Part shown: positions 1 to 44,139 of the stretch, in pieces
Layout of the letters: each line of letters opens with the position of its first letter
Numbering within the stretch: position 1 is the stretch's first letter
NCBI GenBank assembly: GCA_028282195.1
Contig: JANQII010000015.1
Coordinates: 1-44,139, forward strand
Direction: 5' to 3'
DNA length: 44,139 nt
Source of the DNA: Prolixibacteraceae bacterium
GTDB taxonomy: Bacteria > Bacteroidota > Bacteroidia > Bacteroidales > Prolixibacteraceae
Program-made: the position numbers and the translations under genes
Notes under the pieces: model-generated
Seen by the model: the letters and a program-made list of their open reading frames with translations, nothing else
What the model was told of the DNA's origin: nothing
The model's database searches: none

Positions 1-194
1 TTCCTTAAATAGCGGTGCTATTCGCGTCAAATTCGCCTTGCCTAACCAAAAAATACGCTATAATAATTCTAAAAAACAATTTCCTAACAGTTACTAAGAA
101 CAATCATGATATTTTCTGCATTGTTTTTTTAAGTTTGTCCTTTACCTGTTAGATAAACGGTAAAACTATTCATGTTGATTTAATTATAAATGAA
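1..194. other. Leading intergenic stretch upstream of arcC
   Basis: No convincing gene is seen. A weak inverted repeat (AACAAT at about 100-105 with ATTGTT at about 120-125, followed by T residues) could be a terminator remnant of a gene lying to the left of the window, but the stem is short. A TAnnTTTG-type box follows at 130-137. Confidence 0.4.
130..137 (+). promoter_or_regulatory. Candidate -7 box for arcC-argF
   Basis: TAAGTTTG fits the Bacteroidota primary-sigma -7 consensus TAnnTTTG and lies 57 bases before the arcC start, giving a leader of about 50 nt. No clear TTTG -33 element was found at the expected spacing, so this rests on the -7 match alone. Confidence 0.35.
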
Positions 195-1151
195 ATGAAA
201 AAGTTAGCTGTTATTGCATTAGGTGGAAATGCTCTTTTAAGAGGTGATGAAATTGGTACAATTGTACAACAAGAGAGCAATACCACGGATACACTTGAAA
301 GTCTTGTGTATCTTATTAAAGAAGGGTACGATTTGGTTATTACCCATGGAAATGGTCCTCAGGTAGGCAATATTCTGATGCGCAATGATGCCGGTGAACA
401 AATGTACAACATTGCACAAATGCCGGTAAACGTATGTGTTGCTGATTCTCAAGGTGGAATTGGCTTTATGATTGAACGTATGCTGAGAAATGTTCTGAAT
501 AAACATGGCATAAAGAAAAATGTTATTTCCATGATTAGCATGGTAACTGTTAATCCGAAAGATAAAGCGTTTGAAAATCCATCAAAACGTATAGGCAAAA
601 CTTACACCCAAGAAGAAGCTGATAAGCTTAACAAAGAAAAAGGGTGGATATTTAAAAACACACCTAAGACAGATAACGGATGGAGAAGAGTGGTACCTTC
701 CCCTGAACCAATCGATATTTTCAATAAAAAAATTATACAAGATCTTGTTAAAGCTGGCAATATAATTATTGCTGCAGGCGGCGGTGGAATACCCGTTTAT
801 TTCGATGAAAATAACGATGTAAGAACTGTCGATGCTGTTATCGACAAAGATATGTCATCATCATTACTTGCCTCAGAAATTAATGCTGATGAATTTTACA
901 TTTTAACAGATGTTCCTTTTATTTATAAAGATTATGGCAAGGAAACCCAGGAAAAACTTGAATTCCTCAACTATGCAGATACAATAAAGTACTTAAACGA
1001 GAGTACTTTTGGCGAAGGGAATATGGCCCCTAAAATCAGGGCTTGCCTTAAATTTATTGAAAAAGGTGGTGAAAAAAGTATTATTACTGAAGCTAAAAAA
1101 CTAGAAGATCGTTCTTACGGATCAAAAATTACAATGAATTACGAAAACTAA
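195..1151 (+). CDS. arcC: Carbamate kinase
   Basis: Amino-acid-kinase fold enzyme that interconverts carbamoyl phosphate + ADP and carbamate + ATP in the cytoplasm. The 318-residue length is normal for the family. The N-terminal ALGGNALL motif (residues 8-15), the [10 protein letters not shown] loop (about 50-59) and the glycine run AAGGGGIP (about 194-201) are nucleotide and carbamate binding signatures. The start ATG gives the expected [13 protein letters not shown] opening. Ornithine carbamoyltransferase follows after an 11-base gap, so the two are probably co-transcribed. That pairing is typical of citrulline phosphorolysis (energy-yielding arginine or citrulline use), although no arginine deiminase is in view. 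Family assignment is confident; direction of flux is inferred. Confidence 0.95.
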
Positions 1152-1162
1152 AATATACGAAC

Positions 1163-2161
1163 ATGGCATTCAATTTGAAAAACAGACATTTTCTTAAATT
1201 ACTTGACTTTACCCCAAAAGAAATCAACTTTTTAATTGACCTGGCTGACGACCTTAAAAAAGCAAAATATGCCGGTACCGAACAGCAACTTTTAAAAGGG
1301 AAAAATATAGCTCTCATTTTTGAAAAGTCATCAACACGTACACGTTGTGCATTTGAAGTTGCAGCTTTTGATCAGGGGGCACATGTTACCTACCTTGGTC
1401 CCAGTGGATCACAAATAGGGCATAAAGAATCCATGAAAGATACTGCCCGTGTACTTGGGCGCATGTATGACGGGATTGAATACCGTGGTTTTGGACAGGC
1501 AGTTGTTGAAGAGCTCGCAAAATATGCCGGGGTTCCTGTATGGAATGGGTTAACCAATGAATATCACCCAACACAAATATTAGCAGATTTCCTTACCATG
1601 AAAGAGCATTCAAACAAGCCACTTTCAGAAGTTAAATTCTGCTATTTAGGCGATGCACGCAATAACATGGGGAATTCCTTAATGGTTGGAGCTGCGAAAT
1701 TAGGTATGGATTTTAGAGCTGCTGCCCCTAAATCATGCCAGCCTTCAGAAGAGCTTGTTAAAACCTGTGAAGAGATTGCCAATGAAACAGGCGCTAAAAT
1801 AACGATCACCGAGAATGTAGCTGAAGCTGTAAAAGATTGTGATTTCTTATATACCGATGTATGGGTATCAATGGGCGAACCTGATGAAGTTTGGGAAGAA
1901 CGAATTAAGTTGCTACTTCCCTACCAGGTTAACAATGAAGTCATTAAACTGACTGGAAATAAGAATGTCAAATTTATGCACTGCCTTCCTGCATTCCACA
2001 ATACAGAAACAACAATAGGTAAAGAAATTTATAGTAAATTTGAAATTGAATCTATGGAAGTGAAGGAGGAAGTTTTTGAGAGCCCTGCCTCTATTGTCTT
2101 TGATGAGGCCGAGAATCGGATGCATACCATCAAAGCTGTAATGGTGGCTACCTTGGCTTAG
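1163..2161 (+). CDS. argF: Ornithine carbamoyltransferase
   Basis: Transfers a carbamoyl group between carbamoyl phosphate and ornithine/citrulline. The 332 residues carry the canonical STRTR carbamoyl-phosphate loop (residues 57-61), HPTQ near residue 133 and the HCLP motif near 272 that holds the ornithine-binding cysteine. The residues around these motifs match true ornithine enzymes rather than the acetyl- or succinyl-ornithine variants known in some Bacteroidota. It lies 11 bases after arcC and is followed by a strong intrinsic terminator, so arcC-argF forms a closed two-gene unit. The gene could equally be named arcB if it works catabolically; sequence alone does not separate the two roles. 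Confidence 0.94.
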
Positions 2162-2180
2162 AAAACTTTATTTCACTTTT

Positions 2181-2213
2181 AGAAGGGTGTCCATTGGTCA
2201 CCCTTCTTTTTTA
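2181..2213 (+). terminator. Intrinsic terminator of arcC-argF
   Basis: Perfect 9-bp stem AGAAGGGTG (2181-2189) / CACCCTTCT (2199-2207) with a 9-nt loop and a run of T residues. It begins 20 bases after the argF stop. Confidence 0.9.
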
Positions 2214-2324
2214 TAGACAATTGTTCTATATAAGCTAAACTAAATCAATTGCTTATTTAAATTATTACGTTAATCAGTATTTACTTACCATAATCCATAA
2301 CAGAGGGTGTTACAGATAAATATA

Positions 2325-2405
2325 AAATATCGAATAAGGAAATATCCAATCACAAAGTTCTTTGCTGTACTTCCAGCTTCTGACTTCTGACTTCCCGCTT
2401 TTTTT
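2325..2405. repeat. Degenerate word repeats (15-bp then 7-bp phase)
   Basis: The gap between argF and the convergent fumarase holds two imperfect copies of a 15-base word (AAATATCGAATAAGG at 2325, AAATATCCAATCAC at 2340). From 2371 follow four 7-base units: TTCCAGC, TTCTGAC, TTCTGAC, TTCCCGC. There is no ORF here. Similar phased tracts with other words occur elsewhere in the window. Confidence 0.75.
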
Positions 2406-2442
2406 ATTTCTCATTTTGACTTTCTGTGTTTTTGTAAGCAAT

Positions 2443-2471
2443 GGGTGTCATCTTTTGAAAAGATGACACCC
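2443..2471. repeat. Perfect 14-bp inverted repeat between convergent genes
   Basis: GGGTGTCATCTTTT (2443-2456) is followed after one base by its exact reverse complement (2458-2471). It would form a strong hairpin on either strand. It lies just beyond the fumarase terminator and has no long T tract, so it may be a REP-like element or a backup transcription block. Confidence 0.75.
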
Positions 2472-2478
2472 TGCACAC

Positions 2479-2509
2479 AAAAAAGGTGTTCCAAAAACTG
2501 AAACACCTT
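2479..2509 (-). terminator. Intrinsic terminator of fumarase gene
   Basis: Read on the minus strand, AAGGTGTT / AACACCTT (plus 2502-2509 and 2483-2490) form an 8-bp stem followed by a run of six T. It begins about 20 bases after the fumarase stop codon. Confidence 0.85.
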
Positions 2510-2531
2510 CGTATAATGATTAAATATTCTT

Positions 2532-4130
2532 TTAAGCAAAGAAGTCGTTGCCTTTATCATCAACAATAATGAAGGCTGGAAAATTTTCAACTTCAATTTT
2601 ACGAACAGCTTCCATGCCTAATTCTTCCATATCGACTACTTCAACCGATTTAATGCTGCTTTTTGCTAAAATAGCTGCAGGCCCGCCAATTGAACCAAGG
2701 TAGAAACCACCATACTTTTTACAAGCATCGGTAACTTGTTGTGAACGGTTACCTTTGGCAAGCATAATCATTGAGCCACCTTTACTTTGAAATAAGTCAA
2801 CATATGGATCCATACGACCGGCAGTTGTTGGTCCAAAGCTACCTGAAGCCATTCCTTTTGGTGTCTTCGCAGGTCCGGCATAGTACACCGGATGGTTCTT
2901 AAAGTATTCTGGCATTTCCTGTCCTTCATCCAACATTTCTTTTAACCTGGCATGGGCCATATCACGAGCTACAATCAAGGTACCTTTGAGGTTCAAGCGG
3001 GTTTTAATCGGATATTTTGACAACTCAGCCAATACTTCTTCCATTGGTTTGTCCAAATCAATATCAATAGCAGCCTGCAACTCAGGAGCCTGTTCCGGCA
3101 AATAATCTGCCGGGTTCTTTTCTAATTCTTCAAGGAAGATTCCTTCTTCCGTAATTTTAGCTTTGATATTACGGTCAGCACTACAGCTAACACCTAAACC
3201 AACGGGACAAGATGCTGCATGACGAGGAAGACGGATAACACGTACATCGTGTACAAAATACTTACCTCCAAACTGTGCCCCAACTTCACTTTCCTGGCAA
3301 ATTTTTTCAATTTTTGCTTCCCATTCCAAATCACGGAAAGCTTGTCCGCCTTCGTTTCCTTCAGTTGGCAGATGATCCAGATATCCTGCAGATGCTTTTT
3401 TAACTGTAGCCAAAGTAGCTTCTGCCGATGTACCACCAACAACCAATGCCAGGTGATACGGAGGACATGCAGATGTTCCCAGATCTTTAATTTTTTCTTT
3501 AACAAATTCCGTTAGGTTTTCTTCGGTTAACAAAGATTTTGTTTGTTGGTACAAGAATGTTTTGTTACCAGAACCACCACCTTTTGTAATAAAAAGAAAT
3601 TCATACTTATTTCCTTGCTCAGCGTAAATATCAATTTGTGCTGGCAGGTTTGTACCTGTATTCTTTTCTTTAAACATGGTTTGTGGAACAACCTGTGAGT
3701 AACGCAAGTTACGATCCTGGTAGGTATCAAAAATTCCTTTTGAAAGATGCTCGGCATCAACGGCACCCGTGTAAACATTTTCACCTTTCTTACCGATAAC
3801 AATAGCAGTACCTGTGTCCTGGCAGGTAGGCAATTCACCTTCTGCTGAAACAACCTGGTTCATCAACATGGTATGAGCTACAAAACGGTCATTGTCTGAA
3901 GCTTCAGAATCCTGAAGAATGCTTTTAAGCTTTTCAAGATGTCCAGCGCGCAAATAGAACGACACATCACCAATTGCTTCTTTGGCTAAAAACTCCAACC
4001 CTTTCGGGTCAACTTTTAATATCTTGCGACCATCAACTTCTACCATTGACACATAATCAGTCGTTAATAATTTGTAAGGTGTAGTATCCTTTTGAACAGG
4101 AAAAGGTTTTTGATACTTAAATTCAGACAT
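2532..4130 (-). CDS. fumA: Fumarate hydratase, class I (iron-sulfur)
   Basis: Oxygen-sensitive [4Fe-4S] hydro-lyase of the TCA cycle that interconverts fumarate and malate. It is 532 residues, close to the E. coli FumA/FumB type. Three cysteine sites typical of the cluster ligands are visible: PTCQDTGTA (C103), the TSACPPYH segment (about 220) and [10 protein letters not shown] (about 309-318). The C-terminal half carries the Fe-S hydro-lyase beta domain with [13 protein letters not shown] and [19 protein letters not shown]. Single-gene unit: its own -7 box lies upstream and a terminator lies downstream. The family call is firm; a related L(+)-tartrate dehydratase activity cannot be excluded. 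Confidence 0.93.
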
Positions 4131-4187
4131 AACTTAATGCATTTCAGTTCTTCAATTTTGAATATATACCTTTTTTTGAAAGGCAAA

Positions 4188-4195
4188 CAAATATA
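4188..4195 (-). promoter_or_regulatory. Candidate -7 box for fumarase
   Basis: On the minus strand the sequence is TATATTTG, an exact TAnnTTTG match, 58 bases before the start codon. No TTTG was found at the usual -33 position. Confidence 0.45.
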
Positions 4196-4265
4196 GATAT
4201 TATCACTCTTTCGAAAGATGAAAACAGGATAATTTTGTATAAAAAAACATATTCTTCACATATGT

Positions 4266-5096
4266 TTAAAGACGAAATAATTGACGATTTTGTTCAATAT
4301 TTACATTGATCATCTCATCCAGCTCCAACATCAATCTTCTTACCAAATCGTTGTTTACATTGAATTGAATATTTTCAACCTGACTAACCGGAAGAACCTT
4401 CGGTGATGTTCCTGTCAGGAACGCGGAATCAAACGACGTTAAATCCTTTACTGCGACCTCCCTCTCTTCAATTTTATAATTTAACTTTTGAAGACACTGA
4501 ATAACACCGGTCCGGGTAACCCCTTTTAAAACCTGGGCAGCTGGCGGCGTTATAAAGACATTCTTTTTTACAAAAAAAATGTTGGACCGACTACCCTCCG
4601 TAATCAGGTCATCCTGATTTACAAGAAGTACTTCATGAAAGCCTTCTTCTAAAATCAGCTGGTTAGCTTTAGTTCTTAATCTTTCCTGAATGATTTTTGC
4701 CTGTGGCTGTATTCTTTCTGCGTGCAATAAGCCCAGCTCTACCCCATACTTGTAATCATTCTCTGACGGATAACTATGTGGTACAAAATAAAAGTAGCTG
4801 TCCTGCTCTTTTTCATTCAATACAATTAAAACACGGATATTCCCCACCCCATGTTTACAATGAGTAATTAACTTCTTTAAATTAAAAATAAACTGTTTTT
4901 CGGAAAGTTGAAGAACTAGCCCTGCCAGTTTTGCTGAATTTTGCAAACGATTAAAATGAGCTCTCCAAAAAAACGGGACATCATCTATAATTCGTATTAC
5001 CTCATATAGAGCCTGGTTCTGCCTTGCAGGTAAAAGGTTGGAATCAACAAATCCGCTGTTTTTTAAAAGGATATTTCCACGAAAAAAATTTGCCAT
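4266..5096 (-). CDS. Aminotransferase class IV
   Basis: PLP enzyme of fold type IV, the family of branched-chain aminotransferase, D-amino-acid transaminase and 4-amino-4-deoxychorismate lyase. Visible signatures are an Arg near the N-terminus (PARQNQALYEVIR), the QAKIIQ segment that probably holds the Schiff-base lysine, EGSRSNIFFV (cofactor-binding E..S.N) and GVTRTGV. At about 276 residues it fits the PabC/Dat/IlvE size range, and the substrate cannot be told from sequence. An in-frame ATG exists five codons earlier (5109-5111). I prefer ATG 5094-5096 because a promoter box at 5123-5130 would leave only a few leader bases before the earlier start. It stands alone, with a mobile-element-like inverted repeat 43 bases upstream. 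Confidence 0.85.
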   Translation of the reverse strand: MANFFRGNILLKNSGFVDSNLLPARQNQALYEVIRIIDDVPFFWRAHFNRLQNSAKLAGLVLQLSEKQFIFNLKKLITHCKHGVGNIRVLIVLNEKEQDSYFYFVPHSYPSENDYKYGVELGLLHAERIQPQAKIIQERLRTKANQLILEEGFHEVLLVNQDDLITEGSRSNIFFVKKNVFITPPAAQVLKGVTRTGVIQCLQKLNYKIEEREVAVKDLTSFDSAFLTGTSPKVLPVSQVENIQFNVNNDLVRRLMLELDEMINVNIEQNRQLFRL

Positions 5097-5122
5097 TGTA
5101 AATACTATCATCTAAACAATGG

Positions 5123-5153
5123 CAAATTTAATCAGATTTTAGTGTCAAGCCAA
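5123..5153 (-). promoter_or_regulatory. Candidate promoter for the aminotransferase, partly inside the inverted-repeat element
   Basis: On the minus strand TAAATTTG (5130-5123) is an exact TAnnTTTG -7 box. TTGG (5153-5150) begins 23 bases upstream, which equals the usual 19-base gap from a TTTG -33 box, with one mismatch. The TTGG lies inside the adjacent inverted-repeat element, so the element may donate half of this promoter. Confidence 0.5.
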
Positions 5154-5309
5154 GCATGCCTTATCATCCCAAGTCTTGATCTTTATGCTCCCGGCTGCTT
5201 TAAAAAATCCTTTATCCGGCAGCTGCCGGACTATGCGCGAATTTTTATGCATTGCCGGAAGCATAAAGATCTTCGACTTAACCAATATTTCATACTTGAC
5301 TTGACACTA
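5140..5309. mobile_element. MITE-like inverted-repeat element with TA duplication
   Basis: The ends are TA-GTGTCAAG (5140-5149) and CTTGACAC-TA (5300-5309): 8-bp terminal inverted repeats flanked by a TA on each side, as expected for IS630/Tc1-mariner type insertion. The whole 166-bp body is an imperfect palindrome. GATCTTTATGCTCCCGG (5178-5194) pairs with 5255-5271 at 16 of 17 positions, and the centre is a perfect 16-bp palindrome (5215-5230). It encodes no transposase. The right TA forms part of the TAG stop of the response regulator gene. Removing the element and one TA would leave TAA in the same frame. No second copy is in the window. Confidence 0.7.
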
Positions 5310-6041
5310 GACTCCACTAACATTTCCAGTAAAATTCAATGCTTTTAATACTGCATTTTTGTAACTCCTTCCAATTGGAAGTTCTTTTTCGGGCACTTCG
5401 ACCGTGTTAGCAGTAAATGCTTCAATTTTAGGAACTGAAACAATGTAAGACTTATGAATACGAAGGAAATGATCATTTGGAAGCTTAGCCTCCATGTGGA
5501 TCATACTGGTTTTAGTAATAATTTTACGCTTTTCTGTGTGAATCTGAACATATTCACTCAATCCTTCAATAAAAAGAATTTCACCAAGATGCACTTTTAC
5601 AACTTTCTTGTTTTCTTTTACATAAATAAAGGCATCATCTTTGGTCGGATCACCAGCACCGGCATTAACAACCTGTACATCATCCTGTTTTAACTGGTAG
5701 TACTTGTTTACAGACTTCAAAAATCGTTCAAAAGTTATTGGTTTCAGCAGATAATCAACAACATCAAGTTCAAACCCCTCGAGGGCATATTCCCTGTAAG
5801 CTGTTGTAACAATTACTTTCGGTGGATTTTTCAAGGTCTTCAGAAATTCAATACCAGTAATTTGAGGCATCTGAATATCCATAAACATCAGATCAACATT
5901 CTTTTCACGTAAAACATTTAAGGCTCTCATTGCATTGCTGCAGTCAGCAATAATTTCGAAATTTTCCAGTTTTTCAACATGTCCGCGAATCAAGTCCCTG
6001 GCCAAGGGTTCATCATCCACGATAATACACTTTGTTTTCAT
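5307..6041 (-). CDS. LytTR-family response regulator
   Basis: DNA-binding regulator, 244 residues. The receiver domain (about 1-120) has the acidic pair D9-D10, the phospho-acceptor D55 in LMFMDIQMP, a conserved TTAYREYALEGF segment and the LLKPI lysine. A LytTR DNA-binding domain follows (about 135-240, with ILFIEGLSEYVQIHT, FLRIHKSYIV and LPIGRSYK). It is the last gene of the six-gene operon that reads leftward from 11977, nine bases after the M2-like lipoprotein. It is the only response regulator in the cluster, so it is the likely common target of the three intact LytS kinases. All canonical receiver residues are present. The stop codon overlaps the end of the inverted-repeat element. Confidence 0.95.
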   Translation of the reverse strand: MKTKCIIVDDEPLARDLIRGHVEKLENFEIIADCSNAMRALNVLREKNVDLMFMDIQMPQITGIEFLKTLKNPPKVIVTTAYREYALEGFELDVVDYLLKPITFERFLKSVNKYYQLKQDDVQVVNAGAGDPTKDDAFIYVKENKKVVKVHLGEILFIEGLSEYVQIHTEKRKIITKTSMIHMEAKLPNDHFLRIHKSYIVSVPKIEAFTANTVEVPEKELPIGRSYKNAVLKALNFTGNVSGV

Positions 6042-6050
6042 CTTCGGGCT

Positions 6051-7790
6051 TTATTTTAAGTTCACTATGCTTTCAAAATAATATTTAGCTGTAAGTTTCT
6101 CGTCTGTTGCCTGTTCTATTAGTTCGTTCCATGGTAAAACATTACCATATTGGAAAATATTTTTTTTCATAAAGTCTCCAACAAACTCACTTTTAGACAC
6201 TTTAAGTGAATCACTTATTAATCCTTCGTATGAAGTTTTTATTTTATTGCTCAACTGAGCTGCAAATAACTCGGCAAAAAGTTCTGTTTGTGTTGCACCG
6301 GCCATTAACAGGAAATAATCATTCATTGCCCAATCACAGGCTAATATGCTATCAGGCTTATTATAGCCCAGGTATTTTGAGTTAAGTTCCCACCACAATT
6401 TCCCCAGGTTTTGATCTGGATTTTCATACAAAGTTTTTTCGAAAACGGCCATCGTTAGCATTTTCCTGCTTTTGGTAATTTTCTCAATCTGATATGCATG
6501 CTTACATACAATTTTCATTAATGCTGTATCCTTTGGGGCAACACCAACAAATTCTTTTAACCAGCCGTAGTGTACTATATCATTTGTAAAAAAATCCCCT
6601 ACACCTTCAGAAATAATAGGATTTGGATAGACCAGCAAGTATGGAAGATCACAAGAAACATGTTTAAAAGTTGCTGCCTGCGAACATAGAAACATCATTA
6701 CTTTTAACCCTTGCAGGTTATTGTTTACATTAGCAAGTATTCGCATATCTTTATAGGGATCAACATTAATAAAAAAGTTGATTTTAGAGTCCAGTTCATC
6801 AGAATTTATGATACTTTCATTAAGTATATCCTGAACATCTAAACCACACTCTTTGTAGAAGCTTGCAGAAATCTTTACAACATCTTTACCAACAAAAAGG
6901 TCATCAAGAATTTTAGAGAACTTGACAGGAAAGTAAATGAACCTTTCGTTTGTATAATGCCATGGTTTTATTTGTTCTTTTTCAATATTGAAACGTTTTG
7001 AGACAAACTTATCGATAATTCTTTTCGCTTTTTGAAACGCTTCAATAGTAGTTGTATCAAGTTCAAGTATAATATTTTCAACATCTTGCCTGTTTATTTC
7101 ATATGCAGCAAGCAAAAAATCATAATAATTTTCAAATCCACAATCACGCGCGAAGTCATTCCTCATTTTAATTAGTTCGATACAACAAGGATACATATCC
7201 TTTACCAGCTTCCTTTTGGCCTCAAATACTTTCTTAAAAAATTCAGGACTTGAAGAGTTTTTTCTAATCGAATCTATTTCATAATCAGAATAGACTTTAC
7301 CATCAATTTTTAGCTCATAATTTTGGACATAATGCAAGATATCCATTTTAAGTTTCAACAGCTTCTTGTATTTGTCCTGATCAAATTCACCGCTCAGAAT
7401 CTTCAGATAAATAATGTCTAATTGCCTTGCTAAGATTGAATCAGTAATCATGTCTGATTTTTTCATTTTTACCAAAAAGTCAAGATCCTTCTTTTCTGAT
7501 AAAACTTTCTGATCCAACTTTTTAAATTTGTCTATTTGAAATGATTGATCCTCAACCTCTCCATCCTTTTGAAAGTCTACGGCTAAATCAGCCAGTTTTG
7601 CATAATCAGATCTATTTCCAGACAGAGTTGCCTCCCAAAACAAAAGCGCTTCTTTCTTCTCCTGATGCCTGAATTGATCCTGCTTTTTTTCAATGTAGTT
7701 TCTGAGGATGTACTCAGCACTTTCCTGCTCGTTAATACATGCAGCAAAAAATAAAACAATCAGCAATATGCATAAAAACTTACTATTCAT
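6051..7790 (-). CDS. Lipoprotein related to M2 zinc peptidases, catalytic motif lost
   Basis: 579 residues with a lipoprotein signal (hydrophobic 5-16, Cys18). The body reads as a peptidase M2 (ACE-like) protein: RNDFARDCGFENYYDF (about 210-225), PWHYT (276-280), MRILANVN (349-356), DLPYLL (381-386), SEGVGD (394-399) and NPDQNLGKLWWELN (457-470). In active members the stretch just before DLPYLL holds HExxH. Here residues 365-376 (MMFLCSQAATFK) contain no His or Glu. The distal substrate/catalytic His-Tyr region before the ELFAAQL-type motif is also replaced (AGATQTELFAELFAAQL). Only the third-ligand Glu (E395) remains. It overlaps the preceding kinase by 8 bases, so co-expression is likely. 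Probably a membrane-anchored binding or sensing protein rather than a protease (inference). Confidence 0.78.
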   Translation of the reverse strand: MNSKFLCILLIVLFFAACINEQESAEYILRNYIEKKQDQFRHQEKKEALLFWEATLSGNRSDYAKLADLAVDFQKDGEVEDQSFQIDKFKKLDQKVLSEKKDLDFLVKMKKSDMITDSILARQLDIIYLKILSGEFDQDKYKKLLKLKMDILHYVQNYELKIDGKVYSDYEIDSIRKNSSSPEFFKKVFEAKRKLVKDMYPCCIELIKMRNDFARDCGFENYYDFLLAAYEINRQDVENIILELDTTTIEAFQKAKRIIDKFVSKRFNIEKEQIKPWHYTNERFIYFPVKFSKILDDLFVGKDVVKISASFYKECGLDVQDILNESIINSDELDSKINFFINVDPYKDMRILANVNNNLQGLKVMMFLCSQAATFKHVSCDLPYLLVYPNPIISEGVGDFFTNDIVHYGWLKEFVGVAPKDTALMKIVCKHAYQIEKITKSRKMLTMAVFEKTLYENPDQNLGKLWWELNSKYLGYNKPDSILACDWAMNDYFLLMAGATQTELFAELFAAQLSNKIKTSYEGLISDSLKVSKSEFVGDFMKKNIFQYGNVLPWNELIEQATDEKLTAKYYFESIVNLK

Positions 7791-8844
7791 AACCGTTATT
7801 AATATGTAGCTGAACCTGAAACCTGGTTTTCTCTTCTTTCACATTCAACTCATAACTTCCAGGATACATCAATTCTAATCGCTTACTGATGTTTGCCAAA
7901 CCAACACCATTACGTTTACCCTTTTTCTTTTTCCCATTTTCAGGTATGCTATTATCTGCTTCAAAGTCTAAACAATTTTTTTCCTGATCTATTTTAAGCC
8001 TAATCCACGACACACCGGGGTCATCGCTACTTCCATGCTTAAAACAATTCTCAACAAAAGTGAAAAGCAACATGGGTGGTATTAAATATCCTTCATCCTT
8101 AATATTTTTTTTCAGCTTCAGGTTTAACCTGTCTTCATATCTAATTTGCTCTAATTCAATATAGTTTTCAATCAGCTTAATCTCTTTGTCAAGTGGTACT
8201 TTTGTTGCATTACATTCATACAAAATATAATGAAACAGGTCACTTATTTTAGCTATAATTTCGGGTGTTTTCTCATTCTTTTGCAAGGCTAAAACATAAA
8301 GGTTATTCAAGGTATTGAATAAAAAATGAGGATTCAACTGGGCTTTTAATAATTGTAATTCCGATTCCAGTTTCCGTTTTTCAATCTCACTTTTTTCAGA
8401 TAAACTATTTACCCAATCTTTGTAAAATTTTATGGCGACAAACACAACCAATGGTGCCAATAACCAAACCACATTTATAAAAATAAGCTCTAACGACAAC
8501 CATACTTCAGGATGTAAGAAGTTCGGTATAAAGAATTGGTAAAAAACAAATTTTGTTACAGCCAGTTTAAAAAATGAGAAAAACAAAATGGTTGCCGGAA
8601 AAAGAACAATAAATAAAAAATTCTTCTTTCTCCACAAAAATCGGTATATCAACACATATACATTGAAATAAGTGTACAATACGTATACCGGGATGTTTAT
8701 TATAAAATTAAGTAAGAAAAAACGATAAGGGAAATTCTCATCATAGCTCGAAATAAAAGAACCCAGAAGCACAAAACTTGTCCAAAACAGAGCATGCATC
8801 AGGTACCTTATCTTTCGATATTTAAGATTTGGGATAGTAATCAT
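7783..8844 (-). CDS. LytS-type sensor histidine kinase
   Basis: Membrane histidine kinase of the LytS/YehU (HisKA_7TM-less, His_kinase) family, 353 residues. Four hydrophobic segments (about 15-35, 43-65, 75-95, 115-140) precede a short coiled coil (145-168). The phospho-acceptor motif QLNPHFLFNTLNNL has His at 173. The ATP-binding domain has the N-box VENCFKHGS (about 268) and a G-rich segment GVGLANISKRLELMYPG. It has no large periplasmic domain, so it probably senses within or at the membrane. It overlaps the upstream pseudokinase by 4 bases and the downstream lipoprotein by 8 bases, a pattern of translational coupling. Confidence 0.93.
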   Translation of the reverse strand: MITIPNLKYRKIRYLMHALFWTSFVLLGSFISSYDENFPYRFFLLNFIINIPVYVLYTYFNVYVLIYRFLWRKKNFLFIVLFPATILFFSFFKLAVTKFVFYQFFIPNFLHPEVWLSLELIFINVVWLLAPLVVFVAIKFYKDWVNSLSEKSEIEKRKLESELQLLKAQLNPHFLFNTLNNLYVLALQKNEKTPEIIAKISDLFHYILYECNATKVPLDKEIKLIENYIELEQIRYEDRLNLKLKKNIKDEGYLIPPMLLFTFVENCFKHGSSDDPGVSWIRLKIDQEKNCLDFEADNSIPENGKKKKGKRNGVGLANISKRLELMYPGSYELNVKEEKTRFQVQLHINNGYE

Positions 8845-9884
8845 TGTTTAAAAATTTCAATTGTCAATTCAACCCAACTATTGCTGTAGTTATAATCAAA
8901 GCTGCATTGATCCCCATAATAATATTCCAGCCGTTTTCTCAACTTATCAAATTCATCTTCTAATTTCGAATATGGATCGCCACTGTAATAATAGAAAGAC
9001 GTTAGAAATAGTAAATAGTTGTGTTCATTTTTAGCAAGTATCCTAAAATCATTTCCAACTTCTGAATAGGTAAACAGTTTCATTATCTTTTCTACTAAAG
9101 GAAAAAAGAAAAGAGCAGGTATTTTTCTGGACTCAAGATCCCCTGACCGGGCTACTTGAGTAATCATACCTAAGTTCTGAACCATTTTCTGAATATCTAT
9201 AAAACTCTCTATCAAGTTCAGTTCTTTGCTCAGGGTAATTCTATCACTGACCCGTTCAAGCATAATGCTGTTCATCAAATTAGAAATACGAATAATCATT
9301 TCAGGGGTTTTCTCCGATTTTTCCAAAGCCATTTCTTCTAAATAATTCATTACATTTAAAAGAAACCTGGGCTGAAGTTGATTTTTAATCAATTCCATTT
9401 CCGATTCAATGGTCTGCACCTGTAACTCATTCCTTTCATTTTCTGCAGCATACCAACTTTTCAAAACCTTTATAGAAAGAAACAGAATGATGATATAATG
9501 ATTTCCAATACCACTTATGATTACATTTTTGAAATCCAGGTAATTTTCTTCAGGTTGAACCTCAGTACTTAAATATTTGAAAATAAAATCGTTAGAACAG
9601 ATCAACTCAACAACAGAAAATCCATAAAGTAAACCGGAAAAGATAAGGAAAGCAATAATATATTTTTTGGTAAGGAAATAGCGTGGGACAAGCCAATATG
9701 CGATAATGTAAGTATGCGCTATAAAAATTGGAAGAGTTAAAATATAATAGAGCAACCAATCGATATAAAAAGATAGACCATACCCAATGCTTTTAATGTA
9801 AGTGAAAGAAACTACCCACACCACCCAAAATAAAATATGCTGTGAGCTCCTTGATAGTCTGATATTTTCAAATACCGGGTACAT
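8841..9884 (-). CDS. Degenerate LytS-type kinase (pseudokinase)
   Basis: 347 residues with the same plan as its neighbours: four membrane segments, a coiled coil, then the kinase region. The phospho-acceptor motif is LQPRFLLNVMNYLEEM. Arg173 occupies exactly the position of His173 in the next gene. The N-box ENCFKHG is replaced by VEKIMKLFTYSEVG, and the G-box reduces to EFDKLRKRLEYYYG. The ORF is complete, with no frameshift, and overlaps its neighbour, so it looks maintained rather than decaying. It cannot be expected to autophosphorylate. A role as heterodimer partner or signal-binding subunit of the adjacent kinases is an inference. Confidence 0.88.
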   Translation of the reverse strand: MYPVFENIRLSRSSQHILFWVVWVVSFTYIKSIGYGLSFYIDWLLYYILTLPIFIAHTYIIAYWLVPRYFLTKKYIIAFLIFSGLLYGFSVVELICSNDFIFKYLSTEVQPEENYLDFKNVIISGIGNHYIIILFLSIKVLKSWYAAENERNELQVQTIESEMELIKNQLQPRFLLNVMNYLEEMALEKSEKTPEMIIRISNLMNSIMLERVSDRITLSKELNLIESFIDIQKMVQNLGMITQVARSGDLESRKIPALFFFPLVEKIMKLFTYSEVGNDFRILAKNEHNYLLFLTSFYYYSGDPYSKLEDEFDKLRKRLEYYYGDQCSFDYNYSNSWVELTIEIFKQ

Positions 9885-10939
9885 TAAAGTTTTATCTTCA
9901 AATTCACTAAAAATTCAGTATTCAGGTCTTTATATTCAAACTCATACCTTCCTTGATACAAAAGCTCAAGTCTCTTTTTTAAATTGTTTAAACCTGCCCC
10001 TGTTGTTTGCACTAACGAGCTGGAAGGTTGTGATGGCTTACTGTTCCGAACCACAAAGCTCAGCAATTGATTATCACAGCTCAATTTGAGCTCTATCCAG
10101 GGTGATCCTGCATCAATGGCGCTCCCATGTTTAAAACAATTTTCTATAAGTGGAAAAAATAACATCGGAGCAATTCTTGAATTGCAATTTTCTGCTTCAA
10201 TTGCAAAGTCTGTCTTTAATCGTTTCCCGTAACGTATCTGCTCAATGTAGATGTAATCTTTTATTAACTCAACCTCATCCCTCAAAACAACCTCATCACC
10301 CTGATAATCAACCAACAAATATTTCAATACTTTCTTTAGTCTTTGTATAATCTCAATCGTTTTAGCATTATTTTTTAAAGAAAGAGCATATAAGTTATTA
10401 AGGGTATTGAATAAAAAATGAGGGTCAAACTGTGATTGTAGCAACTTTTGACGGGCCTCTGCATTACGGGACTCAACCAGAGTACGCTGATGTTCTGCAT
10501 AAAGCCAATCTTTTGTAAATTTTGCTACTGCAAAAACAGCAACAATAAAAGACATGTCTTTCGTATTTATTAGCATAGTTCTCCAACTAAACCGGGCAGT
10601 TTCTTCAACCGTACCTGGATTAATGCTTGATGCAAAAACGTAATCAGAAATTAAAAACTTTAGATAAGAAAGCAGGAAACCTACAGCGATAAAAGCCAAT
10701 ACAAAAGAAAGAAAATAACGCTTAAACAAAATCAGGGGTACCAAAAGAAAGATTGTTATATAGCCATAGGCAAAAAAGAAAAAAGCATTGGTAAGGGTAA
10801 TAAAAAAAGCGTTAACAAAATCTTCTTTTCCCGTTCTTAAAAAAACGATTAAAGTAAACAGGCTTACTAATAGGACAAACAACAAAACATGCCTTAATCC
10901 CCTGTAAAAAAGATTGTTATCAAAAAGAATTTTCCCCAT
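9884..10939 (-). CDS. LytS-type sensor histidine kinase
   Basis: 351 residues, third kinase of the operon when read leftward from the promoter side it is second. Four hydrophobic segments lie in residues 15-145, then a coiled coil and the motif FDPHFLFNTLNNLYALSL with phospho-acceptor His174. The N-box IENCFKHGS is intact, and GAGLNNLKKRLELLYQG forms the G-box. Its stop codon overlaps the start of the pseudokinase gene by one base, and the preceding kinase ends three bases upstream. Catalytic residues appear complete. The signal is unknown; lack of an extracellular sensor domain suggests a membrane-borne stimulus (inference). Confidence 0.93.
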   Translation of the reverse strand: MGKILFDNNLFYRGLRHVLLFVLLVSLFTLIVFLRTGKEDFVNAFFITLTNAFFFFAYGYITIFLLVPLILFKRYFLSFVLAFIAVGFLLSYLKFLISDYVFASSINPGTVEETARFSWRTMLINTKDMSFIVAVFAVAKFTKDWLYAEHQRTLVESRNAEARQKLLQSQFDPHFLFNTLNNLYALSLKNNAKTIEIIQRLKKVLKYLLVDYQGDEVVLRDEVELIKDYIYIEQIRYGKRLKTDFAIEAENCNSRIAPMLFFPLIENCFKHGSAIDAGSPWIELKLSCDNQLLSFVVRNSKPSQPSSSLVQTTGAGLNNLKKRLELLYQGRYEFEYKDLNTEFLVNLKIKL

Positions 10940-10942
10940 TAA

Positions 10943-11977
10943 CTATGTAACGTTCAACTTTAACTCTACCAGGAAACGATCTTCTAATCGCTTAATCTTC
11001 AATTTGTGAGAATCTTTATATAGAAGGTCCAGCCTACGTTTTACATTCTGTAACCCTATACCCTGCATATTTTCATTACTATTTTTTGCAGTCGTTGAAA
11101 TACTGTTCTCTGCCCGAAAGATAACTTTGTTTTTCTTAGCTTTCAGCTTAATTTTTATCCACGGCGAACTGGCATCGGAAGAACTCCCATGTTTGAAACA
11201 ATTCTCCAGAAAAGTAATGAACAACATGGGTGCTACTTCCTTCCCAACAAGTTCCCCTTCAACTTCAAATGATATATTCAGCCTTTTATCATATCTCAAT
11301 TTTTCAAGATCAATGTAGTTTCGCAATAAACGAACTTCTTTGTCCAACTTGATAAACTGATCGTTGCATTCATACAAAATGATACTCAGTAATTCTGAGA
11401 TTTTTGCAATTCCCTCCGAAGTTTTAACCGATTGATCTAATGACAACGCATAAAGGTTATTCATGGTATTGAAAAGAAAGTGCGGATGAATTTGGGCTTT
11501 TAAAAGTTTTAATTCAGTTTTCAGGTTTTGCTTTTCAATTTCCAGATTTTCCCGCTTTTGTTCTACCGATGTTTTTACAAGCTTAATTACAATTGCAGCA
11601 CCAACCATAAAGCTGGTTTCCAAAAACATATACAAAAAGCTCAGGTCAAACAATTTACTTAACTCCACAGTTAAATCGTTTACCAACCTAAGGGTTATCC
11701 GCTGAAAAAGAACAAAAATAAATAACGTAAAAAAACCTGCAACCAGCAGTATTGGCTTATTACTTTTAAAATAGCCTGGCAAAATTCCATAGATGATAAC
11801 ATAGGCTGCAATCATCATAAACGGAAGCATAAACAATGACTCTTTGATGTAAAAGAAGTAGTTATCACCATACTTCCCATACAACAAACCAAATATCAAA
11901 ACATAGCACATCCAAAACATGCCATGTTGCAAAATTCGGTTATTCAAATTCGGAAAGATTGTTTTTTCAACAGCCAT
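10943..11977 (-). CDS. LytS-type sensor histidine kinase, first gene of operon
   Basis: Kinase of about 344 residues with four membrane segments, a coiled coil (about 130-160) and AQIHPHFLFNTMNNLYALSL with the phospho-acceptor His at 166. The N-box LENCFKHGS and G-box GIGLQNVKRRLDLLY are intact. An in-frame ATG nine codons upstream (12002-12004) gives MYDVVCFVT in front. I prefer the MAVEKTIFPN start because its N-terminal length then matches the three sister kinases. This is the promoter-proximal gene of the six-gene leftward operon. No clear TAnnTTTG box was found in the 160 bases before it. Confidence 0.92.
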   Translation of the reverse strand: MAVEKTIFPNLNNRILQHGMFWMCYVLIFGLLYGKYGDNYFFYIKESLFMLPFMMIAAYVIIYGILPGYFKSNKPILLVAGFFTLFIFVLFQRITLRLVNDLTVELSKLFDLSFLYMFLETSFMVGAAIVIKLVKTSVEQKRENLEIEKQNLKTELKLLKAQIHPHFLFNTMNNLYALSLDQSVKTSEGIAKISELLSIILYECNDQFIKLDKEVRLLRNYIDLEKLRYDKRLNISFEVEGELVGKEVAPMLFITFLENCFKHGSSSDASSPWIKIKLKAKKNKVIFRAENSISTTAKNSNENMQGIGLQNVKRRLDLLYKDSHKLKIKRLEDRFLVELKLNVT

Positions 11978-12082
11978 TGTTACAAAGCAAACAACATCAT
12001 ACAATTATAAAATTATTCAATTTATTAATGACAGCATCATTCTACCACGAACAACATCGAAGTACTACTCAAACCCAGGCAC

Positions 12083-12122
12083 ATAAAAAACGACTGCCTT
12101 TCATTGATGAAAAACAGTCGTT
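12083..12122 (-). terminator. Intrinsic terminator of the 12165-12650 gene
   Basis: On the minus strand AACGACTG (12122-12115) pairs with CAGTCGTT (12096-12089), followed by a T run. An inner ATGAA/TTCAT pairing extends the stem. It separates the small secreted-protein gene from the kinase operon. Confidence 0.85.
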
Positions 12123-12164
12123 CGTTGACAAAAACACACCGATGGCTACCGGCCAGATAACAAT

Positions 12165-12650
12165 CTAAATTTGAGTTCTGTATTTTTCTTTAATTAAATT
12201 CGGCAGATAACAAGCAATAAGGCCTAATAGTTCTTTTTCAGTTTTAGGCGATTGAGTAATTATCCGTTGTGCATCCAATTGATCTTTGTCAATAACTGCA
12301 AGGTTAAAATTTTCTTCAATCTCCTGGTACTTATGACTAATTTTTTTCACGCCAAAAGTTCCCCGGTTACAGAAATACTCAACCTCAAAGTTGGGTCCTT
12401 TAACAATGAAGTTTATACACTTCTTCTTATTCTCAATTCCAATATGAATAGGACGTTCAGCATGTTCATACGTAAGAAGATGTGTTTGAAAGCTTGTCCC
12501 TGAAATTTCAAGTGGGCTGGTTGAAGTTTTAATTTCATAGGTTCCTAAAGAGGTCATTGAATCCCCCTTAATGCCTGAACCTTCTCCTGCTTTTACATTG
12601 ATAACAGCACACAAAAATACAATTACCAATAATGTTAGTTTCGTTTTCAT
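12165..12650 (-). CDS. Small secreted protein of unknown function
   Basis: 161 residues with a clear Sec signal peptide (MKTKLTLLVIVFLCAVINVKA, cleavage near 21-22). The mature part is polar, with two cysteines (in KKKCINF and EYFCNRG) that could form a disulfide, and it is predicted to be mainly beta in the first two thirds. I do not recognise a family. It has its own -7 box and terminator, so it is not strictly in the kinase operon, although it lies directly upstream on the same strand. It could be an exported signal, binding protein or target linked to those kinases, but only position suggests this. Confidence 0.8.
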   Translation of the reverse strand: MKTKLTLLVIVFLCAVINVKAGEGSGIKGDSMTSLGTYEIKTSTSPLEISGTSFQTHLLTYEHAERPIHIGIENKKKCINFIVKGPNFEVEYFCNRGTFGVKKISHKYQEIEENFNLAVIDKDQLDAQRIITQSPKTEKELLGLIACYLPNLIKEKYRTQI

Positions 12651-12680
12651 GACTTTACTGCTTTTAAATGGTTATAAAAA

Positions 12681-12688
12681 CAAAACTA
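12681..12688 (-). promoter_or_regulatory. Candidate -7 box for the small secreted protein
   Basis: Minus-strand TAGTTTTG fits TAnnTTTG and lies 31 bases before the start codon. The -33 element is not evident. Confidence 0.45.
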
Positions 12689-12858
12689 CAAAGCCAGTCT
12701 AACATTCAGATTTTAAATCAATAAACACAAACTTACATTCAACAAACTTAATTATTTTATTACTGAATGCCTTTTGCAGAAGAAAAATACCAGAATTAAG
12801 TACAATTTTCAGGTCAAATTCACAAAAAATCGACAACTACTTAAATGACCAACCCGCA

Positions 12859-12983
12859 GTGAGTACCAGAAGCAGTAAGTTAGAAGTATAAAAACAGAAG
12901 AACTTCCAGCTTCCTTTTAACTTTTAACCCTATTATATGCGAAAAACCCGAAAGTGAATAGTCAATGTATAATGAACCCTAAC
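12859..12983. repeat. Degenerate 7-bp phased spacer tract
   Basis: Most of the 351-base gap 12651-13001 is not coding. From 12859 the sequence can be read as about 17 consecutive 7-base units related by common letters, for example CCAGAAG, CAGTAAG, TTAGAAG, ACAGAAG, then AGCTTCC, TTTTAAC, TTTTAAC, then AATAGTC, AATGTAT, AATGAAC. No ORF or hairpin explains it. Confidence 0.65.
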
Positions 12984-13001
12984 TTTTTACTGGCAAAATT
13001 C

Positions 13002-13379
13002 TTATTTTACCGCAATTGTCTCAATTTCAACCAATACACCTAACGGAAGTTCTTTAACCGCAAATGCAGCCCTGGCAGGTGGATTTTCTGAATAACAGCT
13101 GCCATATACTTCATTCATTGCTTTAAAATTGCCCATATCACTTAACAGACAGGTTGATTTCACAACATCAGAAAAACTATACCCGGCTTCATCCAAAATA
13201 GCTTCAATATTTTTCATTACCTGGATTGTCTGCTCTTTTATGCCACCTTCAACAACTTTTCCGGTTTCCGGGTTAATTGGTACTTGACCAGAAATATAAA
13301 GTGTTCCATTAACTTCAACAGCCTGGCTGTACGGTCCAATTGCTGCAGGTGCCTTGTCGGTATGAATGATTCTTTTCAT
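13002..13379 (-). CDS. ridA: RidA family reactive imine deaminase
   Basis: 125-residue protein of the RidA/YjgF/UK114 family, which hydrolyses reactive enamine/imine intermediates (such as 2-aminoacrylate) released by PLP enzymes. The opening TDKAPAAIGPYSQAVEV, GTLYISGQVPINPETGK, the central SDVVKSTCLLSDMGNFKAMNEVY and the C-terminal PPARAAFAVKELPLGVLVEIE containing the substrate-binding Arg are all present. Length is standard. It is a single gene flanked by non-coding DNA, so no operon context refines its role. A RidA near threonine and other PLP-enzyme genes is not functionally informative by itself. Confidence 0.95.
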   Translation of the reverse strand: MKRIIHTDKAPAAIGPYSQAVEVNGTLYISGQVPINPETGKVVEGGIKEQTIQVMKNIEAILDEAGYSFSDVVKSTCLLSDMGNFKAMNEVYGSCYSENPPARAAFAVKELPLGVLVEIETIAVK

Positions 13380-15916
<2,537 letters not shown>

Positions 15917-15964
15917 AGTGAGAAGTTAGATGTAATTAGTAGTGGGTTTTTGAATTAACGTGTC

Positions 15965-16019
15965 ACTCATCGGATGACTAAAATGTTCAATATCAGCATA
16001 GTCATCCGATGAGTTTTTC
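15965..16019 (+). terminator. Perfect 16-bp hairpin after ligA
   Basis: ACTCATCGGATGACTA (15965-15980) pairs exactly with 15999-16014 across an 18-base loop and is followed by TTTTT. It is placed to terminate ligA and insulate parDE. The long perfect stem could also be a REP-like element that has been taken on as a terminator. Confidence 0.75.
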
Positions 16020-16053
16020 AACGAAACTTCGTGAAAGTACTACTAGGAAAATT

Positions 16054-16074
16054 TACCAAAAATTGGTATTTTTG
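16054..16074 (+). promoter_or_regulatory. Candidate parDE promoter with overlapping operator
   Basis: TATTTTTG (16067-16074) is an exact TAnnTTTG box 17 bases before the parD start. The palindrome TACCAA-AAA-TTGGTA (16054-16068) overlaps its upstream edge. ParD-family antitoxins usually repress their own promoter by binding such a palindrome, so operator function is inferred from family knowledge and position. Confidence 0.5.
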
Positions 16075-16090
16075 GATAAAGATTTAGAAA

Positions 16091-16342
16091 ATGAGCAAAA
16101 ATACATCCATATCACTCGGAGATTATTTTGATAAATTTGTCCAAAGCCAGGTTTCAGCAGGCAGATACAAAAATGTAAGCGAAGTTATTCGGGCTGGACT
16201 ACGCCTTTTAGAAAATGAAGAAAGTAAGGTCATTGCTTTAAGAAAAGCCATTCAAGAAGGAATTGATAGTGGGATTGCCCACGATTTTAACCCGGAAAAA
16301 CATCTTCAGGATTTAAAAGCCAGAAGAAAAAAGAATGGCTGA
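16091..16342 (+). CDS. parD: ParD-family antitoxin
   Basis: 83 residues, type II antitoxin of the CopG/ribbon-helix-helix class. The N-terminal TSISLGDYFDKFVQSQV followed by YKNVSEVIRAGLRLLE is the DNA-binding and dimer region. The charged C-terminal tail (about 50-83) is the usual toxin-wrapping segment. It overlaps parE by 8 bases, typical for a coupled pair. A palindrome over its likely promoter fits autorepression. The module is inserted between ligA and the dapA group, a typical accessory position. Confidence 0.92.
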   Translation: MSKNTSISLGDYFDKFVQSQVSAGRYKNVSEVIRAGLRLLENEESKVIALRKAIQEGIDSGIAHDFNPEKHLQDLKARRKKNG

Positions 16343-16634
16343 ATATAAACTGACCAATAAAGCTGTTGAGGACTTGGGTGAAATCTGGGATTATACGTTT
16401 GACAAATGGTCTGAGAAACAAGCGGACAGATATTATAATAGGCTACTTGACTGCTGTCAGAACATTGCCCAAAATCCTAATTTGGGAAAGAACTATGAGG
16501 GAATAACTACCGAATTGTTTGGGTTTAAAGCTAACCGGCACATAATCTTTTACCGAAAATTTGTAAATAAACCAATTGAAATTACGAGAATCCTGCACGA
16601 ACAAATGGACTTGAAAAACAGATTGACGGAATAA
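16335..16634 (+). CDS. parE: ParE-family toxin
   Basis: 99 residues of the RelE/ParE fold: YKLTNKAVEDLGEIWDYTFDK at the start, a central DCCQNIAQNPNLGKNYEG and the C-terminal sheet FGFKANRHIIFYRK with ITRILHEQMD. ParE proteins inhibit DNA gyrase, but close relatives may act differently, so the target is family inference. Length is complete and the typical C-terminal HEQMD ending is present, so it appears intact. Confidence 0.92.
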   Translation: MAEYKLTNKAVEDLGEIWDYTFDKWSEKQADRYYNRLLDCCQNIAQNPNLGKNYEGITTELFGFKANRHIIFYRKFVNKPIEITRILHEQMDLKNRLTE

Positions 16635-16791
16635 AAAAACACACCTAATGGCTGAAAGTAATTATTTCTTTTTACTTATTCTGAAAATTGTTGCTGCCCC
16701 AGACAGCTTGTTCAATCAACAAAAAGTTATTTTAAAAAGAAAACTTCTTTTAAACTGACAAAGATTTCTTCTTATCGCAAACATTTTTTTT

Positions 16792-16799
16792 TATTTTTG
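16792..16799 (+). promoter_or_regulatory. Candidate -7 box just before the DUF6913-like gene
   Basis: TATTTTTG ends only 7 bases before the ATG at 16807, so transcription from it would start at or next to the start codon and give a leaderless or near-leaderless mRNA. No -33 TTTG was seen. Confidence 0.4.
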
Positions 16800-16806
16800 A
16801 CCTTCT

Positions 16807-17319
16807 ATGAGCATAAAAACCAAACTAGCCTCATGGCTGATCAACAAAAAGGTAAAAAGCATTAAAAGGTCGGTTAGTATAAGCAAGCTTGAAGATGCCC
16901 AAACAGCAGGTGTCCTTTGGAATTGCGATGATCAGGCAGCCTATGGCCTATTGGTATCAAAGCTCAAAGAGAAAAACATCAGGGTGAATGGTTTTTGTTT
17001 TTCTGACCAACCGGTTTCCATAAAAGGTGAAGCTGTTTTCAGCAAGCAGGATTTTAGCTGGTTGGGTCAACCAAAATCTGCTGAAGTAATTAAGTTCATC
17101 AACACTAAGTTCGATTTACTTATTGACATCAGCTTGTCTGAAAAGCAGGAAGCTAAGGTTGTTCGAGCCTTATCTCTCGCAAAATTTAAAGCAGGATGGT
17201 CTAATGCAGAACAAAACTACTTTGATTTAGGCATTGATATAAGTAAGCGACAAGAACCCAGTTTTTTGGCAGAACAAATCATTCATTACCTGAAAGAACT
17301 AAATAAGGAAGAAGAATAA
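16807..17319 (+). CDS. DUF6913-like conserved protein
   Basis: 170-residue cytoplasmic protein. It opens with a basic stretch (KTKLASWLINKKVKSIKRSVS), then alternating strands and helices: AGVLWNCDDQAAYGLLVSKLKEKN, FDLLIDISLS, AKFKAGWSN and YFDLGIDIS. This resembles a small Bacteroidota family often found next to dapA, which I recall as DUF6913; no function is established. There is no signal peptide or membrane segment. The gene lies 107 bases before dapA in the same direction. The family name is from memory, so it is given with moderate confidence. Confidence 0.72.
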   Translation: MSIKTKLASWLINKKVKSIKRSVSISKLEDAQTAGVLWNCDDQAAYGLLVSKLKEKNIRVNGFCFSDQPVSIKGEAVFSKQDFSWLGQPKSAEVIKFINTKFDLLIDISLSEKQEAKVVRALSLAKFKAGWSNAEQNYFDLGIDISKRQEPSFLAEQIIHYLKELNKEEE

Positions 17320-17322
17320 ACT

Positions 17323-17350
17323 GAAGTTGGAAGCTGGAAATGGCACGAAA
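17323..17350. repeat. Short 7-bp phased tract
   Basis: Units GAAGTTG, GAAGCTG, GAAATGG, CACGAAA directly follow the stop codon of the DUF6913-like gene. The GAAGCTG word is the same as that in the tract at 43495-43552. Confidence 0.6.
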
Positions 17351-17426
17351 TAGTTCAGACTAACTTCAAATAAGTTTTGAATCATTAACGAGATAATAAA
17401 TAATAATTCATCAATATAAAATAAAA

Positions 17427-18308
17427 ATGACACACCCGTTTCGAGGAGCAGGGGTAGCATTGGTTACTCCGTTTAATGAAGATTTTTCGATTGATTTCGA
17501 TGCCCTGGAAAATTTGGTTGAAGACCAAATAAGTAACGGCATGGACTACCTGGTAGCCCTGGGAACCACTGCCGAAACCCCTACCCTTTCTGCTACAGAG
17601 CAAAAAGAAGTGGTTAAATGCATTAAATCGAAAGTGAATAAACGGGTACCTCTTGTTGTTGGTATGGGCGGCAATGACCCATACAAAATCATTAAGAATA
17701 TTGAAGAAACTGACTTTACAGATGTTGATGGAATTTTGTCTGTCACTCCATATTACAACAAACCGGCCCAAAAAGGTTTGGCAGAGCATTACAAACTGGT
17801 ATGTAAAGCAAGCCCTGTTCCGGTAATCCTTTATAATGTTCCATCACGAACAGGAGTAAATATGGCCCCGGAGACAACTGTTGAAGTTGCCAGGGCTTGC
17901 CCAAATGCAATTGCCACTAAAGAAGCTTCCGGGGAATCTTCAGCTGTTGCTAAAATGGTTAAACATGGCCCTGAAGGTTTCGCTGTAATCTCTGGTGATG
18001 ATGTTCTTGCCTTACCAATAATTGCTGTTGGTGGAATTGGCGTTATTTCTGTAATTGCCAATGCATTACCAAAAGAATTAAGCAATCTTATTCATCTTGC
18101 CAATGATGGAAAATATGCTGAAGCCCGTGAGCTTCACCTTAAAATGATTGACTTGTTCAAACTATTATTTAAAGAGGGAAATCCGACAGGAATAAAAGCT
18201 TTGATGAACATTACAGGAAAAGCGAAAAATGTATGCAGGTTGCCTGTAGTTACTGCAAGTAAAGGCTTATACAAAGAAATTGAAGCTGAATTGAAAAACG
18301 TTTTGTAA
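17427..18308 (+). CDS. dapA: 4-hydroxy-tetrahydrodipicolinate synthase
   Basis: Condenses pyruvate with aspartate semialdehyde, the first committed step to lysine and diaminopimelate. 293 residues, a complete TIM barrel. The Schiff-base lysine is K165 in AIATKEASGE. Y136 in ILYNVPSRTG is the catalytic-triad tyrosine. The pyruvate-binding loop reads GTTAETPTL rather than the more usual GTTGESPTL, a conservative change. It lies downstream of the DUF6913-like gene and ends at a terminator. The aspartate semialdehyde it uses derives from the ThrA-type aspartokinase pathway encoded about 18 kb away in the window. Confidence 0.96.
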   Translation: MTHPFRGAGVALVTPFNEDFSIDFDALENLVEDQISNGMDYLVALGTTAETPTLSATEQKEVVKCIKSKVNKRVPLVVGMGGNDPYKIIKNIEETDFTDVDGILSVTPYYNKPAQKGLAEHYKLVCKASPVPVILYNVPSRTGVNMAPETTVEVARACPNAIATKEASGESSAVAKMVKHGPEGFAVISGDDVLALPIIAVGGIGVISVIANALPKELSNLIHLANDGKYAEARELHLKMIDLFKLLFKEGNPTGIKALMNITGKAKNVCRLPVVTASKGLYKEIEAELKNVL

Positions 18309-18330
18309 AAAATAAACTTCATAACTAGCT

Positions 18331-18365
18331 AAAAGAGAAGCAGAATCCTGTTTCTCTTTTTTTTA
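18331..18365 (+). terminator. Intrinsic terminator of dapA
   Basis: AAAAGAGAA (18331-18339) pairs with TTCTCTTTT (18352-18360), with an inner CAG/CTG pairing, followed by a run of T. Confidence 0.88.
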
Positions 18366-18525
18366 TCTCAAAATCCCGTCAACTTAACACAATGCTTTTA
18401 CGTTTAATAAAGTAAGAATGCTTTTATACCAACCAATCCAAACAAATTTAGCCTTACTGGCTTAATTACTAATTTGTGATTCATTCTTGTTAATAAAAAC
18501 TGTCATTCATTTAAAATGATCATTT

Positions 18526-19800
18526 ATGAGGTACTTGACATATAACGCAAAAACGTTTCGAAATATCGAATACATGCGATACCTGCCGGAAGAAGTTAAA
18601 CAGGAAATCGAGATAGTTTCCAAAGTAATTCCATTTAAATCAAATAATTATGTAGTCGATTATTTAATTGATTGGGAGAATTATGAAAACGATCCGATAT
18701 ATATTTTAACCTTCCCAAATAAAAACATGCTTCGTGAAGACCAATATGAGCGTGTAAAAAGAGCTGTAGATCAGAATTTATCTGAAGATGAATTATACGA
18801 AGTAGTTAATAGTGTCCGGTTGGAGATGAATCCCCACCCGGCACAACAGCTAACAAACATTCCGCAGCTTAATGGTGAAAAATTACCCGGGGTTCAGCAT
18901 AAATACCGCGACATCGTTTTATTCTTTCCTACCCAGGGACAATCCTGTCACGCGCATTGCACCTTTTGTTTTCGCTGGCCACAGTTCACCAAACAATTGG
19001 ATTTGCAATTCTCCATGCGCGAAATTGACAAGGTAATTGAATACATACGTGAGCATGAATTTGTACATGAGCTGTTATTTACGGGTGGCGACCCAATGAT
19101 TATGAGCCCGGCAGTACTTTCCGGCTATGTAGATAAGGTCATTGATGCCAAAATACCCAATCTGGACACCATTCGTTTTGGCACTAAAGCTCTCACCTAT
19201 TGGCCATTTACTTTTTTACCTTCTTATAATGAAGAAGCTGAAGAAATGCTAAACATGTTCAGGCGAATAACCGATAGTGGAATGCATTTATCGATAATGG
19301 CTCATTTTAATCATCCGGTAGAATTGGAAAATGAGGCGCTACAGGAAGCGATTGCCAATATTCGGGAAACCGGTGCTCAAATCAGGACACAGGCTCCGGT
19401 GTTAAATCATATAAACAATAGCAGCCAGCTTTGGGCAAATATGTGGACCAAACAAGTAAATCTGGGATTAGTGCCTTACTACATGTTTATTGAACGGGAA
19501 ACAGGCCCTTACGAATATTTTCAGGTTCCACTTGCTGAAGTTTATAACATATATTCTGAAGCTATTCGACTGACCGGAAGCCTGGCAAAAACAGTAACTG
19601 CACCGGTTATGTCAGCTGCCAAAGGAAAAGTACAGATATTAGGAGTTGTAGATAATCCACTGGATGGTAAAAAATACTTTATACTACAGTACGCACGCCA
19701 TCGGGATTATTCCAAAACCTTTAAGCCGTTTTTGGTTGAATATGATGAAAAAGCTACCTGGGTAGATCAGCTTACAGAATTGGTTCCAAATTCGATTTAA
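18526..19800 (+). CDS. KamA-family radical SAM protein (lysine 2,3-aminomutase-like)
   Basis: 424 residues. The radical SAM cluster motif is CHAHCTFC (C141, C145, C148), followed by FRWPQF. GGDP (187-190) is the SAM-binding loop. The C-terminal third (QTRAPVL-like RTQAPVLNHINNS, VPYYMF) resembles lysine 2,3-aminomutases. It is not the canonical enzyme: the cluster motif lacks the usual CRHC arrangement, so the substrate is uncertain and mutase activity is not assured. The stop codon is followed six bases later by a diflavin reductase start, a tight pairing that suggests the reductase feeds electrons to the [4Fe-4S] cluster (inference). Confidence 0.85.
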   Translation: MRYLTYNAKTFRNIEYMRYLPEEVKQEIEIVSKVIPFKSNNYVVDYLIDWENYENDPIYILTFPNKNMLREDQYERVKRAVDQNLSEDELYEVVNSVRLEMNPHPAQQLTNIPQLNGEKLPGVQHKYRDIVLFFPTQGQSCHAHCTFCFRWPQFTKQLDLQFSMREIDKVIEYIREHEFVHELLFTGGDPMIMSPAVLSGYVDKVIDAKIPNLDTIRFGTKALTYWPFTFLPSYNEEAEEMLNMFRRITDSGMHLSIMAHFNHPVELENEALQEAIANIRETGAQIRTQAPVLNHINNSSQLWANMWTKQVNLGLVPYYMFIERETGPYEYFQVPLAEVYNIYSEAIRLTGSLAKTVTAPVMSAAKGKVQILGVVDNPLDGKKYFILQYARHRDYSKTFKPFLVEYDEKATWVDQLTELVPNSI

Positions 19801-19806
19801 TTGACT

Positions 19807-21423
19807 ATGAGCAGTACACTTTCAATCATATATGGCAGCCGGACTGGCAATTCAAAATCCATTGCCGAGGTGGCTGAACGCTATGCTAATCACCTGGGTT
19901 TAAAAACCCGGTTATTGGATATGAAAACCATGAACCCAGAAGTAATTGGGGAGATCAATAATCTGCTTCTGATAGTAAGCACTCATGGAGAAGGAGACCC
20001 TCCGGCAGTTGCCCTTAATTTCTACAATTATTTGCATCAGAAACACAATAGTTCCCTTGCTCAATTGAACTTCAGTGTTCTTGCTCTTGGGGACAGCAGC
20101 TATAAAGATTACTGCAAAACCGGAAAAGACTTTGCCGAACGATTTAAAGAACTTCAGGCAAATTGTACTTATGACCTGGTTGAATGCGATGTCGATTTTG
20201 AAGAAACTGCCCGTCAGTGGATAATTGATGCCGTCGATGTGTTTAAAAACCGTTTAAATGGTCACTTCAAACCAGAAAAGCAAGATTTCTCATTTGACTT
20301 TCATTCTACAGATGACGAAAGTGGAACTTTTCAGGTTGTTGTAAAAGAGAAGCGTAATCTTTGTTCTGAAGATTCTACGAAGAAAACATTGCACCTCGCG
20401 CTTTCTTTGGGAGAAACCAAAAAGGAATATAAAGCCGGAGACTCAGTCGCAATAAAATGTACAAATTCCCGCTTTTTCGTAGACCGACTTCTAAAACAGC
20501 TTCAATTTGATGGAACCCATACCATTTGGAAGGATGATACTCCCCGGTTCCTGAAACAAGTTTTACTCGAAGATTATGAGTTAAGCCTGTTAACACCTGT
20601 TGTTCTAAATAAATATGCTGAATTCTCAGACAAGGATGATATCAAACAATTATTCGGAGGCGATGATAAGGTAAAAAGCTACTGTGCCAATCACGATTTA
20701 CTGGATTTAGTAACTGAATATCCAGGCAATATTTCTCCTGAAGATTTTCTAACTGTTTTACGTAAGTTAAAACCGCGACTTTATTCTGTTGCATCAAGCT
20801 CTGTAGCTTATCCTGGCGAAGTTCACATTACTTTGGGTGTTATGGAATATGATCTGGATGATCGTCCGCATATTGGGGTTACATCTTCTTTTCTACAGGA
20901 TCGGATTGAAGTAGGTGATCGGATTTCTATTTACATTGAAAACAACGACAGTTTTCGTCTTCCTGAAAACCCGAAGGCACCAACAATTATGATTTCTAAC
21001 GGAACAGGAATAGCTGCGTATAGAGCGTTTCTACAAGAAAGAAAAGCGTTAAGTGCAAAAGGTAAGAACTGGCTATTCTTTGGCGAACGCCACTCCGAAA
21101 AAGATTTTCTGTACAAAGATGAAATATTGGGCTATGTTGAAGATGGTACAATTACAAAGCTAAACACAGCTTTTTCAAGAGATCAGGAGGAAAAGATTTA
21201 CGTACAACATAAATTGTTGGAAAATGCCAGTGATATTTATGATTGGATAGCTAATAAAAAAGCGGTGGTCTATATCTGCGGAAATAAGCGAACAATGGCT
21301 GTTGGAGTACGACAAGCCTTGCTGGACATTCTTTGCAAGGAAGGAAATATGTCAAAAGAAGAAGCTCAGGGTTATATCAAAACAATGAAAGCTGAAAAAC
21401 GCTGGCAGGAAGATGTTTATTAA
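19807..21423 (+). CDS. NADPH diflavin reductase, CysJ-like
   Basis: 538 residues. An FMN-binding flavodoxin domain (about 1-140: YGSRTGNSKSIAE, STHGEGDPP, LALGDSSYKDYC) is followed by an FAD-binding domain (RLYSVASSS) and an NADP-binding domain (SNGTGIAAYRAFLQER, FFGERHSEKDFLY, YICGNKRTM). It ends KRWQEDVY, like the KRYQRDVY end of sulfite reductase flavoprotein. No sulfite reductase haemoprotein (CysI) is next to it. ATG at 19807 is preferred over an in-frame TTG at 19801. Adjacent to the KamA-family gene, it may be an electron donor for that radical enzyme; a sulfite-reductase role elsewhere in the genome remains possible. Confidence 0.88.
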   Translation: MSSTLSIIYGSRTGNSKSIAEVAERYANHLGLKTRLLDMKTMNPEVIGEINNLLLIVSTHGEGDPPAVALNFYNYLHQKHNSSLAQLNFSVLALGDSSYKDYCKTGKDFAERFKELQANCTYDLVECDVDFEETARQWIIDAVDVFKNRLNGHFKPEKQDFSFDFHSTDDESGTFQVVVKEKRNLCSEDSTKKTLHLALSLGETKKEYKAGDSVAIKCTNSRFFVDRLLKQLQFDGTHTIWKDDTPRFLKQVLLEDYELSLLTPVVLNKYAEFSDKDDIKQLFGGDDKVKSYCANHDLLDLVTEYPGNISPEDFLTVLRKLKPRLYSVASSSVAYPGEVHITLGVMEYDLDDRPHIGVTSSFLQDRIEVGDRISIYIENNDSFRLPENPKAPTIMISNGTGIAAYRAFLQERKALSAKGKNWLFFGERHSEKDFLYKDEILGYVEDGTITKLNTAFSRDQEEKIYVQHKLLENASDIYDWIANKKAVVYICGNKRTMAVGVRQALLDILCKEGNMSKEEAQGYIKTMKAEKRWQEDVY

Positions 21424-21457
21424 AAAGCAACCTATTAGTTCCACTTTACAGATCAAT

Positions 21458-22231
21458 CTATAAATTACGAACTTTTAGTCCCTGCCGAAGGAATCGATCT
21501 CCAAGAAGTTTCTCAATATTGTTTCGTGAAGTATCATTCCGCTTTTCAAACTGACTAATAACCCGCGTCAGATAACTGCGAACTTTACGGTTTTCATTTT
21601 GTTCATTGAAATGTTCAATCGAATCTATTAACACCTTGTTATCATGCCAACTACCGATATTATTATCTAATGTTTTTATCGTTTTACGAAGCGACTTCAA
21701 ACCTTCACTCATTTTCGATTTTCTGGTCAATGACAAAATATCACCTGTACGTTTAATCTGTGTTCTGATTTTATGCAAAACATCATCATCGTGAACAGCC
21801 TCAAGTAGTTCCATTACTTTACTCAATCTCTTCAATCTAAACGCATAGATTTGATTACTGATTTGCTCTTCAGATAAGCTTTTGAGTCTTTCAAACAAAG
21901 CCACATTTAACTCTTTAAACTTCTCATGATCAAAGCCTTTCAATTCTGTTATTAATTTCCGAATCGCCCGTTTTTTCTGCTCATTTAAAAAATACCGGTA
22001 GGGATGAATATAAACCAAACGCCTTCCTGAAATGAGTTTAAGATTTAATTGAATCTCCCGTACTAATCCTGCCTGCTTAAAAATTGGAGATAAAATCGCG
22101 AGATGTTGCCCCTTACTGATTTCCCCATTGCTCACAAACTCCAATAATGACAACAATGTCCTCATTCGTTTTATGCTCAACCTAAGCTTTGTGAATATCA
22201 ACAACCCTTTGAGCTTTAAGCGTGCGTTCAT
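21458..22231 (-). CDS. CHAD domain protein
   Basis: About 257 residues, all helical and rich in Lys/Arg, with two CHAD half-repeats: LRLSIKRMRTLLSLLEFV near the N-terminus and HKIRTQIKRTGDILSL / LKSLRKTIKTLDNNIGSWHDNKVLIDSI in the second half. CHAD domains bind polyphosphate through conserved basic residues, so the protein probably associates with polyphosphate granules (family knowledge). There is no CYTH domain fused. An in-frame TTG seven codons upstream is possible, but ATG 22229-22231 is the simpler start. Same strand as truA, 160 bases downstream of it. Confidence 0.78.
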   Translation of the reverse strand: MNARLKLKGLLIFTKLRLSIKRMRTLLSLLEFVSNGEISKGQHLAILSPIFKQAGLVREIQLNLKLISGRRLVYIHPYRYFLNEQKKRAIRKLITELKGFDHEKFKELNVALFERLKSLSEEQISNQIYAFRLKRLSKVMELLEAVHDDDVLHKIRTQIKRTGDILSLTRKSKMSEGLKSLRKTIKTLDNNIGSWHDNKVLIDSIEHFNEQNENRKVRSYLTRVISQFEKRNDTSRNNIEKLLGDRFLRQGLKVRNL

Positions 22232-22393
22232 AATTTTTATTGAAAGCTGCAATTTGTCTTTTAAAGTATGTCTGGAGTCTTTGCTTTTTCATCCCAACAG
22301 CGAAATACCTAATTTCAACAACAAACCAATCAGTAAAATTCATACTAATAAGTGTATTTCTAAGATAAAAAAACTAAGCTGCCAAGTCAAGGA

Positions 22394-23161
22394 CTAAATA
22401 TCCTGAATAGAAGTAAAAATTTCTTCGGGGTAAGCAACGTGGGCCAAAAACAGCCCTTGGGCAGGAGCAGAGACACCCGCAACCCCTCTATCTTTTGCTT
22501 CCAGAACCTTTCTCAAATCAGAAGGTTCAATTTTTCCCCGCCCTATTTCAACCATGGTACCTACAATTGCGCGAACCATATTTCGCAAAAACCTGTCAGC
22601 CTTAACAGTAAAAACCAAACGGTTATTTTGTTGCTTCCATTTCGCATGATAAATTTTACAATTGTTAGTTTTTACATCAGTGTGTAGCTTGCTAAAACTT
22701 GTGAAGTCTTCATAATCAAATAAAATAGCACAAGCTTCATTCATTTTATCCACATCCAGCTTACGCCTCAAATACCAGGAGCTTTCCTGTACGAACGGAT
22801 CTTTTTGAAGGTTAATATAATAGTGATAAGTCCTGGATGTCGCATCAAACCGTGCATGAGCTTCTGAATTAACCTTGCTTAACTTAAAAATTGCAATATC
22901 GTTGTTTAAGAAGCTATTCAATTTGTATGCAAAATCAGAATGATCCAGATTCGTTTTTTCAGAATCAAAATGGGCAACAAAATAACTGGCATGAACGCCT
23001 GTATCTGTTCTGCCAGCACCTGTCACAGCAATTTCTTCCCTGCAAATTGTAGCCAACGCACTTTCCAGGCATTGCTGCACAGTCTCTGTGTTTGGTTGAA
23101 TTTGCCACCCATGAAAACGGCTGCCATTATAGGCCAATTCTATGAAATAGCGTTGTTTCAA
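22394..23161 (-). CDS. truA: tRNA pseudouridine(38-40) synthase
   Basis: 255 residues. Modifies uridines 38-40 of the tRNA anticodon stem. The signature GAGRTDTGVHA contains the catalytic aspartate (about residue 52). RYFIELAYNGSRFHGWQ opens the protein as in other TruA, and DRFLRNMVRAIVGTMVEIGRG is the conserved C-terminal block. Homology begins right at the first codon, which is TTG (minus strand, 23161-23159). No ATG is available at that point, so a TTG start is likely. It is divergent from the moxR/bat operon. Confidence 0.95.
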   Translation of the reverse strand: MKQRYFIELAYNGSRFHGWQIQPNTETVQQCLESALATICREEIAVTGAGRTDTGVHASYFVAHFDSEKTNLDHSDFAYKLNSFLNNDIAIFKLSKVNSEAHARFDATSRTYHYYINLQKDPFVQESSWYLRRKLDVDKMNEACAILFDYEDFTSFSKLHTDVKTNNCKIYHAKWKQQNNRLVFTVKADRFLRNMVRAIVGTMVEIGRGKIEPSDLRKVLEAKDRGVAGVSAPAQGLFLAHVAYPEEIFTSIQDI

Positions 23162-23245
23162 TATTTTGAATTTTAGTCAAAAGTAAAAAAATAAAAATAT
23201 CTTGTTCATAAACCGCCAGAATTATTAATTTTACAGCGCTTTCAG

Positions 23246-23289
23246 AAGATGTATACTTAACAAATTTTAACAAAAATACATCTTTTTTT
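23246..23289 (+). terminator. Terminator-like hairpin upstream of moxR
   Basis: AAGATGTAT (23246-23254) pairs perfectly with ATACATCTT (23276-23284) across a 21-base loop and runs into T residues. There is no rightward gene before it to terminate, since truA reads the other way. It may be a leader attenuator of the bat operon, the end of a short antisense transcript, or chance in AT-rich DNA. Confidence 0.45.
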
Positions 23290-23303
23290 AAGCATCTTTA
23301 AAT

Positions 23304-23311
23304 TATTTTCG
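23304..23311 (+). promoter_or_regulatory. Weak -7 candidate for the bat operon
   Basis: TATTTTCG differs from TAnnTTTG at one base and lies 32 bases before the moxR start. It is the best match between the hairpin and the gene; support is limited. Confidence 0.28.
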
Positions 23312-23343
23312 ACGACCAAAACAAGAAAAAAAGTTATACAGAT

Positions 23344-24339
23344 ATGGAGCAATCAGTAGATATTCGCGAGTTAAACGAACGGATTCAAAAAGAAAGTTCT
23401 TTTGTTGATTTGATCACCCTGGAAATGAACAAGGTGATTGTAGGACAAAAACATTTGGTAGAAAGTTTATTGATCGGGCTGTTATCCGATGGGCACATTC
23501 TTTTGGAAGGTGTTCCCGGACTTGCAAAAACCCTTGCAATTAATACCCTTTCAAGAACAATTGATGCCAAATTTTCACGTATTCAGTTTACCCCGGACTT
23601 GCTTCCTGCTGACTTACTAGGTACAATGATTTACAGTCAGAAGAATGAAGAGTTTGTCATTAAAAAAGGGCCTATCTTCACAAACTTTGTATTGGCTGAC
23701 GAGATCAACCGTGCACCTGCAAAAGTGCAGTCTGCACTTCTTGAAGCAATGCAGGAACGCCAAATCACAATTGGTGACAACACATTTAAGCTGGAAGAAC
23801 CATTCCTGGTAATGGCAACCCAAAACCCGATTGAGCAGGAAGGTACTTATCCGCTTCCGGAAGCACAAGTTGACCGTTTTATGCTGAAAGTGGTCATTGA
23901 ATACCCAAAGAAAGAAGAAGAAAAACTGATCATTCAGCAGAACCTGCTGAAACAATATCCGCAACCTTCAACAATTTTAAAACCGAAAGATATTCTTAAA
24001 GCACGTGATGTGGTTAAAGATGTTTATCTGGATGAAAAAATCAGCAAGTACATCGTCGATATCGTATTTGCCACAAGGAATCCCGAAGAATATGGCCTGG
24101 ACCAATTCGCAGATATGATTTCGTTCGGTGGTTCTCCAAGGGCTAGTATTAGTTTGGCCCAGGCTTCAAAAGCTTATGCCTTCATTAAGCGACGTGGATA
24201 TGTAATTCCGGAAGATGTTCGTGCTGTTTGTGCTGATGTACTCCGTCACCGTATCGGTTTAAGCTACGAAGCAGAAGCTAACAATATCACATCAGAAGAT
24301 ATCATTACTGAAATATTGAATAAAGTAGAAGTTCCTTAA
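23344..24339 (+). CDS. MoxR-family AAA+ ATPase
   Basis: 331 residues. Walker A is GVPGLAKT (56-63), Walker B is VLADEINRAPAK and the arginine-finger region follows ATQNPIEQEGTYPLPEAQVDRF. MoxR ATPases act as chaperones that load or activate VWA-domain partners, and here the partners are encoded right behind it (DUF58, BatA, BatB). It is the first gene of the operon that runs to 31877. A 73-base gap with phased repeats separates it from the next gene. In Bacteroides the equivalent gene is called batI. The family call is firm. Confidence 0.96.
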   Translation: MEQSVDIRELNERIQKESSFVDLITLEMNKVIVGQKHLVESLLIGLLSDGHILLEGVPGLAKTLAINTLSRTIDAKFSRIQFTPDLLPADLLGTMIYSQKNEEFVIKKGPIFTNFVLADEINRAPAKVQSALLEAMQERQITIGDNTFKLEEPFLVMATQNPIEQEGTYPLPEAQVDRFMLKVVIEYPKKEEEKLIIQQNLLKQYPQPSTILKPKDILKARDVVKDVYLDEKISKYIVDIVFATRNPEEYGLDQFADMISFGGSPRASISLAQASKAYAFIKRRGYVIPEDVRAVCADVLRHRIGLSYEAEANNITSEDIITEILNKVEVP

Positions 24340-24340
24340 T

Positions 24341-24410
24341 CGAGTTTCGGGTTTCGAGATGCGTGTTACAAGTTATCAGGCATCCAGAGTCTAGTATCTA
24401 ATTAGTTCGA
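24341..24410. repeat. 7-bp phased tract inside the bat operon
   Basis: The gap between moxR and the DUF58 gene is ten units in one phase: CGAGTTT, CGGGTTT, CGAGATG, CGTGTTA, CAAGTTA, TCAGGCA, TCCAGAG, TCTAGTA, TCTAATT, AGTTCGA. It starts two bases after the moxR stop and ends almost at the next ATG. Confidence 0.72.
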
Positions 24411-24412
24411 AT

Positions 24413-25294
24413 ATGGAGCACACTGAGTTACTAAAAAAAGTACGGAAAATTGAGATTAAGACGAGAGGTCTGAGTCGAAATATTTTCGCTGGCGAATACC
24501 ATTCGGCTTTCAAGGGGCGAGGTATGGCTTTCAGTGAAGTACGCGAATACCAGTTTGGTGATGACGTGCGTAATATCGACTGGAACGTGACCGCTCGTTA
24601 CAACAAGCCGTACATTAAAATATTTGAAGAAGAACGCGAGTTGACAGTGATGTTGATGATTGATGTCAGCGGTTCTCGTGATTTTGGTTCTTTCGATAAG
24701 TTCAAGAAGAATGTAATCACTGAAATTTCTGCAGTGCTTTCTTTTTCCGCGATTCAGAATAATGATAAGATTGGGGTAATTTTCTTTTCTGAAAAAATTG
24801 AAAAATTTATTCCTCCCAAAAAAGGGAAATCCCACATCCTAAGAATCATTCGCGAGCTGATTGACTTTGAACCAGATAGCCACGGTACAAATATTACAGA
24901 AGCTATTCGTTATATGACAAACGCAATTAAAAAGCGATGCACTAGCTTTATTATCTCTGACTTCATTCAAAATGAAGAAGATTTTGAAAAAGCTTTGACC
25001 ATTGCCAACAACAAGCATGATGTTGTTGCATTGCGTATTTACGATGAACGGGAAACCAAGCTTCCCCCTATTGGCATGATTAAGCTAAAAGATGCTGAGA
25101 GCGGTGAGTTTATTTGGGTAGACAGTAGTAGCCGTAAAGTTCGTCAGACTTATGAAAACTGGTGGAGGGAAAGTAGCGAAAAGCTTGATTATACATTCAA
25201 ACGAAGCGGTGTTGACTATGTTGACATCAATACGAACGAAGACTATGTCAAATCCCTGATGACTTTATTTAAAAAGCGAGGATTAAAAGCATAA
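24413..25294 (+). CDS. DUF58 domain protein
   Basis: 293 residues, cytoplasmic. The hallmark block VREYQFGDDVRNIDWNVTAR (about 43-62) identifies DUF58. A VWA-like fold follows, with DVSGS in the metal-site position (about 84-88) and RIIRELIDFEPDSHGTNITEA. DUF58 proteins almost always sit next to MoxR and probably act with it. The gene ends two bases before the next ORF, so the operon is continuous here. Confidence 0.93.
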   Translation: MEHTELLKKVRKIEIKTRGLSRNIFAGEYHSAFKGRGMAFSEVREYQFGDDVRNIDWNVTARYNKPYIKIFEEERELTVMLMIDVSGSRDFGSFDKFKKNVITEISAVLSFSAIQNNDKIGVIFFSEKIEKFIPPKKGKSHILRIIRELIDFEPDSHGTNITEAIRYMTNAIKKRCTSFIISDFIQNEEDFEKALTIANNKHDVVALRIYDERETKLPPIGMIKLKDAESGEFIWVDSSSRKVRQTYENWWRESSEKLDYTFKRSGVDYVDINTNEDYVKSLMTLFKKRGLKA

Positions 25295-25296
25295 GT

Positions 25297-26289
25297 ATGA
25301 GAAGACTGATTTCCATAGTACTGTTTATTTGTCTGGCAATGATGTTGCCGCAATATACATCTGCACAAAAGATTCAGGCAAAAGCAATACTTGATTCAAC
25401 TCAGATTTTAATTGGTGACCAGGTAAAACTTCGTATTGAACTGGATCAACCCAAAAACCTGAATATTGATTTTCCGGTAATTGGTGACTCAATTTCACCT
25501 ACAATTGAAATTATTGAGCGATCACCTCTTGATACCTTTGAATTGGATGAAGAAGAGCAAATCAAAATTATTCAAAGCTTCACCATTACAACTTTTGATA
25601 GTGGTCCACAGGAAATTCCACCATTCTATTTCAACCTGCAATACGACGAGTTATCTGATACGATAGAGACCCTTCCGGTTGAGTTTTTTGTGCACACCAT
25701 GCAAATCGACACTACCAGGGGCCCTGTAGATATTAAGAAACCTTATCGTGCTCCAATTACATTAGCTGAAGTATCTCCATATATTTTGGGGGTTATCCTG
25801 ATAGGTGCGGTCATCTTTTTCATTTTTTACTATATAAGAAGAAAGAAAAACAACAAGCCCGTATTCGGCAAACCAGCCAAACCAAAGGAACCTGCACATA
25901 TCATTGCCATTCGTCGACTAGACCAGGTAAAAGAAGAACAACTTTGGCAACATGGGGAAATTAAGCTTTTTTATAGTGAAGTTTCGGACACATTGCGTAC
26001 ATACATTGAAGATCGCTTTAATATTTATGCGATGGAGTATACGACTGACGAAACCATTCAGGCTTTTACAGAACAAAAAGGACTGATCAATGAAAAGTCT
26101 TTTAATGAACTGAAAAACCTGCTGAGTTTATCGGATTTGGTGAAATTTGCAAAATACAAACCTACGGATGATGATCACAACCTGACACTAATGAATGCAT
26201 ATTTCTTTGTAAACCAAACCAAGATTGAAGTGAAAAAAACCGACCAACCTGACGATGACCGGGAAGGTGAAGAAGTTGTGTTAAAATAA
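25297..26289 (+). CDS. Membrane protein with BatD-like N-terminal region
   Basis: 330 residues. A signal peptide (about 1-23) leads an extracytoplasmic beta domain (about 24-150: LIGDQVKLRIELDQPKNL ... FDSGPQEIPPFYFNLQYD) like those at the start of BatD. One transmembrane helix follows (about 162-184), then a cytoplasmic tail with IRRLDQVKEEQLWQHGEIKLFYSEVSD, which resembles BatD C-terminal regions (DUF4381-like). It sits between DUF58 and BatA with 2- and 3-base gaps. It is a second, shorter BatD-type protein in the same operon. The function is unproven; a periplasm-facing part of the Bat/MoxR complex is likely (inference). Confidence 0.8.
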   Translation: MRRLISIVLFICLAMMLPQYTSAQKIQAKAILDSTQILIGDQVKLRIELDQPKNLNIDFPVIGDSISPTIEIIERSPLDTFELDEEEQIKIIQSFTITTFDSGPQEIPPFYFNLQYDELSDTIETLPVEFFVHTMQIDTTRGPVDIKKPYRAPITLAEVSPYILGVILIGAVIFFIFYYIRRKKNNKPVFGKPAKPKEPAHIIAIRRLDQVKEEQLWQHGEIKLFYSEVSDTLRTYIEDRFNIYAMEYTTDETIQAFTEQKGLINEKSFNELKNLLSLSDLVKFAKYKPTDDDHNLTLMNAYFFVNQTKIEVKKTDQPDDDREGEEVVLK

Positions 26290-26292
26290 GAA

Positions 26293-27288
26293 ATGATGAA
26301 CGGTATCGATTATAAAAATCCTGAATTCCTTTACCTGTTACTGGCTCTTGTACCGGTATTAGCCTGGTATATTCTTCGGTTTAAAAAATCAGGAGCCAGT
26401 ATAAAATATTCAACTACAGTTGGTTTAAAAGCTATCTCAAAAGGATGGAAACACTATTTACGCCACTCGCCTTTTGTGCTACTTATTTTTGGATTCTTCC
26501 TGCTAACAGTAGCATTGGCAAGGCCACAATCTTCAAGCAGTTGGCAGGATGTAACTACTGAGGGGATTGATATTGTAATTGCATTGGATATTTCAAGTTC
26601 GATGCTGGCACGCGATTTTCAACCCGATCGCCTGCAGGCCGCAAAGGATGTAGCTACCGAATTTATTTCAGGACGCCGAAATGACAAAATGGGCTTGGTC
26701 GTTTTTGCAGGTGAAAGCTTTACCCAATGCCCGTTAACTACAGATCATGCAGTTTTGATCAACCTTTTCAGGGATATTGAAAGTGGCATGATTGAAGATG
26801 GTACAGCAATTGGTAATGGATTGGCAACAGCTGTTTCCAGATTGAAAGAAAGCGATGCAATCAGCAAGGTCATTATTTTGCTTACTGATGGTGAAAATAA
26901 CCGTGGTGAAATTGCTCCGGTCACCGCAGCTGAAGTTGCAAAAACATTTGGCATTCGCGTTTATACAGTTGGTGTGGGAACAATTGGAACAGCACCCTAC
27001 CCTGTTCAAACTCCTTTTGGCACACAGATTCGCGATATTGAAGTAAAAATTGATGAGGAAACACTACAGGAAATTGCCCAGCTAACCGATGGAAAATATT
27101 TCCGTGCAACAAATAATAATAAGTTGGTTGAAATTTACCAAGAGATTGACAAGCTGGAGCGTTCAAAAATTGAGGTAAAAGAATTCAGCAAAAAAGATGA
27201 AGAGTTTGAGCCATATGCATTAGGCGCCTCTTTATTGCTTCTTCTCTCGTTATTTTTGAAAACAACTTTATTCAGGAACATTCCTTAA
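26293..27288 (+). CDS. batA: BatA, VWA-domain membrane protein
   Basis: 331 residues. Two N-terminal hydrophobic segments (about 12-29 and 60-76), a von Willebrand A domain (about 90-270) with an intact metal site DISSS (D99, S101, S103), the DGTAIG threonine loop and LTDGENNRG, and a C-terminal membrane helix (about 308-326). Bat proteins were first linked to aerotolerance in Bacteroides fragilis. Their biochemical job is still unclear; a MoxR-driven envelope complex is the common view. The start is ATG ATG, so the second ATG is equally possible. Confidence 0.95.
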   Translation: MMNGIDYKNPEFLYLLLALVPVLAWYILRFKKSGASIKYSTTVGLKAISKGWKHYLRHSPFVLLIFGFFLLTVALARPQSSSSWQDVTTEGIDIVIALDISSSMLARDFQPDRLQAAKDVATEFISGRRNDKMGLVVFAGESFTQCPLTTDHAVLINLFRDIESGMIEDGTAIGNGLATAVSRLKESDAISKVIILLTDGENNRGEIAPVTAAEVAKTFGIRVYTVGVGTIGTAPYPVQTPFGTQIRDIEVKIDEETLQEIAQLTDGKYFRATNNNKLVEIYQEIDKLERSKIEVKEFSKKDEEFEPYALGASLLLLLSLFLKTTLFRNIP

Positions 27289-27298
27289 AGGTTTAAAA

Positions 27299-28333
27299 AT
27301 GGAAATGTTTAGGTTCGCAAATATTGAATATTTATATGTACTATTAATACTTCCCGTATTTATCATTTTATTTTGGTTAACACGGAGAAGCAGGAGAAAG
27401 GCCCTCGAGAGTTTTGCCCAAATGGAAACCTTGAGTGTTTTAATGCCCAATGTTAGTAATTCACGCCCGGTCATTAAGTTTATTATCTGGCTGTTTGTAA
27501 TTGCATCTGTGATTATCGCTGTTGCCCGCCCACAGTTTGGAAGTAAATTAAAAACGATTAAAAGAGAAGGAGTTGAGTTAATCATTGCTTTGGACGTTTC
27601 TAATTCGATGCTGGCTGAAGATATTCAACCTAACCGTTTGGAAAGAGCTAAGCGCGCTATTTCGCGATTAGTCGATAATTTGGGTGATGATAAAATTGGT
27701 TTGATTGTTTTTGCTGGCGATGCCTATACGCAGCTTCCAATTACAACAGACTACCCTTCAGCAAAGCTATTTCTGAATTCTGTTAACACTGAAATAGTCC
27801 CCAGGCAAGGAACCGCAATTGGTGCTGCCATTGAGCTTGGGACTAGTTCTTTCAGCCCACAGTTTGAAGGCAACAAAGCAATTGTAATTATTACTGATGG
27901 TGAAAACCACGAAGATGATGCGATTGGTGCAGCGACTGTTTCCACTGAGCGGGGAATTATCGTTCATACAATTGGAATGGGGCTTCCACAGGGTGGACCA
28001 ATTCCTATTTACAGAAACGGACAAAAAGATTACAGAAAAGATAAAGAAGGAAATGTTGTTGTAACCAAGCTAAACGAAAGCATGCTTCAGCAAATAGCTG
28101 TAGCTGGCGAAGGAATTTACGTACGGGCAAACAATGCCCAGGTTGGTTTAAATACACTTTTCAACGAAATCAATAAAATGGAAGAAGCAGAGATGGAATC
28201 AAGGGTTTACTCAGAATATGAAGAGCAATTCCAGTGGTTTTTAGCTTTGGCTTTATTTTTGATACTAATTGATTTCCTGATTCTTGAACGGAAAAACAAA
28301 TATTTGAAAAACGTCAGATTATTTGGAAAATGA
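27299..28333 (+). CDS. batB: BatB, VWA-domain membrane protein
   Basis: 344 residues, sister of BatA with the same layout: N-terminal membrane segments (about 10-28, 58-76), a VWA domain with metal site DVSNS (D99, S101, S103 as in BatA), GTAIGAAIELG and ITDGENHEDD, and a C-terminal helix (about 308-328). It overlaps batC by 4 bases. The matched metal sites suggest BatA and BatB may pair (inference). Confidence 0.95.
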   Translation: MEMFRFANIEYLYVLLILPVFIILFWLTRRSRRKALESFAQMETLSVLMPNVSNSRPVIKFIIWLFVIASVIIAVARPQFGSKLKTIKREGVELIIALDVSNSMLAEDIQPNRLERAKRAISRLVDNLGDDKIGLIVFAGDAYTQLPITTDYPSAKLFLNSVNTEIVPRQGTAIGAAIELGTSSFSPQFEGNKAIVIITDGENHEDDAIGAATVSTERGIIVHTIGMGLPQGGPIPIYRNGQKDYRKDKEGNVVVTKLNESMLQQIAVAGEGIYVRANNAQVGLNTLFNEINKMEEAEMESRVYSEYEEQFQWFLALALFLILIDFLILERKNKYLKNVRLFGK

Positions 28334-29130
28334 TTAAACGAATTACCATAAATATTACCCTCATAGCTATACTGCTTGTTGCTTTTGCATTGAGCAGTCA
28401 GGCTCAAAACGAACGTAAATTTATACGTAAGGGAAACAACTTTTTTGAGCAAGCCTTATCTGATACAACCAAGCTTGACACGACAACCTTCAGTTTAGCA
28501 GAAACTGAATACCGTAAAGCATTGGACAAGCGTCCTGAAGATTTAAAATGGAAGTTTAATCTTGGTGGTGCTTTATATAAACAAAAGAAGTTTGAAGAAG
28601 CAGCTTCCGGTTTCGGAGAGATTATTGATAAAACGGAAGATAAAATGAAAAAGTCCCAGTCTTATCACAACCTGGGAAATTCACTTATAATGCAGAATAA
28701 ATTGGATGAAAGTATTGAGGCTTATAAAGATGCACTTCGCAATAATCCGAATGACCTGGAAAGTAAATACAACCTGGTTTATGCAATGAACCTGAAAAAG
28801 CAGCAAGAACAACAACAGCAGCAACAAAATCAGGATCAGAACAAAGATCAAAATAAAGATCAACAACAAAACCAGGATCAGAAGCAAAATCAGGACCAAA
28901 ACAAAGACCAACAGGATAAAAATCAAGATCAGAATAAACAGAATCAGAACCAGGATAAAAACAAACAAGACCAGCAGAAACAGCAACAACCACAACAGCA
29001 AAAGATTTCTAAAGAAAATGCTGAGCGACTGTTGCAGGCCTTACAAAACGATGAACAAAAGATTCAGGAGAAAGTGAAAAAGGCCAAAGCCCAAAAAGCC
29101 AAACAACGTCAAACAGACAAGGATTGGTAG
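28330..29130 (+). CDS. batC: BatC, TPR protein with Gln/Asn-rich tail
   Basis: 266 residues. A signal peptide (about 1-26) is followed by TPR repeats (about 50-155: KWKFNLGGALYKQKKFEEAASGF, SQSYHNLGNSLIMQNKLDESIEAYKDALRNNP). The segment about 157-228 is almost entirely Gln, Asn, Asp and Lys, encoded by purine/AC-rich repeats. It closes with a charged helix (ISKENAERLLQALQNDEQKIQEKVKKAKA), the typical BatC ending. It probably acts as a periplasmic scaffold for the Bat complex (inference). The start overlaps batB. Confidence 0.92.
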   Translation: MIKRITINITLIAILLVAFALSSQAQNERKFIRKGNNFFEQALSDTTKLDTTTFSLAETEYRKALDKRPEDLKWKFNLGGALYKQKKFEEAASGFGEIIDKTEDKMKKSQSYHNLGNSLIMQNKLDESIEAYKDALRNNPNDLESKYNLVYAMNLKKQQEQQQQQQNQDQNKDQNKDQQQNQDQKQNQDQNKDQQDKNQDQNKQNQNQDKNKQDQQKQQQPQQQKISKENAERLLQALQNDEQKIQEKVKKAKAQKAKQRQTDKDW

Positions 29131-29136
29131 GCTTAA

Positions 29137-29268
29137 AAGGTTGTATGGTCAAATGGTTATAAGGTTGAAGGAAAAAGTTTTATTAAATTAATGATGTTGG
29201 TTTGAAATATTTGTTTTTCCCCTGGGAATTCGGGATGGAATTTGAAACTTGGTTTTTGGAATTTATTT
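29137..29268. repeat. 8-bp and 7-bp phased tracts between batC and batD
   Basis: The 172-base gap holds an 8-base phased run (AAGGTTGT, ATGGTCAA, ATGGTTAT, AAGGTTGA, 29137-29168). From 29237 there is a 7-base phased run (GGAATTT, GAAACTT, GGTTTTT, GGAATTT). The second resembles the words at the right end of the window (44074-44101). Confidence 0.68.
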
Positions 29269-29275
29269 ATTTTTG
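29268..29275 (+). promoter_or_regulatory. Candidate internal promoter before batD
   Basis: TATTTTTG, an exact TAnnTTTG box, lies 28 bases before the batD start. It would allow batD-batE to be transcribed apart from the rest of the operon. Confidence 0.42.
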
Positions 29276-29302
29276 CATCAGAAATAAAACGAGATAAAAA
29301 CA

Positions 29303-31111
29303 ATGATCAGAAAGTTCATTTTTACACTATTTCTAGCTATTTCTGCTCTATTTGCAGGAGCTGACACTGTAAGGTTTACCATGTCAGGCCCAAATGTGGC
29401 ATCCGTTGGCGAACAATTCAGACTATCTTTCACACTTAATGAAAGAGGTACTGACCTGCAACTTCCATCAATGCCAAACTTTGATATTTTGATGGGGCCC
29501 TCAACATCGCAAAGTTCCAGCTTTCAAATGATCAACGGCCAAACAACACAGTCCGTAACATTTTCTTATACATTTATTTTAAGGGCCAAAGGAGAAGGAA
29601 CATTTACCATTCGTCCAGCGTCAATCAAAGTTGATGGTAAAGTGTACGAATCAAATGAATTAGAAATTCAGGTTGTAAAAGGACAAGCACCTTCATCCGG
29701 CAATCAGCAACAAAGACAACAACAATCTTCTGCTACTCAAATAAAAAAGGAAGACCTGTTTATAAAGGTTGATCTGGATAAAAGAAGTGTTTTTAAAGGA
29801 GAGCAAATTATTGCAACTGCAAAAATATATGTGTCACCAAATGTACCAATCACCAATTTTAGGGATGTAAAGCTTCCTGCTTACGAAGGTTTTTGGACTC
29901 AGGAAATTGATATCCCGAATCAAATTAGTTTTGCCAGGGAAGTTTACGACAATAAAATATACCAGGTTGGAGTCCTGAAAAAAACTATTCTTTTTCCGCA
30001 GCAAACCGGAAATATAAAAATTGATCCTTTTGAGATTACCTGTGAGCTAAGGCAACGTATCAGACAGCAACGTAGTTTTTTTGACGACTTCTTTGACAAC
30101 TATCGTACTGTTCCTGCAACAGTAACCAGTGACCCGGTTACTGTCCGGGTAAAAGAACTTCCTACAGCCCCTGCAAGTTTTTATGGTGCGGTTGGTAATT
30201 TCAATTATTCGGCATCAATTGATAAAACGAATGCAAAATCCAACGAAGCAATAACTTTAAAAATAAATGTATCCGGAAGTGGTAACCTTCGTTTAATTGA
30301 AGCTCCAAAAGTTGAGTTCCCTGTAGATTTTGAGGTTTATGACCCAAAAACAACCGACCGTTTAAATGCGACAAACAGTGGACTGAGCGGGAGTAAGTCA
30401 TTTGAATATTTATTTATTCCGCGTTTTGCCGGTGATTATACAATCCCTGCAATTCAGTTTGCATTCTTTAATCCTGCTACAGGAAAATACGTTTACAAAA
30501 CTTCACCTGAATTTAACCTGGCAATTACCAAAGGTGATGATGAGCAATCAACTACGGTAACCAGTGCTTTCTCGAAAGAAGACGTTCGTTTCATCGGGAA
30601 AGACATTCGATATATCAAACAAAATCAATACAAGCTAAAACCTGTTGCAGCTACTTTTTACGGAAGCACAACATTCTACCTCAGTTATCTTGGTAGTTTA
30701 CTTGTATTTGCGCTTATTGCATTGATTTATCGCAAAAAATTAAAAGAAAATGCTAATGTTCAGTTAGTACGAAATAAGCAAGCGAACAAAGTGGCCCGCA
30801 AACATTTGAAAAAGGCTGCCGGCTTCTTAAAGCAGCAACAAAGCGAACAATTCTATGAAGCTGTTCTCAAAGCATTCTGGGGCTACCTGAGTGACAAACT
30901 CAGTATTCCAGTGGCAGATTTGAACAGGGACAATGCCGTAAGCACACTGCAAAGCAGACAGGTAAGCAATGAGCTTACCGATGAGCTAATAAGTATTATT
31001 GATACTTGCGAATTTGCACGGTATGCACCAAGTGCTGCCGGAGGTACTATGGATGAGCTGTATAACAAAGCAGCCTCATTAATGGGTAAATTGGAAAAAC
31101 AAATTCGTTAA
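29303..31111 (+). CDS. batD: BatD, large periplasmic-facing Bat protein
   Basis: 602 residues. A signal peptide (about 1-20) precedes repeated beta domains (about 22-125, 150-290, 290-420), where SVGEQFRLSFTLNERG and AKSNEAITLKINVSGSGNLRLIE are typical BatD segments. A short Gln-rich linker lies near 133-145. One membrane helix (about 456-474) is followed by a cytoplasmic helical tail with FLKQQQSEQFYEAVLKAFWG. Length and order match the BatD family. It lies 172 bases after batC and 16 before batE. Confidence 0.94.
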   Translation: MIRKFIFTLFLAISALFAGADTVRFTMSGPNVASVGEQFRLSFTLNERGTDLQLPSMPNFDILMGPSTSQSSSFQMINGQTTQSVTFSYTFILRAKGEGTFTIRPASIKVDGKVYESNELEIQVVKGQAPSSGNQQQRQQQSSATQIKKEDLFIKVDLDKRSVFKGEQIIATAKIYVSPNVPITNFRDVKLPAYEGFWTQEIDIPNQISFAREVYDNKIYQVGVLKKTILFPQQTGNIKIDPFEITCELRQRIRQQRSFFDDFFDNYRTVPATVTSDPVTVRVKELPTAPASFYGAVGNFNYSASIDKTNAKSNEAITLKINVSGSGNLRLIEAPKVEFPVDFEVYDPKTTDRLNATNSGLSGSKSFEYLFIPRFAGDYTIPAIQFAFFNPATGKYVYKTSPEFNLAITKGDDEQSTTVTSAFSKEDVRFIGKDIRYIKQNQYKLKPVAATFYGSTTFYLSYLGSLLVFALIALIYRKKLKENANVQLVRNKQANKVARKHLKKAAGFLKQQQSEQFYEAVLKAFWGYLSDKLSIPVADLNRDNAVSTLQSRQVSNELTDELISIIDTCEFARYAPSAAGGTMDELYNKAASLMGKLEKQIR

Positions 31112-31127
31112 ACTAAAAGAAGAAGAA

Positions 31128-31877
31128 ATGAAGACTATTTTTCTCATCCTGTTAGCACTATTTATTTCGGTTGGCTCTTTTGCGCAAAATGCATTAATGG
31201 ATAAAGCCAACCAACATTATACTTCAGAAGAATATAAACTGGCTGTTGAAAGCTATGAAGAGCTCTTGAATACGGACGTTGAGTCTGCTGAATTGTACTA
31301 CAACCTTGGAAACTCATACTACAAAACCGGACAGGTTACCAAAGCAATCATAAACTATGAACGTGCTAAATTATTAGCTCCAGGTGATGAAGACATTCAA
31401 TTCAACCTTGAATTGGCCAACCAACATGTAGTAGATGCAATTGAACCATTACCCCAGGTTTTCTTTATCAGGTGGTGGAAGAACATAACCAACCTGACTT
31501 CGGTTGATAACTGGGCAAAAATTAGTGTTGTTAGCTTCGTTTTATTTCTGATTTTGGCTGGAATATTTGCATTTACAAGAACCGCTTCTGTAAAAAGATT
31601 TACATTCTGGATTGGCATTCTTATACTTCTCGTTTCTATCTTCAGTTTTAATTTTGCTGCATCACAAAAGAAACAATTGACTCAACACGAGTACGCTATA
31701 ATAATCCAACCAAGTATTACCGTAAAAAGCTCTCCTTCAGAAACAGGAACTGATATTTTTGTTATTCATGAAGGGTTAAAAGTACAGGTAAAGGATAGCC
31801 TTGGAAACTGGAGGGAAATACGTCTGGCTGACGGAAACCAGGGATGGTTACCTGCAAGTAGCATCGAACAAATTTAA
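31128..31877 (+). CDS. batE: BatE, TPR and SH3-like protein
   Basis: 249 residues. A signal peptide (about 1-19), TPR repeats (about 22-100, with YYNLGNSYYKTGQVTKAIINYERA), two membrane helices (about 128-150 and 157-178) and a C-terminal bacterial SH3 domain (about 185-247: IIQPSITVKSSPSETGTDIF ... WREIRLADGNQGWLPAS). This is the last gene of the operon, followed by a strong terminator. The SH3 domain suggests peptide or wall binding outside the cytoplasm (family inference). Confidence 0.93.
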   Translation: MKTIFLILLALFISVGSFAQNALMDKANQHYTSEEYKLAVESYEELLNTDVESAELYYNLGNSYYKTGQVTKAIINYERAKLLAPGDEDIQFNLELANQHVVDAIEPLPQVFFIRWWKNITNLTSVDNWAKISVVSFVLFLILAGIFAFTRTASVKRFTFWIGILILLVSIFSFNFAASQKKQLTQHEYAIIIQPSITVKSSPSETGTDIFVIHEGLKVQVKDSLGNWREIRLADGNQGWLPASSIEQI

Positions 31878-31884
31878 AACATAT

Positions 31885-31907
31885 ACCGGCAAAACAGCCG
31901 GTTTTTT
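31885..31907 (+). terminator. Intrinsic terminator of the bat operon
   Basis: ACCGGC (31885-31890) pairs with GCCGGT (31897-31902), with T residues after the stem. It begins 8 bases after the batE stop. Confidence 0.9.
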
Positions 31908-31971
31908 ATTTTATAAAAATTAATCACAACCATTTTTAATTGAAGTTGTTTTTACTCATAAATTTTAAATC

Positions 31972-32841
31972 ATGGCTTATAATTTATTGAAAGGCAAGCG
32001 CGGAATTATATTTGGTGCTTTAAATGCCGATTCCATTGCCTGGAAAGTAGCAGAACGTGCTTTTGAAGAAGGCGCAACATTCACCCTAACCAATACTTCC
32101 GTAGCCCTGCGTATGGGCAATACTGCTCAATTAGCAGAGAAATGCAATGCTGAACTTGTAGCTGCAGATGCTACCAACGTTGAAGACCTTCAGAATCTGT
32201 TCAGGAAATCCATGGAAGCGCTGGGAGGTAAAGTTGACTTTATTTTACATTCAATTGGAATGTCCCCGAACGTAAGAAAAGGAAGGCATTACAGTGATTT
32301 GGATTACAATTACCTGCAAAAGACACTGGATGTTTCTGCAGTTTCATTTCACAAATTGCTACAGGTAGCCCGTAAAATGGATGCTATTAACGAATGGGGC
32401 TCTGTTGTTGCGTTGTCCTATGTTGCTGCTCAGCGCACATTCTATGGCTACAACGATATGGCTGATGCCAAATCTTTGCTTGAATCAATTGGCCGCAGTT
32501 TTGGCTACATCTATGGACGCGAACGCAGGGTACGTATCAATACGATATCTCAATCTCCTACCCCTACCACTGCTGGTGGTGGCGTTAAAGGTTTTGACCG
32601 TTTAATGGACTTCTCAGAACGTATGTCGCCACTGGGTAATGCCAGCGGTGATGATTGTGCCGATTACTGCATTACGCTATTTTCAGATCTTACACGTCGC
32701 GTTACCATGCAAAACCTTTTCCACGACGGTGGTTTTTCATCCATGGGAATGAGCCTACGTGCATTGATTCAATACGAAAAAGGATTGGGTTGTGATTGTG
32801 ACTGCGGAGATGCTGACCCAGGTGTTCATCGATTTGATTAA
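31972..32841 (+). CDS. fabI: Enoyl-[acyl-carrier-protein] reductase (NADH)
   Basis: Last reductive step of fatty-acid elongation. 289 residues, of the FabI short-chain dehydrogenase family. Catalytic Y160 and K167 (YNDMADAK), with Y150, correspond to E. coli Y156, K163 and Y146. The N-terminal GALNADSIAW is the divergent nucleotide loop of FabI, and the segment DFILHSIGMSP is typical. The C-terminus has an odd short tail, GCDCDCGDADPGVHRFD, with three cysteines, beyond the usual end. It sits alone between the bat terminator and its own terminator. Confidence 0.95.
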   Translation: MAYNLLKGKRGIIFGALNADSIAWKVAERAFEEGATFTLTNTSVALRMGNTAQLAEKCNAELVAADATNVEDLQNLFRKSMEALGGKVDFILHSIGMSPNVRKGRHYSDLDYNYLQKTLDVSAVSFHKLLQVARKMDAINEWGSVVALSYVAAQRTFYGYNDMADAKSLLESIGRSFGYIYGRERRVRINTISQSPTPTTAGGGVKGFDRLMDFSERMSPLGNASGDDCADYCITLFSDLTRRVTMQNLFHDGGFSSMGMSLRALIQYEKGLGCDCDCGDADPGVHRFD

Positions 32842-32866
32842 TAAGTTTAATTCGACTATAATATCT

Positions 32867-32895
32867 AAAAGGTTTCACAATGTGGAACCTTTTTT
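32867..32895 (+). terminator. Intrinsic terminator of fabI
   Basis: AAAAGGTTTCACA (32867-32879) pairs with TGTGGAACCTTTT (32881-32893), with one G-U pair, followed by T residues. Confidence 0.87.
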
Positions 32896-32964
32896 ATTGA
32901 ATGGAATTCAGTGTTTTGCATGATTTTTGTAAATTAACTTTTGCAAATCAAGAAACAAGCAATC

Positions 32965-33360
32965 ATGAAAACAAAAGTCCTTCTTTCCATCATTTCAATT
33001 TTTATCTCCACGGCCTTATTTTCACAAAATGAAATCATATCTAAAATTGACACAACGGTTTTAGAAGAATCACTTTCTACTGATTTAGATAACCTAAGTT
33101 TACAAAAGAAACCTGAAAATCAAATTGAATTGTATAAACTTCCTGAGTTTAAGGGTCAATTCACTGATTCTATGCTACAAATTATCCCTAAAAATCTGGA
33201 TACAATGAAGCTTTCTCTATCACCACCCTCGCAAGATGGAATGCCAATAGTCAAACCAGGTGGAGAGTTTAATATGCCTATTATGGTTCCTGACACGACT
33301 ATAGATTTTAAGCTTAAAATTCAAGGATATAATAAAAAAGATCGGATCCTTGAGAAGTGA
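32965..33360 (+). CDS. Small secreted protein of unknown function
   Basis: About 131 residues from ATG 32965. A TTG eight codons upstream is in frame but less likely, since the signal peptide MKTKVLLSIISIFISTALFSQ begins at this ATG. The mature protein is short and polar, with a Pro-rich middle (SPPSQDGMPIVKPGGEFNMPIMVPDTT) and no cysteine. No family is recognised. Its last 24 bases form one arm and the loop of a bidirectional terminator, so the stop codon lies inside the hairpin. It is convergent with thrC. Confidence 0.78.
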   Translation: MKTKVLLSIISIFISTALFSQNEIISKIDTTVLEESLSTDLDNLSLQKKPENQIELYKLPEFKGQFTDSMLQIIPKNLDTMKLSLSPPSQDGMPIVKPGGEFNMPIMVPDTTIDFKLKIQGYNKKDRILEK

Positions 33361-33370
33361 TCCGATCTTT
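33337..33370. terminator. Bidirectional terminator between convergent genes
   Basis: AAAGATCGGATC (33337-33348) and GATCCGATCTTT (33359-33370) form a perfect 12-bp stem with a 10-base loop. An A-rich left flank gives a T run on the minus strand for thrC, and the T-rich right side serves the small secreted-protein gene, whose stop codon overlaps it. Confidence 0.85.
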
Positions 33371-33389
33371 AATATTTTAGAAATTAATG

Positions 33390-34694
33390 TTAAACTTCTT
33401 CTAACAAAAACTTTTTAAAACCCTCAAAATCACTTCCGAGGGAAACAGAAAGTTTCTCCCCTTTCATAAACTCAGCTAGCTTCTTAGGAAGAGGGACTTT
33501 TCCAACGCCAATAATTCGCTCAACTGTTTCTGTGAATTTGGCAGGGTGTGCAGTTTCAAGGAACACACCTACTTCCCCATCCAGTAAATCTTCTTCCAAA
33601 GCTTTATAGCCAGTTGCCCCATGCGGATCAGGCAGATAGGCATATTTGTGATAAACGTCGCTGACCACCTCGCGGATTTCAGCATCTGAATAACGGTATC
33701 CTTTCATCTCGGCAGAAATGGCTTTATGAGAGTGCCCATAAAGATCAAGGATCCTGGCAAAGTTACTTGGATCACCAACGTCCATTGCATTCGCGATAGT
33801 CTGAACGGATGAGCGGGGCTCATAACTTCCTGATTTCAAATAATTATAAACGATATCATTCTCGTTATTAGCTGCAATAAATCGTTTAATTGGCAAACCC
33901 ATTTTTTTGGCGAATAAACCTGCCGTTAGATTACCAAAGTTTCCACTAGGCACAGAAATAACAACTTCCTCTGCTATTCTTTTTTCACGCAAACGGGCAT
34001 AGGCATTAAAATAGTAAAATGCCTGCGGAAGAAAACGGGCCACATTTATTGAGTTAGCGGAAGTTAGTGTTAATGCAGATTTTAAATTCTCATCTAAAAA
34101 GGCCGTTTTAACCAATCGCTGACAATCGTCAAAAGTTCCCTCAACCTCGATAGCTGTAATATTTTGTCCCAGAGTTGTGAATTGTTTTTCCTGGATTTCT
34201 GATACTTTTCCTTTGGGGTAAAGTACATAAACATGAATACCTTCTACACCTAAAAAACCATTAGCCACAGCGCTCCCCGTATCACCGGAAGTAGCAACCA
34301 AAACATTCACATACCCTTTATTTCCTTTTAAGAAATATCCCAGTAAACGAGCCATAAAACGGCCACCAACATCTTTAAAAGCCAATGTTGGCCCATGGAA
34401 AAGCTCAAGTGAATATATATTATCATTGACATGTTGAATGGGGCAGTCAAAATTCAATGTATCGTAAACGATCTCTTTCAAATCAGCTTCAGGAACGTCT
34501 TCACCAAAAAACTTTTTGGCTACTTCAAACGAAATCTCCTGAAAAGACATTTGGTGAATATTATCAAAAAAACTTTCAGGCAATTTCTCAATACGTTCAG
34601 GCATAAAAAGCCCATTATCGTCTGCCAAACCTTTAGTAACTGCTTCTTTTAATGAAACTTCATTTACTGATTTATTGGTACTGTAATACTTCAT
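33390..34694 (-). CDS. thrC: Threonine synthase
   Basis: PLP enzyme that converts O-phosphohomoserine to threonine. About 434 residues from ATG 34694 (MKYYSTNKSVNEVSL, the usual opening in this phylum). The longer GTG-started reading (to 34742) would translate a perfect DNA palindrome into CNGRIAIRPN and is rejected. The Schiff-base lysine is K107 in FHGPTLAFKDVGG. ATSGDTGSAV and SVPSGNFGN are the phosphate and cofactor loops. It is the last gene of the threonine operon and follows the homoserine-kinase-like gene by 55 bases. Confidence 0.95.
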   Translation of the reverse strand: MKYYSTNKSVNEVSLKEAVTKGLADDNGLFMPERIEKLPESFFDNIHQMSFQEISFEVAKKFFGEDVPEADLKEIVYDTLNFDCPIQHVNDNIYSLELFHGPTLAFKDVGGRFMARLLGYFLKGNKGYVNVLVATSGDTGSAVANGFLGVEGIHVYVLYPKGKVSEIQEKQFTTLGQNITAIEVEGTFDDCQRLVKTAFLDENLKSALTLTSANSINVARFLPQAFYYFNAYARLREKRIAEEVVISVPSGNFGNLTAGLFAKKMGLPIKRFIAANNENDIVYNYLKSGSYEPRSSVQTIANAMDVGDPSNFARILDLYGHSHKAISAEMKGYRYSDAEIREVVSDVYHKYAYLPDPHGATGYKALEEDLLDGEVGVFLETAHPAKFTETVERIIGVGKVPLPKKLAEFMKGEKLSVSLGSDFEGFKKFLLEEV

Positions 34695-34707
34695 ACTATC
34701 TAAGTTC

Positions 34708-34727
34708 GGGCGAATTGCAATTCGCCC
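34708..34727. repeat. Perfect 20-bp palindrome before thrC
   Basis: GGGCGAATTG is followed directly by its reverse complement CAATTCGCCC, 13 bases upstream of the thrC ATG. I recall this word as part of a small dispersed palindrome in several bacterial phyla, but a search is needed. In mRNA it would form a strong hairpin near the thrC ribosome-binding region. Confidence 0.85.
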
Positions 34728-34749
34728 ATTACATGAATACACTTTTACT

Positions 34750-35964
34750 TTACTCTTCTATTTTCAGCAATGCTTTCATAAACCCGGGGCCATGTAACAA
34801 GCCATACTCACCAGCCTCAACGGTAAACTCATCATAACTTTCTACGGAATCGGCTTCTTCGCCGGGTCTGTAAATAATAAATGGAACCGGATCTTTTGTA
34901 TGCACAGTTGTTGCACATGGTGTAGGATGATCTGGCAAAACAGCAATTGTAACAGGCTCTTCCATTTTCGCTGTTTCCTTAACCAAATATTTTACCACCC
35001 GGTAGTCAAGGTATTCAATGGTTTTGGTTTTCAGCTCAACATCACCTTCATGCCCTGCTTCATCACTTGCTTCAATGTGAAGGTAAATCAAATCGTGATC
35101 TTTCAAAGCATCAACCGTTGCCTGTGCTTTGCCTTCATAATTGGTATTATAAAGCCCCGTAGCACCTTCCACTTTTATCACATCCATTCCGGCATAGATG
35201 CCAATCCCCTGGATAAGGTCAACCGCAGAAATCACGGCAGAACTCTCGACACCATACATTTCTTTTAAAGTAGGCATTTGAGGTTTATAGCCTGGTGACC
35301 ACGGCCAAATGCAATTTGCCATGTCTTTTCCTGTTTCTTTTCGCTTTACATTTACAGGATGATTTTCCAGCAAATACATGGATTCTAAAATCAGCTTATT
35401 AAGCAAATCAGCAGTTTCACTGGCTTGCTCTTCTTTAGCTTCTATCATATAATCGGCAAACGCTTTTCCAGGCACATCATGCGGTGGGGTGCACGACACT
35501 TGCTTCTTTCCCCCTTTAATTACAATCAGGTGCCGGTAGGAAACCCCTTTATGGAACACAACCTTTTCTGATCCCAGCTTTTCATTTAGAAAATCGATCA
35601 GTTTATGAGATTCTTCATTCGAAATATGACCCGCAGAATGATTCTTTATCTTTTCATCTTCAACACAAATTAAGTTGCATCGCATTGCCAGGTCACCTTC
35701 TTCCAGTTCAACCCCCATACTGGCTGCCTCAAGGACTCCACGGCCTTCAAATACTTTTTTGACATCATACCCTAAAACCGACATGTTTGCAATTTCGCTA
35801 CCCGGGTGCATATCTGCAGGAACTGTAACCAGTCTCCCCGCTTTGCCCAGCTTAGCCAATTTATCTATTTCAGGAATGTTTGCCATCTGAAGCGGAGTTT
35901 TACCACCGTAGTTCTCCAATGGTTCATCAGCCATTCCATCGCCCAAAACAATTATATATTTCAT
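34750..35964 (-). CDS. Phosphoglycerate-mutase-like protein, probable homoserine kinase
   Basis: 404 residues of the alkaline-phosphatase superfamily, close to cofactor-independent phosphoglycerate mutase of the archaeal (ApgM) type. Metal and active-site motifs are VLGDGMADEP (about 7-16), PGSEIANMSVLGYD (about 54-67), HIEASDEAGHEGD and LPDHPTPC. It is encoded between thrA and thrC where a homoserine kinase is required, and no GHMP-type thrB is present in the operon. TIGRFAMs has a model for this group named proposed homoserine kinase (from memory). I therefore favour homoserine phosphorylation; a glycolytic mutase role remains the alternative. Confidence 0.85.
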   Translation of the reverse strand: MKYIIVLGDGMADEPLENYGGKTPLQMANIPEIDKLAKLGKAGRLVTVPADMHPGSEIANMSVLGYDVKKVFEGRGVLEAASMGVELEEGDLAMRCNLICVEDEKIKNHSAGHISNEESHKLIDFLNEKLGSEKVVFHKGVSYRHLIVIKGGKKQVSCTPPHDVPGKAFADYMIEAKEEQASETADLLNKLILESMYLLENHPVNVKRKETGKDMANCIWPWSPGYKPQMPTLKEMYGVESSAVISAVDLIQGIGIYAGMDVIKVEGATGLYNTNYEGKAQATVDALKDHDLIYLHIEASDEAGHEGDVELKTKTIEYLDYRVVKYLVKETAKMEEPVTIAVLPDHPTPCATTVHTKDPVPFIIYRPGEEADSVESYDEFTVEAGEYGLLHGPGFMKALLKIEE

Positions 35965-35986
35965 TGAATAATATTCTATGTTATTA

Positions 35987-36052
35987 ACCCCCTCCTGTCA
36001 TCCCCCTATGAATAAGGGGACAAATCCGTCTGTTTTAACAGCGCGGAGGGGT
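35987..36052. repeat. 66-bp inverted-repeat element in the thr operon
   Basis: The outer arms ACCCCCTCC (35987-35995) and GGAGGGGT (36045-36052) enclose two further hairpins: TCCCCCTAT/ATAAGGGGA (36001-36020, one mismatch) and CTGTT/AACAG (36030-36041). Together they give a three-way-junction shape. It fills the gap between thrA and the homoserine-kinase-like gene and looks like a dispersed repeat rather than a terminator (no T tract). Confidence 0.7.
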
Positions 36053-36057
36053 ATCAT

Positions 36058-38487
36058 TTATATATTAGAAACCCTAATGATATCCGCAAACACACCTGCT
36101 GCAGTTACTTCAGCTCCAGCCCCGTAACCTTTAATAATCATCGGGAATTCGTGATAACGTTCAGTTGTAAACATCACCAGGTTATTGCTACCCTGCAGGT
36201 CAAAGAAGGGATGACCTTGTTCGATCTCCTGTAAACCAACCTCAGCATTGCCATTTTCATATTTTGCAACAAAACGCCAGCATTTGCTTTCATCTTCCAA
36301 TACTTTTCTGCGGGCTTCAAAATCAATATCCAATTCAGGAATACCCGACCAAAAGTTCCCTACCTCTCCTTCAAAGTATTTTTCAGGAACAAATGTGTTG
36401 ATTTTCACATCTTCCTTTTCAATCCTGTAGCCAGATTCACGAACAAGGATCAAAAGCTTACGCACGACATCAATTCCACTTAAATCAATGCGGGGATCAG
36501 GCTCTGAATAGCCTTCTTCCTTAGCCATTTGGATCGTTTTGCTAAATGGGACTTCAGAAGAAATCGTATTGAAGATATAATTCAATGTTCCTGAAAGAAC
36601 GGCTTCAATTTTCAATATTTCATCACCTGCATTAATCAAGTCGTTCAATGTATTTATAATTGGCAAACCTGCCCCTACATTGGTTTCAAACAAAAACTTA
36701 ATGCCTTTGCGTTTTGCTATTTTCTTTAGTTTGAAATAATTATCGTAAGCCGATGAAGCCGCCACCTTATTTGCAGTAACAATAGATACGTTGGCATTTA
36801 GCAAGCCTTCATAAAGGTCTGCAGCCTGATCATTTGCGGTACAGTCTACAAATACAGAATTGAAAACGTTCAGGTCAATTACCGCCTTTTGAAAGGCTTC
36901 TAAACCTGATCGTTCCCCTTCACTTTCCATTCTTTCTTTAAAGGAAGAAATTTCAATTCCATCGCGATCAAGCAACATCTTCTTTGAGTTGGCCACCCCG
37001 ACCAGTTTTAGTTTCAGGTGCTTTTCTTTTAAAAGTTTTGCCTGCTGTTGTTCCAGTTGTTTTAACAAATTTCCACCAACCAGGCCAATTCCCAAAAGGA
37101 AAACATTCAGCTCTGCATTTTCTGAAAGAAAGAATGACTCATGAACAACATTCAGGGTTTTCCTTAAATCACCATCTTTTACAACCCATGAAATATTCAA
37201 CTCAGAAGCTCCCTGTGCAATCGCAACTACGTTGATCCCATTTTTGCCTATTGTATTGAATAACTTACCGGCAATACCGGTAGTATGCTTCATGTTTTCA
37301 CCAACGATTGCAACAATCGAAAGGCCATTTTCAATAACCAGTTTATTGATTTGCTCTGTAGTTATTTCACGCTCAAACTCAGCATTTATAACTTCTTCTG
37401 CTATTTTCTCTTTTGAAGAATCAATCGCAAAAGAGATTGAGTTCTCCGAAGAAGCCTGTGATATCAATATCACATTTACATCCGCTTTGGCTAAAGCGCC
37501 AAACAAACGCATGGAAATTCCGGTAACACCGACCATTCCAAGCCCCTGTACAGTAACCAGACTAATATTTGAAATAGAAGAAATCCCTTTAATCGGAAGA
37601 TCTTTTCCATTCAAATCACTTCCGGTAATCAAAGTACCTTCGGCCTCTGGCTTCATGGTATTTTTAATTTGAACCGGAATACCTTTCTGATATACAGGAA
37701 GAATTGTTGGTGGGTAAATCACTTTCGCTCCAAAATGCGATAGCTCCATTGCTTCAGAATAGCTTAACGACTTAATCGTATATGCTTTTCTTATCACGCG
37801 CGGATCAGCGGTCATAAAGCCATCTACATCCGTCCAGATTTCCAAAATATCGGCATCCAATGCTGCAGCATAAATAGAAGCCGTGTAATCAGAACCACCA
37901 CGTCCTAATGTAGTAAACTCACCTTCTGAATTGCTTGATACAAAGCCAGGGGCGATACAAATCCCGGAGAAACCTTTAAAAGCTTCTTTTATATTCTCAT
38001 TGGTCAGGCTAAAATCGACCTGGGCCTTACCAAAATTACTATCCGTTTTAATTAGCTGAGAAGAATCTTTCCAGCATGCATTTGTAATAAATTCACCAAT
38101 AATTAAAGATGATAATCGCTCACCAAAGCCACCAATTTTATCCAATGTTTTAGGCGTAAGTTCACCAATCATGGAAACACCGATGATTACTTTTTCAAGC
38201 TCATCCAGCAATATGGCAACATCGTTCTTAACTTTCTCTCTTTTTTCACCTTCAAAAAGTTGGTCTACTACTTCCCCATGCCTCTCTTTAATCGTCGTTA
38301 TTTCCGTGTTGAAATATTCTGTTCCAAGAACTGCCATTCTTGATGCGTTCAATACTTTGTCAGTTATTCCGCCCAAAGCAGAAACAACAACGATCACATC
38401 GTCGCTCTGACTTTCAACAATTTGTTTCACCTTTCGGATGTTTTCAGCACTTCCAACAGAAGTACCTCCAAATTTCAACACTTTCAT
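36058..38487 (-). CDS. thrA: Bifunctional aspartokinase / homoserine dehydrogenase
   Basis: 809 residues. The N-terminal aspartokinase (about 1-290) opens with KFGGTSVGSAENIRKV and has TTLGRGGSDYTA. Two ACT regulatory domains lie at about 300-455 (VTVQGLGMVGVTGI, SIVAIVGENMKHTTGIAGKLF). The homoserine dehydrogenase part runs from about 460 (FLLGIGLVGGNLL, NAD-binding) through TANKVAASS and EAVLSGTLNYIFN to KGYGAGAEVTAAGVFADI. It makes aspartyl phosphate and later reduces aspartate semialdehyde to homoserine. Threonine feedback on the ACT domains is expected from the family. It is the first gene of the leftward thrA / homoserine kinase / thrC operon. Confidence 0.96.
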   Translation of the reverse strand: MKVLKFGGTSVGSAENIRKVKQIVESQSDDVIVVVSALGGITDKVLNASRMAVLGTEYFNTEITTIKERHGEVVDQLFEGEKREKVKNDVAILLDELEKVIIGVSMIGELTPKTLDKIGGFGERLSSLIIGEFITNACWKDSSQLIKTDSNFGKAQVDFSLTNENIKEAFKGFSGICIAPGFVSSNSEGEFTTLGRGGSDYTASIYAAALDADILEIWTDVDGFMTADPRVIRKAYTIKSLSYSEAMELSHFGAKVIYPPTILPVYQKGIPVQIKNTMKPEAEGTLITGSDLNGKDLPIKGISSISNISLVTVQGLGMVGVTGISMRLFGALAKADVNVILISQASSENSISFAIDSSKEKIAEEVINAEFEREITTEQINKLVIENGLSIVAIVGENMKHTTGIAGKLFNTIGKNGINVVAIAQGASELNISWVVKDGDLRKTLNVVHESFFLSENAELNVFLLGIGLVGGNLLKQLEQQQAKLLKEKHLKLKLVGVANSKKMLLDRDGIEISSFKERMESEGERSGLEAFQKAVIDLNVFNSVFVDCTANDQAADLYEGLLNANVSIVTANKVAASSAYDNYFKLKKIAKRKGIKFLFETNVGAGLPIINTLNDLINAGDEILKIEAVLSGTLNYIFNTISSEVPFSKTIQMAKEEGYSEPDPRIDLSGIDVVRKLLILVRESGYRIEKEDVKINTFVPEKYFEGEVGNFWSGIPELDIDFEARRKVLEDESKCWRFVAKYENGNAEVGLQEIEQGHPFFDLQGSNNLVMFTTERYHEFPMIIKGYGAGAEVTAAGVFADIIRVSNI

Positions 38488-38604
38488 CTGTTAATTTTAA
38501 AGATTTACAAGCGAAAAAAAATCAATTTGATAAGACTTCAATTTCCAGAATTACATTTCTAAATCAAAAAATCGTTCTCGCTTAAATAAATGTACCGCTA
38601 TTAT

Positions 38605-38641
38605 AAAAAAAATCTGGGTGAAGCAGCTTAGCCTCACCCAG
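38605..38641 (-). terminator. Intrinsic terminator of bcp-recA
   Basis: On the minus strand CTGGGTGA (38641-38634) pairs with TCACCCAG (38621-38614). A further GC pair lies inside past one mismatch, and a T run follows. It sits about 25 bases after the recA stop. Confidence 0.88.
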
Positions 38642-38666
38642 GGATTGCTGCATATTTCTGATAAAT

Positions 38667-39692
38667 TTAAACTTCTGTGGTTGACATCGTAACAGCCTCG
38701 AGTATTTTAGCCTCAAGCTCCTGGGCCAACTCCTGGTTGTCACGGATAATATTTTTAACAGCTTCACGCCCCTGCCCCAGCTTAGCTTCGCCATAACTGA
38801 ACCACGAACCACTCTTCTTAATAATGTTATAAGCAACACCTAAATCAATAATTTCACCTGTTTTTGAAATACCTTCTCCATACATGATATCAAATTCAGC
38901 TTTTCTGAATGGAGGAGCTACTTTATTCTTTACTACTTTAACACGAGTGTGGTTACCCATCACTTCATCGCCATCTTTAATTTGCCCAATACGACGAATA
39001 TCCAAACGAACTGATGCGTAAAACTTCAATGCGTTACCACCGGTAGTAGTTTCAGGGTTTCCAAACATCACACCAATCTTCTCACGAAGCTGATTAATAA
39101 AGATGCAACATGTTTTTGTACGGTTGATATTTGCAGTTAGCTTACGAAGGGCCTGTGACATCAAACGTGCTTGTAATCCCATTTTAGAATCACCCATATC
39201 CCCTTCAATCTCAGCTTTTGGTGTCAAAGCAGCGACAGAGTCAATAACAACAATATCAATTGCCCCTGAACGGATTAAGTTATCGGCAATCTCTAAAGCC
39301 TGCTCTCCATTGTCCGGTTGCGAAATCAGCAATTCATCGGTATTAACACCAAGTTTTTTTGCATAAAAAGGATCGAAAGCATGTTCAGCATCAATAATGG
39401 CAGCTATACCGCCGGCCTTTTGTGCTTCAGCAACAGCATGAATTGCCAGGGTTGTTTTACCCGATGATTCAGGCCCATAAATTTCAATAATCCTTCCTTT
39501 TGGGAAACCACCAACCCCAAGGGCAATATCAAGCCCTACAGAACCTGTTGAAATTGCCGGAACATCTTCAGCAACACGGTCACCCATTTTCATGATTGAG
39601 CCTTTACCGTAACTTTTCTCTATTTTATCCATGGTAAGCTGAAGCGCTTTCAGCTTTTCCTTATTGATGTTGTTTTGCTCTTCTTTTGCCAT
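38667..39692 (-). CDS. recA: Recombinase RecA
   Basis: 341 residues. Central protein of homologous recombination and SOS signalling. Walker A GPESSGKT (73-80), [20 protein letters not shown] and [35 protein letters not shown] are all intact. Its ATG directly follows the TAG of the peroxiredoxin gene with no gap, so expression is probably coupled. No SOS-type box could be assigned, but a palindrome lies upstream of the shared promoter. Confidence 0.98.
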
Positions 39693-40160
39693 CTAATTTA
39701 TGTCTAAAGCTTTTAGTATTTGATTTGTATGATCTTTGGTTTTAACCTTCGTAAATACTTCTTCAATTATTCCTTCTTCATCAATCACATAAGTGCTCCT
39801 TAAAACTCCCATGTACTTCTTTCCGTACATATTTTTTTCGCCCCATGCACCATAAGCTTGCAAAATTTCCTTTTCCGTATCAGCAATTAAGCGAAACGCA
39901 AAGCCAAATTTATCTGCAAACTTCTTATGAGAAGCAACACTATCAGGGCTTACCCCAACAACTTCATACCCTTTTTCAAGCCATGCATCGTAATTTTCAT
40001 TCAAATTACATGATTCAGCCGTGCACCCGGGTGTATCATCTTTAGGGTAAAAATATAAAATTAACTTCTTTCCTTTAAAATCATCCAGGGAAATTGGATT
40101 ATTATTTTGATCTACCCCTTTAAAGGCAGGGGCTTTATCCCCTTTATTTAAGAAACTCAT
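39693..40160 (-). CDS. bcp: Thioredoxin-dependent thiol peroxidase (Bcp/PrxQ)
   Basis: 155-residue peroxiredoxin that reduces hydroperoxides. The peroxidatic Cys46 (DTPGCTAESC) and a second Cys51, the resolving position in Bcp/PrxQ proteins, are present. FYPKDDTPGCTAE and LRSTYVIDEEGII are typical segments. It is the first gene of a two-gene unit with recA, linking peroxide removal with DNA repair. A good -7 box lies 22 bases upstream. Confidence 0.95.
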   Translation of the reverse strand: MSFLNKGDKAPAFKGVDQNNNPISLDDFKGKKLILYFYPKDDTPGCTAESCNLNENYDAWLEKGYEVVGVSPDSVASHKKFADKFGFAFRLIADTEKEILQAYGAWGEKNMYGKKYMGVLRSTYVIDEEGIIEEVFTKVKTKDHTNQILKALDIN

Positions 40161-40181
40161 ACTTTATTCTTTTAGATTAGA

Positions 40182-40189
40182 CAAATATA
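40182..40189 (-). promoter_or_regulatory. Candidate -7 box for bcp-recA
   Basis: Minus-strand TATATTTG, an exact TAnnTTTG match, 22 bases before the bcp start. The usual -33 TTTG is missing; that position lies inside a palindrome (40200-40214). Confidence 0.5.
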
Positions 40190-40199
40190 CTTGAATTAT

Positions 40200-40214
40200 A
40201 GCTGAAATTCAGCT
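40200..40214. promoter_or_regulatory. Palindrome over the -33 region of bcp-recA
   Basis: AGCTGAA-A-TTCAGCT is a perfect 15-base inverted repeat, 11 bases upstream of the -7 box, so it covers the -33 region. This is a typical position for a repressor or activator site controlling the peroxidase/recA pair. The binding protein is unknown. Confidence 0.5.
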
Positions 40215-40346
40215 TATATTATGAATGTATTATACAACAGTTACTAACACCTTAAGAAATGCTTTCTTTAAGTCACTAAGCAACAAAACAAAAGTACTTA
40301 TTCACCATTTTTTGTAATTTTAACACAAAATATACCAGGGATTATT

Positions 40347-41666
40347 ATGCGTGAAATACAAAAATATTCATCACTAACAAGCTTGATTCTGCTATTGTTT
40401 ATCTGCGGAAATTCTTTTTTTGCACAAAATGCATTTGCCCAAAACGATCCGGAAGCAATAGCCAAAGAGCATTTTGAACTGGGTAAATATGAAGAAGCAT
40501 TACCTTTTTTTAAGGATTTAGTGAATCTTTACCCTAAAGACCCGATGCTTAACTACTACTATGCAGCTTGTTTAGTTGAGACAAAACAGTTTACTGAAGA
40601 AGTAAAAACGGCTATTCAAAATGCCTATGGAGATGAAACACCTGCCAAAATTTTTTATTACCAGGCACAAATTTTTCATGCTGAAGATAACTTTGAACAA
40701 GCCGCCAGCTTGTACCAACAATTTGCCGATAAAGCAAAACGAAAAGTTGTAAAAAACACCAAAACTGAAGAACTGCTCAAACTTTGTGAGCAAAATATAA
40801 ATCCGTTTCCTAAACCTAAAGTTGATGAAGTTACAAAAGAAACAGCAGAGGAAGATACGACTTGGGTTGAAGAAGTTATGGAAGTTGAGAAACCATTAGA
40901 AATCCCTTCAGACTTAAAAAATAGCCTGATTTATTTTCATGTTACCCCTACTATACATTATTTAAAAATCAATCATTTTAAAAATGAAGCATCGATACAG
41001 TTATTTATTGAAGGATGGCAAATTGAGCAAGAGCTAAATACATCACTTGAGGAAACAAATAATTTAAGAAATGACTACGCCACAGCTTCAGAAAACGAAA
41101 AAATAGCTTTAGCAGAACAAATCCTTCAACTTGAAAAAGAGACTTATACGCTAAACCAACAGGTGCAGCAATTCTATTTATCAGCTAAAGAAAAAGAAAT
41201 TGCCTATTGGGATAAAGCAAATCCGATAGAAATGAGTGATTTTAAAAGAAAAATCAGTATTTTGGAGGATAGTATTGCAAATGTAAAAATGAAAGTTGAA
41301 ATTGAGGAAACAGGAGTAGCTGTACCAGTCGAATTACCTGAAGAAAGAATTGAAACTGTAGTACCTGATGTTACTCAGCCAACAACAGATCAGGTAGTTT
41401 ACAAAATTCAGATTGGTGCCTATAAAAAATCCCCTCCTCAATGGGTTCAAAACCTGTATAAGAAATTGTCTGTGATCAGAAGAATAGACAAATATACAGA
41501 TGAGAAGGGCGTTACCGTTTATACGGTTGGTGAGTTGTCTTCATTTGAAGATGCACTTCTGATGCAGGCACAAGTAAGGCAGGAAGGCGTTAAAGATGCG
41601 TTTGTAGCTGCTTATAAAAATGGAGAGCGAATCCCGGTCAAGGAAGCTCGGGAATTAACAAACTAA
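40347..41666 (+). CDS. Exported TPR and SPOR-like protein
   Basis: 439 residues. A signal peptide (about 1-32) is followed by tetratricopeptide-like repeats (about 35-150: EHFELGKYEEALPFFKDLVNLYP, ASLYQQFADKAKRK), an acidic linker (about 155-190) and a coiled-coil region (about 225-310). The C-terminal SPOR-type domain (about 345-430) has VYKIQIGAYKKSPPQWVQNL and TVYTVGELSSFEDALLMQAQVRQEGVKDAFVAAYKNG. SPOR domains often bind denuded peptidoglycan glycans, so an envelope or cell-division role is plausible (family inference). It leads a short operon with clpS, nfeD and a flotillin gene. Confidence 0.85.
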   Translation: MREIQKYSSLTSLILLLFICGNSFFAQNAFAQNDPEAIAKEHFELGKYEEALPFFKDLVNLYPKDPMLNYYYAACLVETKQFTEEVKTAIQNAYGDETPAKIFYYQAQIFHAEDNFEQAASLYQQFADKAKRKVVKNTKTEELLKLCEQNINPFPKPKVDEVTKETAEEDTTWVEEVMEVEKPLEIPSDLKNSLIYFHVTPTIHYLKINHFKNEASIQLFIEGWQIEQELNTSLEETNNLRNDYATASENEKIALAEQILQLEKETYTLNQQVQQFYLSAKEKEIAYWDKANPIEMSDFKRKISILEDSIANVKMKVEIEETGVAVPVELPEERIETVVPDVTQPTTDQVVYKIQIGAYKKSPPQWVQNLYKKLSVIRRIDKYTDEKGVTVYTVGELSSFEDALLMQAQVRQEGVKDAFVAAYKNGERIPVKEARELTN

Positions 41667-41675
41667 AAGATCTTG

Positions 41676-41957
41676 ATGGCAACAGGTGAAAATATAAAAA
41701 ACAAACCGAATCAGGAAGAAGACATTCAATCAAAAAATGAACGTTTTTTAATTCTTCATAATGACGATTTTCATTCTTTCGACTATGTGATTGATGCGCT
41801 GGTAAATGTCTGCGAACACGAAACAGAGCAAGCTGTCCAATGCACATTAATTACACATTATAAGGGAAAGTGTGATGTCAAAAAGGGAAGTTTTGCTTAC
41901 CTTAGTCCTATGAAGAAAGCCTTGGTTGACAAAGAGCTGAAAGCGACAATTGATTAA
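41676..41957 (+). CDS. clpS: Clp protease adaptor ClpS family
   Basis: 93 residues from ATG 41676. A disordered N-terminal tail (about 1-22) is followed by the ClpS core: RFLILHNDDFHSFDYVIDAL, with the NDD acidic pocket that binds N-terminal degron residues, then VCEHETEQAVQCTLITHYKGKCDVKKGSF. ClpS hands N-degron substrates to ClpA/ClpC. The protein lies nine bases after the SPOR gene and ten before nfeD. Confidence 0.9.
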   Translation: MATGENIKNKPNQEEDIQSKNERFLILHNDDFHSFDYVIDALVNVCEHETEQAVQCTLITHYKGKCDVKKGSFAYLSPMKKALVDKELKATID

Positions 41958-41967
41958 CTGATTCAAT

Positions 41968-42441
41968 ATGACCATTCTTATCATCCTTTTTTTGATTTTC
42001 CTGGGAATATTGCTACTCCTTTTGGAGTTTGCTGTAATTCCGGGAATCACTATCGCAGGCATTGGAGGCCTGATTCTTTTTGGAGTAAGTATCTACCTTG
42101 CCTTTGACCATTATGGACCAATAGCCGGGTTTGCAACTCTTGCCTTTATATTAATTGTATCACCGCTACTCGTCTATCGTTTTTTCAAAGGGAAAACCGG
42201 GAAAAAAATGGTACTTGAATCTGAAATTACCGGGACAGTAGATGAAGTGAATGAGGAAAAAGTTCATGTTGGAGATAAAGGCATTACACTTGGTCGCTTG
42301 GCACCAATGGGCAAAGTAAGGGTGAACGGAGAAACCATTGAAGGAAAATCAGTCAGCGGCTTTGTTGATGAAAATGTAAAAATAAAAGTCGTTGAAATTG
42401 AAAAAACACACGTTAATGTAGAACCTATAAATCAAGAATAA
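41968..42441 (+). CDS. NfeD-like membrane protein
   Basis: 157 residues. Two or three hydrophobic helices lie in the first 75 residues ([54 protein letters not shown]), followed by an OB-fold domain (about 90-150: [44 protein letters not shown]). This is the short NfeD type that partners with flotillins. It overlaps the next gene by one base, so the two are translated together. Confidence 0.92.
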
Positions 42442-43418
42442 TGGAATATTTTGGAACCTTTGGATTGGTAATCGGACTATTCGTCCTGCTAATCATCATT
42501 TTGTATTTTATCCCAATCGGACTTTGGTTTTCAGCCTTAGTTTCAGGAGTACGTATTTCACTAATCCAGCTTTTCCTGATGCGATTCAGGAAAGTACCAC
42601 CCTCAGTTATTGTTCGCGCATTAATTGAAGGAACCAAAGCAGGCTTGCACCTTGACCGGGATAAGCTTGAAGCCCACTACCTGGCTGGTGGCAAAGTCGA
42701 TATGGTTGTTCATGCACTGGTTTCAGCCGAGAAAGCAAATATTGACCTTGGCTTTAACATGGCCACTGCCATTGACCTTGCAGGCCGTGATGTATTTGAA
42801 GCGGTTCAAATGTCGGTAAACCCCAAAGTAATTGACACACCTCCTGTTGCTGCTGTAGCAAAAGACGGTATTCAGCTAATTGCAAAAGCCCGTGTTACAG
42901 TACGTGCAAACATTAAACAACTGGTTGGTGGTGCCGGCGAAGATACGATCCTTGCCCGTGTAGGTGAAGGTATTGTATCATCAATTGGTTCATCACATAC
43001 ACATAAGGCTGTACTTGAAAATCCGGATTCAATTTCAAAACTGGTATTGAATAAAGGGCTGGATGCCGGTACTGCTTTTGAAATCCTTTCGATTGATATT
43101 GCTGATATCGATATAGGTAAAAACATTGGAGCAGGCCTTCAGATAGATCAGGCAGAAGCTGATAAAAACATTGCGCAGGCGAAAGCTGAAGAAAGACGCG
43201 CTATGGCTGTTGCCCTTGAACAGGAAATGACCGCGAAGGCCCAGGAAATGCGTGCAAAGGTTATTGAAGCAGAAGCACAAGTACCGCTTGCAATTTCGGA
43301 AGCTTTCAAATCCGGCAACCTTGGTATTATGGATTACATGAAGTACAAAAACATCATGGCCGATACCGATATGAGGGATTCAATTGCAGGGGATGAAAAA
43401 GGTAAGAAGAAGAAATAA
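42441..43418 (+). CDS. floA: Flotillin-like protein FloA
   Basis: 325 residues of the SPFH/flotillin group. An N-terminal membrane-inserted segment (about 5-30), the FloA-typical [24 protein letters not shown], an SPFH domain (about 60-230: [30 protein letters not shown]) and an Ala/Glu-rich C-terminal coil ([31 protein letters not shown]). Flotillins organise membrane microdomains and depend on NfeD partners (family knowledge). It is the last gene of the operon; transcription probably stops at 43641-43670. Confidence 0.93.
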
Positions 43419-43494
43419 ACCACTATGAATTGAAAATTTGTAGGTTTATAGATGAATGAAATTCATTAACAAACCTGTTGATAAAATTAGGATG

Positions 43495-43552
43495 GAAGCC
43501 GGAAGCTGGAAGAAAAACTACTTCTAGCTTCCAGCTTCCGGCTTCTAACTTC
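43495..43552. repeat. 7-bp phased tract arranged as an 18-bp inverted repeat
   Basis: GAAGCCGGAAGCTGGAAG (43495-43512) is matched exactly in reverse complement at 43528-43545, with a 15-base spacer. Each arm is built from 7-base units (GGAAGCC, GGAAGCT, GGAAGAA). The same words occur at 2371, 12904 and 17323. Confidence 0.82.
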
Positions 43553-43640
43553 CAGCTAATTAAGTATCTCTAAAGTTCTGAGTTTTTGAAGATGTATTCC
43601 TAATTCAAGGCATCTAAAAAACTTAATTACAAAATAATTA

Positions 43641-43670
43641 AAGTCCGATTTAAGCAGGTCGGGCTTTTTT
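43641..43670 (+). terminator. Intrinsic terminator, probably of the floA operon
   Basis: AAGTCCGA (43641-43648) pairs with TCGGGCTT (43659-43666) with one G-U pair, then T residues. It is 222 bases after the floA stop, so the mRNA would carry a long 3-prime tail unless something else stops it earlier. Confidence 0.82.
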
Positions 43671-43681
43671 AGCTCCAAATA

Positions 43682-43709
43682 AAAAAACATGTTGCTCAGC
43701 ATGTTTTTT
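43682..43709. terminator. Bidirectional terminator
   Basis: AAAAAACATG (43682-43691) and CATGTTTTTT (43700-43709) form a perfect 10-bp stem with A residues on the left and T residues on the right, so it could stop transcripts from both sides. It sits directly before a promoter-like stretch. Confidence 0.75.
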
Positions 43710-43744
43710 AACATTCGCTTAACACATATATGTGTTTTTCAACA

Positions 43745-43752
43745 TATCTTTG
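43745..43752 (+). promoter_or_regulatory. Strong -7 box before the candidate small RNA
   Basis: TATCTTTG is an exact TAnnTTTG match. It sits 9 bases downstream of the palindrome AACACATATATGTGTT (43721-43736), which might be a regulator site. There is no open reading frame downstream. Confidence 0.55.
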
Positions 43753-43758
43753 TCGTAG

Positions 43759-43844
43759 ATTTTATTTCATAAGTTTAGGTTTGATTAGTTTTATTGGTTT
43801 AGTTAGGTTATGAAAAGGGTAGATAGAGGTCTACTCTTTTTTTT
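43759..43844 (+). ncRNA. Candidate structured small RNA of about 85 nt
   Basis: A transcript from the -7 box at 43745 would begin near 43759. TTTCATAA (43765-43772) can pair with TTATGAAA (43808-43815), enclosing a 35-base loop rich in GGTTTA/TTAG words. AAAAGGGTAGA (43813-43823) pairs with TCTACTCTTTT (43830-43840), one G-U, and runs into T residues to 43844, a good intrinsic terminator. Promoter, closed structure and terminator with no coding potential support a small RNA. The first helix and the terminator stem share three bases (43813-43815), so they may compete. The family is not identified. Confidence 0.55.
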
Positions 43845-44003
43845 GATCTAAACTTTTTGGATCGCTTTATTCATTACCCATTCATCAATATTTCATTATC
43901 CTCTATCCGTTAATAGATCTCCAGCCTCCATTCAATTATAGGATCACTTCAATATTCGGGTGGGTAACTTTGTTGAATTTCTGATCCTCGTATAGGGGGA
44001 ATT

Positions 44004-44108
44004 TGATTCTTGATTCTCGATCCTTGATCCTTGATTCTTGATGGATACTCGATTGTTGGATTACCTGATTTTGATTTGGAATTTGTTTTTTGGGATTTGG
44101 AATTTTAC
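44004..44108. repeat. 7-bp phased tract at the right end
   Basis: GATTCTT, GATTCTC, GATCCTT, GATCCTT, GATTCTT (44004-44038) are clear units. The same 7-base phase continues as TTTGGAA, TTTGTTT, TTTGGGA, TTTGGAA up to about 44101, with a change of word midway. Confidence 0.75.
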
Positions 44109-44139
44109 CTCAGTGCTTATTCTTTGAAGCTTATAATTT

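Follow-up and report, generated by a model that had tools for sequence, protein, structure and literature searches.

An ACE-fold lipoprotein without a cutting site as a probable input component of a LytS-type kinase in Prolixibacteraceae

What a peptidase-like protein that has lost the means to cut might do inside a kinase operon is the question raised by the window, the whole stretch of 44,139 nucleotides analysed here from a Prolixibacteraceae contig. An intact open reading frame of 579 codons with an ATG start (6051..7790, minus strand) encodes M2L, an M2-like (ACE-fold) lipoprotein of 579 residues, within an array that comprises four PF06580 kinases and a single Response_reg+LytTR regulator, every gene being on the minus strand, in agreement with the preliminary description of the locus. 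Its cutting site is gone, its predicted fold is that of ACE, and it is co-inherited with one particular kinase, HK1; M2L is therefore probably part of the signal detector of HK1 and not an enzyme.

Fold and active site of M2L

The landmarks of the M2 family occur in M2L in the order first described (PWHYT at residue 276, MRILANVN at 349, DLPYLL at 381, SEGVGD at 394 and LWWELN at 465), together with a lipoprotein signal, the cysteine of which (Cys18, codon at 7737..7739 on the minus strand as computed from the start of the open reading frame) is invariant in all 15 members of clade A, defined below. The location of M2L is presumably periplasmic. A search with the PF01401 (Peptidase_M2) profile, which the preliminary description had proposed as a check, gave no match to the M2L of the window at E≤0.1; its sole Pfam match was PF02074 (M32) at 23.6 bits, below the cut-off of 25.1, and a search of NCBIfam gave no match. 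The relatives of M2L do match PF01401: five of the 15 clade A members at E≤0.01, and five of six tested whole-length relatives from other Bacteroidales, which were found by BLAST with E values down to 7e-75 (L002, itself scoring 98 bits with PF01401); the sixth, L007, instead passes PF01432 (M3). The AlphaFold2 model of M2L, built with 25 aligned sequences (pLDDT 84, pTM 0.85), was matched by Foldseek to ACE and AnCE over its whole length with E of about 1e-12 at approximately 14% identity, a comparison with ACE having been proposed as a check. The best 50 matches listed were all ACE, AnCE or ACE2 chains with TMq of 0.67-0.79 (mostly 0.73-0.79 for ACE and AnCE, 0.67-0.70 for ACE2). M2L is assigned to M2 because its homologues pass PF01401 and because of its predicted fold; in the model the M2 fold is present although the M2 profile misses the protein.

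At the place of HExxH, as located by alignment to relatives, M2L has FLCSQ (residues 367-371; 6678..6692, minus strand), and residues 365-376, MMFLCSQAATFK, include neither His nor Glu, as had been noticed previously. E395 (6606..6608, minus strand), which corresponds to the third zinc ligand, is kept, a point that had gone unmentioned. An intact motif elsewhere in the protein was looked for by pattern search: none of HExxH, HxxEH, HxxxH and HxH occurs anywhere among the six His residues of M2L, and the same search revealed no metal motif that could take its place. The earlier impression that the distal His-Tyr substrate region is also changed holds. In residues 486-507 (6270..6335, minus strand), the canonical K, H and YYHNY, which 91-92 of the 92 canonical M2 sequences have at each column, are replaced by N490, Y492 and ATQTE (499-503). 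Relative to these 92 sequences, the H353-type residue has become I337, the K-type residue N490 and the H513-type residue Y492; the H353- and H513-type residues are gone in 15/15 clade A members, and the K-type residue is gone across the clade too. The persistence of E395 and of the helix cysteine C369 could be taken to mean that M2L still works as an enzyme, through another active site that has escaped recognition, but the failure to find an alternative metal motif by pattern and the loss of all three types of substrate residue across the clade make this extremely improbable.

Motif states among the relatives of M2L

A match to M2L was found in 24 of 140 genomes of the family. Clade A consists of the window and 14 relatives, one per genome (15/140), the relatives coming from metagenome-assembled genomes mostly titled Prolixibacteraceae or Bacteroidetes; within the family, the closest relative of the window M2L is only 36% identical to it. 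A more distant form, clade B, is found in five genomes (L078-L081, L083). Canonical M2 alone is present in three genomes (L074, L075, L077), and G069 has both a clade A member and a canonical M2 (L076). A scan of contigs with the window M2L alone retrieved no relative; when the clade alignment was used instead, 31 loci were obtained, 13 of them on contigs already included and left out of the counts. A search of the whole class added two full-length-like matches (G664, G694), the remainder being mostly weak and partial. In G077 (L082, 6745-7683), which supplies the last of the 24 matches, most of M2L is gone and an N-terminal remnant is fused into the frame of the regulator, with no histidine kinase match in the 14-kb region; this may be either a true deletion or an assembly join.

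In the M2 tree, computed from 39 rows with the motif columns removed and rooted at the midpoint, clade A (100/98) and clade B (100/100) are both well delimited, and together they are split from other M2 sequences (100/100). HExxH with the third Glu is present in 98 Bacteroidales M2 sequences, 92 of them outside the kinase-linked clades; 5/5 members of clade B have it. In clade A, the zinc ligands are kept without the catalytic Glu in 12/15 members (HLGGH in nine, HLCGH in two and HLAGH in one, all with the third Glu). L063 has RLCGF and its third Glu has become Ala; zinc binding is lost in it and in the window. Loss of the zinc motif, as originally proposed, is thus correct for the window M2L but describes an end state only, and within clade A the FLCSQ form is confined to the window. 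One clade A member, L061, has HEGGH with the third Glu; it is nested among HLxGH members, and therefore the catalytic Glu was either regained or lost several times; its other substrate residues are lost as in the rest. The codon in question in L061 (gene at 7729-9462) is GAG, versus CTN or TTG in relatives.

These motif states bear on the idea that M2L is purely a kinase-binding inhibitor or scaffold that has no ligand, its fold being a recycled surface. Such accessory proteins are said to exist, CpxP of the kinase CpxA being the reported case, and the M2L of the window has indeed lost its active-site residues; but the retention of all three zinc ligands in 12/15 clade A members despite the missing catalytic Glu points to a continuing importance of the pocket in those members, and the scaffold role appears quite unlikely.

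Ratios of nonsynonymous to synonymous substitution could be estimated for two of four pairs of relatives, synonymous sites being saturated in the other two. For L060/L062 and L069/L070, respectively, dN/dS is 0.147 and 0.093 for M2L, 0.034 and 0.059 for HK1, and 0.051 and 0.054 for the regulator; the values for M2L are above those of its neighbours, yet well below 1. The view of M2L as a membrane-anchored pseudopeptidase, put forward in the preliminary description, is well supported by sequence and model together, because the open reading frame is intact, the cysteine invariant, the predicted fold that of ACE, the metal site and substrate residues lost, and dN/dS low.

Other M2 loci yielded observations of their own. 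A second pseudo-M2 lineage consists of 14 orphan M2-like proteins (L086, L087, L121, L154, L158, L169, L170, L177, L181, L185, L189, L191, L192, L196) in which HExxH is replaced by YExxF (13) or YExxI (1) and the third zinc Glu by Asp, while K, H and mostly YHNY are kept; no kinase was seen beside its members. L088 bears the title Chitinophaga pinensis although it is the contig of G082 in the family of the window, and L100 is titled Candidatus Uhrbacteria but carries a Bacteroidales-type M2; both titles look wrong.

HK1 and the surrounding operon

HK1 (7783..8844, minus strand), a LytS-type (PF06580) kinase of 353 residues, overlaps the start of M2L by eight bases at its 3′ end and keeps the LytS motifs LNPHFLFN (with the phospho-acceptor His), FVENCFKH and GVGLANISKRL (ATP-binding). 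The gene order HK1, M2L, LytTR regulator on one strand is conserved in 15/15 clade A loci; in 13 of these the HK1 and M2L genes share 4-14 bases, and in the other two they are separated by gaps of 18 and 84 bases. Orthologues of HK1 (305-785 bits) occur in the 15 clade A genomes and in none of the 125 others, the next best match being 244.6 bits. In clade B, a kinase lies directly upstream of M2L in 5/5 loci; the regulator adjoins the pair in one (L081) and not in three of the four visible loci, L083 being at a contig end. Other M2 metallopeptidases of the Bacteroidales are homologous to M2L over the whole length but differ in having an intact site and in having no kinase directly upstream in any of 80 loci of the order examined with flanks of up to 4 kb (at least 1 kb upstream being in view in 76, at least 3 kb in 64, and less than 300 bases in two). 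A kinase is found elsewhere in the flank of two of these 80 (convergent in L120, downstream in L173).

The trees of the two partners are largely congruent. In a midpoint-rooted tree of 55 kinases, HK1 (99/98) and the clade B kinases (100/100) are joined as one clade (98/88). Five pairs (L060-L062, L064-L073, L066-L071, L061-L068 and L069-L070) are common to the HK1 and M2L trees, and the branching order within clade B is identical in both; the trees differ in that the window is the sister of L063 in one and basal in the other. The supposition that M2L talks to the LytS kinases gains comparative support from adjacency, co-occurrence and trees for one of them, HK1, with which it would interact.

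Mere linkage would also account for the co-occurrence and the tree congruence, since adjacent genes are inherited together anyway. M2L may be an output of the system or a bystander transcribed with it, a periplasmic protein that binds peptides or scavenges without regulating HK1, as operon co-inheritance alone would give the adjacency and the co-occurrence. This is considered unlikely in view of the loci that keep the other parts without both HK1 and M2L, the absence of any case of HK1 without M2L among the 140 genomes, and residues that the M2L-linked kinases share in their predicted outer loops.

The other parts of the operon in the window, all on the minus strand, are the 244-residue LytTR response regulator (RR, 5307..6041; PF00072 at 82.4 bits, PF04397 at 64.3 bits), HK2 (8841..9884), HK3 (9884..10939), HK4 (10943..12004, with a TTG start as listed) and, upstream of the kinases, O161 (12165..12650). 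HK3 and HK4 are LytS-type kinases; HK2 is a LytS-type pseudokinase, in which the phospho-acceptor His has become Arg (QPRFLLN), a replacement observed in every aligned member (7/7: window, L060, L062, L064, L069, L070, L073). O161 is a small protein without a Pfam match, with a signal-peptide-like N-terminus and a LIACYFP-type C-terminus, that often precedes LytS arrays. It was considered as a specific partner of M2L and rejected, being present in 119/140 family genomes and in 11 of 20 regions without M2L. A LytTR binding site upstream of O161 was likewise dropped, as the two 9-base repeats of the window are not common to relatives. In the 20 regions around O161 homologues, 11 have O161, kinases and RR without HK1 or M2L, one has O161 and RR, and eight have neither arrangement; the kinases of the 11 regions are of the HK2, HK3 and HK4 types, with none of the HK1 type. 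In G001 and G006, of the same genus as the window, fumarase, aminotransferase, RR, RidA-like protein and DNA ligase genes are syntenic, and O161, HK1-HK4 and M2L are absent at this place. These comparisons indicate that HK1 and M2L are present or absent jointly, as a unit distinct from the other parts. The loci L257 and L258, from same-genus genomes, have an orphan LytTR regulator between the aminotransferase and RidA-like genes, with no kinase in the region examined.

The retention of only the regulator in G001 and G006 might suggest that the M2L gene of the window is decaying and in the course of being lost, as might the greater loss of motif residues in the window and L063 than in the rest, both of which have long branches (that of the window is the longest of clade A). 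Decay is nevertheless very unlikely, given the intact reading frame, the confident full-length fold, the preserved overlap with HK1 and the purifying selection in related pairs.

Many LytS kinases here have no sensor domain, and the input is known for few of them. HK1 appears to have no sensor domain of its own, because it has only four predicted membrane helices (residues 6-35, 40-70, 75-103 and 118-169 in a weak model with pLDDT 68 and pTM 0.46) and short outer loops. The first predicted outer loop (residues 34-44; 8713..8745, minus strand) has FPYxF, and another (residues 104-117; 8494..8535, minus strand) has P..L.P..W and is a candidate docking site for M2L. Both motifs are present in 14/14 readable HK1 sequences, and WPxxF with P..W in 5/5 clade B kinases; the signature was absent from all 20 of the other family LytS kinases compared and from all 15 HK2-HK4 sequences. 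Common descent of HK1 and the clade B kinases may explain the shared residues.

A proposed input role and its precedents

On balance, M2L is best explained as an ACE-fold protein, catalytically dead and anchored in the membrane, which acts as an extracytoplasmic input (or regulatory) subunit of HK1. The ancestor would have been a kinase-linked peptidase with HExxH, the state still seen in clade B; in clade A, the catalytic Glu would have been lost first and the zinc site subsequently in the window and L063. The ACE-like cleft of M2L may accommodate a ligand, with a short peptide as the likeliest candidate, as the peptide-binding sensor first envisaged would do; the ligand would change the contact of M2L with the outer loops of HK1, and the changed contact would set the phosphorylation of the neighbouring LytTR regulator, whichever the direction of control. 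That a peptidase fold was turned into a receptor in stages, its cleft reading a peptide to drive a dedicated LytS kinase, is proposed tentatively; the stages, equally tentative when taken jointly with the receptor reading, would be kinase-linked HExxH proteins (clade B), zinc-keeping HLGGH proteins (12/15) and metal-free proteins (window, L063).

By analogy, M2L could dock on the outer loops of HK1 with the ligand altering the contact, as QseG does with QseE by means of another fold; QseG is to our knowledge not an ACE-fold protein. In the QseE-QseG-QseF system of E. coli the lipoprotein QseG acts through the periplasmic part of the kinase, and the gene order is kinase, lipoprotein, response regulator (PMC6075780). 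The M2L locus has the same gene order and a conserved lipoprotein cysteine, and control of the kinase by the lipoprotein would be a further likeness; in contrast, QseF works with sigma-54 promoters, whereas the window encodes LytS and LytTR families (PMC6075780). Dead ACE homologues are already known in animals, as are accessory lipoproteins of kinases. ACE3 has the M2 fold with HQMGH, a motif similar to the HLGGH seen in relatives of M2L (PMC1925091), and ACN-1 has the M2 fold with its catalytic residues lost (PMC4769152); neither is known to be linked to a histidine kinase, and the M2L of the window differs further in having lost both His ligands too. With its PF06580 kinases and Response_reg+LytTR regulator, the window resembles other LytS/LytTR systems, but it adds a pseudopeptidase lipoprotein and several kinases, one without the phospho-acceptor His. 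No report of an M2/ACE-fold protein with a histidine kinase was found in literature searches that drew mostly on records without full texts and covered subscription papers in part.

If M2L is an input subunit of HK1, it would exemplify how an enzyme, first recruited and later disabled, can become the sensor of a bacterial signalling system, the intermediates having survived in one family. It would give bacterial ACE-like proteins a function and provide a simple system for asking what the ACE cleft binds without cutting, and sensor-less LytS kinases would have a dedicated input subunit that is directly testable.
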